DNA of 44,993 nt from Bacteroidales bacterium (GTDB lineage Bacteria; Bacteroidota; Bacteroidia; Bacteroidales; F082): positions 1-44,993 of the forward strand of contig JAGBQJ010000033.1 of NCBI GenBank assembly GCA_017632935.1, read 5' to 3'. Of this stretch, positions 1 through 44,993 are shown piece after piece (position 1 is the stretch's first letter; every line of letters begins with the position of its first letter). A program made the translations under genes and the position numbers. The notes under the pieces are model-generated. The model was not told the DNA's origin, made no database searches, and saw nothing but the letters and a program-made list of their open reading frames with translations.

Positions 1-50
1 GCAGAGGACTGAAAATCCTCGTGTCACTGGTTCGATTCCCGTCGGTACCA
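1..50 (+). tRNA. tRNA-Phe (GAA), 3' part
   Basis: The window opens inside a tRNA. A five-pair anticodon stem (4-8 with 16-20) encloses a seven-base loop whose centre, 11-13, is GAA, the phenylalanine anticodon. A five-base variable loop follows, then a T arm with loop TTCGATT (31-37) and one mismatch in its stem, then the 3' acceptor strand at 43-49 and discriminator A50. No CCA is encoded. The D arm and 5' acceptor strand lie outside the window, so the gene is partial here. Confidence 0.9.
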
Positions 51-57
51 CACCTGT

Positions 58-87
58 AGAGACGCAACATCTTGCGTCTCTTTTTTT
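58..87 (+). terminator. Hairpin plus T-run after tRNA-Phe
   Basis: A perfect ten-pair stem (58-67 with 72-81), four-base loop, followed by a run of T to 87. It is placed just behind the tRNA and fits an intrinsic terminator. Its stem is also a member of the dispersed GAGACG palindrome family seen at 107-128, 2654-2681 and 30479-30502, so a repeat seems to have been recruited as the terminator. Confidence 0.7.
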
Positions 88-106
88 ATGCACCATTACC
101 ACATTG

Positions 107-128
107 GAGACGCAAGATTTTGCGTCTC
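107..128. repeat. GAGACG palindrome, copy 2
   Basis: A nine-pair inverted repeat, GAGACGCAA (107-115) with TTGCGTCTC (120-128) around a four-base loop. It repeats the stem at 58-81 in nearly the same sequence and belongs to the same dispersed family. No T-run follows directly, so it is not an obvious terminator on its own. Confidence 0.7.
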
Positions 129-142
129 TACAAAAGGGCACA

Positions 143-176
143 AAAAAAGCGCATCCTCAAAGGAAGCGCTTTTTTA
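143..176. terminator. Bidirectional terminator
   Basis: An A-rich left arm ending in AGCGC (to 152) pairs with GCGCT and a T-rich right arm (from 166), with a second short pairing TCCT/AGGA inside. The A/T flanks make it functional on both strands. It lies between the plus-strand tRNA and the 3' end of the minus-strand gene at 197-1213, and best serves the latter. Confidence 0.65.
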
Positions 177-196
177 TTTGATAACCTTTCGGTTGA

Positions 197-1213
197 TTAA
201 TTGTCAGAGTTCACATTAATTTTGAAGCCAGTGATATAACCCGCTCTGATTCTGAAGGAAGTCTTGGGGTAGTTGTACTTCTCAAAGGTCTTGGTGGTGT
301 TATCACTATAGGTAAGGGTGATTTTGAAACCATCGATGAAAGCACCCGGACGCACTGCGATATAGAAAGGAGTAGCGTTGCCCAACTGAACACCACTGCT
401 GGGGAAGGTAAGGGTAATCTTGTGGCTTTCGGCATTAGAAGTGTAATTCAGTTCTTGCCTGTAGGTATTCCAAGCACTAACGAAAGCAGGATTCATGCCC
501 ATAGCACCATCAGCAACAAGGGTGTACTTATCCATCAAGTTCTGGAACTTGGCCATGTTCACTTCATGAAGCTTCATGCTCACAGTACCAGCAAGACCAT
601 GATGGTCATCGGTCAACTCAATCTTGGTGATCGTCTTAGGGGTACCACTATCATCAGTAATTTTCAGACGGCAGACACCAAAGATGTGTTGCAAAGTGAA
701 AGGCGTGTTGATGGTGCTGATCTCGCAAGCAGCGGCCAAACTCTTCTTGTCCACAGTGGAGTTACCGTTAACCTCAGTGTATTCTTGACTGTCAGGCACG
801 CGGAAAGTCTGATAGTTGTCTTGATCGAGAGCAGCGGTAGCACCTTCAATTTTGTTGACAGGGAAGAAAACGAAATAGTGATCCTTCTTGGCACCAAGAT
901 CGGCACCATTAAACATGGCTTTGGTTTGACCTTCAGCACTGGCACCAGTGGAATAGACAGCCTTCACGGTGTTGGTACCATCTGTAGCATCAAGGTTATA
1001 AATCATGACCTCGTCATTGGCATTCCATTTGTAGGTATTTCCGTTGTTGAAGTCAACATAGAGCTTTTCACCATCAGCATCTACTTCCTCAAAAGCAGCA
1101 GGAAGGCCGATTGAAACGGTAGGTTTTTCTTCATTTTTGTTGCAGGAACTGGCAAGGAAGGCTACCACGCCCATCATGCACAGCATGCTAAACATTCTAT
1201 ACGTCTTTTTCAT
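197..1213 (-). CDS. Fimbrillin-like secreted lipoprotein
   Basis: A 338-residue protein with a typical Bacteroidota lipoprotein signal: basic MKKTYR, a hydrophobic stretch and a cysteine at 24 (ASSC) followed by N-K-N-E-E, so it is probably anchored in the outer membrane. The mature part is beta-rich; the segment KWNANDEVMIYN (residues about 63-74) resembles the W-x-x-x-D-x-I-x-v-y motif found early in fimbrillin-like (Mfa/FimA-type) lipoproteins. No catalytic motif is seen. It lies 68 bases behind the small peptide gene at 1282-1407 on the same strand and may share its promoter at about 1487. The fimbrillin assignment rests on overall pattern and could be another beta-sandwich surface lipoprotein. 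Confidence 0.7.
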   Translation of the reverse strand: MKKTYRMFSMLCMMGVVAFLASSCNKNEEKPTVSIGLPAAFEEVDADGEKLYVDFNNGNTYKWNANDEVMIYNLDATDGTNTVKAVYSTGASAEGQTKAMFNGADLGAKKDHYFVFFPVNKIEGATAALDQDNYQTFRVPDSQEYTEVNGNSTVDKKSLAAACEISTINTPFTLQHIFGVCRLKITDDSGTPKTITKIELTDDHHGLAGTVSMKLHEVNMAKFQNLMDKYTLVADGAMGMNPAFVSAWNTYRQELNYTSNAESHKITLTFPSSGVQLGNATPFYIAVRPGAFIDGFKITLTYSDNTTKTFEKYNYPKTSFRIRAGYITGFKINVNSDN

Positions 1214-1281
1214 TTTAAAACTACTATTTTACTTTTTAATTCGTACTCACTATTGATTTTAATATGATTCTAATCCATATC

Positions 1282-1407
1282 TTACGGGTTAGAAATACTA
1301 CCGCCCATATTGCCGGTATTACCAGTCACCATCAATACGGTAGTGTTGTTCACCATTTCAATCACTTCGGCTTCAGGAGCCTCGTAAGTTTTGTTCATCT
1401 TTTTCAT
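1282..1407 (-). CDS. 41-residue peptide, possible RiPP-like precursor
   Basis: A short reading frame with ATG at 1405-1407 and TAA at 1282-1284 encodes 41 residues. The N-terminal half starts MKKMNKTYEAPEAEVIEM, acidic and leader-like; the C-terminal half is VTGNTGNMGGSISNP, rich in Gly, Asn, Ser and Thr. Residues 8-11 (Y-E-A-P) match the YxxP element that lasso-type leaders present to PqqD-like recognition proteins, although the hydrophobic residue two places later is Ala. A -7 promoter element lies about 77 bases upstream, and the genes further upstream on the same strand encode a PqqD-like protein, an HprK-like kinase, an S26-type peptidase and a nucleotidyltransferase. The reading frame is clear; precursor function is inference, and translation has not been shown. 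Confidence 0.6.
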   Translation of the reverse strand: MKKMNKTYEAPEAEVIEMVNNTTVLMVTGNTGNMGGSISNP

Positions 1408-1483
1408 TTTGTTTAATTTTTAATTGTTTGATTTATTGTTAATTACTTGTTTTTCAATTCTACTTTTCACACTTTTGACGCTG

Positions 1484-1491
1484 CAAAAATA
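1484..1491 (-). promoter_or_regulatory. -7 element for the small peptide gene
   Basis: Read on the minus strand this is TATTTTTG, matching TAnnTTTG. It sits between the stop of the nucleotidyltransferase (1521) and the peptide start (1407), giving a leader of roughly 70 bases. No good TTTG -33 element is seen at the usual distance, so it is a moderate match. Confidence 0.5.
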
Positions 1492-1520
1492 CATAATTAA
1501 TTCATTCCGTGCGCTAAAAA

Positions 1521-2624
1521 CTAATTTTTTTGCATGTTTTTTTTCAAAGCCATCCTTAAAGTGACCTTCATCTCCCTAAAAGCATGGGAGGGGAACACCG
1601 TCACGCGATAGAAGAAATCAACGAAAATACATAGGAAAGCATGCACCTTGTGCCCGATACGGCCCTTGGGGCTCTTGAATTTGAAATTGTTGACCCGCTT
1701 GAAGTTGCCCACTTTCATCACCTTACGGTAGAGACGCCGCGCTATGCGACGACATGAGGCATCATAGAAAGGCATCTCCGCCTCGGGAAGGCCGAGCTGC
1801 TCCACCATAAGATAGCCAAAAGCCTGCCATGGCTTCAACAGGCGCATGTCAACGAGCCATCGGCGCAACTTGTCGCAGTCCAACTGCCCGTGATAGGCAT
1901 GGAGGGTCATGGCCACATCGGAAATCTGCCGCCAGCCCACGCCCGTGGTCAGGAAATGGTGCCATGCATGGAAGAAAGTGAAAAAGGCCATAAACTCCTT
2001 GGAAGGAATGGTGAGTTCCAAGCCTTCGTAATCAACGCGTTGGACGTTTTCAGACAATCCATCGCGTTCCATGGCGGCATAGATTTCAGCTTCTTTTGCA
2101 TCCTCCACATCCGCACTGACGCGATGGATTTCCATGGGATGATGGCCAAATTCGATATTGTAGTGCTTGCCCAAATCCACCTCTTCACCCCAATTGTAAC
2201 CACCTGGAATAGTGCGCAATAGTTTACAGGCTTCATGGAAATTCTCCAATCCCACAAAGAGGTCGATGTCGCCAAACTGCCGCAAGTTGGGATTAGGATA
2301 AAACATCGCCAAGCCAAAGCCCTTAAGCACTACCGGCTCTATATTGTGCTGACGCAATACCTTCAACGCCGACACCAGTATCTTTTTCAGATCCATCTGA
2401 TGCATCAGATTGCCACGCATGGCGGCCTGCATCCTGCTGAACATCTGAGGCGAAGGCTCGTTATCGTCCATCCGCGCAGCCAAATCGGACAAGAGCACGC
2501 TATTGCCATGGAACTCGGCTATCTGCATGACGGCTTTCCAGTCGATGGGGCCATCAATGCAGAGAGGCGCATCCCAAAGGGCGGCGCGCAACAAGGCGAA
2601 ATACTGAGTTTCGGGCTGAGACAT
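1521..2624 (-). CDS. Nucleotidyltransferase-family protein (NTP_transf_5-like)
   Basis: A 367-residue cytoplasmic protein. Residues 98-121 hold the family signature: V-V-L-K101-G102, a proline/asparagine turn, R115, then D119-I-D121, the acidic pair expected to bind metal and nucleotide in nucleotidyltransferases of the NTP_transf_5 group. An alpha-helical C-terminal part rich in Trp and Arg follows. This family is often found beside PqqD-like proteins and HprK-related kinases in peptide-modification and cell-surface cassettes, the arrangement seen here. Its substrate is not known; attaching a nucleotide or sugar-nucleotide to a peptide is only a possibility. The start ATG at 2624 follows the PqqD stop by 63 bases, a gap occupied by a dispersed palindrome. 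Confidence 0.8.
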   Translation of the reverse strand: MSQPETQYFALLRAALWDAPLCIDGPIDWKAVMQIAEFHGNSVLLSDLAARMDDNEPSPQMFSRMQAAMRGNLMHQMDLKKILVSALKVLRQHNIEPVVLKGFGLAMFYPNPNLRQFGDIDLFVGLENFHEACKLLRTIPGGYNWGEEVDLGKHYNIEFGHHPMEIHRVSADVEDAKEAEIYAAMERDGLSENVQRVDYEGLELTIPSKEFMAFFTFFHAWHHFLTTGVGWRQISDVAMTLHAYHGQLDCDKLRRWLVDMRLLKPWQAFGYLMVEQLGLPEAEMPFYDASCRRIARRLYRKVMKVGNFKRVNNFKFKSPKGRIGHKVHAFLCIFVDFFYRVTVFPSHAFREMKVTLRMALKKNMQKN

Positions 2625-2653
2625 GGGACACCTTATTAATTAATAGCATGACG

Positions 2654-2681
2654 GTAGAGACGTGCCATGGCGCGTCTCTAC
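2654..2681. repeat. GAGACG palindrome, copy 3
   Basis: GTAGAGACG (2654-2662) and CGTCTCTAC (2673-2681) flank a ten-base centre that is itself almost self-complementary (GCCATGGC). It fills most of the gap between the PqqD-like gene and the nucleotidyltransferase gene. It shares the GTAGAGACG arm with the copies near 58, 107 and 30479. Confidence 0.75.
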
Positions 2682-2687
2682 AAAGGA

Positions 2688-2957
2688 TTAATCCGTGATC
2701 ACAGCGGCGTTTTTCCAAATCTGGAGCAGCGGCGTCACGTCTTTTTCGGCCACCTCACGAGAGATACCGTATTCCTCCATCAAGAGATTAATTAATGTGT
2801 CGGTATCAAACTCCTTGCCTTCCACGGCTTTCCAGAGGAAAGCGGCCGATTCGTTCAACGAAAGCATCTTATTGGCATCGGTAACCTCAAGACCTTCGGC
2901 CACCAAAATGTACTCTCTTCCCAAAGAGCGCAAGACAAAACCTTTTCTAGTTTTCAT
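2688..2957 (-). CDS. PqqD-family peptide-binding protein
   Basis: An 89-residue protein with the whole-length pattern of the PqqD fold (RiPP recognition element): two N-terminal strands with L-G-R-E-Y-I-L-V, then the characteristic N-E-S-A-A-F-L-W-K (residues about 35-43), then the helix with L-L-M-E-E-Y-G-I and a C-terminal helix ending in L-L-Q-I-W. PqqD-like proteins bind the leader of a precursor peptide and hand it to a modifying enzyme. It is 25 bases behind the S26-type peptidase gene. A candidate ligand is the 41-residue peptide at 1282-1407. No fused domain is present. Confidence 0.85.
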   Translation of the reverse strand: MKTRKGFVLRSLGREYILVAEGLEVTDANKMLSLNESAAFLWKAVEGKEFDTDTLINLLMEEYGISREVAEKDVTPLLQIWKNAAVITD

Positions 2958-2982
2958 AACTTATTGTATTTCTATTATTTAC

Positions 2983-3417
2983 TTATTCAGGATTCAACCC
3001 TCTGAGTTTACACCATTTGCGGCGCATCTTCAACATTGGTCTTCTGATGCACTGGGTATGCCGCCAAAACCAGGCTTTATTCGGCTTGTGGCAGCGTCCA
3101 TCCGCTCTAATAATCTCCGTCACTGTTCCCCACACCTCCGTTTGATCGACCACCTCGTTGTCTTTGAGGTTGCCGTCGCCCATCAGTGTGAGCCTCGTCC
3201 CCTCAATGGCATAGACCCGATGCAATATCAAATTGCCTTTGTAAGGCACCAACACAATATCGCCCACGGCTATCTTTTCCTCCTTATGGATGCGCACCTT
3301 GTCGCGCCCGCCCTGAATGAAAGGCAACATGCTGATGCCCTGCGGGGTGAGCTGCACTACCTTGCCTTCGTTGAGCCGTTCGAGCAATTCGGCATGGGCC
3401 GCATCCGACGTTACCAT
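2983..3417 (-). CDS. S24/S26-type serine peptidase without membrane anchor
   Basis: A 144-residue protein with the signal-peptidase/LexA catalytic fold. The nucleophile motif is P-Q-G-I-S29-M-L-P; the second motif is L-I-L-H66-R67-V, so the general base position carries His, as in SipW/ER-type peptidases, rather than Lys. A G-D-G-N motif (residues about 78-81) fits the last conserved box. There is no N-terminal transmembrane helix, so it is predicted cytoplasmic. The start ATG (3415-3417) shares its A with the TGA of the kinase gene upstream; a GTG at 3418-3420 would add one residue. In this context it may cleave the leader of a modified peptide, which is inference. Confidence 0.8.
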   Translation of the reverse strand: MVTSDAAHAELLERLNEGKVVQLTPQGISMLPFIQGGRDKVRIHKEEKIAVGDIVLVPYKGNLILHRVYAIEGTRLTLMGDGNLKDNEVVDQTEVWGTVTEIIRADGRCHKPNKAWFWRHTQCIRRPMLKMRRKWCKLRGLNPE

Positions 3418-4286
3418 CACTGCGTCACGGTATTATGGCAAAGCCAAGCCGCCTCGGCATCGGGAAGACATTCCAAAAGATAGAAAGGCACCGTGCTGAC
3501 CACCTTCTCGTTAGTGGCATGGAATCCGTCAGCCATCTCCCTGATGAAACGATAGCCCGAGAAAGACATACACATAGCCGCGTATGCTTCCGGCAGCGAC
3601 AGTCTCCTAATGGCGTTTTTCTTGGCCTGACGGAGGTTGACGAAAGCCCCCACAGGCACATTGTCATTTTTATAGCAAGGCGTTTTACCACTCCACGGCG
3701 ATCCAAAGACACGAATCTCACCATTCTCCATGACGCGCAGTATAGGATTGTCGTCATTCAGCAAGGAGCAACCCTCTATATTCTTGATCCACAACTGGCT
3801 ATGGGTGCTCTTGCCCGTGCCGCTCCTACCCAAAAAGAGATAGCCCTTGCCCTCTCTTACTGTAACAGAAGCATGCATGAGCAACGTATTCTTGCGAGCT
3901 GTGGCAAAAGCATACATCATCATCAGCACTGTATTCACCGAAAACCTCAAGCTACCCAGCACGCGGAACTGAGCCTTAGAAAAGGCCTTGTCAGAAATGA
4001 TATAGAATCTTATAGGAGCCTCCATCAGCGGTGCAATTTCCATCAGCCACTGGCCTTGCCATTCATACAATTCAACGCGAGGCATGTCAGCGCCATCACA
4101 ACACACTATAACTTTCTGTTTATCAGAAATATCAGGCATGACATCCAACAACTCGGCCGTAAAAAGAGCGTCGTCAGCATCTTCACAAACAAAAGGTTGG
4201 TAGGGAATCATCTCATCCCAAGCTTTATTTTCGTCTGGCATGACGACAGCGAACTTATGACCTGCTACTTGATATGTTCTCTTCAT
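3417..4286 (-). CDS. HprK-related P-loop kinase
   Basis: A 289-residue protein. The C-terminal half holds a Walker A motif, G-R-S-G-T-G-K-S-T at residues 153-161, preceded by H-A-S-V-T and followed by L-L-N-D-D-N-P, the arrangement of HPr kinase/phosphorylase-like ATPases. The N-terminal 130 residues are an unassigned alpha/beta segment in place of the usual HprK N-terminal domain. It is the first gene of the cassette and is followed without gap by the S26-type peptidase. HprK-like kinases in some lasso-peptide clusters phosphorylate a serine of the peptide; a similar role on the 41-residue peptide is inference. Sugar-PTS regulation is unlikely because no HPr gene is near. Confidence 0.8.
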   Translation of the reverse strand: MKRTYQVAGHKFAVVMPDENKAWDEMIPYQPFVCEDADDALFTAELLDVMPDISDKQKVIVCCDGADMPRVELYEWQGQWLMEIAPLMEAPIRFYIISDKAFSKAQFRVLGSLRFSVNTVLMMMYAFATARKNTLLMHASVTVREGKGYLFLGRSGTGKSTHSQLWIKNIEGCSLLNDDNPILRVMENGEIRVFGSPWSGKTPCYKNDNVPVGAFVNLRQAKKNAIRRLSLPEAYAAMCMSFSGYRFIREMADGFHATNEKVVSTVPFYLLECLPDAEAAWLCHNTVTQ

Positions 4287-4303
4287 CGGATAAAAATTTG
4301 CTG

Positions 4304-4332
4304 CAAAGATAGGCTAAAAAAACGTATCTTTG
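4304..4332. promoter_or_regulatory. Divergent promoter pair, kinase cassette and lnt
   Basis: Minus strand: TATCTTTG at 4304-4311 lies 17 bases before the kinase start at 4286. Plus strand: TATCTTTG at 4325-4332 lies 24 bases before the lnt ATG, with a TTTG at 4297-4300 as a slightly distant -33 candidate. The two promoters are only 13 bases apart, so polymerase occupancy could be mutually exclusive. Confidence 0.7.
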
Positions 4333-4356
4333 CACGGATTATTTTGGAAAAATAAA

Positions 4357-6048
4357 ATGAAAAGAAAGAAGAAAGGACACGGGACCTTAAGGCGCGGCGT
4401 TTCCACAAGCTCAACGACCGCTCATGGACCACGGCTTCGTAATACATTAATGGCTATTCTGACTGGTGGATTGCTCACAGCGGCATGGCCCACATGGGGC
4501 ATAGCCCCTGCTGTTTTCATTGCCTTTGTACCCTTGTTATTAATCGAAGGCCGCATCGCGCAAGGCGAAAAAGGAAAAGTGTTTTGGCTTTCTTTTTTGG
4601 CCTTTTTGGTATGGAACGTAGCCACCACCTGGTGGGTGTGGAATGCCACCCCAGCCGCAACATTGGCATGGATTCTCAATGCACTCTTCATGGCCATCGT
4701 GTTTTGGATGTTCCATCTCACGAAAAAAAGAGTGTGCAACAATCCTTGGGGTAACTTCTTCCTCATCCCCTACTGGATGGCTTTTGAACTGCTTACCTAT
4801 TGGTGGGCTGCCAAATGGCCTTGGCTCAACTTGGGTCATGTGTTTTCAAGCCAAGTCAGCTGGATACAATGGTATGAATACACGGGCGTGGCTGGCGGAA
4901 CGCTTTGGGTATTGCTTGTTAATATATTGATAACCAATATTATACAATTCTTTAAAGCAAGAGAGGCCAAATCCATCGTCGCCAGCATAGTTCTTGAAGC
5001 GATGATTCTTCTCGTGCCCATCATCATCAGCACACGGGTATACAAGCATTACGAGGACAAGGGCGAAGACACGGAAGTCATCGTCGTACAACAGAACTGC
5101 GACCCTTGGAACGAGCAGTTCAACAACCAATTCTACGACCAAGTCATCCAGAACAACATCGACCTTTCCCGACCATTGGTTACGTCAGGTAAAACACGGT
5201 TTATTGTCAGCAGCGAGTCGGCCATCCAGGAAGGCATCTGGCTGCATGAGACCAATAACTCCAAGGCACTCAACACCTTACGCGACTATGTGACACAATT
5301 CCCCGAGTTGGCCTTCGTCATTGGAGGTACCACCATGGAATGGGTGCCCAAAGGCATGGAAGACGACTTCCCTGCACGCCAGTTGGGCAGCAGCGACAGA
5401 TACTATTATTGCCATAATTCGGCCTTGCTCATCGGTGGCGACGATTTACAACACCGTAACAAGTCCCAACTCGCGCCTGCCGTCGAGGCCATCCCTGAAT
5501 GGATGGGCTTCTTACGCAACTTCAGCCTCACTATGGGCATCGCGCGCGGCACCTTGAAAGGCGACCCTGAAGCCCGAGTGATGACCTATGGTGGTCACAA
5601 GATTGGAGCAGCTATCTGCTATGAATCGGCTTTCGGCGAGTATGTCGGTTCGTTTTGTGCCAAGGGTGCCGACCTGATCTTCGTCCTCACCAACGACGGC
5701 TGGTGGGGCGACACGCCTGGCTATAAACAGCATTTCGAGTTCTCGAAACTGCGTGCCATCGAAAACCGTCGTTGCATCGCCCGCTCGGCCAACACCGGCC
5801 GTTCGGGATTCTTCAATCAACGCGGTGACGTTTTGCAACAGACTAAATATTGGGAGGCCGCTGCCATTAAGGCGACTTTGAAAGCCAACAAAGAAGTCAC
5901 CTTCTACGCCAAGAACGGCGACTATCTAAGCCGCATTGCGGTGTATATCACCTTCGTGTTGCTCATCACCTGGATTGCCAAGACATTCCTTGACTTAGGC
6001 AAGAGCAGAAAAGCAGCTAAAACCTCTGGCACGAGAAAGAAGAAATGA
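4357..6048 (+). CDS. lnt: Apolipoprotein N-acyltransferase
   Basis: Lnt transfers a fatty acyl chain to the N-terminal cysteine of lipoproteins in the inner membrane. The first half has several hydrophobic segments beginning with the one at about residues 28-50. The second half is a carbon-nitrogen-hydrolase domain with the complete triad: E287 in S-S-E-S-A, K369 in N-K-S-Q-L-A-P and C421 in A-I-C-Y-E-S. A last transmembrane helix precedes the basic tail. The length (563 residues) is normal. I start at ATG 4357; an in-frame TTG at 4330 lies inside the -7 element. The downstream dus gene overlaps its stop by four bases, so the two are co-translated. Confidence 0.93.
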   Translation: MKRKKKGHGTLRRGVSTSSTTAHGPRLRNTLMAILTGGLLTAAWPTWGIAPAVFIAFVPLLLIEGRIAQGEKGKVFWLSFLAFLVWNVATTWWVWNATPAATLAWILNALFMAIVFWMFHLTKKRVCNNPWGNFFLIPYWMAFELLTYWWAAKWPWLNLGHVFSSQVSWIQWYEYTGVAGGTLWVLLVNILITNIIQFFKAREAKSIVASIVLEAMILLVPIIISTRVYKHYEDKGEDTEVIVVQQNCDPWNEQFNNQFYDQVIQNNIDLSRPLVTSGKTRFIVSSESAIQEGIWLHETNNSKALNTLRDYVTQFPELAFVIGGTTMEWVPKGMEDDFPARQLGSSDRYYYCHNSALLIGGDDLQHRNKSQLAPAVEAIPEWMGFLRNFSLTMGIARGTLKGDPEARVMTYGGHKIGAAICYESAFGEYVGSFCAKGADLIFVLTNDGWWGDTPGYKQHFEFSKLRAIENRRCIARSANTGRSGFFNQRGDVLQQTKYWEAAAIKATLKANKEVTFYAKNGDYLSRIAVYITFVLLITWIAKTFLDLGKSRKAAKTSGTRKKK

Positions 6049-7136
6049 GCCAGCCGCTGCTTTCCTTAGGTCCCTTCCAAGGCATCACCGATGCACCGTT
6101 TCGCAATGTGTTCAAACGGCATTTTGGCGGTATCGACAAGTTCTATACGCCTTTCTTCACTGGCATCCATAAAGAAGACCACGCAAAGAACCTACAAGGC
6201 GAGGAAATCGACCCACAGCACAATGACGTGGAGACCCTTACGCCACAGATCCTCAGCACCGATGCAGAGGAGATTCTGCGCTTTGCCAAGCAATGCAAAG
6301 AGCTGGGCTACAAGGAAATCGACCTGAACATGGGTTGCCCCTTCCCGAGGGTGGCCAACAAGAAACGCGGCTGCGGTCTCCTACCCTATCCCGACAAGGT
6401 GGAAGCCATGCTGGAGCGGGTTTTTGAAGTTATCAATATAAAACTCAGTGTAAAATGTAGATTGGGGTATTTCGATCCTAAGGAAATCGATGCCATCATC
6501 CCTATTTTCAACAAGTTTCCCTTGAGCGAATTAATCATCCACCCGCGCATCGGCAAGCAATTGTACAAAGGCGAAGCCGACGTGGAACGTTTCAAGGCAT
6601 TAATACCTTTTATTAATGCGCCGCTGGTGTATAATGGGGATATTTTTTCGCTGGAAAGCTTTGAGCACATCAAAGGAATCCTTAACGACGGCCCTTCGAC
6701 AGGCTCAGGGGCCTGTGTCACCATAGACCAATTTATGCTAGGACGTGGCATTTTGACCAATCCGTTTTTGGCGGAGGACATCAAGGCCTCCGTCATTGCG
6801 AGGAGGAACGACGAAGCAATCCAGAAAAGTACCTCTCTGGATTGCCGCGCTTCGCTCGCAATGACGAAAACCGAACGCCTACACAATTATGTCCTCGACC
6901 TCTACGAAGACCGCCTGCGCCATGCCGGTGGCAACCCGAAAGTATTGGGACGAATGAAGGAACTATGGTCTTATCTGATGAACAGCTTTGAAGAGCCGCA
7001 GGCGGTTTGGCGGAAAATCAAGAAGATTAATGCTTTGAAAGAATACGAGGATGCAGTGGAGGAAGTGTTCAAAAATCAAGGCCTATCTTCGCAAGTTTCT
7101 TTCGTATGCGGCGCATCAGCACCTCCTGATTGGTAG
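6045..7136 (+). CDS. dus: tRNA-dihydrouridine synthase with repeat insertions
   Basis: A flavoenzyme that reduces uridine in tRNA D loops. The N-terminal motif G-P-F-Q-G-I-T-D-A-P-F-R and the catalytic cysteine C98 in L-N-M-G-C-P-F-P are clear, as are I-I-H-P-R and G-D-I of the barrel's phosphate-binding side and M-L-G-R-G-I near residue 230. Two dispersed DNA repeats are read through in frame: residues about 216-223 (6690-6713), just before the G-R-G motif, and residues about 250-274 (6792-6865), before the helical tRNA-binding domain. With these the protein is 363 residues. The 3' end overlaps the convergent CotH-like gene by 68 bases; the last 15 or so residues may be an extension acquired there. 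Function is probably retained because the motifs are intact. Confidence 0.88.
   Translation: MSQPLLSLGPFQGITDAPFRNVFKRHFGGIDKFYTPFFTGIHKEDHAKNLQGEEIDPQHNDVETLTPQILSTDAEEILRFAKQCKELGYKEIDLNMGCPFPRVANKKRGCGLLPYPDKVEAMLERVFEVINIKLSVKCRLGYFDPKEIDAIIPIFNKFPLSELIIHPRIGKQLYKGEADVERFKALIPFINAPLVYNGDIFSLESFEHIKGILNDGPSTGSGACVTIDQFMLGRGILTNPFLAEDIKASVIARRNDEAIQKSTSLDCRASLAMTKTERLHNYVLDLYEDRLRHAGGNPKVLGRMKELWSYLMNSFEEPQAVWRKIKKINALKEYEDAVEEVFKNQGLSSQVSFVCGASAPPDW
6690..6713. repeat. CTTCGACAGGCTCAGG-type repeat inside dus
   Basis: A near-palindromic GC-rich word, GGCCC..GGGCC at its ends, with the core CTTCGACAGGCTCAGGG. The same core with one change lies in opposite orientation between dtd and holA at 17615-17637. 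In dus it is translated as G-P-S-T-G-S-G-A, a stretch that does not belong to the family consensus. Confidence 0.7.
6792..6865. repeat. GTCATTGCGAGG palindromic repeat inside dus
   Basis: Left arm 6792-6824 and right arm 6837-6865 are imperfect inverted repeats. The 33-base left arm is identical to the left arm of the intergenic copy at 28424-28456. In dus it is read in frame as V-I-A-R-R-N-D-E-A-I-Q and, after a short loop, L-D-C-R-A-S-L-A-M-T. That peptide is what this repeat encodes wherever it enters coding sequence, and it is foreign to Dus. Confidence 0.85.
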
Positions 7137-8733
7137 GCTCCCGTTTACGAAGTTCCAGTTTCTGAGGGGTATAGAATATGGTACCATCGGGAACAATAGA
7201 ATCCGTCCCAGGATAATACATCGTATAAACCGGGTCATGATTATACACTACTGTTGTTAATTGCGGCGCATTGACAGGTTCGCCAAGCAGATAACAAAAC
7301 GTTAGGTTTTTCTGGTATCTCCATTCGTAATAGACAAGCACATGTCCTTCATCCATTGATGAATAGTACTTGTCAAAAAAAGCAATTCTTTCACGCAAAA
7401 AACCAACCGCTCGTTGTGAGGCAGATGCATAGTCGACACCATGTCGGGAATTATACTTGGCGTTATCTCGGTCAGCTTCATGGGAAAGTGAGGAAGCAAG
7501 ACTGTCGAATGGGTGTTCCTCAAGATAACGATGGCAAACTGAACTGATTTCATTCATATAACAGTCGCAGACCACTTGTTGAAAGTCCTCGTGTTGGCAC
7601 AGATAATAGAGTAAGCCTCCCGAACTAGCAATACCAACATTCCCTTTTTGTTCACAGACAAACATTTCGTTAGAAAAAACAAGCATTCCATCCAGGAAAT
7701 GATCATTGTCAAGAGTTCTGTCAAAATCCCAAGCAGGACCAGCATATATTTTCGGGTCGTTCACATCGGTATCTTTATACATGAAAAAACTTGCCCAACC
7801 ACCATCCCAATTCAACAACAACTCATTGAGCAAATAATAACGGGCAAAAGATTCCACATCGATATATTCGGAATAATGCCTGCCGCTTTCAGGACATATT
7901 CCATCCGGTGCCATGATAGCACTCTCCATCTCGTTGTAAAGATTGGCAATGTAGTCCACCTCGTTAGGCGAGGCATATTTCGGTGAACGGATACGGATGT
8001 GGTCTTCGGCATTCGAGACAAAGCCGCTAAAACTCCTTTGATAGGGACTTCTAGGTCCGGAATTCTCAATCAGATAACCACCAGTGATGTCGTCAGGATC
8101 GTTGTCAAGCAAGAAACCCATACGCTGAACTAATGGTCCTTTCCTACCTCGACCGTACCATTCATATTCTTCCAATGGTTTTTGATTATACCATTCGTTC
8201 CGTTCTTCAAGGTCAGCGATGTCAAGGGCATCTTTGCCCACATGCACTTTGTTGGTAATTTGGTACAGTCCCCAATAGGTGTCGTTGATATAAAGGGTTA
8301 GATAAGCATACCTTGGGGCAGGTATCCCGAAGGCAAGAGCCAGATCCAATGCAATGGCATTACGGATGTAGCTCTCATCACATGCATTGGCCAACAAGAC
8401 AAAGGTTTTCCCTCTATCAAGTCCGAAGAAAGCCTGTTTTTTTGGAAATTTAATGGCAAACGGTTTCTTCTTCTCGTCGAATGAACCGTTACCCCTAGTT
8501 TTGATATGGGTGAGGTTGCCTTGAAACAAGGTGTCGCCTTTAACATCGGTGAGTACGGCGTATGCCGAAACCTTATTGTCACGTTGTGCCAAAATGGAGT
8601 CTAATTGCAAGGAAGACATGGTGATATGCAACGAAGGCAAGGAGGAAAAATCCTCTTGCTCCTCCTCATGATGACAATTGGTGCAGGCCAAGGCAAAAAA
8701 AGCTATAGCTATGATAAGTATTCGTTTCGGCAT
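7069..8733 (-). CDS. CotH-kinase-family lipoprotein
   Basis: A 554-residue exported protein with a short hydrophobic signal and a likely lipobox (A-L-A-C at about residues 14-17). The CotH-like core is visible: T-R-G-N-G-S-F followed by K-K-P-F-A-I-K-F, then L-L-A-N-A-x-D with I-R-N-A, the G-L-Y-Q motif after L-Y-I-N-D-T-Y-W, and G-P-A-W-D-F-D-R-T-L-D-N in the second half. CotH of Bacillus is an atypical kinase phosphorylating spore-coat proteins; in this phylum relatives are secreted and their substrates are unknown. I start at ATG 8733 because the longer frame begins with TTG. The 3' end overlaps dus on the other strand by 68 bases. Confidence 0.82.
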   Translation of the reverse strand: MPKRILIIAIAFFALACTNCHHEEEQEDFSSLPSLHITMSSLQLDSILAQRDNKVSAYAVLTDVKGDTLFQGNLTHIKTRGNGSFDEKKKPFAIKFPKKQAFFGLDRGKTFVLLANACDESYIRNAIALDLALAFGIPAPRYAYLTLYINDTYWGLYQITNKVHVGKDALDIADLEERNEWYNQKPLEEYEWYGRGRKGPLVQRMGFLLDNDPDDITGGYLIENSGPRSPYQRSFSGFVSNAEDHIRIRSPKYASPNEVDYIANLYNEMESAIMAPDGICPESGRHYSEYIDVESFARYYLLNELLLNWDGGWASFFMYKDTDVNDPKIYAGPAWDFDRTLDNDHFLDGMLVFSNEMFVCEQKGNVGIASSGGLLYYLCQHEDFQQVVCDCYMNEISSVCHRYLEEHPFDSLASSLSHEADRDNAKYNSRHGVDYASASQRAVGFLRERIAFFDKYYSSMDEGHVLVYYEWRYQKNLTFCYLLGEPVNAPQLTTVVYNHDPVYTMYYPGTDSIVPDGTIFYTPQKLELRKREPTNQEVLMRRIRKKLAKIGLDF

Positions 8734-8745
8734 AAAGGTCAAATA

Positions 8746-8769
8746 AGCCCGCCAGGTTTCTGGCGGGCT
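8746..8769 (-). terminator. Hairpin after ornithine aminotransferase
   Basis: A perfect ten-pair GC-rich stem, AGCCCGCCAG with CTGGCGGGCT, with a four-base loop, between rocD and the CotH-like gene. On the minus strand it is followed by TATTTG, a weak T-tract. It ends rocD and leaves only about 12 bases before the CotH-like start. Confidence 0.6.
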
Positions 8770-8791
8770 ATTCTACAGATTATGGATCAAA

Positions 8792-10024
8792 TCATTCGAA
8801 GGAGGCGATGGCCTTCTTGATGATTTCGATGGCTTCGCGCAGCTCGGCCTCGGTGATGACCAAGGGCGGGGCGAAGCGAATGATGTGCTGATGGGTGGGC
8901 TTGGCCAGCAAGCCGAGGTCACGCATCTTCAGGCACACGTCCCAAGCTTCCTTACCGTCTTTGGGTTTGATGATCACGGCGTTGAGCAAGCCCTTACCAC
9001 GGACTTTCTCAATCATCGGGCTCTTGATCTTGTTGATTTCCTCGCGGAAGATTTTACCGAGACGCTCGGCGTTCTCCATCAGGTGCTCTTCCTTGATGAC
9101 CTCAAGGGCGGCGATGCTCACGCGGGCAGCAATCGGGTTGCCGCCGAAGGTGGAGCCGTGCTCACCGGGCTTGATGTTCAGCATGATGTCGTCATCGGCC
9201 AAGACGCAGCTCACCGGAACCACACCGCCACCGAGGGCTTTGCCCAGGATGAGGATGTCGGGGCGCACGCCTTCGTGGTCGCAGGCCAGCATCTTACCTG
9301 TACGGGCGATGCCGCACTGCACCTCGTCGGCCATGAACAGTACGTTGTACTTCTTGCAGATGTCGTAGCACTTCTTCAAGTAGCCTTCGTCCGGCACATA
9401 AACGCCAGCCTCGCCTTGGATGGGCTCCAGCAGGAAACCGGCAATCTCCTTACCTTCCTTGGCCAGCACTTGCTCCAGTGCGTCGGGGTCGTTGTAAGGG
9501 ATGCGAATGAAACCAGGAGTCATGGGGCCGTAGTTGGCGTAGCTCTCGGGGTCGTTACTCATCGTGATGATGGTGATGGTGCGGCCATGGAAGTTGCCTT
9601 CACAGCACACGATCTTCACCTTGTCATTCGGAATACCCTTCTTGACGACACCCCAACGGCGGGCAAGCTTCAAGCCTGTCTCGTCGGCTTCGGCGCCCGA
9701 GTTCATGGGCAACACCTTGTCATAGCCGAAGTATTCGGTCACATATTTCTCCCACACGCCGAGTGCGTCGTTATAGAAGGCGCGGCTGCTGAGGGTGAGG
9801 CGTTCGGCCTGGTCGGTCATGGCCTTGATGATTTTCGGGTGGCAGTGACCTTGGTTGACAGCGGAATAAGCCGACAGGAAGTCGAAATACTCTTTGCCTT
9901 CGACGTCCCACACCTTGGCGCCCTTACCTTTGGCGAGGACGACCGGCAGCGGGTGATAGTTATGGGCACCGTACTTGGCTTCCAGGTCCATAGCTTGTTG
10001 CGATGATGTGATTTTTTCAATCAT
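8792..10024 (-). CDS. rocD: Ornithine aminotransferase
   Basis: A PLP enzyme of class III that converts ornithine plus 2-oxoglutarate to glutamate semialdehyde and glutamate. It matches end to end: N-Y-H-P-L-P-V-V-L and [13 protein letters not shown] near the N-terminus, N-S-G-A-E-A cofactor loop, [18 protein letters not shown], and the Schiff-base lysine K262 in L-G-K-A-L-G-G-G. At 410 residues it has the usual length. ATG at 10024 is chosen over an upstream in-frame TTG. It has its own promoter at 10074-10081 and its own hairpin terminator, so it appears monocistronic. Confidence 0.93.
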
Positions 10025-10073
10025 TGTATTCAAAATTTAAAGATTTAAAATTTAAGATTCAAAATTTGGACTG

Positions 10074-10081
10074 CAAAGGTA
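10074..10081 (-). promoter_or_regulatory. -7 element for rocD
   Basis: Read on the minus strand: TACCTTTG, a full match to TAnnTTTG, 49 bases before the rocD ATG. The segment between it and rocD is AT-rich with repeats of TTTAAA/AAATTT. Confidence 0.6.
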
Positions 10082-10100
10082 GGGTTTTATTTTCAAGGTT

Positions 10101-11531
10101 TTACACTTTGGCTCGTTTTTTACGAACAATTTTGTATGCCACGAACAAAACCACTATAAAAAGCACGATAGCCAGAAGGCCGAAGAAGGCCAGACGATAT
10201 TGGTTGCGTTGGGATTGTAAGGTTTGCATTTGCTCGTTTTGGGAGTCGTATCTGTCAAAGAGCCCTTGTGTTTCCTCTTGAAGTGCGCTGAGTTGATCGT
10301 ACAAGTCGTTGGCTTCGCGCTGAAGTGCTTGCTTTTGCTCATCGAGAGCATCTAATTCTTTTGCCATCTCATCGAAACGACCCATACGTGCATAGTTGAG
10401 GATGAGCGGTTTCTTCGTGGCAGACTCCATCATGGTGATGCCTGATTTCTTTGCCTGCTCCGCATAAAGGTCAAGATAATGCATAGAGAGGGAAACCTTG
10501 CCCTGCGCAGCATACAAATGGCCAAGGCCCAAGGCGGCCTGCATCATGCCGAAATAGTAGCTGTTACCCTCAGCTAATGCATAGGCCTCTTCAAGATAGC
10601 TTTTCGCTTTCAACTCTTCGCTACGAGAAACGGCCAAGTTGCCCATCTCAACCAACAAATCCGCCTTCGTGTTGACCACTTCTTCCAAACTGCCCGTGGG
10701 CCATTCCACTTGGTCAGCACAAGCCATGGCCTTCTCGAAATAGAACTTGGCCGAATCATATTTGACAAGATCTTTCTCAAACAAGATGCCGTAATTCTTA
10801 TAAACCAACAGCAAAAAATCATTACGCTCCAAGTCTTCAAATGCCGTGATGGCTTCCCGATATAGTTTCCTTGACTCGGCAAACCTTCCCCACTCCATGT
10901 AGAGGTTAGCCAAGTTTGCATTCGTCCTGGCAATCTCAAACTTATCGTTCAATGCAACATACAATGCTCGGCATTTCTTGAAATTCGTCTCAGAGCCCTC
11001 AAAATCGTGTATTTGATACTGGATGACAGCCATATTGGCATAAATGTTGGCCTCAGCCAAGGTGTCGTTTCGCTCTTTAGCAAACGACAGCACTTTTTCG
11101 TATATCACAAACGCCGAATCGATATTGCCCAACACCTGCTCAAAGTAGGCTTGATCCCAAAGGTCTTCGAAAGCTCGTGCATCATTACCTGCGGCCTTGT
11201 GAAGATTATAGGCTTTCTTAAAACAATCCTGCGCCAAGTCAAGATCGAGATGATAACCGTAATGCAAGCCTAAGGCGTATGTGGCATCCGCCTCCAAATC
11301 GTCAAAGTCCTGTGCATGCGCTTCTTCAATAGCCTTCTCGCCCCAATCAACGCAGTCGTCAAACGAAAAGTCGAAGAACGCCTTTGAGAGTTTGATCATT
11401 GTCTCCACCTTCTCACGCCCTTCTTGTGTCGACAACACACTGCGCAGGCTGTCCACAACACGGGTCTCCTCTTGAGCGAAAGTCCAAGTCGAGAAAACGG
11501 CAAAAACCACTATGAGCAGCAACCGTTTCAT
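10101..11531 (-). CDS. Secreted TPR protein with C-terminal membrane anchor
   Basis: A 476-residue protein: signal peptide ending F-A-Q at 18-20; about seven tetratricopeptide repeats between residues 30 and 375; a coiled coil from about 385 to 440 (rich in Q, L and E); one transmembrane helix at about 445-468; and a basic tail R-K-K-R. The layout is the periplasmic sensor half of Bacteroidota TPR histidine kinases and LuxR-type regulators, but no kinase or DNA-binding domain follows. The start ATG overlaps the TGA of the MBL hydrolase by four bases, so the two are translated together. Role unknown; a scaffold or truncated sensor is possible. Confidence 0.8.
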   Translation of the reverse strand: MKRLLLIVVFAVFSTWTFAQEETRVVDSLRSVLSTQEGREKVETMIKLSKAFFDFSFDDCVDWGEKAIEEAHAQDFDDLEADATYALGLHYGYHLDLDLAQDCFKKAYNLHKAAGNDARAFEDLWDQAYFEQVLGNIDSAFVIYEKVLSFAKERNDTLAEANIYANMAVIQYQIHDFEGSETNFKKCRALYVALNDKFEIARTNANLANLYMEWGRFAESRKLYREAITAFEDLERNDFLLLVYKNYGILFEKDLVKYDSAKFYFEKAMACADQVEWPTGSLEEVVNTKADLLVEMGNLAVSRSEELKAKSYLEEAYALAEGNSYYFGMMQAALGLGHLYAAQGKVSLSMHYLDLYAEQAKKSGITMMESATKKPLILNYARMGRFDEMAKELDALDEQKQALQREANDLYDQLSALQEETQGLFDRYDSQNEQMQTLQSQRNQYRLAFFGLLAIVLFIVVLFVAYKIVRKKRAKV

Positions 11532-12172
11532 CCCAGGAACATGTTAAACCGTTGTTCATCAAAGATGGTCGTGCTTTCGCCATGGCCGGAGAATACTTCG
11601 GTGTCGTCGGGAAGACAGAACAAGCGCTCCTTGATGCTCGTACGAAGCTGCTCAAAACTGCCCCCAGGAAAGTCGGTGCGCCCGATGCTGCGGCAGAAGA
11701 GCGCATCGCCAGTGAACACCCAACCTTCTATTTCGGCATAGAGGCTGATGCTGCCTTGGGCATGGCCTGGTGTGCAGATGACCTCCAAGGTACTCTCCCC
11801 CACCTCGATGATCTCGCCGTCCTCCAAGTCTCGGTCGGGCAGCTCGCAGTCTCCATTAAAAGGCAGTCCGAACATCGCCGCCTGTTGCCTCGAACGGAGG
11901 AAGTCGTTCTTCACGTTGGGATGTGCCGCCACATTAATGCCATAACGTTTCTTAACGGCAGCGTTGCCCACGATGTGGTCAATATGCCCATGCGTGCTGA
12001 TGACCATCTGCGGCTTGAGGCGATGGCTGTCGATGAAGCCGAAAAGTTCATTTTCCTCACCGGCATCGGAGCAGCCTGGGTCGATAATGACGCATTCCTT
12101 GGTATTGTCGTCGTATACGACGTAAGTGTTTTCCGCGAAAGGATTAAAGACGAATTGTTCGAGTTTGAGCAT
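11528..12172 (-). CDS. MBL-fold hydrolase, glyoxalase II-like
   Basis: A 214-residue metallo-beta-lactamase-fold enzyme. The metal motif T-H61-G-H63-I-D65-H66 is complete; T-P-G-H at about residue 135, F-T-G-D near 155 and F-S-G-H-G near 195 supply the remaining ligands. The short form without the C-terminal glutathione-binding domain is common in Bacteroidota, where the substrate is a small thioester or persulfide and is usually unproven. It is the first gene of a two-gene operon with the TPR membrane protein and has a promoter at 12190-12197. Confidence 0.85.
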   Translation of the reverse strand: MLKLEQFVFNPFAENTYVVYDDNTKECVIIDPGCSDAGEENELFGFIDSHRLKPQMVISTHGHIDHIVGNAAVKKRYGINVAAHPNVKNDFLRSRQQAAMFGLPFNGDCELPDRDLEDGEIIEVGESTLEVICTPGHAQGSISLYAEIEGWVFTGDALFCRSIGRTDFPGGSFEQLRTSIKERLFCLPDDTEVFSGHGESTTIFDEQRFNMFLG

Positions 12173-12189
12173 AACCTTGTTTTTCGGGG

Positions 12190-12238
12190 CAAAGGTAGGG
12201 ATTTTTCCGCAGTATTCTAAAGAATTTGCCTATCTTTG
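12190..12238. promoter_or_regulatory. Divergent promoters, MBL hydrolase and outer-membrane protein
   Basis: Minus strand: TACCTTTG at 12190-12197, 18 bases from the hydrolase start. Plus strand: TATCTTTG at 12231-12238, 19 bases from the ATG at 12258. Both are full TAnnTTTG matches with short leaders; clear -33 TTTG boxes are not seen. Confidence 0.65.
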
Positions 12239-12257
12239 TCCGCTAAATCTGGTATTA

Positions 12258-15200
12258 ATGTTGTCGAAAAAACGATACGCGATGCTGTTGTTGCTGCTTA
12301 TGGCTGCAACTCCGATGGCCCTTGCCCAGTTCTACAACGGCATGAACATGCCCTTTGGGAAGAACCGCGTGCAGTGGAATGACTTCCATTGGTCGTATTA
12401 CATGAACGACAACTTCGACGTGTATTTCTATCAAGGTGGCGACGACCTCGCGCGCTATGCACAGTCCTACGCTAAAGACCAGATTCCACAATTAGAAGGC
12501 CGCCTCAACAGCCGCTTTGGAAAGAAGATCCAGTTCATCGTCTTCAACAGCAAGGGCGACTTCAAGCAAAGCAACATCGACCTTGAGGAAGAAGAATATG
12601 GCAACACGGGCGGCATCACCAAAATCATCGGTTCGAAGGTCATCCTCTACTTCGACGGCGACTACACCAATTTTGAGGCACAAATCCGCGAAGGCATAGC
12701 GAGGCTGTTGTTCAGTCAAGTCATGAACGGCACCTCGATAGGCTCACAACTGCGCAGCTCCTACCGCTACGATATCCCGCAATGGTTCCAAGACGGTCTG
12801 GTGGCTTTTATCGCCGGCAACTGGGACTGCCACAAGGAAGCCCAACTGCAACGCGGCATTATGTCCGGCAACTACAAGAAAATCAACCACCTCCGCGATG
12901 AAGATGCCTTGATTGCGGGCTATTCCTTCTGGAACTTCATCGACGAGAAATATGGCAGCAAGTCGTTCAACGACATCTTGACCTTGGCCGAGAGCACACA
13001 GAATGTGAAAAAGTCGCTGCTCTACGTCACGGGTAAGAAATACAAGGTACTAGTTGAGGAATGGTATGACTTTTACAAGGCGCGCTACGAAACCCTGATG
13101 GCCAACCAACCCACTGACCAGATGAAGCTGAAATACAGAAAGTACCGCACCTTCACCCAGCCTGCCATTAGCCCAAATGGGAGATATATCGCATACGTCA
13201 GCAATGATGAGGGCAAGATCCGTCTTTGGCTTGAAGACCTACAAACGGGCAAGCGACAACGGCTCTTCAAGGCGGGCTACCGCTCCGATGAGAACATCGA
13301 TACCAGTTTCCCACTCCTGGCCTGGCATCCCAACGGCGAAATCCTGTCATTCATCCTTGAGGAAGAAGGAAAGATCCAGCTATATAACCTAGACATTAAT
13401 TCGGGCAAGAAAGCCAGCACCTACCTCTTCGACTTCCAGAAGGTCAGCTCATTTTCATACGCCCATAAGAGCCGGAAGATTGTTTTGGCTGCCACCCGCA
13501 TGGGCAAACCCGATATCTATGTTTACAACCTGTTTTCCAACACCGTAGAGCAAATCACAAACGATTATCACACTGACCTGAATCCCGTTTTCACCTTCGA
13601 TGACCGACAGATTGTGTTCAGCTCGAACCGCGACAACGACACGCTGAAGGTCGACGAAAAAATCGGTTTCCAAAGCAAGCAATTCGACCTGTTTGCCTTC
13701 AATTATATTAATAAAGGTGAGGTGCTCCAAAACCTGACGAAGCAACGCCATTCCAACAGCATCCTACCCGAGCCACTCAAGGACGGCAGCTTGCTCTACC
13801 TGAACGACACCAGCGGTTTCTACAACCTCTACCAGATCCGCTTCGACAGCGCCATCAGCCATATTGACACCATCGTGCATTACCGCTATTTTGGCAAGAA
13901 AGAGCAACTCACGGACTATTCCGCCAACATCATCGACTACAGCTACCAGCCCCGCGACCACAAAGCCGCTTTGCTGATGGCCGACCAAAATGGCGAGAAG
14001 TTCTTCATGTCGCCTATCCTGCGGGGTCACAATCAAAGCATCAGCCAGATGAGTCCCTATGCGCAAAAGAGACTATTGAACGAGTTGATACTGAAAGAGA
14101 AAGACACCGTCGTAGAGCATATCTCCAAGCACCGTTTCTCGGCTAGCTACCGCTTTTCACGACGCAAAAAACAAATCAGCGGACCCCTGGGCAGCGACTC
14201 AACCCAAGTAGTGCAAAGCAACATACCCGTGCCCAAACCCCGACAGAGAGACACCATTCAACGCCCGAACAACTACTACGTGGAGCTCTTTGCGGATGAG
14301 CTGATGAGCCAAATCGACTTCACCAGCATGAACTACAGCTACCAGCCCTTCAGCGGCGGCGGCACACCCATCTACCTCAACTCGGGCTTCAATGTCTTCC
14401 TCGGCACCAAGATGAAAGACCTGATGGAAGACTACAAGATCGAACTCGGCGTGAAGCTCAACACCAGCCTCACCAACAACGAATACCTGCTGCGCTTCAG
14501 CGACTACAGCAAACGCGTCGACAAGAGCATCACTCTGCACCGCTATGTCACCGATGACTATTCCTATTTCTATTATCGCACTTTCACCAACGAGGCTTTC
14601 TACACACTAAGCTATCCTTTCAGCGAGATACTCAGCCTCAGAGGCACTGCCATCTATAGGCTAGACCACAGAGTCAACCTGGCCATCGACGACTTCAGTC
14701 TTGGCGACAAGGATGTCTATGAAAACTGGGGCGGATTGCGTGCTGAACTTGTCTACGACAATTCCAAAAAGCTGGGCACCAACCTGCTTGTCGGGGCAAG
14801 GGGAAAGATCTTTGCCGAGTATTATCAACGCATTGCCAGAAACACCAACAACATGGTCGTCGTGGGCTTCGATTACAGGCATTACACCCGTATCAGCCGC
14901 AACTTCATCTGGGCCAACCGCGTCGCTGGCAGCAGCTCGTTCGGGCAGCAGAAGCTTATCTATTACATGGGCGGTGTCGACAACTGGATCTTCGCCTCCT
15001 TCGACCAAGGTGCGCCCGTGGACTACACACAAAACTACGCCTACCAAACCTTGGCCACCAACATGCGTGGCTTCCAACAGAACATCCGCAACGGCAACAA
15101 CTTCGTGGTCTTGAACAGCGAGCTGCGCTTCCCCGTATTCAGTTATTTCACCAACCGTCCCATCAACCTCAAGTTCATCAAGGACTTCCAAATCGTAGCC

Positions 15201-15458
15201 TTCGGTGACCTTGGCACCGCCTGGACGGGATGGAATCCCTACGACCCGAGCAACTCGCTCTACAACACACATATCAGCGACGGTAACCTAGACATCACCG
15301 TCACCGAGATGAAAGAGCCTTTGGTAGGTGGCGTTGGCTTTGGCCTGCGCACCACCCTCTTGGGTTACTTCATCAGAGGCGATATGGCTTGGGGGATACA
15401 AGACGGACAAATCTCGAAAAAGCCTCGCTATTACCTGTCGTTCAATCTGGATTTCTGA
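12258..15458 (+). CDS. Outer-membrane protein: pseudo-peptidase, TolB-like propeller, barrel
   Basis: A 1066-residue protein with a signal peptide ending A-L-A-Q at about residue 24. Residues 30-300 resemble a peptidase_MA-type gluzincin domain, but the HExxH position reads R144-E-G-I-A148 and the expected W-x-x-E-G is W176-F-Q-D-G, so zinc catalysis is unlikely. Residues about 300-650 hold TolB/WD40-like blades (S-P-N-G-R-Y-I-A-Y-V-S-N, F-D-D-R-Q-I-V-F-S-S-N-R-D). From about 690 on, alternating beta-strands with aromatic girdles end in F-N-L-D-F, as in outer-membrane barrels of the Omp85/surface-antigen type. ATG 12258 is chosen because the longer frame runs back through the promoter into the hydrolase gene. 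The last 28 bases overlap the convergent permease gene. Function unknown. Confidence 0.75.
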   Translation: MLSKKRYAMLLLLLMAATPMALAQFYNGMNMPFGKNRVQWNDFHWSYYMNDNFDVYFYQGGDDLARYAQSYAKDQIPQLEGRLNSRFGKKIQFIVFNSKGDFKQSNIDLEEEEYGNTGGITKIIGSKVILYFDGDYTNFEAQIREGIARLLFSQVMNGTSIGSQLRSSYRYDIPQWFQDGLVAFIAGNWDCHKEAQLQRGIMSGNYKKINHLRDEDALIAGYSFWNFIDEKYGSKSFNDILTLAESTQNVKKSLLYVTGKKYKVLVEEWYDFYKARYETLMANQPTDQMKLKYRKYRTFTQPAISPNGRYIAYVSNDEGKIRLWLEDLQTGKRQRLFKAGYRSDENIDTSFPLLAWHPNGEILSFILEEEGKIQLYNLDINSGKKASTYLFDFQKVSSFSYAHKSRKIVLAATRMGKPDIYVYNLFSNTVEQITNDYHTDLNPVFTFDDRQIVFSSNRDNDTLKVDEKIGFQSKQFDLFAFNYINKGEVLQNLTKQRHSNSILPEPLKDGSLLYLNDTSGFYNLYQIRFDSAISHIDTIVHYRYFGKKEQLTDYSANIIDYSYQPRDHKAALLMADQNGEKFFMSPILRGHNQSISQMSPYAQKRLLNELILKEKDTVVEHISKHRFSASYRFSRRKKQISGPLGSDSTQVVQSNIPVPKPRQRDTIQRPNNYYVELFADELMSQIDFTSMNYSYQPFSGGGTPIYLNSGFNVFLGTKMKDLMEDYKIELGVKLNTSLTNNEYLLRFSDYSKRVDKSITLHRYVTDDYSYFYYRTFTNEAFYTLSYPFSEILSLRGTAIYRLDHRVNLAIDDFSLGDKDVYENWGGLRAELVYDNSKKLGTNLLVGARGKIFAEYYQRIARNTNNMVVVGFDYRHYTRISRNFIWANRVAGSSSFGQQKLIYYMGGVDNWIFASFDQGAPVDYTQNYAYQTLATNMRGFQQNIRNGNNFVVLNSELRFPVFSYFTNRPINLKFIKDFQIVAFGDLGTAWTGWNPYDPSNSLYNTHISDGNLDITVTEMKEPLVGGVGFGLRTTLLGYFIRGDMAWGIQDGQISKKPRYYLSFNLDF

Positions 15459-16681
15459 TTACGTGACTGCCGCATGGCATGGCGCACCGTGAGGAAAGCT
15501 GAAGTGCAGCCCACCGCCAAAATCGTGGCGAAAATCAGCAACACATCCTTGAGTTTCAAAAGTACAGGATAGGCATCCACGACATAGTTGCCTTCACCCG
15601 TGCCAAACTTCACGAAGCCGAACTGCTGCTGTAAAAGCACCAGAATAATGCCGAGCAAAAGGCCGATGATACCGCCTGCAACGGAGATAAGGAGACCCTC
15701 GTTCATGAAAATCCTTTGGATCAAGCGGTTGTCAGCACCCATGGCCTTAAGGATTTCGGCGTCTTTGCGTTTGTCAATCATCAGCATGGAAAGCGAGCCG
15801 ACCACGTTGAAGGTGGCCAAAATCAAGATGAAAGTGAGGATGACATAGACCGCCCACTTCTCGGAACGCATGATTTTGTAAAGCGTCTCCTGCTGCTCCT
15901 GTTGGTTCTTCACAGAATAGTCAGACCCGATGACAGCAGCAACTGATTTCTTGATCTTATTAATATCGGCATTCGAGGTAGCAAAGACCTCTACGTTGGT
16001 TGCTTTGTTTTCATATTCAAGCAGTTCCGAAAGCATGTCAAAAGGCACAAGCACCAATTTTTCATCCTGTTCCTGCTCGGTGGAAAACACGCTTCGAACG
16101 GTGATGACATCAGAGTTAAAGCTGTTTTCGAGGTTCATTATTGAGGCATTGCCACGCTTGGGCACATAGATGCGCACTATCGCATACGGATTATAAGCAT
16201 TGATGCCGAGATACCAAGCCACACCCACACCTGGCACAGCGAAATAATGTTCGTCCTCATCGGAAAGCACCAACAAGCTGCTGTCTGCAGTGACCGCTCT
16301 AAAACGGTCAATAAGCTCGTACTCCAAGCCTACGCCCTTCACCTGCCCGATATGCTGCTTGTCGTTGGCACGAAATAATGCATCTTCGGTAATCGTAGGA
16401 ATCACATAACCAACACCTTGAATGTCTTTGAGTTGTCCCAAAGGAAATGCCGTCAAGTCGATGGTTTTGCCTTTCACCGGCGCAATTTGCAGGTCAGGCG
16501 TGAGGCGGTTGTTCATAGAAGAGATGACCTTCTCCAAGCCGTTGAACGCCGACAACACCACGATAAGTGCAAAAGAGCCCACGCTAATACCAAGAATGGA
16601 AATCCACGTGATGATATTAATGAGGTTGTGGCTCTTCTTGGCCAACAGGTAACGGTTTGCTATGAACAGCGGCAGTCTCAC
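15431..16681 (-). CDS. LolC/LolE-like ABC permease (FtsX superfamily)
   Basis: A 416-residue inner-membrane protein: one transmembrane helix at about 22-44 with the family sequence N-I-I-T-W-I-S-I-L-G-I-S-V-G, a large periplasmic domain (about 50-275), and three C-terminal helices. M-L-M-I-D-K-R-K-D-A-E-I-L-K-A-M-G-A is the conserved cytoplasmic coupling loop of MacB/FtsX-type permeases. LolC/E relatives extract lipoproteins from the inner membrane; the matching ATPase (LolD) is not in this window. The start is GTG at 16679-16681, overlapping the rbfA stop by four bases, so it is translationally coupled to rbfA. Confidence 0.87.
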   Translation of the reverse strand: MRLPLFIANRYLLAKKSHNLINIITWISILGISVGSFALIVVLSAFNGLEKVISSMNNRLTPDLQIAPVKGKTIDLTAFPLGQLKDIQGVGYVIPTITEDALFRANDKQHIGQVKGVGLEYELIDRFRAVTADSSLLVLSDEDEHYFAVPGVGVAWYLGINAYNPYAIVRIYVPKRGNASIMNLENSFNSDVITVRSVFSTEQEQDEKLVLVPFDMLSELLEYENKATNVEVFATSNADINKIKKSVAAVIGSDYSVKNQQEQQETLYKIMRSEKWAVYVILTFILILATFNVVGSLSMLMIDKRKDAEILKAMGADNRLIQRIFMNEGLLISVAGGIIGLLLGIILVLLQQQFGFVKFGTGEGNYVVDAYPVLLKLKDVLLIFATILAVGCTSAFLTVRHAMRQSRNQKSRLNDR

Positions 16682-17022
16682 TTGTCGGGATGCAGCAAGT
16701 TGTCAATGTTTTCGATATAGTCCAGAGAGTCATCCTCGATGAAACGCAACTCCGGCACCACGCGCATCTGATGACGGATGCGGTTGCCCAGCAGGCCACG
16801 GATGGCCTTGGCGTTTTGGTTTACCTCTTCCACAACCTTTTTCTTCTCATCCACGCCAAACACGCTCAGATACACACGGGCATACGACAAGTCAGATGTG
16901 ACATTGACACGCGTCACGGTAATCATCAACGAAGGCACCTGGGGTTTCAGCTCCTTCTGGAATATATCGCCTAATTCTTTCAGTAACAGTTTGTTTACTT
17001 TTTCTAATCGCTTTCCTTCCAT
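16678..17022 (-). CDS. rbfA: Ribosome-binding factor A
   Basis: A 114-residue KH-fold assembly factor of the 30S subunit. The family features are present: R-L-E-K-V-N-K-L-L-L-K-E-L near the N-terminus, I-T-V-T-R-V-N-V-T-S-D-L-S-Y-A-R-V-Y, and the C-terminal R-I-R-H-Q-M-R-V-V-P-E-L-R-F with D-D-S-L-D-Y. The length is typical. It precedes the LolC/E-like permease gene with a four-base overlap and follows dtd across a 131-base gap that holds a dispersed repeat and a possible promoter. Confidence 0.92.
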   Translation of the reverse strand: MEGKRLEKVNKLLLKELGDIFQKELKPQVPSLMITVTRVNVTSDLSYARVYLSVFGVDEKKKVVEEVNQNAKAIRGLLGNRIRHQMRVVPELRFIEDDSLDYIENIDNLLHPDK

Positions 17023-17098
17023 ATTCTTCAGTTATCAGTTGTTCAGTTATTGACTCCGTCGAATGCGGAGCATTTCAGTTGTTCGGTTGCCGCTTCGC

Positions 17099-17125
17099 GT
17101 CATCGCGAGGAACGAAGCGATCCAG
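17099..17125. repeat. GTCATTGCGAGG family, single arm
   Basis: One arm of the repeat found complete at 28424-28500, with T to C changes (GTCATCGCGAGG and GCGATCCAG). No second arm follows. It lies in the gap between rbfA and dtd together with short direct repeats of CAGTTATCAGTTGTTCAGTTAT (17030-17050 region). Confidence 0.7.
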
Positions 17126-17133
17126 ATAATTTG

Positions 17134-17141
17134 CAAAAATA
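17134..17141 (-). promoter_or_regulatory. Possible -7 element for rbfA
   Basis: Minus-strand TATTTTTG, immediately after the dtd stop side and about 112 bases before the rbfA ATG. It matches TAnnTTTG but has no clear -33 box. It would allow rbfA and the permease to be transcribed apart from amn-holA-dtd. Confidence 0.4.
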
Positions 17142-17153
17142 GATAATTCTTCG

Positions 17154-17606
17154 CTATTCCCGCCGTTTGGAATCCATAATAATGGTCACTGGACCGTCAT
17201 TGAGCAGCTCCACAGCCATCATGGCTCCAAACTCGCCGCTTTGTACTTCGCGACCTGAGACTTCGGCGAGACGTTTCAAAAACAGTTCATATAGCGGAAT
17301 GGCCTGCTCGGGGCGGGCAGCACGGATGAAACTCGGACGGTTGCCTTTCTTGGTCAAGGCATGGAGAGTAAACTGACTTACCACAAGGAAAGCGCCTTCC
17401 ACTTGACAGATGTCTAAGTTCATGGCATCGTTCTCATCGCTGAAAATGCGCAGTTTGGAGAGTTTGGCACAGAGCCATTCAATATCTTCCTCGTTGTCGG
17501 CCTCCTCGATGCCGAGCAAAACCAACATTCCCAATCCGATTTCCGACTTTACCTTGCCGTCGATGGTGACGGAAGCGCGTGATACGCGTTGTGCAACTAT
17601 TCTCAT
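17154..17606 (-). CDS. dtd: D-aminoacyl-tRNA deacylase
   Basis: A 150-residue enzyme that hydrolyses D-aminoacyl-tRNA. The two catalytic motifs are exact: V-V-S-Q-F-T-L followed by K-K-G-N-R-P-S-F, and N-D-G-P-V-T near the C-terminus. M-R-I-V-A-Q-R-V-S-R-A-S-V is the normal N-terminus, so I start at ATG 17606; an open frame reaching back to 17762 runs through the repeat at 17615-17637 and into holA and is not coding. It follows holA by 35 bases. Confidence 0.93.
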   Translation of the reverse strand: MRIVAQRVSRASVTIDGKVKSEIGLGMLVLLGIEEADNEEDIEWLCAKLSKLRIFSDENDAMNLDICQVEGAFLVVSQFTLHALTKKGNRPSFIRAARPEQAIPLYELFLKRLAEVSGREVQSGEFGAMMAVELLNDGPVTIIMDSKRRE

Positions 17607-17614
17607 AAAGCTAA

Positions 17615-17637
17615 GGTCCCTGAGCCCGTCGAAGGGC
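17615..17637. repeat. CCTGAGCCCGTCGAAGG repeat
   Basis: A GC-rich, near-palindromic word that fills most of the 35-base gap between holA and dtd. The core is the reverse complement of the repeat inside dus (6690-6713) with one change. It could form a weak stem (GGTCCC..GGGCC) but no T-run follows. Confidence 0.65.
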
Positions 17638-17641
17638 CGAT

Positions 17642-18640
17642 TCAACAATGCATTAATTTGAAAATCATCTCTCTGTACAAATCCTTCTCGCTCACCTCGC
17701 CGCTCTCGTAGCCCTTCGACTTCAGGTCGAACTCCCGAAGGATAGAGATGCAACGGACACAAGAAGCCGGTGAATAGTTGCGCGCGGCCAACTGGTAATC
17801 CTTGACGAAATAAGGATTCACGCCCAGCATGCTTGCCAAAGCCCCTTGCGACTTGTCGGCAGCATAATGCAACTTGAGAATCTTCGTGAAATAGCCGTAC
17901 AAAGCTATGGCAGTGACTAACAACGGGTTATCTTTCCCGTCACCGAAATAGTTCACAATGCGGTTGGCTTTCAGCACGTCGCGATTGCCAATGGCATTCT
18001 GCAACTCGAAGACATTGTAATCCTTCGAAATGCCTATATTGCGCTCCACGTCAGCATCGTCAATGCTCTTGTTTTTGGGCAAGGTGATGGTCAGTTTTTT
18101 CAGCTCGTTGGCGATTTTGTGAAGGTCTGTGCCGAGGAAATCAGCCAGCATCTGCATGGCCTTAGGCGTGATGGAATAGCCTTCACCTTTCAAATAGTTC
18201 TGGATCCAGCCCGGGATGTTGCTGTCATACAGCTTCTTCGACTCAAACCAAACGCCTTTCTTGTCAATCTTCTTGGCCAGGGTCTTGCGCTTGTCGAACT
18301 TCTTGTATTTGTAAGCAAACACGAGGAGCGTGGTCTCGGGAATAGCGTCAAGATACGCTTCAAAACCCTCCAAATCCTTCACGTCTTGCGCTTCCTTGAC
18401 AATGACCACCATACGCTCGCCCATCATCGGGAAGCTACGGGCGTGGTTGGCGATGGTCTCCACATCCACATCACGACCATAGAGAACGATTTGGTTGAAG
18501 GCGCGGTCGGCTTCATCCAAGGCTTCGTTCTCAATGGTATCCGAAATCATGTCGATGAAATACGGCTCCTCGCCCGTCAGGAAATAAACGGGCGCAAAGT
18601 TCTTCTTGTGAATCTCGGAAAGGATTTGGTCGTAGGTCAT
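17642..18640 (-). CDS. holA: DNA polymerase III delta subunit
   Basis: A 332-residue clamp-loader subunit that opens the beta clamp. The N-terminal F-A-P-V-Y-F-L-T-G-E-E-P-Y-F-I is the HolA signature; P-M-M-G-E-R-M-V-V-I follows at about residue 70, then the degenerate AAA+ domain and L-G-T-D-L-H-K-I-A-N-E-L-K-K-L at about 168-182, and the helical C-terminal domain. The length is normal. Its ATG shares one base with the stop of amn, and dtd follows after 35 bases, so the genes form one transcription unit. Confidence 0.92.
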   Translation of the reverse strand: MTYDQILSEIHKKNFAPVYFLTGEEPYFIDMISDTIENEALDEADRAFNQIVLYGRDVDVETIANHARSFPMMGERMVVIVKEAQDVKDLEGFEAYLDAIPETTLLVFAYKYKKFDKRKTLAKKIDKKGVWFESKKLYDSNIPGWIQNYLKGEGYSITPKAMQMLADFLGTDLHKIANELKKLTITLPKNKSIDDADVERNIGISKDYNVFELQNAIGNRDVLKANRIVNYFGDGKDNPLLVTAIALYGYFTKILKLHYAADKSQGALASMLGVNPYFVKDYQLAARNYSPASCVRCISILREFDLKSKGYESGEVSEKDLYREMIFKLMHC

Positions 18641-19410
18641 CAGAACTTCAAGTGCTTGACAGTGATACCATTATTGATGAGTTGTCGCAGCGAGTCGATG
18701 CCGATGCGCAGGTGCTCGCCGACAAAGTTCTTGCTAACCACCTTGTCGCTTTCCTCGGTCTTGACGCCCTCGGGCACCATGGGGTTGTCAGAAACCAAGA
18801 GCAGTGCGCCTGTCGGAATTTCATTATGGAAGCCAACAGAGAAGATAGTCGCAGTTTCCATATCCACGGCCATGCAGCGGATTTTGCGTAGGTAGTCCTT
18901 AAACTCTTCATCATGTTCCCACACGCGGCGGTTGGTGGTATAAACCGTTCCCGTCCAATAGTCGCGGCCATAGTCGCGGATAGTGGTGGATATGGCTTTT
19001 TCGAGGCTGAATGCCGGCAAAGCAGGCACTTCAGGGGGAAAATAGTCGTTCGAGGTACCTTCGCCGCGGATGGCAGCGATAGGAAGAATCAAGTCGCCGA
19101 CCTTGTTGATTTTCTTGATGCCACCGCATTTGCCAAGAAACAACACCGCCTTGGGTTGGATGGCCCCCAAAAGGTCCATGATGGTGGCCGCGTTGGCACT
19201 TCCCATACTGAAATTAATAATGGTGATCTCTCCGTCGGTAGCGCAAGGCATCGAACGATCACGCCCAACGACATCCACACCTTGCCATTCGGCGAAGCGG
19301 TCCACATAATTCTGGAAATTGGTCAGCAAAATATACTTTCCGAACTTCTCCAGCGGCAATCCCGTATAGCGAGGCAGCCAGTTTTCTATGATTTCTTTCT
19401 TGGTTTTCAT
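18640..19410 (-). CDS. amn: AMP nucleosidase (short Bacteroidota form)
   Basis: A 256-residue nucleoside-phosphorylase-fold enzyme that splits AMP to adenine and ribose-5-phosphate. F-L-G-K-C-G-G-I (about 92-99) is the phosphate-site glycine loop, C-M-A-V-D-M-E-T-A-T the ribose-binding M-E motif, and V-S-D-N-P the purine-site aspartate. It is about half the length of enterobacterial Amn because it lacks the N-terminal regulatory domain, as is usual in this phylum. It is the first gene of amn-holA-dtd and has a promoter at 19430-19437. Confidence 0.88.
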   Translation of the reverse strand: MKTKKEIIENWLPRYTGLPLEKFGKYILLTNFQNYVDRFAEWQGVDVVGRDRSMPCATDGEITIINFSMGSANAATIMDLLGAIQPKAVLFLGKCGGIKKINKVGDLILPIAAIRGEGTSNDYFPPEVPALPAFSLEKAISTTIRDYGRDYWTGTVYTTNRRVWEHDEEFKDYLRKIRCMAVDMETATIFSVGFHNEIPTGALLLVSDNPMVPEGVKTEESDKVVSKNFVGEHLRIGIDSLRQLINNGITVKHLKF

Positions 19411-19429
19411 TTGTTTTCAATTATTTGTG

Positions 19430-19468
19430 CAAAAATAAGAAAACTATTTTGAATTGTGCGTATCTTTG
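19430..19468. promoter_or_regulatory. Divergent promoters, amn and the 25-residue-repeat protein
   Basis: Minus strand: TATTTTTG at 19430-19437, 20 bases before amn. Plus strand: TATCTTTG at 19461-19468, with only eight bases to the ATG at 19477, which would make that transcript nearly leaderless. Both match TAnnTTTG. Confidence 0.6.
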
Positions 19469-19476
19469 CAGCGTAA

Positions 19477-19878
19477 ATGACCCACTATCCTGTAAAAATA
19501 CTAATGGCCTTTGGCTGTACCTTTGAGCCTGGCGGCGAAGAATTCTTCGAGTGGCTGATGCGCAACGGCTACCCTGAGCTCGGTGCCTTGAGCCACACCA
19601 TACAAGGCGACACCGAAGCCAAAGACTGGTTGATGAAACACGGTTTCCCCCACTTGGCCGCCATCGACAGCACCATCGACAAGGAAGCCAAAGCCGAAGA
19701 ATGGCTTGTCAAAAACCATTTCGAAATCAATCTCGCCTTCGCAAAAGCAGTCAATCGGGACGAAGACGCCAGAGAGTGGCTCGAAAAAAACGAGCTTCTG
19801 GTTTTTGTCATCATTGCCGACAAGATTCGCAAATATCTGGATGACAAATATTTAGACTACCACAAAATCCATTTTTAA
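19477..19878 (+). CDS. Unknown protein of four 25-residue repeats
   Basis: A 133-residue protein of unknown function with no signal peptide or membrane segment. From W26 it is built of four consecutive units of 25 residues beginning W-L at 26, 51, 76 and 101: W-L-M-R-N-G-Y-P-E-L, W-L-M-K-H-G-F-P-H-L, W-L-V-K-N-H-F-E-I-N and W-L-E-K-N-E-L-L-V-F. Each unit has an amphipathic helix ending in a charged turn (D-T-E-A-K-D, K-E-A-K-A-E-E, D-E-D-A-R-E), so a small alpha-solenoid is likely. The fourth unit is the most diverged. The promoter gives an almost leaderless message. It faces away from amn. Confidence 0.75.
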   Translation: MTHYPVKILMAFGCTFEPGGEEFFEWLMRNGYPELGALSHTIQGDTEAKDWLMKHGFPHLAAIDSTIDKEAKAEEWLVKNHFEINLAFAKAVNRDEDAREWLEKNELLVFVIIADKIRKYLDDKYLDYHKIHF

Positions 19879-19893
19879 TTTCATTCGATTTTT

Positions 19894-19927
19894 TTTGACC
19901 TACATAAAAGAAAAAATCCTAACTTTG
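19894..19927 (+). promoter_or_regulatory. Promoter for the 19970 gene
   Basis: TTTG at 19894-19897, a 22-base spacer and TAACTTTG at 19920-19927: both elements of the Bacteroidetes sigma consensus at near-standard spacing, 42 bases before the ATG. This is one of the best promoter matches in the window. Confidence 0.75.
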
Positions 19928-19969
19928 CAGCCAATCCAAAAGAGGAAATAATTAGAAAATCATACTACA

Positions 19970-20674
19970 ATGAAAAAAGGATTATCCATCGTCATCAACA
20001 TCATTCTGTTTGCCATCGTCCTGTTGTTAGCATGGCAAGTCGTCAAGAGCATCCAAGCTCCCATCAAGTTCAACAACGAGCAGAAAACTCGCGAAAACAA
20101 GGTGATTGAACGCCTCATCGACATCCGTAACGCCGAAGTGCTTTACAAAAACGCATACAACAAGTACACCGACAACCTTGACACTTTGATCAAGTTCTGC
20201 CAGAACGACTCCATTCCGGTGGTTGAAATGTTCTCAAAACGCAACGAGGCCGACTCCACCTACTACACTGTTTACGACACCGCCGGCTACATTATGGTCA
20301 TGGATTCCATCAGAAAAGGCAACGTCATCAGAAAAGACAAGGCCAAGAAAGAAGGTTGGGACAATGCAGAAGGCTGGAACAAACTGACCTTCGACATCAA
20401 CGAATTGAAGTATGTGCCTTTCAGCGAACCTAAGCAAGTCTTCGAAATCGAAGCCGGCACCAAGGAAAGCAGCGGTGTTAAAGTCCCTGTCTTCGAAGCC
20501 CGCACACCCTACGAGGTCTATTTAGGCAAGACTGGTCCCGCTTTTAGTGACAAGGAATGGATGCAGCGCGTCAAGAACCTCAAGGCCGAAAAAGAAAGCA
20601 TCAACCGCTATGCCGGTCTGAAGGTCGGCTCCATGGACGAAGCTTCCACCGAAGGCAACTGGGAGAAACTCTAA
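19970..20674 (+). CDS. Single-pass membrane protein of unknown function
   Basis: A 234-residue protein with one N-terminal transmembrane helix (about 5-25) that may act as an uncleaved signal anchor, then a short coiled coil (about 32-60) and a soluble domain of about 170 residues with many lysines, ending in N-W-E-K-L. The pattern, a hydrophobic helix followed by R-x-I-D-I-R-N-A-E, is faintly like a pilin-type N-terminus but lacks a prepilin cleavage site. It is followed after 13 bases by the DUF3822 gene and then rsmD, so they likely form one operon from the promoter at 19894-19927. I do not recognise a function. Confidence 0.75.
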   Translation: MKKGLSIVINIILFAIVLLLAWQVVKSIQAPIKFNNEQKTRENKVIERLIDIRNAEVLYKNAYNKYTDNLDTLIKFCQNDSIPVVEMFSKRNEADSTYYTVYDTAGYIMVMDSIRKGNVIRKDKAKKEGWDNAEGWNKLTFDINELKYVPFSEPKQVFEIEAGTKESSGVKVPVFEARTPYEVYLGKTGPAFSDKEWMQRVKNLKAEKESINRYAGLKVGSMDEASTEGNWEKL

Positions 20675-20687
20675 ACGCTTAGGATGA

Positions 20688-21539
20688 ATGACGGCATCGC
20701 TGAATCCTTATATCTGCCAATACGGCGAGGAGTTTGATGCCGAGAAGTCATCGCAATACAGAATGGCCATCCAATACGCATTGGGTGGTCTTTCTTTTGC
20801 CCTTCTCGACAGCACGACAAACACACTGCTGGCTCTGGAATGTTACCAGTCTGATTTGTTGGCCGACAGCAACGACTTGTTCCGCACCTTGGAACGGGCA
20901 TTGGAAGATAAAGGTTTGAACAACAGCGATTTTAATTCGGTGACTTGCCTCATCGACAATCGTTATTGTGCATTTGTCCCCGAGCCTTTATTCAACGAAG
21001 CCGAGCAAGCCAAGTATCTTGATTTCGCCTTTCAAATCCCCGACACCTACACCGTTGTTTCCGAACGACTGGAATCGGCACCATGCTATAATGTCTACGC
21101 CCTTCCGACAACCTTGAAAGACAAGATGTTGAGCAAATGGCCGAACACCCACATCACACATACGAGCAGCGTTTTCATCAACAGCATGATGCAATTTCCC
21201 GAAAATGACGGCGTCTTCGTCAACGTGCGCAACCGCGACTTCGACATGCTCATCAAAAAAGCGGGTAAGTTTCATTTCTTCAACAACTTCAAGTTCAACA
21301 CGAAAGAAGACTTTGCTTATTTCCTGCTGTTCGCTATGGAACAAAACGGCGTTTCAGGGCAAGACACACCCGTCGTTTTCTCAGGTCTCCTTCGCCCTGC
21401 TTCCAACATCATCGACCTCTGCGGACGTTATGTGAAGGATATCCGTTTTGTGGAAGACCCGAATGTGCTACAAGTCAGCGCGGCCTTGAGCGAAGTGCCG
21501 TTCCAGTATTATTACATTCATTATCAAGCACTAAGATGA
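20688..21539 (+). CDS. DUF3822-family protein
   Basis: A 283-residue protein recognised as the Bacteroidota DUF3822 family by its position before rsmD and by its pattern: L-G-G-L-S-F-A-L-L-D near the N-terminus, a central S-S-V-F-I-N-S-M, V-F-V-N-V-R-N-R-D-F-D-M and the F-N-N-F-K-F-N-T-K-E-D-F-A-Y-F-L-L-F motif at about 200-217. These spacings recall the actin-like ATPase fold, but no phosphate loop can be pointed to with confidence. ATG 20688 is used; a nearer upstream ATG at 20684 is in another frame. The last four bases overlap rsmD. Confidence 0.82.
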   Translation: MTASLNPYICQYGEEFDAEKSSQYRMAIQYALGGLSFALLDSTTNTLLALECYQSDLLADSNDLFRTLERALEDKGLNNSDFNSVTCLIDNRYCAFVPEPLFNEAEQAKYLDFAFQIPDTYTVVSERLESAPCYNVYALPTTLKDKMLSKWPNTHITHTSSVFINSMMQFPENDGVFVNVRNRDFDMLIKKAGKFHFFNNFKFNTKEDFAYFLLFAMEQNGVSGQDTPVVFSGLLRPASNIIDLCGRYVKDIRFVEDPNVLQVSAALSEVPFQYYYIHYQALR

Positions 21540-22093
21540 GAATCATCAGAGGAAGATACCAACGGCGGCAGATTATGGCACCCACCAACCTACCCGTGCG
21601 CCCCACCACCGATATGGCCAAGGAAAGCCTATTCAACATCATTGAAAACCACTTCGATTTTGAGGAAACCGAGGCTATGGATCTCTTTGCCGGCACGGGC
21701 AACATCTCCTACGAACTGGTGTCAAGAGGCTGCCCGAAAGTGGTGTCGGTTGATCAGGACTTCGGCTGCGTGAGGTTTATCAGGGAGACGGCCAACAAAC
21801 TCAACATGAAGGAGTTGCTAGTCGTGCGTTCGGACGTGTTCCGCTTTCTCGACAAGCACCAGATGCAATATGACCTCATCTTCGCCGATCCGCCCTACGA
21901 CTGTGAACACTACAACCAATTGGTCAACCTCATTTTCGAGCGCAACCTATTGCGCGAAGGCGGCATGTTCGTTTTGGAACACGACAAATACCAAAGCTTT
22001 GAGGAACACCCTCATTTCATGGAGCAAAGGCATTACGGCAAAGTGAACTTCACGTTCTTTGCACAGACTATCGAAGAAGAAACGGAAGATTAA
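21536..22093 (+). CDS. rsmD: 16S rRNA (guanine-N2)-methyltransferase, RsmD type
   Basis: A 185-residue methyltransferase that modifies G966 of 16S rRNA (E. coli numbering). M-R-I-I-R-G-R-Y-Q-R-R and R-P-T-T-D-M-A-K-E-S-L-F-N are the family N-terminus, D-L-F-A-G-T-G-N binds S-adenosylmethionine, and F-A-D-P-P-Y-D is the catalytic motif IV. It begins with a four-base overlap to the DUF3822 gene. Its TAA shares the palindrome TTAA (22090-22093) with the stop of the convergent acyltransferase gene. Confidence 0.92.
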   Translation: MRIIRGRYQRRQIMAPTNLPVRPTTDMAKESLFNIIENHFDFEETEAMDLFAGTGNISYELVSRGCPKVVSVDQDFGCVRFIRETANKLNMKELLVVRSDVFRFLDKHQMQYDLIFADPPYDCEHYNQLVNLIFERNLLREGGMFVLEHDKYQSFEEHPHFMEQRHYGKVNFTFFAQTIEEETED

Positions 22094-23877
22094 ATATACC
22101 CGAAGCGTTTCCTGACAATCTCTTTCTCTTCATCGCTGCTGTCGCGGAAGAGCGGCATCACCTCGTCCTCGGGGAAATCGGTAAAGGTGAGGAACAAGAG
22201 CGAGTCGAGGGTGTCGTTGAAGTCGGGGTCGACATTGAAACACAAAAACTTGGCGTTCAGTTTCAGGTATTTCTTGAACAAAGTGGGCAAACGGTACTGG
22301 CCGTTGCTCAGGCGGAACATGAACTTGTCGAACTTGTCGATGCTGTCCATATTGCCCTTCATCAGCACATCGGCATCCACCTTGAGGAAGTCCTCGTGGA
22401 AAGGCGTCATCGGCATGGCCATGTGGGCAAGCTCTTCGCTCACAGGATGTTTCTCCGTGACATATTTCACGATCATGCTCATATAGAACTTCGGGTACCA
22501 CGAACTGATGCTCACGGGACCAATGAAATGCTTGATATTAGGATAACGCACCACCACATCCGACAATCCTCTCAGCAACAACACCAAAGGCAGCACCTCT
22601 TTTTGATAGTCGAGCGCGACAAAAGAGCGTCCCAACTCTATGGTATGCTCCAGATAGGGGATAAAAGCCTCGTCGATATGGACCAAAGTACTGACATAGA
22701 AGCCTTTGATGCCATACTTGGGGACAATGTCGCTGCCAATACCCAGACGATAGCAACCCGCAATCTTCTGTTTCACCTTGTCCCAAAGGATGAGGTGCTT
22801 GAAATGGTTGTCGAACTCGTCCTGGTCAAGGTTTTTGCCTGTGCCCTCGCCGATGGCGCGGAAAGTCTCCTCGCGCAAACGTGCAATTTCGTGCATCAAG
22901 TTGGGGATATCTTCATAATCCGCCAGATAGCAGTCGTAATCCGAGGCGGAATAGAGGAAAGCCTTCTCACGAATGGCCTCCAACTCAGATAGCATGAGCG
23001 ACAACTCCGTCGGAGCGTCAATATCAACTTGTTTTGCTTCTTTCTTCGCGGCTGTCTTTGTCGGGATATTAGCCTCGAGTGCGTATGCACGGCTTCGCAG
23101 ATAAGCCGCCAATTCGGCAGGCTTTTCGTAAGCGGCAATCTCAGCAGGCAGAATAGGTTTGCCAATCTGCAAGTTGAAACAAGAATCGTGTTTGTTGATT
23201 AATTCCTTGGTCAGGCGCGACGTGCCTAACATGGTGTGAATCTTATCCTCCAGATAGAACAACTTCGAGTTGCGGCCGTCCCAAAACACAGGAATCACTG
23301 GAACACCTGCATTTTTGATGATTCGAGCAATGGAAGTGCTCCACGGCAGGTCCTCGGGGAAATCATGCCCATGGTAGCGTGACACTTCACCAGCAGGAAA
23401 CACGCCCAAACCCTTGCCCGCAGCAATGTGCATCATGGCACCTTTGATACCGCCCACGCTGCTCTTCCACTCTGGGTTTTTCTCAAAAGGATTCACCGAG
23501 AAGAAACATTCCTTGAGGTTAGGGATGTGGGACAAGATGAAATTAGCCATCAACTTGAAGTCAGGGCGCACCTTGGCGATAGCGCTCAACAACATCACAC
23601 CCTCGATGCCACCAAAAGGATGGTTGCTGACCACCACGAAACCACCTTCCTTGGGTATGTTTTCCAACTGCTCAGGGCTAACATCAATAGTGATGCCCAT
23701 GTTTTCAATCAGATGGTTAGCAAACTCACGGCCTTGATAATCAGCGGCTCCGTCAAACAAACGGTTGATTTTACCCAGACGGAGGAACCCATAACCCAGC
23801 CCTGCGACACAGGTGCCAAAGAAGCCTTTCATGCCGAGTGCTTGCTTTAAATCCTTATGGGTTACAACTTTTCGCAT
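22090..23877 (-). CDS. Bifunctional acyltransferase for glycine/ornithine-type lipids
   Basis: A 595-residue fusion. Residues about 60-290 are a PlsC-type O-acyltransferase with S-N-H86-P-F-G-G-I-E-G in place of the standard HX4D box and F-P-A-G-E-V-S as substrate motif. Residues about 320-560 match the GNAT-like OlsB/GlsB N-acyltransferase group, with Y-D-C-Y-L-A-D-Y and the S-R-F-V-A-L-D/ I-K-G-F-Y motifs typical of that family. Such fusions (OlsF/GlsF type) make N-acyl then O-acyl amino-acid lipids; Bacteroides uses separate GlsB and GlsA for glycine lipids. ATG 23877 is chosen, 12 bases after a -7 element; the longer frame starts with TTG across that promoter. The amino-acid substrate cannot be told from sequence. 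Confidence 0.82.
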   Translation of the reverse strand: MRKVVTHKDLKQALGMKGFFGTCVAGLGYGFLRLGKINRLFDGAADYQGREFANHLIENMGITIDVSPEQLENIPKEGGFVVVSNHPFGGIEGVMLLSAIAKVRPDFKLMANFILSHIPNLKECFFSVNPFEKNPEWKSSVGGIKGAMMHIAAGKGLGVFPAGEVSRYHGHDFPEDLPWSTSIARIIKNAGVPVIPVFWDGRNSKLFYLEDKIHTMLGTSRLTKELINKHDSCFNLQIGKPILPAEIAAYEKPAELAAYLRSRAYALEANIPTKTAAKKEAKQVDIDAPTELSLMLSELEAIREKAFLYSASDYDCYLADYEDIPNLMHEIARLREETFRAIGEGTGKNLDQDEFDNHFKHLILWDKVKQKIAGCYRLGIGSDIVPKYGIKGFYVSTLVHIDEAFIPYLEHTIELGRSFVALDYQKEVLPLVLLLRGLSDVVVRYPNIKHFIGPVSISSWYPKFYMSMIVKYVTEKHPVSEELAHMAMPMTPFHEDFLKVDADVLMKGNMDSIDKFDKFMFRLSNGQYRLPTLFKKYLKLNAKFLCFNVDPDFNDTLDSLLFLTFTDFPEDEVMPLFRDSSDEEKEIVRKRFGYI

Positions 23878-23889
23878 GGTTTCAACCTG

Positions 23890-23978
23890 CAAAGATACGG
23901 ATTTTATCCTTTCAGCCACTAATTTTCCAACAAAAACAACCAATCTATCATTTTTTCAAACGATAAAGCGTATCTTTG
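23890..23978. promoter_or_regulatory. Divergent promoters, acyltransferase and rluE-like gene
   Basis: Minus strand TATCTTTG at 23890-23897, only 12 bases before the acyltransferase ATG. Plus strand TATCTTTG at 23971-23978, 27 bases before the ATG at 24006. Both are perfect -7 matches; the -33 boxes are weak. Confidence 0.65.
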
Positions 23979-24005
23979 CCTAAGATTTCATCTGCATATA
24001 GCATT

Positions 24006-24551
24006 ATGGTGATCCTGTTCAACAAACCCTTTGGCGTGCTCAGCCAGTTCACTCCCGAAGCCGGACATCGAGCGCTCAACGAATTTGGTTTCCCCGCTGG
24101 AGTGTATTCCGCCGGTCGCCTCGACCACGACAGCGAAGGTGCCTTGCTTCTCACCGACGAGGGAAAACTAATCAAGAAGCTGCTGGACCCGAAATTCGAG
24201 CATCCGCGTACTTATCTCGCTCAAGTGGACGGACAAATCACGCAAGAGGCTGTCAACCAATTGAAAAAAGGCGTTCACATCAAAGGCTACCACACCAAGC
24301 CCTGCCAAGCCGAAATCGTCAACCCGCCTGAAAACCTCTGGGAGCGGGTACCGCCTATACGCTACCGCGCCAACATCCCGACCAGTTGGGTCAAACTCAC
24401 CCTCATCGAAGGCAAAAACCGCCAAGTGCGCCACATGACCGCCGCCGTGGGATTTCCTACGCTACGTCTCATCCGCATACAAATCGGCCAACTCGCTTTG
24501 GGTGATTTACAGCCCGGCGAATGGAGAATAATAAATGAACGGGTAAAATAA
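24006..24551 (+). CDS. rluE: 23S rRNA pseudouridine synthase, RluE/RsuA family
   Basis: A 181-residue pseudouridine synthase. F-N-K-P-F-G-V-L-S-Q-F starts the domain, G-R-L-D40-H-D-S-E-G carries the catalytic aspartate, and G-K-N-R-Q-V-R-H-M-T-A-A-V-G-F-P-T-L-R-L closes it. There is no N-terminal S4 domain and the length matches RluE, which makes pseudouridine 2457 in E. coli 23S rRNA; assignment of the exact site is by similarity of form only. ATG 24006 is used; an in-frame TTG at 23976 lies in the promoter. Confidence 0.85.
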   Translation: MVILFNKPFGVLSQFTPEAGHRALNEFGFPAGVYSAGRLDHDSEGALLLTDEGKLIKKLLDPKFEHPRTYLAQVDGQITQEAVNQLKKGVHIKGYHTKPCQAEIVNPPENLWERVPPIRYRANIPTSWVKLTLIEGKNRQVRHMTAAVGFPTLRLIRIQIGQLALGDLQPGEWRIINERVK

Positions 24552-24588
24552 AAAAGGGCAAAAGGAAACTCTCCTCTTGCCCTTTTTT
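24549..24588. terminator. Bidirectional terminator
   Basis: AAAAAAGGGCAA on the left pairs with TTGCCCTTTTTT on the right around a loop that holds a smaller pairing (GGA/TCC). It ends the rluE-like gene on the plus strand and the small secreted protein at 24606-25010 on the minus strand. Confidence 0.85.
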
Positions 24589-24605
24589 CAGTTCAAGTTA
24601 TTTTC

Positions 24606-25010
24606 TTAACCCTTCTGGGCCATAGCCTTGGCAAATCTAGCCTTAATTTTCTTGAAATTGTCAACCTGAGTGCGATTCAGTTTGTCTTTGGCTTTATCCA
24701 GCTGACCTTCAAGCTTCAGAGCCGCATCACGATAGGATTCGAAAACTTTCTTGTTTTCATCAGAACCATCCTTCAAGAATTTCTCATAGGCTTTAATGAA
24801 AGAATCGACATTCTTCTCATAGTCCTTAATCACTTGGTCATAATTAACCTCTTTCCCAGTAACAGCTTTGCTTTCCACTTTCTGTTCAGTCTTGGCCTGT
24901 TTGGTGCTCTTGTTGTCTTGCTTGGCAGCCTTGACTTGGGCACTGGCATTGATGGTGAGACCACCGATCAAAAAGGCGACGATTGCAAAAGTCATAACGA
25001 GTTTCTTCAT
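24606..25010 (-). CDS. Small secreted helical protein, unknown
   Basis: A 134-residue protein: signal peptide M-K-K-L-V-M-T-F-A ending N-A-S-A-Q at about residue 25, then a low-complexity lysine- and glutamine-rich stretch (about 27-52), then a helical domain with regular charged heptads (Y-E-K-N-V-D-S-F-I-K-A-Y-E-K-F-L-K). It is basic and resembles small periplasmic helical proteins of this phylum. No known family is recognised. It has its own promoter (25101-25108) with a leader of about 90 bases and its own terminator. Confidence 0.75.
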   Translation of the reverse strand: MKKLVMTFAIVAFLIGGLTINASAQVKAAKQDNKSTKQAKTEQKVESKAVTGKEVNYDQVIKDYEKNVDSFIKAYEKFLKDGSDENKKVFESYRDAALKLEGQLDKAKDKLNRTQVDNFKKIKARFAKAMAQKG

Positions 25011-25100
25011 TTTTTTATCCCTAAATGTGTGTCGGGCGCAACTTTTAATTTTTGCCTACTCATTAGCTTTTCGGCTTCCGCTATACTTGTTTTTCTGCTG

Positions 25101-25108
25101 CAAATATA
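25101..25108 (-). promoter_or_regulatory. -7 element for the small secreted protein
   Basis: Minus-strand TATATTTG in a gene-free stretch of about 245 bases (25011-25256). Apart from this element and the terminator at 25199-25242 I see nothing else in that stretch. Confidence 0.55.
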
Positions 25109-25198
25109 CACTTTAATTTCGATATCTCAATAAAAAGTGGATTTTTTAGCTCTGCCCAATTTCATTCCAAAAAGCGTGCCAAAACTTGAAAGAAGAAA

Positions 25199-25242
25199 AC
25201 AAAAAAAAAGACTCTCGGTACAAACCAAGAGTCTTTTTTTTC
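25199..25242 (-). terminator. Terminator after the DUF2795 gene
   Basis: A thirteen-pair stem, AAAAAAAGACTCT (25203-25215) with AGAGTCTTTTTTT (25228-25240), with A and T runs on both sides. Placed 15 bases behind the minus-strand gene ending at 25257. It could also act on the plus strand, where no gene ends. Confidence 0.85.
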
Positions 25243-25256
25243 TGAAAATCAGTTTA

Positions 25257-25478
25257 TTAATACTCGTCCTCATGGAAGAAAAAGTCATCCTTCGTGGGAT
25301 AATCCGGCCAGAGGTCTTCGATTCGTTCGTATATCTCACCCTCGTCTTCGATCTCCTGAAGGTTTTCAATGATTTCTTCCTGTGCGCCCGTACGCAAGGC
25401 CCAATCCAACAACTCGTCACGAGTGGCCGGCCACGGTGCGTCTTCCAATTTTGAGGCTAATTCCAGTGTCCAATACAT
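25257..25478 (-). CDS. DUF2795-like small acidic protein
   Basis: A 73-residue acidic protein. W-P-A-T-R-D-E-L-L-D-W-A followed by G-A-Q-E-E-I-I-E-N-L-Q-E-I and D-E-G-E-I-Y-E-R-I-E-D-L-W-P matches the DUF2795 pattern, a small helical domain of unknown role that is common in this phylum. The C-terminus is very acidic (F-F-F-H-E-D-E-Y). It has its own promoter at 25517-25524 and terminator at 25199-25242, so it is monocistronic. Confidence 0.8.
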   Translation of the reverse strand: MYWTLELASKLEDAPWPATRDELLDWALRTGAQEEIIENLQEIEDEGEIYERIEDLWPDYPTKDDFFFHEDEY

Positions 25479-25516
25479 CGTATTTTCGTTTTGTGTTTAA
25501 CTCTTTTTTGAGGGCG

Positions 25517-25524
25517 CAAAAGTA
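25517..25524 (-). promoter_or_regulatory. -7 element for the DUF2795 gene
   Basis: Minus-strand TACTTTTG, matching TAnnTTTG, 38 bases before the ATG at 25478. The region further upstream is very AT-rich. Confidence 0.55.
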
Positions 25525-25573
25525 CAAGTATTTTTTTAACTGACAAGGGCTTTTTAATAAAAATAACAATTTT

Positions 25574-26134
25574 TTATTTATTTGATTCCCAATTATTTTC
25601 ATCAACTTTGTCTAAAAAGCCAAAATATCGAGCCAAGACAAAGAAATAATCCGAAAGCCGGTTCAGGTATTTCAAATCGATCGGGTCGATAGGGTGCTGG
25701 GCCGCCAAACGCCATCCCTGACGCTCGGCACGACGGCACACCGTGCGGCATACATGAGCATACGAGGCTTTCAAGTTGCCGCCTGGGATAACAAAGCTTT
25801 TCAACTCGGGCAACTGCTCGTTCATCACATCGATTTCATGCTCCAAATAGGCTACATCTTCTAGTTTCAACACAGGAATCATCTTTTTCACCTCAGAGTT
25901 CTCGTCCATGGCAAAATGCGACTCGATGGTGAACAACTTGTTTTGGACCACATCCAATACGGTCCTCATCTCAGCGGTGACACCGTCTTGGTCATAAAGC
26001 ACGCCGATAAAAGCGCTCATCTCGTCGACAGTGCCGTAGGCCTCCACTCTATCGTCATATTTCGCGACACGCAAGCCACCTATTAATGAGGTCTTGCCTT
26101 CGTCGCCAGTTCGCGTATACGTAACATTTTTCAT
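25574..26134 (-). CDS. Cob(I)alamin adenosyltransferase, PduO type
   Basis: A 186-residue ATP:corrinoid adenosyltransferase that makes adenosylcobalamin. The N-terminal T-R-T-G-D-E-G-K-T-S-L-I-G-G is the ATP-binding loop, Y-G-T-V-D-E-M-S-A-F-I-G the first core motif, and V-C-R-T-V-C-R-R-A-E-R with L-N-R-L-S-D-Y-F-F the active-site arginines of the five-helix bundle. The length is usual. It is followed on the same strand by no related gene; upstream, 45 bases away, is the end of a methyltransferase-like gene. No other corrinoid gene is in the window. Confidence 0.92.
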   Translation of the reverse strand: MKNVTYTRTGDEGKTSLIGGLRVAKYDDRVEAYGTVDEMSAFIGVLYDQDGVTAEMRTVLDVVQNKLFTIESHFAMDENSEVKKMIPVLKLEDVAYLEHEIDVMNEQLPELKSFVIPGGNLKASYAHVCRTVCRRAERQGWRLAAQHPIDPIDLKYLNRLSDYFFVLARYFGFLDKVDENNWESNK

Positions 26135-26179
26135 TGTAATTCTATTTTGTCACAAAACCGACTTCTGTAACATTATTCT

Positions 26180-26848
26180 CTAATATTTTAGAACAAAATC
26201 CTGTTTCTCAATGCCTTCGCGGAAAAAGACCACTCCAATGCAATACAAATCGAAAGTAACCGAAACATCTTCGTTGGCCTTGATTTCCTCCCAAGCATCT
26301 TCCATGGCCTTGTTGCGGTGGATACCCTCGAAGACGAAGATCGAATCGGCCGTCTTATAACTCAGGCAATCAACGAGATAATCCCAAGTGTCATCTTCAA
26401 ACGAGTCGCGGCCGAAGAAGACGAAGCCCGAATTCAAGCGACGGAAATGCGTGGAGTCGAACTCCGCAGGTTGGATGAGATTCACATTGACAACCCCCAT
26501 CGCGTTGAGTGTCTCCAAAAAATTCTCCGACTGCTCCAGATAGACCTTAGTCTGCATGTTGCCCAAAGCCATTGCCGTGGCATTCAACGCTGTCATGTGG
26601 CCAAACGACACCACCGAATCGGGCTCAAAATAGCGCACCATGCGGTAGAGCAACCTGCTCTGCTTCCGAAGGCGATAGTTGATGTGTTTCCGTTTGTCCA
26701 AAAGCCGCGCCACACGATAGGCCGTATCGTAATCGCGGTTGGAGCCGCTATCGTTCAGCACCTTACGCATGAAGTCGAACACAAAGGGCGAATGTATGCT
26801 GTACTCACTCTTGCGCTGCAACAGATATTTCAGATAGCTTCCCAACAT
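26180..26848 (-). CDS. Degenerate class I methyltransferase-like protein
   Basis: A 222-residue protein. The N-terminus I-H-S-P-F-V-F-D-F and the layout fit a Bacteroidota group of SAM-dependent O-methyltransferase-like proteins. The position of the glycine-rich SAM loop reads V-V-S-F-G-H-M-T-A-L-N-A-T (about 79-91), lacking the E-x-G-x-x-x-G pattern, so SAM binding is doubtful. The C-terminal strand pair L-Y-C-I-G-V-V-F-F is preserved, as in the fold. It is separated by three bases from the secreted protein gene upstream (26852-28408), hence co-transcribed. Confidence 0.68.
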   Translation of the reverse strand: MLGSYLKYLLQRKSEYSIHSPFVFDFMRKVLNDSGSNRDYDTAYRVARLLDKRKHINYRLRKQSRLLYRMVRYFEPDSVVSFGHMTALNATAMALGNMQTKVYLEQSENFLETLNAMGVVNVNLIQPAEFDSTHFRRLNSGFVFFGRDSFEDDTWDYLVDCLSYKTADSIFVFEGIHRNKAMEDAWEEIKANEDVSVTFDLYCIGVVFFREGIEKQDFVLKY

Positions 26849-26851
26849 AAC

Positions 26852-28408
26852 TCAATCGTATTGGACCTTTTGCAAGTAAAACACCGATCGCTTAGCTTGA
26901 GGCTGGGTGCTATTTTGAATCATCTGAGAGCCATAAATGAGAAAACGATTGCCATACCATTTGGTCATTTGGGCGAAATACTCGTCTTCCACGTAATCGC
27001 CGCCATGCATCGGAGCCAACTTCTCGCTCTGTTGGTTCATCAGGACTTGGGCGTTTTTGTCAAATGCGGTATATCTCAAGTTGTTATGGTATGGTGAAAC
27101 CACCACCAACTCATCATAGCAAACACCTTCGGAAGCATGAGGAAACAGGCTATAGGTAAGCTCGTTGTCAAACTTCACCGACTGCTGCCACTTTAGGTTG
27201 CCCTCATGGTCGAAAGCCAGCAGGATCTCGCTGAAAAAGTCGTAGCCATCGAAGATGGTGTAGGTATAAGGATAGCCGCCATAGTAACCGTAATAGCCAT
27301 AGTTCATGCGGGTCTCAGTGTGGTAATAAGGCATAAAGGCTTCAGCAGCAAAGACGGTCAAATCGCCGAAATCGGTCACCCGAGGCGTCAGGAATTGGAA
27401 AGCGATTTCACTCTTTTGGGGATTGTCTTTCTTCTGGTTTTTCAGTATTTCCTCGCGCAACCTCACACGATCGGAAACGGTCAGGGCATGCTCAATCTCG
27501 GGCATATCTTTGAATAGGTAAACCTTACTGTTGGGTCTACCGCCAACGAAACGCATCCACACCACGCCGAGACTTTCCTTGTCGAAGTTCTCTGTCACGC
27601 CTTCAAGGTTGACCTTTCGTCCCGTCTCGCGCTCCAAGGTGCCGATGACAATGAGATTTCGGCTCTCATCGAAACGAAAAACCATACGACCCAGGGCAGC
27701 GTTGGGAATGTTATCGTAGCGATAACTGCTTTTCAGGTTGCCCGAAGACGAGTAAACCATAAAAGCGGTGGAAACGAAATGCTTGTTCTCGTACTCCTTG
27801 GCCGCCACCACAAAGCAATGTTCTTTAGGAAAGGCCTCGGTTTGGAAAAGGACAAAGCTACTCGACGAAGGCGTCACGGTACGATATGAATTATCAGTCA
27901 AATTATAAAAATACAAGGCTCCGTTGCCACTCTTGTTGTTGAGGGCCATCATCATCATTCCGTCTACCACTGCCACCGACAGCGGCACCGACTTCTCCGG
28001 CCACTTGTTCCAAAAAGTTTGGTAACTCTTCTCTTCCCTATTGAAGCTCACCACTAGAAAATCCAATGTGTCGGAGGCTTTTTTGTTACCGTCGTTGGCA
28101 AAAAGAAAAGTGGTGTAGTGACCGTCGCTGTCAGCATCGACAAACTTGAGCTTGTCGGGCAGGGGAATCAAGTCGCTGCGGGTCTCGTAAAGGCTGCTGT
28201 CGAGGCAGGCGAAGCTCCACAGACGCTGTTTCTTCTTGTCCGTCCTGTCGGTTTCGTAAACCATGATGCCTTCGGCATCGCCAAAGGTTTGGAAATGGCA
28301 TCCTTGTTCCTTGTTCCAACGATTCACCTCATAGCGCACAGGCTCCACCTGCTGGGCTGCGGCCCAACAAAACAAAAACAGGAATGCTATGAGAAGGAAT
28401 CGTTTCAT
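26852..28408 (-). CDS. Secreted protein, probable beta-propeller, unknown
   Basis: A 518-residue protein with a signal peptide ending W-A-A-A-Q at about residue 19. The rest is a run of beta-strand segments with no lipobox and no sorting domain. Repeated patterns such as L-Y-F-Y-N-L, A-F-M-V-Y-S-S-S-G-N-L and L-L-A-F-D-H-E-G-N-L-K-W, the last resembling PQQ/Kelch-type blades, suggest a propeller. A Tyr/Gly-rich loop (Y-G-Y-Y-G-Y-Y-G-G-Y-P-Y) sits at about 370-381. Most likely periplasmic or outer-surface. I do not recognise a family. It precedes the methyltransferase-like gene by three bases. Confidence 0.72.
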   Translation of the reverse strand: MKRFLLIAFLFLFCWAAAQQVEPVRYEVNRWNKEQGCHFQTFGDAEGIMVYETDRTDKKKQRLWSFACLDSSLYETRSDLIPLPDKLKFVDADSDGHYTTFLFANDGNKKASDTLDFLVVSFNREEKSYQTFWNKWPEKSVPLSVAVVDGMMMMALNNKSGNGALYFYNLTDNSYRTVTPSSSSFVLFQTEAFPKEHCFVVAAKEYENKHFVSTAFMVYSSSGNLKSSYRYDNIPNAALGRMVFRFDESRNLIVIGTLERETGRKVNLEGVTENFDKESLGVVWMRFVGGRPNSKVYLFKDMPEIEHALTVSDRVRLREEILKNQKKDNPQKSEIAFQFLTPRVTDFGDLTVFAAEAFMPYYHTETRMNYGYYGYYGGYPYTYTIFDGYDFFSEILLAFDHEGNLKWQQSVKFDNELTYSLFPHASEGVCYDELVVVSPYHNNLRYTAFDKNAQVLMNQQSEKLAPMHGGDYVEDEYFAQMTKWYGNRFLIYGSQMIQNSTQPQAKRSVFYLQKVQYD

Positions 28409-28423
28409 CTGTCAATGCTTTTC

Positions 28424-28500
28424 GTCATTGCGAGGAGGAACGACGAAGCAATCCAGGGTGAAAAACTCATTATCTGGATTGCTTCGTTCCTCGCAATGAC
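28424..28500. repeat. GTCATTGCGAGG palindromic repeat, intergenic copy
   Basis: Left arm 28424-28456 and right arm 28474-28500 are inverted repeats; the left arm has two three-base insertions relative to the right. The 33-base left arm is identical to that of the copy inside dus. The element lies between two convergently spaced minus-strand genes (26852-28408 and 28516-30180) and could fold into a long stem. Confidence 0.85.
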
Positions 28501-28515
28501 GCTATCGCGTCTGTA

Positions 28516-30180
28516 TTAGAACTTCACAAACTTAGAAACAGCCGTCGTGCCGTTGGCATAACGGAAGTTGACGAAATAAACGCCGCTCTCAAGCTCGCTC
28601 ACGTTAAGTTGGGCATTTCCGGCAGCAACGTTCACCTCGCTCACCTTGCGGCCTGTCATGTCGAACACGCTGACTTGAGCATCGTTGTCAAGCACAAACG
28701 ACACCTGCTCGTTGGCGGGATTGGGATAAAGGTTGACGGATGGGACAACATTCTCATTCACAGCATCATAATGCTTCGTATAGGCCTTAAAGTAATCGAT
28801 TTCCCAAGTCGAAGCGGCATCCGTGGTGCTGGTGTAAACGAAAGCGACAAAAATACCGCCGTCAGGATTCTGGTCATACATCTCTTCCTTCACGTTGAGC
28901 GCACCCGACTCAACCCACACGTATTCGCCCGATGAATAGTCGAAAGCGTCAGTGAAGTCGGTCCATTCAAAATCAGTAGGCTCGCTTTGGCCGTCATAGT
29001 CGGTGGAAGCCAACACGCGGATCGGATTGCCGTCATACTTCATGGCAGTACGGAACTCAATCCAAAGATCCATGTAACCAGACTGCAGTCTTGGGCTGAT
29101 GAGCCAGTCCTCATTGGCAAAAGCCTGACCTGCATAGCCACTCATTTTGGCGAAAGTCGTGCCTTGATAAATACTTTGTTGCCAAGCTTGGTCGCCGTAC
29201 AAATCCTGTGCAGTAAATGTGCCGAGGCTCCCTTCCTCTTCAAAGTCCTCAAACAGAATGACTTCCACATCCTCGGTGGATTGCGTCAAGGTCGGATAGC
29301 TGCCATCGGTCTTGTAGTCGATGTTGGCACCGCTGTTGGTGTAGGGGAAGATAGCAAAATGATAAACCGTGTTGTTTTGCAAGCCGTTGAAGGTCACAGT
29401 CTGAACGCCATAAGCCACATTCTTGGCCAATTCCGTATCAGCAACGGGAGAGCCATCGGTGGGAACAGTGATGTCGCCCAAGGAAGCCAAAACCAAATAC
29501 TTGGAAGGCAGTTGGTCGCCTGTGGCATCGTTCCAACGGAGGGTGATGTCCACACCATCGGTCATGGCTTGGAATTGCGTGGGATAGTTGCTCGGTTCCG
29601 GGTCGGGGTCAGCAGCACCACCGGCCTTGTAGAAGCTGACGCGAGTGGAGATGTTCGAGCCTTCTGCATAGCAGCTGAACAAGGGGGCGTTGTTTTGGGT
29701 GTTAGGGTTGAAGCGCATGTTGTTGCGGGTATTTTCGCCTTGGGCAACAACTTCGGCGGTACCATCTGCATTAAATGTGATGTTCCATTCGCCATTGGCA
29801 TCGAGGGTGGTTTGGGTCTTCAAATTATTGCTGTTGCTACTTGCGGCATAGAGATAACCGCCTTTTACCTCATCATACAAGGTCCAAGCGCCCGTGCTTC
29901 CACCCAAAGTGAGCTGAAACACATCCGTTGCACTCTCAGGGTTCGTACCAAGCGTAACAGTGATGGCATCACCTTCCTCAGCCACAACCACGGCATTGCG
30001 GTTATTGGTCTTCTGATTACCCATCGCAAGAACGCCTAAGTCTTCGTAATGCGCTACGATAATGTAATTGGCACCCGCCTCTAGACCTGAGGCAGAGGTA
30101 ATCTTAGTGAATGTTGTCTGAGCAATGCCACTCACCGAAAGAAGCAGCATGGCCACTAATGAGAATAGAACTTTTTTCAT
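28516..30180 (-). CDS. Type IX-secreted surface protein
   Basis: A 554-residue protein with a signal peptide ending G-I-A-Q at about residue 21 and a C-terminal type IX sorting domain of about 75 residues: L-Y-P-N-P-A-N-E-Q-V-S-F near 483, D-M-T-G-R-K-V and S-G-V-Y-F-V-N-F-R, ending K-F-V-K-F. The middle holds a fibronectin-III-like stretch (about 205-305, ending V-Y-H-F-A-I-F-P-Y-T) and a carbohydrate-binding-like jelly roll of the choice-of-anchor type (F-E-D-F-E-E-E-G-S, then D-W-L-I-S-P-R-L). It is expected to be exported through the Por system and kept on the surface. The ligand is unknown. Confidence 0.85.
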   Translation of the reverse strand: MKKVLFSLVAMLLLSVSGIAQTTFTKITSASGLEAGANYIIVAHYEDLGVLAMGNQKTNNRNAVVVAEEGDAITVTLGTNPESATDVFQLTLGGSTGAWTLYDEVKGGYLYAASSNSNNLKTQTTLDANGEWNITFNADGTAEVVAQGENTRNNMRFNPNTQNNAPLFSCYAEGSNISTRVSFYKAGGAADPDPEPSNYPTQFQAMTDGVDITLRWNDATGDQLPSKYLVLASLGDITVPTDGSPVADTELAKNVAYGVQTVTFNGLQNNTVYHFAIFPYTNSGANIDYKTDGSYPTLTQSTEDVEVILFEDFEEEGSLGTFTAQDLYGDQAWQQSIYQGTTFAKMSGYAGQAFANEDWLISPRLQSGYMDLWIEFRTAMKYDGNPIRVLASTDYDGQSEPTDFEWTDFTDAFDYSSGEYVWVESGALNVKEEMYDQNPDGGIFVAFVYTSTTDAASTWEIDYFKAYTKHYDAVNENVVPSVNLYPNPANEQVSFVLDNDAQVSVFDMTGRKVSEVNVAAGNAQLNVSELESGVYFVNFRYANGTTAVSKFVKF

Positions 30181-30209
30181 TTTCTTTTAATTTTATGTTA
30201 GACAATTAG

Positions 30210-30461
30210 TTATAATTCCAATGTTTCAGCCTGTTCCACCGCCTTAATTTCGGGGATGACCTTTTTCATCACGGCCTCGATACCATTTTTAAGGGTCGAC
30301 CTGCTGTGAGGGCAGTTGCCGCAAGCACCGGTCAGTTCCACAATCACGACGTTGTCGTCGGTGAGTTCCACGAAGTTGACGTCGCCGCCGTCCTGCTGTA
30401 AATAGGGACGTACCTGTTCCAGAACGTTTTTGACCTTTCGTAATATCGTTTCTCTATCCAT
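30210..30461 (-). CDS. NifU C-terminal-domain Fe-S scaffold
   Basis: An 83-residue protein consisting of one NifU-like domain: R-P-Y-L-Q-Q-D-G-G-D-V-N-F-V followed by G-A-C47-G-N-C50-P, the two cysteines that hold the transferable Fe-S cluster, and a last helix. It follows the Mrp/ApbC gene by 49 bases, a gap occupied by a palindrome; the two probably work together in cluster carriage. I use ATG 30461; the longer frame begins within the repeat. Confidence 0.9.
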   Translation of the reverse strand: MDRETILRKVKNVLEQVRPYLQQDGGDVNFVELTDDNVVIVELTGACGNCPHSRSTLKNGIEAVMKKVIPEIKAVEQAETLEL

Positions 30462-30478
30462 TGTTTCGTTGTGTTGGC

Positions 30479-30502
30479 AGAGACGGTGCATGCACCGTCT
30501 CT
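30479..30502. repeat. GAGACG palindrome, copy 4
   Basis: A perfect 24-base palindrome, AGAGACGGTGCA followed by its complement, in the gap between Mrp/ApbC and the NifU-like gene. It shares the AGAGACG arm with the copies at 58, 107 and 2654. With no T-run it is not a terminator. Confidence 0.75.
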
Positions 30503-30509
30503 ACATGTA

Positions 30510-31526
30510 TTATGCATTTATGATGGTTTTTGCGATTTGGTCAAAAGCCTTGGTGACAGGAGAGTCGGCATCAAGGGCGAGCGGCATGCCGTTGTCGCCA
30601 CATTCCGCTATCTTCTCCGTAATCGGAATCTGGCCGAGGAGCGGCACACCTAGTTGGTCGGCAAACTGTTGACCGGTTTCCTTGCCAAAGATGTAGTATT
30701 TCTTCTCGGGCATGTCGGTAGGCGTGAAGTAGGCCATGTTTTCCACCAAACCGTAGATCGGGATTTGCAGGGCTTCTTCCTTGAACATCATCGCGGCGCG
30801 AAGCACATCGGCGAAGGCCACTTTTTGTGGCGTGGTCACGATGAGGGCACCCGATACGTTGTATTGTTGCGCCAAAGTCAGTTGAATGTCGCCCGTTCCT
30901 GGAGGCATGTCGACGACCATCCAATCCAGTTCGCGCCATAGGGTGTCGTTCATCAGCTGGTTCAAGGCGCCGGTGGCCATAGGACCACGCCAGATAAGCG
31001 GACGGCTCGCATCGACAAAGCAGCCAATGCTCATCAGCTTGATGCCGAAACGTTCGAGGGGCACCATCACGTTCTTGCCGTCTTTCTCAAAGGCGGCGGG
31101 CTGCTCATTGCCGAGACCGAACATCATCGGGACAGAAGGGCCGTAAATATCAGCATCAATCAAGCCCACACGCTGGTTGGCACGTGCCAAAGCAATGGCC
31201 AGGTTGGCCGCCACCGTCGACTTGCCGACGCCACCCTTGCCCGAAGCCACCGCGATGATGTGCTTCACCTTTGAGAGGGCCGTCTTCTCCTCCACCACCT
31301 TGATTTCGATTTCGATGTCACCAAACACCTCGGTCAGCGTGCGCTTGGCGCCGTTCACCAAGATGTCGTTCTTCGGGTCGTTGGCGTGTTCCATGACGAG
31401 GTCGAAACGGATGGAGTTATCTCTAACCATCAGATTCTCAACCATGTTCAACGCAATAATATTATCTCCTTTGGGGAAATAGATGACGTCCTTCAGGACT
31501 TCTATAACGTTCTCTTTATTTAGCAT
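30510..31526 (-). CDS. apbC: Mrp/ApbC-family P-loop Fe-S carrier ATPase
   Basis: A 338-residue protein. Residues 1-80 are a DUF59/MIP18-like domain; G96-K-G-G-V-G-K-S-T104 is the deviant Walker A motif; D-A-D-I-Y-G-P-S and D-M-P-P-G-T-G-D are switch and Walker B regions. It delivers Fe-S clusters. The C-x-x-C pair that other Mrp proteins have after V-E-N-M is absent (V-E-N-M-A-Y-F-T-P), as is common in Bacteroidota Mrp. It is followed by the NifU-like gene, and is preceded by a promoter at 31548-31555. Confidence 0.9.
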   Translation of the reverse strand: MLNKENVIEVLKDVIYFPKGDNIIALNMVENLMVRDNSIRFDLVMEHANDPKNDILVNGAKRTLTEVFGDIEIEIKVVEEKTALSKVKHIIAVASGKGGVGKSTVAANLAIALARANQRVGLIDADIYGPSVPMMFGLGNEQPAAFEKDGKNVMVPLERFGIKLMSIGCFVDASRPLIWRGPMATGALNQLMNDTLWRELDWMVVDMPPGTGDIQLTLAQQYNVSGALIVTTPQKVAFADVLRAAMMFKEEALQIPIYGLVENMAYFTPTDMPEKKYYIFGKETGQQFADQLGVPLLGQIPITEKIAECGDNGMPLALDADSPVTKAFDQIAKTIINA

Positions 31527-31547
31527 GATTTTAAACTATTACCGCTG

Positions 31548-31555
31548 CAAAGGTA
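31548..31555 (-). promoter_or_regulatory. -7 element for Mrp/ApbC
   Basis: Minus-strand TACCTTTG, 21 bases before the ATG at 31526. It separates the Fe-S pair from the signalling operon that ends at 31597. Confidence 0.6.
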
Positions 31556-31596
31556 ATAAATAGTTAGGAGTTGGAAGTTAGAAGTTTGGAGTTTTT

Positions 31597-32283
31597 TTAT
31601 TTGCGAACTAAAAACGCTTCCACTGCCGAATTAAAAGCCTCATAATTCTTGTTAGCTACAAAATGGTCGCCTTCGAGAATGGCCAACTGGGCATTCGGCA
31701 AGCTCTTGTAAATAAGCCTTGTATGCTTATCTTTGATCATATCCTTCGTGCCGGCCACGACCAAGACGGGCATTGTTAAGCAAGCCAATTCCGATGGGTC
31801 GATATGCGGCTCATTGACCATCAGGCCAAGTATTTCGGCGTTTCGTTTGGCTTTTTCAGACTTTTTGGCGAACAGCTTCGCAATGCGATATCCGATTTCA
31901 ATAGGCCATTGATATATTGCTTTTACGCCATCTGGAAAAAGATTGGCACCGTTAAGTATCAGTTTTTCAACTCTTTCCGGATATCGCAAAGCAAACTCCA
32001 ATGCAATATTTCCACCATCAGAAAAACCCAGAATAATTGCTTTTGCAATATTTGTTGCATCCATAAAATCTTTTAAATCTTCTGCAAACTGTTTTATTGC
32101 AAATGGCTTATCTCCTCGCGGAGATTTGCCATGTCCTCGCGTGTCTATTGCATACACGCAATATTTTTCTGCAAAATATGGAATTTGATGCTCAAAATAC
32201 TCGCAACTCTCTCCGTTACCGTGGAGCAGTATCAAAGGCTGGCCTTGGCCTTTCTCAATATAATGGAGTTGGATGTCGGGCAT
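31597..32283 (-). CDS. Alpha/beta hydrolase
   Basis: A 228-residue serine hydrolase of the alpha/beta fold. L-L-H-G-N-G-E-S forms the oxyanion hole, G-F-S88-D-G-G is the nucleophile elbow, D-T-R-G-H-G-K-S-P is a family motif, and the acid and base lie in G-T-K-D and E-G-D-H-F. The substrate is unknown; an esterase or lipase-like role is possible. Its ATG is one base inside the stop of the leucine-rich-repeat gene (TAATG), so it is the last gene of the phosphosignalling operon, although a link to signalling is not established. Confidence 0.87.
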   Translation of the reverse strand: MPDIQLHYIEKGQGQPLILLHGNGESCEYFEHQIPYFAEKYCVYAIDTRGHGKSPRGDKPFAIKQFAEDLKDFMDATNIAKAIILGFSDGGNIALEFALRYPERVEKLILNGANLFPDGVKAIYQWPIEIGYRIAKLFAKKSEKAKRNAEILGLMVNEPHIDPSELACLTMPVLVVAGTKDMIKDKHTRLIYKSLPNAQLAILEGDHFVANKNYEAFNSAVEAFLVRK

Positions 32284-33329
32284 TATTTATACTTCGTCTT
32301 GCCGTCCTTCTTGTCAGACAAAGCCCTCTTCCCCTTGCTCAGAATCACAAATTCAAGGTTTTTGTTTCTCGAGCAATCTATGTACTTGATGTCACAGCCA
32401 TTTTGCAAGTCAACACTCGTCAGGCTATTGCTGGAACAATTGATATCCACAAGCTTGCCGTTGTTCACTAAAGACAATTGCACCAGCTGGTTGTTGGAGC
32501 AATCAAGGCCTTCCAACTCGACATTCTTCGATACATCAAGAGTGGTCAAAGTGTTATCGCTGCAGATCAAATTCTTTAATTGAGAACATGCCGAAAGATC
32601 AATCGCCGTCATCTTATTCTTATAAAGATTAATGGTCTTTAAATTCGGGCAGCCTTTTAAATCTATCGTATACAGCATATTGTCGCAGCATTCCAACTGC
32701 TTGAGATTCACATTCTTCGACACGTCTAAGAGCTTCAACTCGCAACTATTGGCAATCAAAGTCTCCAGCTGGACATTTTGGCTCAAATTGATGTTGGGAA
32801 TGCTGTTGCCCGTGCAGACCAGTCGCCTCAGATTCACAAAATGCTCAATGCCATCAAGGCTGTTGACGTCTTTTGTGTTATTCAACTTCTTCAAAAGCGA
32901 TTTGTCACGACCAAAGTCTATGACATAGGTATGTTCGGCGTCCCACTGGGAAAGTACTCCATCGCCATCCATATCGCAATAGCGCAATAAATACTCCTTT
33001 AAAACGGGGTCCTTGACGTCAATCTTAACCGTTTTCGACTTCTCTTCAGCGTCTGCTTTGTCTTGCTCCTCTTGCCTGATTCTTTGTATCTCATGCGAAA
33101 GCACGGCATTTTCATCTTGAAGCTCCTGCATCTGTTGCATGGCTTCTACACTGTTTTTCTTGTTACCCTTTTGTAGTGACTTGACCTTGGCTTCCAAGCT
33201 ACTGTTTTTAGCTTCCAACTGCTTGATTTTCAGATTTAACTCATCCATGGTCTGCGCATGCAACTCGCAGAACGAAAGGCATGCTAATGCAAAAACAGCC
33301 GTAGCATGAAGAATATGTCTTGCTTTCAT
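32283..33329 (-). CDS. Secreted coiled-coil, EF-hand-like, leucine-rich-repeat protein
   Basis: A 348-residue exported protein: signal peptide ending L-H-A-Q at about residue 26; a coiled coil to about residue 100 rich in Q, E and K; a calcium-loop-like D-M-D-G-D-G-V-L-S-Q-W at about 118-128; then about eight leucine-rich repeats of roughly 20 residues of the form L-x-x-L-x-C-S-x-N-x-L from about 160 to 330. The repeats are of the short, C-terminal secreted type typical of this phylum. It sits in the kinase/FHA operon 11 bases behind the membrane kinase gene, so it may be an extracytoplasmic partner of that kinase. Confidence 0.8.
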   Translation of the reverse strand: MKARHILHATAVFALACLSFCELHAQTMDELNLKIKQLEAKNSSLEAKVKSLQKGNKKNSVEAMQQMQELQDENAVLSHEIQRIRQEEQDKADAEEKSKTVKIDVKDPVLKEYLLRYCDMDGDGVLSQWDAEHTYVIDFGRDKSLLKKLNNTKDVNSLDGIEHFVNLRRLVCTGNSIPNINLSQNVQLETLIANSCELKLLDVSKNVNLKQLECCDNMLYTIDLKGCPNLKTINLYKNKMTAIDLSACSQLKNLICSDNTLTTLDVSKNVELEGLDCSNNQLVQLSLVNNGKLVDINCSSNSLTSVDLQNGCDIKYIDCSRNKNLEFVILSKGKRALSDKKDGKTKYK

Positions 33330-33340
33330 AATAACGCGAT

Positions 33341-34780
33341 TTATCTTGTCTTTAACTCAAAATTACCATTTGTAATAATATAGGTCTCGTTGGTTTCCTC
33401 ATTCACCAGAGTGCCGTTATCATAGTCCATATTGCCGTTCAGTAGGCCTACAAACACGTTCTTGCCCGACACTACAGTGCAGGTGTCAACGATACGATTG
33501 TTGACAAAAGCGGCCTTATAGACCCTGCCTTCCTTGGGGCCACTGGTGAAAGTCAGTTCGCCGTAGCCATCCATGTTGCCGTTCTTGAAATAGCCATTGT
33601 ATTCGCGATCGTCAAACACAGCCGTGCCCAAACCGTTGGGCTTACCAAAGGAATCAGTTTCGCCGTTATAAGTGTATTCCTCTCCTGACGACAGCATGAA
33701 CTGCGGCTGTACAACTTCTTCAACCAAGGGCTCAGGTTTCACTTCCGCTACATTCTTGTCCTTACCAACTAAAGCCAGCACAAGCACCACAATGCCCGCC
33801 ACCACAGCCAGTCCAACGGCACCCAAGATGATAGGCAAAGTCTTGCTCTTTGATTTTGCGGTTGGTTTTTTGGTGGGAGTGCCAGCGACCTTGCCTGAAG
33901 CGGCTTCCTTACCTACAAGGTCTATCATGAACTCTTGTATGGTTTGGTGTCGGTCTTCGGGTTTCAACTGCATGGCTTTCATGATGGTACGGTTGGCCTC
34001 TATCGGCAGGTTGGGCACAATCTTGATAGGCTCAACCAGCTGCTCGATGGAACGTGAGGCCGAGTCTATGGGCTTCTGACCCGTGATGGCAAAGTAGAAC
34101 ACGGCACCAATGGCATAGATGTCAGTATAGTTGCCCTTGCGGCTCGTGGAGGCATACTGCTCGGGCGGGGCATAGCCCTGCGTCAGGATGGCAGTATGAC
34201 GTTGCACTTCGTCGTTAACGAACTCACGAGCCGAGCCAAAGTCGATGAGCACCACCTTGTTTTCAGGCGTAATCATCAAATTGTCCGGTTTGATGTCGCG
34301 ATGCAGGATATGTTTTCCGTGGATATAGGCGATGGCCTCCGACAACTGAGCCATATAGTTGACGGCCACGTCGTAAGGCAGCTTACCACGGGTATCGACA
34401 ACATGCTGCAAGGTCTCGCCTTCGACAAAAGGCATGACGATGTAGGAAGTGTTGTTCTCCTCAAAAATATCAACCACCTTCACTACACCGGGATGGTCGA
34501 GATTGATCAAGGTCTTGGCCTCGTCAACAAACCTCTGGCGGTATTTCGCGAACATCTCCGGAGAAATGTCCTGAAGCGAGATGGTATGATGATGGGTGTC
34601 GCGCACGCAACGTCCACTCACGAAAAATTCCTTGATAACAAAGGCGTGGTTCAGCAAGGTGTGGCGGGCAAAATAAGTAATGCCGAAGCCACCCTCGCCG
34701 ATAACACGTTCAATGACATATTTGCCGTTGCACAAAGTGGTGCCCACGGCCAATTGTTTGATTTGAGGAGTGTTCTCCAT
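33341..34780 (-). CDS. Membrane Ser/Thr protein kinase with MORN-like exterior
   Basis: A 479-residue eukaryotic-like kinase. The glycine loop is G28-E-G-G-F-G33, the ATP-anchoring lysine K50, the catalytic loop H160-R-D-I-K-P-D-N, the metal motif D180-F-G, and A-P-P-E the activation-segment end: all catalytic residues are present. A basic linker and one transmembrane helix (about 316-339) follow. The exported C-terminus, about 365-479, has repeats like Y-N-G-E-T-D-S-F-G-K-P-N-G-L-G and Y-F-K-N-G-N-M-D-G-Y-G-E-L-T, close to MORN repeats, which may sense or bind envelope components. It lies between the FHA genes and the leucine-rich-repeat protein gene. Confidence 0.9.
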   Translation of the reverse strand: MENTPQIKQLAVGTTLCNGKYVIERVIGEGGFGITYFARHTLLNHAFVIKEFFVSGRCVRDTHHHTISLQDISPEMFAKYRQRFVDEAKTLINLDHPGVVKVVDIFEENNTSYIVMPFVEGETLQHVVDTRGKLPYDVAVNYMAQLSEAIAYIHGKHILHRDIKPDNLMITPENKVVLIDFGSAREFVNDEVQRHTAILTQGYAPPEQYASTSRKGNYTDIYAIGAVFYFAITGQKPIDSASRSIEQLVEPIKIVPNLPIEANRTIMKAMQLKPEDRHQTIQEFMIDLVGKEAASGKVAGTPTKKPTAKSKSKTLPIILGAVGLAVVAGIVVLVLALVGKDKNVAEVKPEPLVEEVVQPQFMLSSGEEYTYNGETDSFGKPNGLGTAVFDDREYNGYFKNGNMDGYGELTFTSGPKEGRVYKAAFVNNRIVDTCTVVSGKNVFVGLLNGNMDYDNGTLVNEETNETYIITNGNFELKTR

Positions 34781-34806
34781 TTGATGATATACCTTTAATA
34801 CAAGTT

Positions 34807-35295
34807 TTAATAGTAATAATCGAGCGCATCAAGTGCACCTGCCACACCCCAGACCGTGGCATATACGATTACCCAAATAACGAGGAAGACTATGGAAAGT
34901 ATCAAGCCTGCAATAGCCAACCCTTTCAGTTTGCCAGTCTTTTTGGCTCTGCCAATGCCAAGGGCGGAGAAGACAATACCTAAAACCTGCAAGAATGGAA
35001 TAAAGGCGAAGATGAAGCCCAGAATGGCAAAAACGTTGCTACCAGACTGTTGAGGAGCTGGAATCATGTTCCAGTTCAGCACTTCCCTACCGGCAAAAAG
35101 GATAATGTCGCCACGCTTGATGGGGAACGATGCATGATGTACCATATTGCCGTTGATTACGGTGCCGTTGGTGCTGTGATCAATCAAAGTATAACTGCCG
35201 TTGTTTTCCACGATTTCCGCATGGTCGCCGCTAACTTCAGGATTAGAGTAGCAAATGGTCTTTCCGGCGTTTCTTCCAATAGTATAAGTTTTCAT
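34807..35295 (-). CDS. FHA domain plus two-helix membrane tail
   Basis: A 162-residue protein: an FHA domain (1-75) with G-R-N near the N-terminus, S22-G-D-H-A in place of the usual S-R-x-H, and S-T-N-G-T-V; then two hydrophobic segments (about 87-110 and 120-150) of the DUF4190 kind, ending D-Y-Y-Y. Its FHA part is nearly identical to the protein at 35330-35569 and its tail to that at 35616-36203. It should read phosphothreonine at the membrane surface. Gap to the membrane kinase gene: 26 bases. Confidence 0.87.
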   Translation of the reverse strand: MKTYTIGRNAGKTICYSNPEVSGDHAEIVENNGSYTLIDHSTNGTVINGNMVHHASFPIKRGDIILFAGREVLNWNMIPAPQQSGSNVFAILGFIFAFIPFLQVLGIVFSALGIGRAKKTGKLKGLAIAGLILSIVFLVIWVIVYATVWGVAGALDALDYYY

Positions 35296-35329
35296 AGTGT
35301 TGAGATTTAAATGATTAAATTGTTGATTA

Positions 35330-35569
35330 TTATCTGATTAAGCTCCAGTTAAGGACAGCACCGTTGCCAAACAAGATGACATCGCCGCGCTTGATGGGGA
35401 ACGATGCTCTGTGGACCCTGTTACCGTTGACTATAGTGCCGTTTTTGCTATGGTCTATCAGCAGATAGCTGCCATTGTTTTCCACAATCTCTGCGTGGTC
35501 ACCGCTGACATCCGGATTCGAGAAACAAATGGTCTTTCCGGCATTTCTTCCAATAGTATAAGTTTTCAT
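35330..35569 (-). CDS. Stand-alone FHA domain
   Basis: A 79-residue protein that is only an FHA domain: M-K-T-Y-T-I-G-R-N-A-G-K at the start, S-G-D-H-A-E-I and H-S-K-N-G-T in the core, ending V-L-N-W-S-L-I-R. It shares about four fifths of its residues with the N-terminal domain of 34807-35295 and looks like a recent duplicate whose membrane tail was lost. It may act as a soluble competitor or adaptor for the same phosphothreonine sites. Gene spacing is 34 bases to the next gene and 46 to the previous. Confidence 0.85.
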   Translation of the reverse strand: MKTYTIGRNAGKTICFSNPDVSGDHAEIVENNGSYLLIDHSKNGTIVNGNRVHRASFPIKRGDVILFGNGAVLNWSLIR

Positions 35570-35615
35570 AATGTTTAGATTTAAATGCTTTCGTTATTAT
35601 TTCATTAACAATGTT

Positions 35616-36203
35616 TTAATAGTAATATGAGTCAAATGCATTAATCGCGGCACCCGCACCCAAGAAAACCGCATATACAATCACCCAGACAATTGTAAAG
35701 ATGATGGAAAGAATCAGGCCAGCAACAGCCATCCCTTTCAGTTTGCCTGTTTTCTTTGCATTAATAATGCCTATGATCGAGAAAACAATACCCACAATTG
35801 AGATGCCAGGTATGAAAGCGAAGATCAAACCAAGGATAGCAAAAATATTGGAGCCCGTGGACTGTTGCACGGGGTCTTGTCCCAGACCCTTATCTTCATG
35901 GTCCCTAGTGGTAACTGCGGGCTCTTCGACCCCTTCTTGCGCCTGACTGACGAATCCTGGAGAGAAATAGGTGGTCCATGGTAACATGGTATCACCAATG
36001 CGAACAAAGTCACCCTCGTCAAGCACCATTTCACCTTGAACCTGTTTGCCATTAACAAAGGTCCCGTTGGTGCTGTTGAAGTCAATCAGATGGTATGAGC
36101 CGTCGTCAAATTGCACAATCTGCAAGTGATGACGCGACACCTTATCGTCGTTATCGATGATGACATCGTTGCCTTTCAATCGGCCTATGGTAATTACTTT
36201 CAT
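35616..36203 (-). CDS. FHA domain plus two-helix membrane tail, second type
   Basis: A 195-residue protein: FHA domain 1-75 with R8, S23-R-H-H and S-T-N-G-T (canonical phosphothreonine-binding residues), an acidic linker (about 80-115), and two hydrophobic segments (about 120-143 and 155-185) with A-K-K-T-G-K-L-K-G between, ending S-Y-Y-Y. The tail is a close relative of that of 34807-35295 while the FHA domain is quite different. It lies five bases behind the soluble kinase gene and so is translated with it. Confidence 0.87.
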   Translation of the reverse strand: MKVITIGRLKGNDVIIDNDDKVSRHHLQIVQFDDGSYHLIDFNSTNGTFVNGKQVQGEMVLDEGDFVRIGDTMLPWTTYFSPGFVSQAQEGVEEPAVTTRDHEDKGLGQDPVQQSTGSNIFAILGLIFAFIPGISIVGIVFSIIGIINAKKTGKLKGMAVAGLILSIIFTIVWVIVYAVFLGAGAAINAFDSYYY

Positions 36204-36208
36204 TGTTC

Positions 36209-37030
36209 TTACAGTTTTATTTTCTTAATTGCCTTAGCCATCTCGGCGCAGGTTTGATACCTCAGCCAAGGCTCCGGACGGAGGGATTTTTCGATAATAG
36301 GTTGAAACTCGGGATTGACGAAGGGGCAAACCTGATGCGCATTAGGAATTCTGCCTAATTTGATTTTGTTCCAGATTTCGGTCGTGGTCGCTCCGTTAAA
36401 TGGTAAACTATAGGTGAGCAGGGAGAAGAGTGTCACGCCCAAGGCGAAGATATCGGTATAAGGGCCACATTGTTCCTTCTGGAACTGCTCGGGGGGCATA
36501 AAGGCGGGTGTGCCGATAGCGCGCGCATTGTTGTTGATGTCCTTCAGCTTGGCCGAGATGCCCATGTCGAGCATCTTCACTTTCATGTCGGCCTTGCGCA
36601 CCATGATGTTTGCCGGCTTGATATCCTTATGGACGAAACCGTTACGATGGATATAGCCTACTGCATCGAGAATCTGCAAAAACACCGGAACGACTATTCT
36701 GTCAGAAATTGGACCTTTAGCCACCTTACGCTGGTATTCTTCTAACGTCCAACCGTCTATGAACTCCATGACTAGATAGTCCTGATTGGGCATCTTGATG
36801 AAGTCTTTGAGCTTGGTGATATGCTCGTTCTTTTGCGAAAGAAACAGGTACATCTGGGCTTCCTTTTCCAAAGCCTTAAGCTGCGCAGGTGTCGGCCTCC
36901 GCGGCTCCTTGATGGCCACTTGGTTTCCCGTCTTGTTATCGATGGCCCAATACACCTTCGCGAAACCGCCGGAATCGCTCAGGACATTCAGCACATCGTA
37001 ACTATACTGTTTCAAATTCGGCAAGTCCAT
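36209..37030 (-). CDS. Soluble Ser/Thr protein kinase
   Basis: A 273-residue eukaryotic-like kinase domain with no tail or membrane segment. S20-G-G-F-A-K-V replaces the standard glycine loop, K41 in V-A-I-K-E is the ATP-binding lysine, H134-K-D-I-K-P-A-N is the catalytic loop and D155-M-G replaces DFG; A-F-M-P-P-E-Q-F ends the activation segment. The catalytic residues are present, so it should be active. The HKD form marks a different subfamily from the membrane kinase (HRD). The gene is five bases from both neighbours, encoding FHA proteins. Confidence 0.9.
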   Translation of the reverse strand: MDLPNLKQYSYDVLNVLSDSGGFAKVYWAIDNKTGNQVAIKEPRRPTPAQLKALEKEAQMYLFLSQKNEHITKLKDFIKMPNQDYLVMEFIDGWTLEEYQRKVAKGPISDRIVVPVFLQILDAVGYIHRNGFVHKDIKPANIMVRKADMKVKMLDMGISAKLKDINNNARAIGTPAFMPPEQFQKEQCGPYTDIFALGVTLFSLLTYSLPFNGATTTEIWNKIKLGRIPNAHQVCPFVNPEFQPIIEKSLRPEPWLRYQTCAEMAKAIKKIKL

Positions 37031-37035
37031 GACTA

Positions 37036-38034
37036 CTACTTTGAGTTCTTCTGTTTTTCTTTCAAAGCCTTGGCAATTCTTTGCTGACTCACACCGCCTC
37101 TTTCACTAGTGTTGAATTCCTCTTTCAAGGCTTTTTTTGCAGGCTTCTGCGGTATTTGATATTTGATACCTAAGCTTTTGCATATGCTTCCGGCATCTTC
37201 ATCACTCAAGGCGTCAATCAATTTCATTACATCGTCTTGCTTTATTTCTTCAGCCTTTTTCAACGCCTCATTGGCTTCCTCTACTTTTTTTGCAGCCTCT
37301 TTTTCTTTTTGTTCAGCTGTTTCTAACTTTTCTTTGGCTTGTGTTTCCTTATTCGCAGCCTCTTTTTCTTTTTGTTCAGCTGTTTCTAACTTTTCTTTGG
37401 CTTGAGTTTCCATCTTCGCAGCCTCATCCAGCATTTCCTTGGCTTCTGATGCTTTCTTTTCCGCTTTCTGTTGACGTGTTGCCGCTTCCCTTTCCGCCTC
37501 TTCCGCCTTTCTATTGGCATTGTCGATTCTACTTTGCGCTTCTTCAATCTGTCGTTGGGTCTCTTTTTCCAACGAGTCGGCGACTTGTTGCAAGCTGTCG
37601 GTTTTTATCACACCATCGATGACCTCTTCATACAGATTCTCATTCGATTGTTTCGTCTTCTCAAGGTCACTATGTATCCATAAGAAATAAGCAGCCACGC
37701 CTGCACCAGCCAACAGCAGTAATGCGACACCGACTATGAGAATCCACAGCCAGCTTTTTTTGCCGCCACTTTTGCTTTTGGTGACAAGTTGTTCCCATGG
37801 CACAAGGGCTTGACCCACTCTCAGTTCGTCGCCCGAATGCAATGTGGTCTCCGACGTTACCTTTTTGCCGTTCACATAAGTGCCATTCGCCGAGCCGAGG
37901 TCAATCACGCTGACGTAACTCCCATAGTTGATGATTTGGGCATGGTTTCTTGAAACACTTGTATCTTCTACAATGAAATTACAAGTCGTGTCTCTACCTA
38001 TCAGGATGATTTCTTGAATGTTGCTTTCTGCCAT
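37036..38034 (-). CDS. FHA, transmembrane, long coiled-coil protein
   Basis: A 332-residue protein: FHA domain 1-82 (G13-R14, S28-R-N-H-A, S-A-N-G-T-Y), a transmembrane helix at about 95-119, and then an exported coiled coil (about 120-270) very rich in K, E and A, ending in a small helical domain (about 272-332) that contains S-D-E-D-A-G-S-I-C-K-S-L-G-I. The coiled coil holds a 21-residue unit duplicated exactly at the DNA level. The FHA end is cytoplasmic if the lone helix runs outward. It lies six bases from the soluble kinase gene. It could link phosphothreonine reading to a periplasmic or envelope structure. Confidence 0.85.
   Translation of the reverse strand: MAESNIQEIILIGRDTTCNFIVEDTSVSRNHAQIINYGSYVSVIDLGSANGTYVNGKKVTSETTLHSGDELRVGQALVPWEQLVTKSKSGGKKSWLWILIVGVALLLLAGAGVAAYFLWIHSDLEKTKQSNENLYEEVIDGVIKTDSLQQVADSLEKETQRQIEEAQSRIDNANRKAEEAEREAATRQQKAEKKASEAKEMLDEAAKMETQAKEKLETAEQKEKEAANKETQAKEKLETAEQKEKEAAKKVEEANEALKKAEEIKQDDVMKLIDALSDEDAGSICKSLGIKYQIPQKPAKKALKEEFNTSERGGVSQQRIAKALKEKQKNSK
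37292..37404. repeat. 63-base tandem duplication in coiled coil
   Basis: A 50-base segment at 37292-37341 recurs without change at 37355-37404, giving a period of 63 bases (21 codons). On the minus strand it encodes two copies of E-T-Q-A-K-E-K-L-E-T-A-E-Q-K-E-K-E-A-A. Sequence identity implies a recent expansion or ongoing homogenisation. Confidence 0.88.
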
Positions 38035-38051
38035 GATACTAATTGTTTTTT

Positions 38052-40274
38052 TTATTCATCACTAGCCGTATCGTCATTAGAAGGTTTGATGGTTTTTGTC
38101 TTAGAAGCTGAATCCTTCAACTCAAAGTGTGCTTTATAAGTTGCATCCTTTTCTACCGTTATTTCAATGGCATCTTTTCCTGTTTGGTCATACGGTTGTC
38201 CGTCTTTTGTCCAACTCTTAACAACATAGCCGTTCTTCGGTGTTGCTGTCAAAGTGGTCTTTTCACCATATTCGAATCTATTGCCACCCGTGACAGTGCC
38301 ACCTTCAGATGGCTCAGCTGTAACTATGATATTATATGTTGGCTTTTGGGCTTTCGCTATTATTTTCTTAAAGTGGGCAACCACCGTGTGATCCTCGGAA
38401 ACTTTAAAAGCATGGTTGCGTTTACCATTGTCAACTTCTTCGGATCCATTATCACTCCAATGAGAAATTTCATAACCTGGCTTTGCTTCAGCTGTAAGGG
38501 TGCATGTCTCATTTTGGTCGTATTCACCAACTCTACCTTTGACAGTGCCACCATCAGACGGCTCAGCTGTAACCTTGATTGTGTATTTTTTCTCTGCTTT
38601 GGGCTTTTGTTTAAAGTTGGCTACCAAGTTACGGTTACTCCTGACGTCAAATGTAGCCTTGGCATTTGTAGAGACCTTTTTGCCATTCTCAGTCCAGTTG
38701 GTGAAAGTATAGCCTTCAGCAGCTATCGCGATAAGGGTAACTTTGGCCCCGCTTGGGAATTTGTCTTCGATTTTAGCAACACTATTATTATTGTATTTAA
38801 TAGTGCCAGCTTGAACTGGGGTAACCGTAGCTATAAAGGTGTATTGCGGCATCTCAGCAGGGACATTGGTAGTATTATCGATGTCAGAGTCTGTCGTTTT
38901 ATCAGGGTTTTCACTTGGATCAACACCCGTATCTTCAGTCACGTTACCACCTGTGTTTTCACCCGAGTTACCACTTGTGTTATCATCCGATTTACCACCT
39001 GTGTTATTGCTGGGAGTATCACTGGGATTATCACCTGATTTATTCCCTTTATTACCAAACAGCAATCTCCTTAACAGTCCTCTCCCTTTATTGGACTCGC
39101 TTTGGTCTCGCTTATTATATTCCTCTGCCAAATCTTTCTCCAACCTTTCAATTTTCTCCTCGGTCATCTTGTACGCCGTTGGACTATTTTCTTTATTTAA
39201 CCCTTTAAGTGTTTCCCTTGTTTGGGTCAACTCTGTCTCTTTTTGGGCTATTATCTTATTTCTCGCCTCTAAATCCGGCTGATCCAAGCCAAAAAGGAGG
39301 AGAGCCGCGCCACCGCCAACCAACAGCATTACTCCCACAATAATCAACACGAGCCATGTTGCACTCCTTTTCTTTTTGGGCGGTTCGACGGCTTGGAGAG
39401 GCATCTGCGGACTCACACTCATCTCCACATCACGGGTCGTGCCTCCATTCGGCTGGTTGCGCCAACGGGGGTTGTGGTCGGGGTGATTGCTGACAGGATA
39501 AGGGCTTTCCAGCACCTTGATGACCTGGGCGGTGATGTTATCCAAACCCTTGCCCGGCACGTTGGCGTTGTTCACCAAGTCGAGCACCTTCTGTTCCGTC
39601 GATTGGTCCGACGACAAAATGGCCTCGATACCGTTGTCGTCAACCATGCCTGAAAGTCCGTCGCTACATATCAGGAACATGTCGCCTTTAGCAGGCTGCA
39701 CGGGAGACATATACACCTCGGGCTTCAAATCTTCCTTGGTACCCAAAGCCTTCATAATCACGTTCTTGCGCGGATGATGTTCCGCATCACGGTCATCAAG
39801 CTGACCCATGTCGACGAGCGACTGCACGAAGGAATGGTCCTTGGTAATGCGGAACAGGCGCTTCTTCTCAGCTTCGAAGAGATAGATGCGACTATCACCC
39901 ACATGGGCGATGTAGGCATCATTGCCAGTGAACAGCACGATACAAGCTGTAGTGCCCATCCCCTTCAATGAGGGGTCGGCGGCGGCGGCACCAAGGATTT
40001 GGATATTGGCACGGCACAGGGCATCATGCAGGGCTTGGTAGACGTTGGGATAGAGTTGGTCTTGGAAATGCTGTTTGATTTGTTCCACAGCAATGCGCGA
40101 AGCCGTGGCTCCACCCACGTGTCCACCCATGCCATCGCACACGACGAAAAGCTCACCGTTGGGAACGGTGGCAAAACCGCACGAGTCTTCATTTGCCGCG
40201 CGCACCTGACCCTTGTCCGAGAGCCCGTACGCCTCAATGTTGGTGTTGTTAACAATATAGTGTTCGCAATTCAT
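38052..40274 (-). CDS. PP2C phosphatase with transmembrane helix and exported InlB-B-like repeats
   Basis: A 740-residue protein. Residues 1-260 are a PP2C (PPM) phosphatase: R25-A-A-N-E-D30, D47-G-M-G-G-H, G126-D-S-R, S204-D-G and D245-N, the full set of metal residues. A transmembrane helix (about 306-329) follows, then a coiled coil, a Gly/Asn/Asp/Thr-rich linker (about 410-475), and three repeats of about 75 residues with A-E-P-S-D-G-G-T-V and G-Y-E-I-S-H-W, the InlB B-repeat-like pattern. It should dephosphorylate the products of the two kinases. ATG 40274 is taken because the longer frame begins at a TTG. The gene starts five bases behind the FHA protein upstream. Confidence 0.9.
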   Translation of the reverse strand: MNCEHYIVNNTNIEAYGLSDKGQVRAANEDSCGFATVPNGELFVVCDGMGGHVGGATASRIAVEQIKQHFQDQLYPNVYQALHDALCRANIQILGAAAADPSLKGMGTTACIVLFTGNDAYIAHVGDSRIYLFEAEKKRLFRITKDHSFVQSLVDMGQLDDRDAEHHPRKNVIMKALGTKEDLKPEVYMSPVQPAKGDMFLICSDGLSGMVDDNGIEAILSSDQSTEQKVLDLVNNANVPGKGLDNITAQVIKVLESPYPVSNHPDHNPRWRNQPNGGTTRDVEMSVSPQMPLQAVEPPKKKRSATWLVLIIVGVMLLVGGGAALLLFGLDQPDLEARNKIIAQKETELTQTRETLKGLNKENSPTAYKMTEEKIERLEKDLAEEYNKRDQSESNKGRGLLRRLLFGNKGNKSGDNPSDTPSNNTGGKSDDNTSGNSGENTGGNVTEDTGVDPSENPDKTTDSDIDNTTNVPAEMPQYTFIATVTPVQAGTIKYNNNSVAKIEDKFPSGAKVTLIAIAAEGYTFTNWTENGKKVSTNAKATFDVRSNRNLVANFKQKPKAEKKYTIKVTAEPSDGGTVKGRVGEYDQNETCTLTAEAKPGYEISHWSDNGSEEVDNGKRNHAFKVSEDHTVVAHFKKIIAKAQKPTYNIIVTAEPSEGGTVTGGNRFEYGEKTTLTATPKNGYVVKSWTKDGQPYDQTGKDAIEITVEKDATYKAHFELKDSASKTKTIKPSNDDTASDE

Positions 40275-40279
40275 TTCGA

Positions 40280-41827
40280 TCAAAGATAAAATATGATTCT
40301 TACCTGTCCCAATTGAATCGTATCGGCACTCCTGAGCACCGATTGGGTTTGCATAGTGCCATTCACGAAAACACGGTTAGTGCTGTTCAGGTCGGTGATA
40401 TAGAAGCCATAACCATCATAAGTAATCTTGGCATGGTGTCTCGATACTGAATTGTGGTCAAACACAAGATCATTGTCCGACTCGCGGCCTATGGTAACCG
40501 TAGGCTTGGTCATGTCGTATTGGGATTTGAAGCCGTCCAAGTCGCAAATCATGCGCGGATAGACGTTCTTGGTGTTCATCAATGCAGACAGGCGCTCCTG
40601 TTCGGCCTTTTCATGATCAGCAATACGATTAATCTCCTGCTGGCGTTTGTATTCATTCAGCGAATTGTTGGCTTGAGCGATGGCTTGCTGGGCCTCGGCC
40701 TCTGCGACAAGCTGCTGATCTTCCAATGCCTTGATCTTGCGGGCTTTTTTCTTGTGACCCGTCACGCTGAGGACGATGGCCAAGACAATCAACATGATGA
40801 TAAGCAGGATAATCAGTGCCGTAAGGAGAAGGTGCTCCATAATCCACTCTTTCAGCGAGAACGCAGGCGGGAGGTACTGCTCTTGATATTCGACACCTTT
40901 GATATTAATGGCCACCGTTTGCGGGTCGTCGCCACGTTTCAGGCTTGATGTAAAAGTGAAACGGTAGTCATGGCCGAAATAGGCCTCGTCAATTTGGTCG
41001 TAACAGTTGAGCATGTAGTTGCAAGCCCTTTTTTCCTCATTTTGCATAAAACACTCGAAATTACCTTTGGTCGCCTTGGCAAAGTTGGCGGGCTCCAAGG
41101 CCACACCGCTACGTGGGGAATATTCGATGATATAAATCGGGATGTTGTGCCTTTGGGCCAACAGCAGCACCTGGTCGGCCGAATCGGCACCCGCCACATT
41201 GCGTGGATGACCGGCTGTGAAGACATACACGGCCTTCGACTCATTGCCCTCGGGCAAGTTCTTCAGCATCTCCACGGCCTCACGCACCGCTGAATAGAGA
41301 TCCGAGCAGTTAGGGGCATCCTTGAAGCTAAGGTCGGAATGATTATGGGCCAACACATTACGCCTCATCATGGTCAGGTCGGAAGAAAAATCAGAATTGA
41401 ACGGCTGCATCACCATCGTCGTATTACGGCTTCGGTTGAAATCGGCGATGACAAAAGCATCGTTGTTGCCAATCTTGCTACTCGACAGGAATTCGTCGAT
41501 GGTCTGTTTGGTAAAGTTGTGCTGACCGACACGGATGTCTTGGCCTCCACTGACTTCCTTGAAGTCTTCCCATAGGATGACAATGCGTTTGCCGGCATTT
41601 CCCTTATCGCGCGACAGTGGCTGCATTGTGAACGGCTTGTTCAAGCCGTTTTCTTTCAGGTAGCGGACATCTTTCTCCTGAAGCATTTCGGCACCGTCAT
41701 CGTGCCAAACGAACGACACATTGGGGAAGCCTTCCGAATTGAAGGTCTCTTTAATATACCCCTCGGTCTGAGCCATCATAAAGGGGCACAACATGCACAA
41801 CAATGCAAAAGTAAAGAGCTTTTTCAT
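40280..41827 (-). CDS. Exported vWA-like domain, transmembrane helix, cytoplasmic FHA
   Basis: A 515-residue protein with a signal peptide ending F-M-M-A-Q at about residue 20. Residues 80-240 have the strand-helix order of a von Willebrand A domain: R-I-V-I-L-W-E-D, S-D-L-Y-S-A-V-R-E-A-V-E-M-L, K-A-V-Y-V-F-T-A-G-H and I-P-I-Y-I-I-E-Y, but the DxSxS metal site is missing. One transmembrane helix (about 333-355), a coiled coil, and an FHA domain at 443-510 (G447-R, S462-R-H-H, N-S-T-N) follow. This places a binding domain outside and a phosphothreonine reader inside, so it may transmit envelope state. It is the second gene of the operon. Confidence 0.85.
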   Translation of the reverse strand: MKKLFTFALLCMLCPFMMAQTEGYIKETFNSEGFPNVSFVWHDDGAEMLQEKDVRYLKENGLNKPFTMQPLSRDKGNAGKRIVILWEDFKEVSGGQDIRVGQHNFTKQTIDEFLSSSKIGNNDAFVIADFNRSRNTTMVMQPFNSDFSSDLTMMRRNVLAHNHSDLSFKDAPNCSDLYSAVREAVEMLKNLPEGNESKAVYVFTAGHPRNVAGADSADQVLLLAQRHNIPIYIIEYSPRSGVALEPANFAKATKGNFECFMQNEEKRACNYMLNCYDQIDEAYFGHDYRFTFTSSLKRGDDPQTVAINIKGVEYQEQYLPPAFSLKEWIMEHLLLTALIILLIIMLIVLAIVLSVTGHKKKARKIKALEDQQLVAEAEAQQAIAQANNSLNEYKRQQEINRIADHEKAEQERLSALMNTKNVYPRMICDLDGFKSQYDMTKPTVTIGRESDNDLVFDHNSVSRHHAKITYDGYGFYITDLNSTNRVFVNGTMQTQSVLRSADTIQLGQVRIIFYL

Positions 41828-41863
41828 AGGCAGTTTTGCTAATGCTGATAACCAAAAAAAGAC

Positions 41864-42616
41864 TCAGAACGAGGAACGGAACTTGAAGACCGTCTTGCCC
41901 ACTTGAATGCTGTCGCCATCGCTCAGGGTAACGGCAACCACGCCAATGTCCTTGCCATTCACGCGAGTACCGCTTGTCGACAGGCTGTCTTGGATGAAGT
42001 AGCTACCTTCACGATAGAGCAGCACGGCGTGTTTTCCAGAAACAGTACTGTCGTTAACACTGATTTGGCAATCCAAGTCGCGGCCGATGATATTGCGGCC
42101 TTCAAACAGCTTGAAGTCGACACCCATATCGCTGAGCGTATACGAAACCAGCCATCCGACCAGTTTGCGCGAGCTACGCACTTCGCCACCGCCCATCCCT
42201 GGTTCTGAATCGTCGAAAATCATCGTCTTCGAAGCCGCCGGAGGTGGTGGTGTATTTCCCATGTTGTTCGGCTCTGGACTGGGGAACGCACCAGAGCTCG
42301 GTATCGTTTCGCCGCCCATTGCGCCACCCATTCCTGGCATGACTTGGGTCTTGTTGGCGTCGCTCATGCCACCACCACTCGTCAGTGTGGCTCCACCACC
42401 TGGCATAGCAGTTCCTCCGCTAGTCATTGTGGCTCCGCCACCGGCCATAGCAGCACCGCCACTGACCATTGTGGCGCCGCCACCTGCAGGAGCACCTCCT
42501 CCAACATATTCAGCCGTGGCATTAGAGATACCAGCGCTGTTTGAGCAATAAGGGCATTGAGCCAAGTCATCCTTGTAGAAATGGCCGTTAGGACATCTTT
42601 TGTAACCAGCTACCAT
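41864..42616 (-). CDS. Zinc-ribbon and FHA protein with a Thr-containing linker
   Basis: A 250-residue soluble protein. The N-terminus has C8-P-N-G-H12 and C21-P-Y-C24, a zinc-ribbon-like set. Residues 38-125 are a low-complexity linker of G-G-A-T-M/A-T-L-T-S repeats with K-T90-Q-V. At S129-K-T131-M-I-F-D-D a threonine is followed by hydrophobic and acidic residues, much like the phosphorylated motif of GarA/OdhI-type proteins. The FHA domain spans about 172-245, with G178-R179-D and S193-G-K-H. It is the first gene of the operon, with the promoter at 42682-42716. A likely kinase substrate; binding of its own phosphothreonine is an inference. Confidence 0.85.
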   Translation of the reverse strand: MVAGYKRCPNGHFYKDDLAQCPYCSNSAGISNATAEYVGGGAPAGGGATMVSGGAAMAGGGATMTSGGTAMPGGGATLTSGGGMSDANKTQVMPGMGGAMGGETIPSSGAFPSPEPNNMGNTPPPPAASKTMIFDDSEPGMGGGEVRSSRKLVGWLVSYTLSDMGVDFKLFEGRNIIGRDLDCQISVNDSTVSGKHAVLLYREGSYFIQDSLSTSGTRVNGKDIGVVAVTLSDGDSIQVGKTVFKFRSSF

Positions 42617-42681
42617 AACTTTTTGTTTTTTAGAGTTTTAAATATATTATTACTTAAATTAATTGTTATTCTTGCGACCTG

Positions 42682-42716
42682 CAAATATAATATTTTTTTC
42701 AACAAAAAAGCGTTTT
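42682..42716 (-). promoter_or_regulatory. Promoter of the phosphosignalling operon
   Basis: Minus-strand TTTG at 42713-42716, a 23-base spacer and TATATTTG at 42682-42689: both elements of the Bacteroidetes sigma consensus. It gives a leader of about 60 bases before the ATG at 42616. No other strong promoter is seen inside the ten kilobases downstream except a TATCTTTG at 40281-40288, overlapping the start of the phosphatase gene. Confidence 0.7.
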
Positions 42717-42760
42717 CTTCGTTTTTCAACTAAAAGGCTACAAAATATTACATTTTTATA

Positions 42761-42768
42761 TATCTTTG
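42761..42768 (+). promoter_or_regulatory. -7 element for the gingipain-like gene
   Basis: TATCTTTG, 24 bases before the ATG at 42793. The upstream region is AT-rich (ATTTTTATA). Together with the promoter at 42682-42716 it forms a divergent intergenic region of 176 bases. Confidence 0.6.
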
Positions 42769-42792
42769 CGCCCACATTATTAAACAATTAAA

Positions 42793-44993
42793 ATGAAAAA
42801 ACTACCCTTACTCCTTGTTCTGGCCTTAAGCACCCTGTTTGCCTTGGCCCAAAACGGCCGCATCGACTTGCGCAGCGAGTCACGCGCCGAGATTACTTCA
42901 AGCGAATTCTCAAAGTTCAGTGCCGTATTTAGTTATGGCTCTGTTGAAAGTGTCGAAGTGATCACCAACCGTGGCACTTTCTCCGATATCACTATCGAAG
43001 GCACCTATGCCTCAGGCGAAATCGGAACGCCACAACTGCCTGCCTCACACCAACTATTGGCAGTGCCTTTCGGCGCCACACCTCATGTTACGGTGACAAA
43101 CTATTCTTACACGGACTACGACCTCGCCGCCTACGGCATCCATACCCTCATGCCACACCAGCCTTCCGTCCGCAAGGACCAGAGACCTGAAAACGTCGAA
43201 TTTGTCTACAATGCCACTGCATACCAAACCCGTAGCCTCGCTACGGCTCCCGAAGCCACCATCGAGGTGCAAGGTACCATGCGCGGTATTCAAGTCGGCT
43301 CGTTGGTGGTCAACCCGGTGAGCTACAACCCTGCAGCCAACACCTTGCGCGTGTTCAACAACATCGAAGTGGAAGTGAACTTCGACGGTGCCGACCGTGC
43401 CGAGACCGAGCGTATGTTGCTCAGCACCTATAGCCCCTATTTCGACATCGTCTATAAGCAGATGTTCAACTACCGCCAAATCATGGACGTTTACTCAGAC
43501 CACCCCGACCTGATGGCTTATCCTGTCAACATGATTGTTATTACGCCTGAAAGCTATGTCTCCACCCTACAACCATGGCTCAACTGGAAGACCCAAAAGG
43601 GCTTTTACATCAACCTAGTGACCACCAGCCAAGCTGGATCAAACTACAACGCCATCCGCTCTTATGTGCAAAACCTATACAACACGGGCGTAAACCAAGG
43701 CAATACGCCTACCTTCCTCATCCTTGTGGGTGACGTGGCCCAAGTACCCAACACTACAGGTTCCCAAACACAAAAGGTGACCGACCTCTATTACGGCTCC
43801 ATTGACGGCGACTACTTCCCCGACATGTTCTACAGCCGCATGTCCGCTGAGAATACCTCACAGCTTACCAACATCATCAATAAGATATTGCAATACGAGC
43901 AATACACCATGCCTGACCCGAGTTATCTCAATAAAGCACTGCTCATCGCCGGCGAAGACTCTTATTGGAATCCACGTGTGGGACAACCCACCATCAACTA
44001 TGCCACCACCTATTATTATAATACGGCTCACGGCTTTTCCAACGTATACGCTTACCTCAATTCCTACAGTGGCTGCTACAACAACCTTAGCACAGGCGTA
44101 GGCTTTGCCAACTACACCGCTCATGGCAGCGAAACAGGTTGGTCGGGACCTTCATTTTCCAACTCGAATGTCAACAATTTGACCAACACCAACAAATATT
44201 TCCTCGCCATGGGCAACTGCTGCTTAACGGGCAACTTTGGCTATAGTTCAGCCTGCTTTGGCGAGACCATGATTCGCGCCGAGAACAAAGGTGCCTATTC
44301 CTATATCGGATCATGCCCGGTAACATACTGGTACGAAGACTATTACTTTGGTGTAGGCGCGACCAATACCTTCGGCAGCACGCCCAATATCAACAATACT
44401 GCCACAGGCGTGTACGACGGCATTTGGATGGACGACACTTACAACACCGTCTCCTCCATCGTCTTCCTGGGTAACATCGCGGTAAGCTATGCCAGTACCA
44501 GTGGGTATCAAACCAGCGCCAACCCTCTCTATTACTGGCAAGCCTACCACATACTCGGCGATGGCTCCATCATGCCTTATCGCGTGGTGCCTTTGCCCAA
44601 CAATGTCAGCCACGCCAGCACCTTCCCGTCTGGAGCTACTTCCTTCCCTGTGAGCGCCCAAGAAGGGTCATATGTGGCTATCTCTCAAAACAATGTTTTG
44701 AAAGGCGTCGCTTTGGTACCAGCCGCTGGTACGGTTGATGTGCCCGTGAGCGGCATCACCTCGGGTCAAGTGCGAATTGTGGTCACCAAACCACAACGCC
44801 AGCCTTATATCCAAGACATTAACGTCAGCGCGGCACAAAGTTATACCATCAACGTGTCGGCCAACCCAACCGCAGGAGGCAATGTTGGCGGCGGCGGTAC
44901 CTATACCCAAGGACAGAGTTGCACCGTGACGGCCTCGGCCAACAACGGTTACACTTTTGTCAACTGGACCGAAAACGGCCAACAGGTCAGCAC
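42793..44993 (+). CDS. Gingipain-like C25 cysteine peptidase, 5' part
   Basis: An open frame of at least 733 codons that leaves the window. Signal peptide ending F-A-L-A-Q at about residue 20, then a propeptide-like domain (about 21-230) and the C25 caspase-fold peptidase domain. The catalytic His444 lies in T-A-H-G-S-E-T-G-W and Cys477 in C-L-T-G-N-F, followed by A-C-F-G-E-T-M-I-R-A, closely following the gingipain pattern. A beta-sandwich and then a B-repeat-like unit (N-P-T-A-G-G-N-V, G-Y-T-F-V-N-W-T) come after about residue 620 and resemble the tail repeats of the PP2C protein. Type IX secretion is expected; the sorting domain would lie beyond the edge. Confidence 0.9.
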   Translation, partial: MKKLPLLLVLALSTLFALAQNGRIDLRSESRAEITSSEFSKFSAVFSYGSVESVEVITNRGTFSDITIEGTYASGEIGTPQLPASHQLLAVPFGATPHVTVTNYSYTDYDLAAYGIHTLMPHQPSVRKDQRPENVEFVYNATAYQTRSLATAPEATIEVQGTMRGIQVGSLVVNPVSYNPAANTLRVFNNIEVEVNFDGADRAETERMLLSTYSPYFDIVYKQMFNYRQIMDVYSDHPDLMAYPVNMIVITPESYVSTLQPWLNWKTQKGFYINLVTTSQAGSNYNAIRSYVQNLYNTGVNQGNTPTFLILVGDVAQVPNTTGSQTQKVTDLYYGSIDGDYFPDMFYSRMSAENTSQLTNIINKILQYEQYTMPDPSYLNKALLIAGEDSYWNPRVGQPTINYATTYYYNTAHGFSNVYAYLNSYSGCYNNLSTGVGFANYTAHGSETGWSGPSFSNSNVNNLTNTNKYFLAMGNCCLTGNFGYSSACFGETMIRAENKGAYSYIGSCPVTYWYEDYYFGVGATNTFGSTPNINNTATGVYDGIWMDDTYNTVSSIVFLGNIAVSYASTSGYQTSANPLYYWQAYHILGDGSIMPYRVVPLPNNVSHASTFPSGATSFPVSAQEGSYVAISQNNVLKGVALVPAAGTVDVPVSGITSGQVRIVVTKPQRQPYIQDINVSAAQSYTINVSANPTAGGNVGGGGTYTQGQSCTVTASANNGYTFVNWTENGQQVS

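Follow-up and report, generated by a model that had tools for sequence, protein, structure and literature searches.

A ten-gene kinase, PP2C and FHA module in a Bacteroidales bacterium: a candidate phosphothreonine assembly circuit with no export machine in its gene run

What do two protein kinases, one PP2C phosphatase and six FHA proteins serve when they are encoded together and no machine lies in the same gene run? The window, by which we mean the whole stretch of 44,993 nucleotides analysed here, is a complete contig of a Bacteroidales bacterium, and direct reading ends at the contig ends. It carries 11 colinear ORFs on the minus strand, from 42616 down to 31597 (Table 1). The intergenic gaps from g1 to g11 are 36, -4, 17, 5, 5, 46, 34, 26, 11 and -1 bases, in agreement with the preliminary description, in which the genes were co-directional with gaps of 46 bases or less. 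A TATATTTG element, which we take to be the Bacteroidetes promoter consensus, lies 5' of g1 and was also found 5' of g1 at the related locus L021. The gene g3 starts with a TTG codon, or possibly with an ATG three codons inside. Domain analysis bore out the earlier count: two kinases with different catalytic loops (HKD in g5, HRD in g9, E about 9e-43 each), six FHA proteins with E values of 3e-15 to 9e-21, and one PP2C (g3), which scores above the NF033484 cut-off. These matches are far beyond chance. The two "exported binding proteins" have to be corrected: g2 and g10 both have a signal-peptide-like start, yet g2 itself belongs to the FHA set of six.

Table 1. Features of the kinase, PP2C and FHA locus, with positions in the window.
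Feature	Position	Strand	Description
Promoter-like TATATTTG element of the module	42682..42689	-	From sequence; 5' of g1
g1	41864..42616	-	Zinc ribbon, long low-complexity linker and FHA, 250 aa; FHA E 5.9e-16; candidate phospho-scaffold
KTQVM motif	42338..42352	-	g1 linker, Thr90; from sequence
KTMIF motif	42215..42229	-	g1 linker, Thr131, T-x-x-F type; from sequence
g2	40280..41827	-	Signal-peptide-like start, extracytoplasmic vWA fold (residues 75-285, predicted model), TM (about 325) and cytoplasmic FHA, 515 aa
g3	38052..40283	-	PP2C, TM (about 305) and three InlB/Flg_new_2 repeats; NF033484 244.7 bits, cut-off 230
g4	37036..38034	-	FHA (E 8.2e-20), TM (about 91) and coiled-coil-like region
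g5	36209..37030	-	Soluble kinase, HKD/DMG, Lys41 kept; Pkinase E 8.6e-43
g6	35616..36203	-	FHA (E 5e-19) and DUF4190-like membrane domain (E 3.3e-6, below cut-off)
g7	35330..35569	-	Stand-alone FHA, 79 aa; E 7e-18
g8	34807..35295	-	FHA (E 2.9e-15) and DUF4190-like membrane domain (E 3.4e-6, below cut-off)
g9	33341..34780	-	Kinase, HRD/DFG, Lys50 (Pkinase E 8.9e-43), TM (about 312) and extracytoplasmic MORN (E 6.8e-5)
g10	32283..33329	-	Signal-peptide-like start and leucine-rich repeats; LRR_4 E 1.1e-9
g11	31597..32283	-	Alpha/beta hydrolase, resident neighbour outside the module; keeps its position in module-free congeners

All 11 genes had been assigned to one operon. Their colinearity stands, but g11 lies outside the unit. 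A search for Mrp in genomes of the genus gave matches in 92 of the 99 searched, and 20 regions were taken for comparison. None of these 20 congener regions showed a module gene. The DNA-alkylation-repair gene and g11 were direct neighbours in 12 of them and were separated by one small ORF in 4, and g11 was not seen in 4. Where the distance between the two genes was measured, it was 9-166 bases in 10 of 11 regions, g11 being missing in one. In genomes G117, G126 and G104 the distance is 5.84 kb, and the module lies in between, beginning just after the repair gene and ending at about the start codon of g11. The spacing of the empty sites against these 5.84 kb therefore identifies g11 as a resident gene and the module as a present-or-absent block. 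Because g11 holds this position also in congeners that lack the module, the module is made of ten genes, g1-g10. Inspection by eye revealed no signal peptide in g11.

The content of the block varies. Compared with G117 and G104, the window adds g4, g9 and g10, and the acyltransferase, repair and C10 genes of that site are missing in the window version; in G126, g9 is found after g11. At the locus level, L021 and L023 lack g4, g9 and g10, and L022 lacks g4 and g10. Peptidase genes also occur around the site: a divergent gene at 42793-44991, cut by the contig end, encodes a gingipain-type C25 peptidase with a propeptide and an InlB-type repeat, and L021 carries a C10 peptidase at the module site. 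Type IX secretion sorting tails (Por_Secre_tail) were observed nearby, at 28516-30180 and at L021:13627-16170.

The residues expected of a working Hanks-type kinase, PP2C and FHA signalling set are intact in the sequences. The kinase g5 keeps Lys41, HKD at 134 and DMG at 155, the full Gly-rich loop pattern being missing, and g9 keeps GEGGFG at 28, Lys50, HRD at 160 and DFG at 180. All active-site motifs of g3 are present (NED31, CDGMGG49, GDSR129, SDG207 and DNIT248). The phosphothreonine-binding Arg and Ser are kept in 6/6 FHA domains, and the Asn in 5/6, with Ser at that place in g1; the fitness of these domains for phosphothreonine binding, on which the preliminary description depended, is thus upheld at the level of sequence. 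For six module genes compared between the window and L021-L023, dN/dS was 0.05-0.21 at a dS of 0.8-2.0, which is near saturation. The low dN/dS values therefore indicate that the module is under purifying selection. The genes g7 and g8 (34807-35569) are a tandem duplication common to L021-L023: their FHA domains are 81% identical and their 5' sequences are similar too. The InlB-repeat tail of g3 (38052-38843) is missing from the shorter PP2Cs of L021-L023. Within the loci searched it is most similar to repeats of the neighbouring C25 proteases (38-45%), so a domain exchange with the neighbouring C25 protease gene is possible.

We then sought readers, and a machine to be regulated, in the window's genome (G000), whose assembly is 92% complete. 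Six FHA domains were found in the whole genome, all of them in the module, and the only PP2C found was g3. Eight kinase-domain matches were obtained, two of them in the module; the six outside it, one of them weak, are L041-L043 and L046-L048, on contigs C51, C57, C24, C26 and C22. As all FHA domains found sit in the module, the readers are therefore its own, as far as a 92%-complete assembly can tell. TssC gave 0 matches in the genome, and the best TagH-type FHA score (TIGR03354), from a search of g11 and nine module proteins with g8 left out, was 44 bits against a cut-off of 120.25. An A2-type EssC-like ATPase gave 0 matches at E 1e-30, and PF01580 matched nothing but a 923-aa frame, regarded as the housekeeping FtsK, and a sub-cut-off scrap. 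No WXG100 protein passed the cut-off in the genome (best E 0.24), on a scale where WXG100-like ORFs of Bacteroidales score below the cut-off and divergent ones could escape. No FHA-ABC protein was found, all six FHA matches being the module's own. Pfam analysis of ten further ORFs of the window found no T6SS part, phage gene or Ter protein. The earlier statement that the window lacks T6SS structural genes thus holds for the ORFs scanned, which are a part of the window, and the TssC search of the genome argues against a T6SS just outside it, a case that the preliminary description had considered.

The module could nevertheless be the regulator of an export machine that was lost or that lies in the unassembled part of the genome, and would then be a relic or act in trans. 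Relatives provide a basis for this explanation. At L027, an FtsK/EssC-like ATPase and WXG100-like ORFs share a co-directional run with g1, g2, PP2C and two kinases; FHA-FHA(-FHA)-ABC-2 transporters adjoin the class I core (see below) at L105:6131-9046 and L107:16400-18760; and at L036:13222-19043, a class II locus, an FHA gene lies 8 bases 5' of ClpV-like, TssC and TssD genes, joining a T6SS to a kinase/PP2C/FHA locus. Against it stand the searches for TssC, A2-type ATPase and WXG100 just described, and the fact that four genomes (that of the window, G117, G126 and G104) keep the module with no machine in the run; the EssC-like ATPase of G126 belongs to a different gene group, at a distance of about 12 kb. 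Moreover, the module is kept under purifying selection and is therefore not decaying, which argues against a relic. We consider a lost or unseen machine unlikely.

The module is real, selected and conserved. FHA domains were found in 43 of 173 genomes of the family. The PP2C tree has four groups, which we named classes I-IV; class I comprises the window, L021-L024, L055, L057 and, basally, L027 (support 97/96). A g2 profile matched 10 of 393 genomes of the order and 2 of 395 genomes of a phylum sample, the window's own included in each. Among 19 distinct loci with a full-length g2, g1 is directly 5' of g2 in 16 and a PP2C is present in 15, so that the gene order is indeed conserved elsewhere, a point on which the preliminary description had made itself depend. 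The exceptions are L027, where g1 comes first and machine genes lie between, L103, where the contig starts, and L108, which is without g1. L101 and L102 have the g1-g2 pair only, and L037 encodes a g1-like protein and a PP2C without g2. By sequence, the core of zinc-ribbon FHA, vWA-TM-FHA, PP2C and kinase keeps its order across Bacteroidota, distant members included.

A minority of relatives have this core in one gene run with an energised exporter, either an EssC-like ATPase with WXG100-like ORFs or an FHA-ABC protein. No machine label was given to 29 of the 36 loci of the PP2C tree; the search for machines there used similarity to a small set of references, and covered ABC proteins only where Pfam was run. 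Machines and FHA proteins also occur apart: TssC was found in 13 of 173 family genomes, of which only G054, G091 and G101 also have an FHA match, and an A2-type ATPase in 9 of 173, 5 of these 9 being without an FHA match. Type VII-like clusters were observed in a diderm Bacteroidales genus at L027:1382-20000, L026:170-6515, L039:9311-17081, L059:984-6478 and L064:7452-13872. They contain an EssC-like ATPase, WXG100-like or small ORFs and a kinase, and L039 also has a papain-fold toxin-like ORF. At L107 the transporter is accompanied by an MlaD-domain gene and an M48 peptidase. A caspase-fold peptidase gene opens two class II loci, L028:14032-15180 (Pfam) and L030:14404-15552 (by similarity).

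The candidate scaffold of the module is g1, which has a zinc ribbon motif CPNGH...CPYC and a linker judged to be disordered from its composition alone. Position +3 after the phosphothreonine is a general selectivity position of FHA domains. In the linkers of 17 class I g1 proteins (1682 residues), a KTxx[FY]-like pattern, written post hoc with the class I sequences already seen, has 26 matches against 0.46 expected (shuffle maximum 5 in 2000 runs) and 0.39 per 1000 in other ORFs. One full-pattern site is in the g1 of the window, and there is none in L054 or L099. The pairs [KR]T number 56 in the 17 linkers against 15.6 expected (maximum 28 in 2000 shuffles); an aromatic residue follows at +3 in 25 of the 56, aromatics making up 4% of the linkers. 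For the strict form T[QE]x[FY], the 1682 class I residues give 16 matches, against 0.43 per 1000 elsewhere; the window and L021-L023 contribute none of the 16.

In 20 g1-like proteins from the other groups, the class I pattern, used without alteration, was mostly absent, with 5 matches against 0.88 expected: 1 in class II (0.37 expected), 3 in class III, all in L026/L039, whose sequences had been seen before the test, 1 in L037, whose g1 is class I-like, and 0 in class IV. The [KR]T pairs were enriched in class II, with 15 where 6.7 are expected, and in class III, with 20 where 7.5 are expected. Both counts exceed the highest value in 2000 shuffles, in a test run after these sequences had been seen and on related orthologues that are not independent, so that the enrichment may rest on few events. 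No such enrichment was found in class IV (1 against 2.1 expected). The residue at +3 after [KR]T is acidic in class III (13/19) and Pro or Met in class II (12/15).

Taken together, this anatomy suggests an inner-membrane circuit that contains its own writers, readers and eraser, in which kinases phosphorylate g1, FHA proteins dock on it and PP2C reverses the process; we give this reading slightly less than an even chance. In this circuit g5, g9 or both would phosphorylate a Thr of the g1 linker, Thr131 and perhaps Thr90, and perhaps other targets too. The FHA domains of g2, g4 and g6-g8 would then dock on the phosphothreonine and assemble a complex at the membrane, beneath the extracytoplasmic domains, and the PP2C of g3 would erase the mark and dismantle the complex. 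The extracytoplasmic vWA, MORN, InlB and LRR parts may serve as input or as structure. In some relatives the complex would add an exporter, through an ABC protein with its own FHA or a co-encoded EssC-like ATPase. In the window this slot would be empty, and the output would likely be the FHA-DUF4190 membrane proteins, or else the envelope complex once assembled. What the sequences show is the anatomy, from which writing, docking and output are inferred.

The preliminary description had already proposed an inner-membrane device acting by threonine phosphorylation that detects the state of the envelope. The first part is consistent with the TM-tethered kinase, PP2C and FHA proteins, several of them with extracytoplasmic domains; the detection of envelope state goes beyond what was found. 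If these vWA, MORN, InlB and LRR domains do sense the envelope, the signal might reach transcription by way of an unlinked factor. In g1-g10, Pfam detected no DNA-binding domain, in line with the earlier remark that no transcription factor is visible as output, and all FHA readers found are local; such a factor would therefore have to be a kinase target without FHA. We regard this route as improbable.

Beyond the window, we tentatively propose, with well under an even chance of being right, that Bacteroidota possess a phosphothreonine assembly module that is portable. Its zinc-ribbon FHA scaffold would carry a class-specific address at +3, read by the FHA domains of the module. The core would take up an ABC exporter, an EssC-like type VII machine, perhaps a T6SS, or none, and the window would be the machine-free version. 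Kinase/PP2C/FHA switches are already known; the points that stand out here are that the module is independent of any machine found, and that its scaffold has a candidate class-specific phosphothreonine address. If true, this kinase/PP2C/FHA cluster becomes a testable switch with named phosphosites and readers, linked to wider Bacteroidota loci, in some of which the core stands beside protein-export machines, including type VII-like ones in a diderm phylum.

Among known systems, the T6SS threonine-phosphorylation pathway (PpkA/PppA/Fha) is a post-translational switch built, like the module, from kinase, PP2C and FHA proteins, but the TagH match of the module is far below the cut-off and no TssC was found in the genome. 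TerY-P systems have a cytoplasmic TerY-type vWA and ter genes. The vWA, kinase and PP2C of the module occur together, and g1 has a zinc ribbon, as might be expected of an altered form of this stress triad; however, the vWA is predicted to be extracytoplasmic and is TM-fused to FHA, and Pfam found no Ter domain in the module or in the further ORFs scanned, a part of those of the window. That the module is a TerY-P-type triad appears highly improbable.

Two kinases with one PP2C, present or absent at one site in a patchy manner, also recall the phage-defence or toxic module KKP, in which an unbalanced kinase would stop growth, and PADLOC kinase models do match (PD-T4-6, E 1e-54). These matches are confined to the kinase domain and were taken as generic. 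KKP requires a CSD-fused and an FHA-fused kinase, according to the part of PMC11341870 that describes it; Pfam found neither fusion in g5 or g9, and no phage gene among the neighbouring ORFs scanned. We therefore think a defence role of this type quite unlikely. Rv1747 and PknF of Mycobacterium tuberculosis, an FHA-bearing ABC exporter and its cognate kinase in the account of PMC3908365, have their likeness in L105 and L107, while no FHA-ABC protein was found in the window's genome.

Parallels to the assembly circuit also lie in type VII secretion, described for Bacillota and Actinomycetota in the relevant part of PMC11217815 and also for Chloroflexi and other bacterial lineages in that of a 2012 polymorphic-toxin paper (PMC3482391). 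Genes for kinase, PPM phosphatase, FHA and vWA proteins belong to the Gram-positive variants T7SSc-T7SSj, as set out in that part of PMC11217815. The module shares with them a membrane kinase with an extracytoplasmic part (g9), a PPM phosphatase (g3) and FHA proteins, and a vWA is present in T7SSc; L027 combines genes of this kind with an EssC-like ATPase and WXG100-like ORFs. It differs in its diderm Bacteroidales host, its six FHA proteins and the ATPase and WXG100 not found in the genome, and its vWA is predicted to be extracytoplasmic and TM-fused to FHA, whereas that of T7SSc is predicted to be cytoplasmic. For the g1 linker, a comparison is offered by human MDC1, in which the FHA domains of RNF8 and Pellinos are recruited by the phosphothreonines of four TQXF motifs, with contacts to Phe+3 (PMC11884936, in part). 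MDC1 acts in eukaryotic DNA repair, and the motif of the window is KTMIF, a candidate from sequence; what the two would have in common is a repeated Thr-x-x-Phe, as in the post hoc pattern of the class I linkers, within a scaffold that stands beside its FHA readers.
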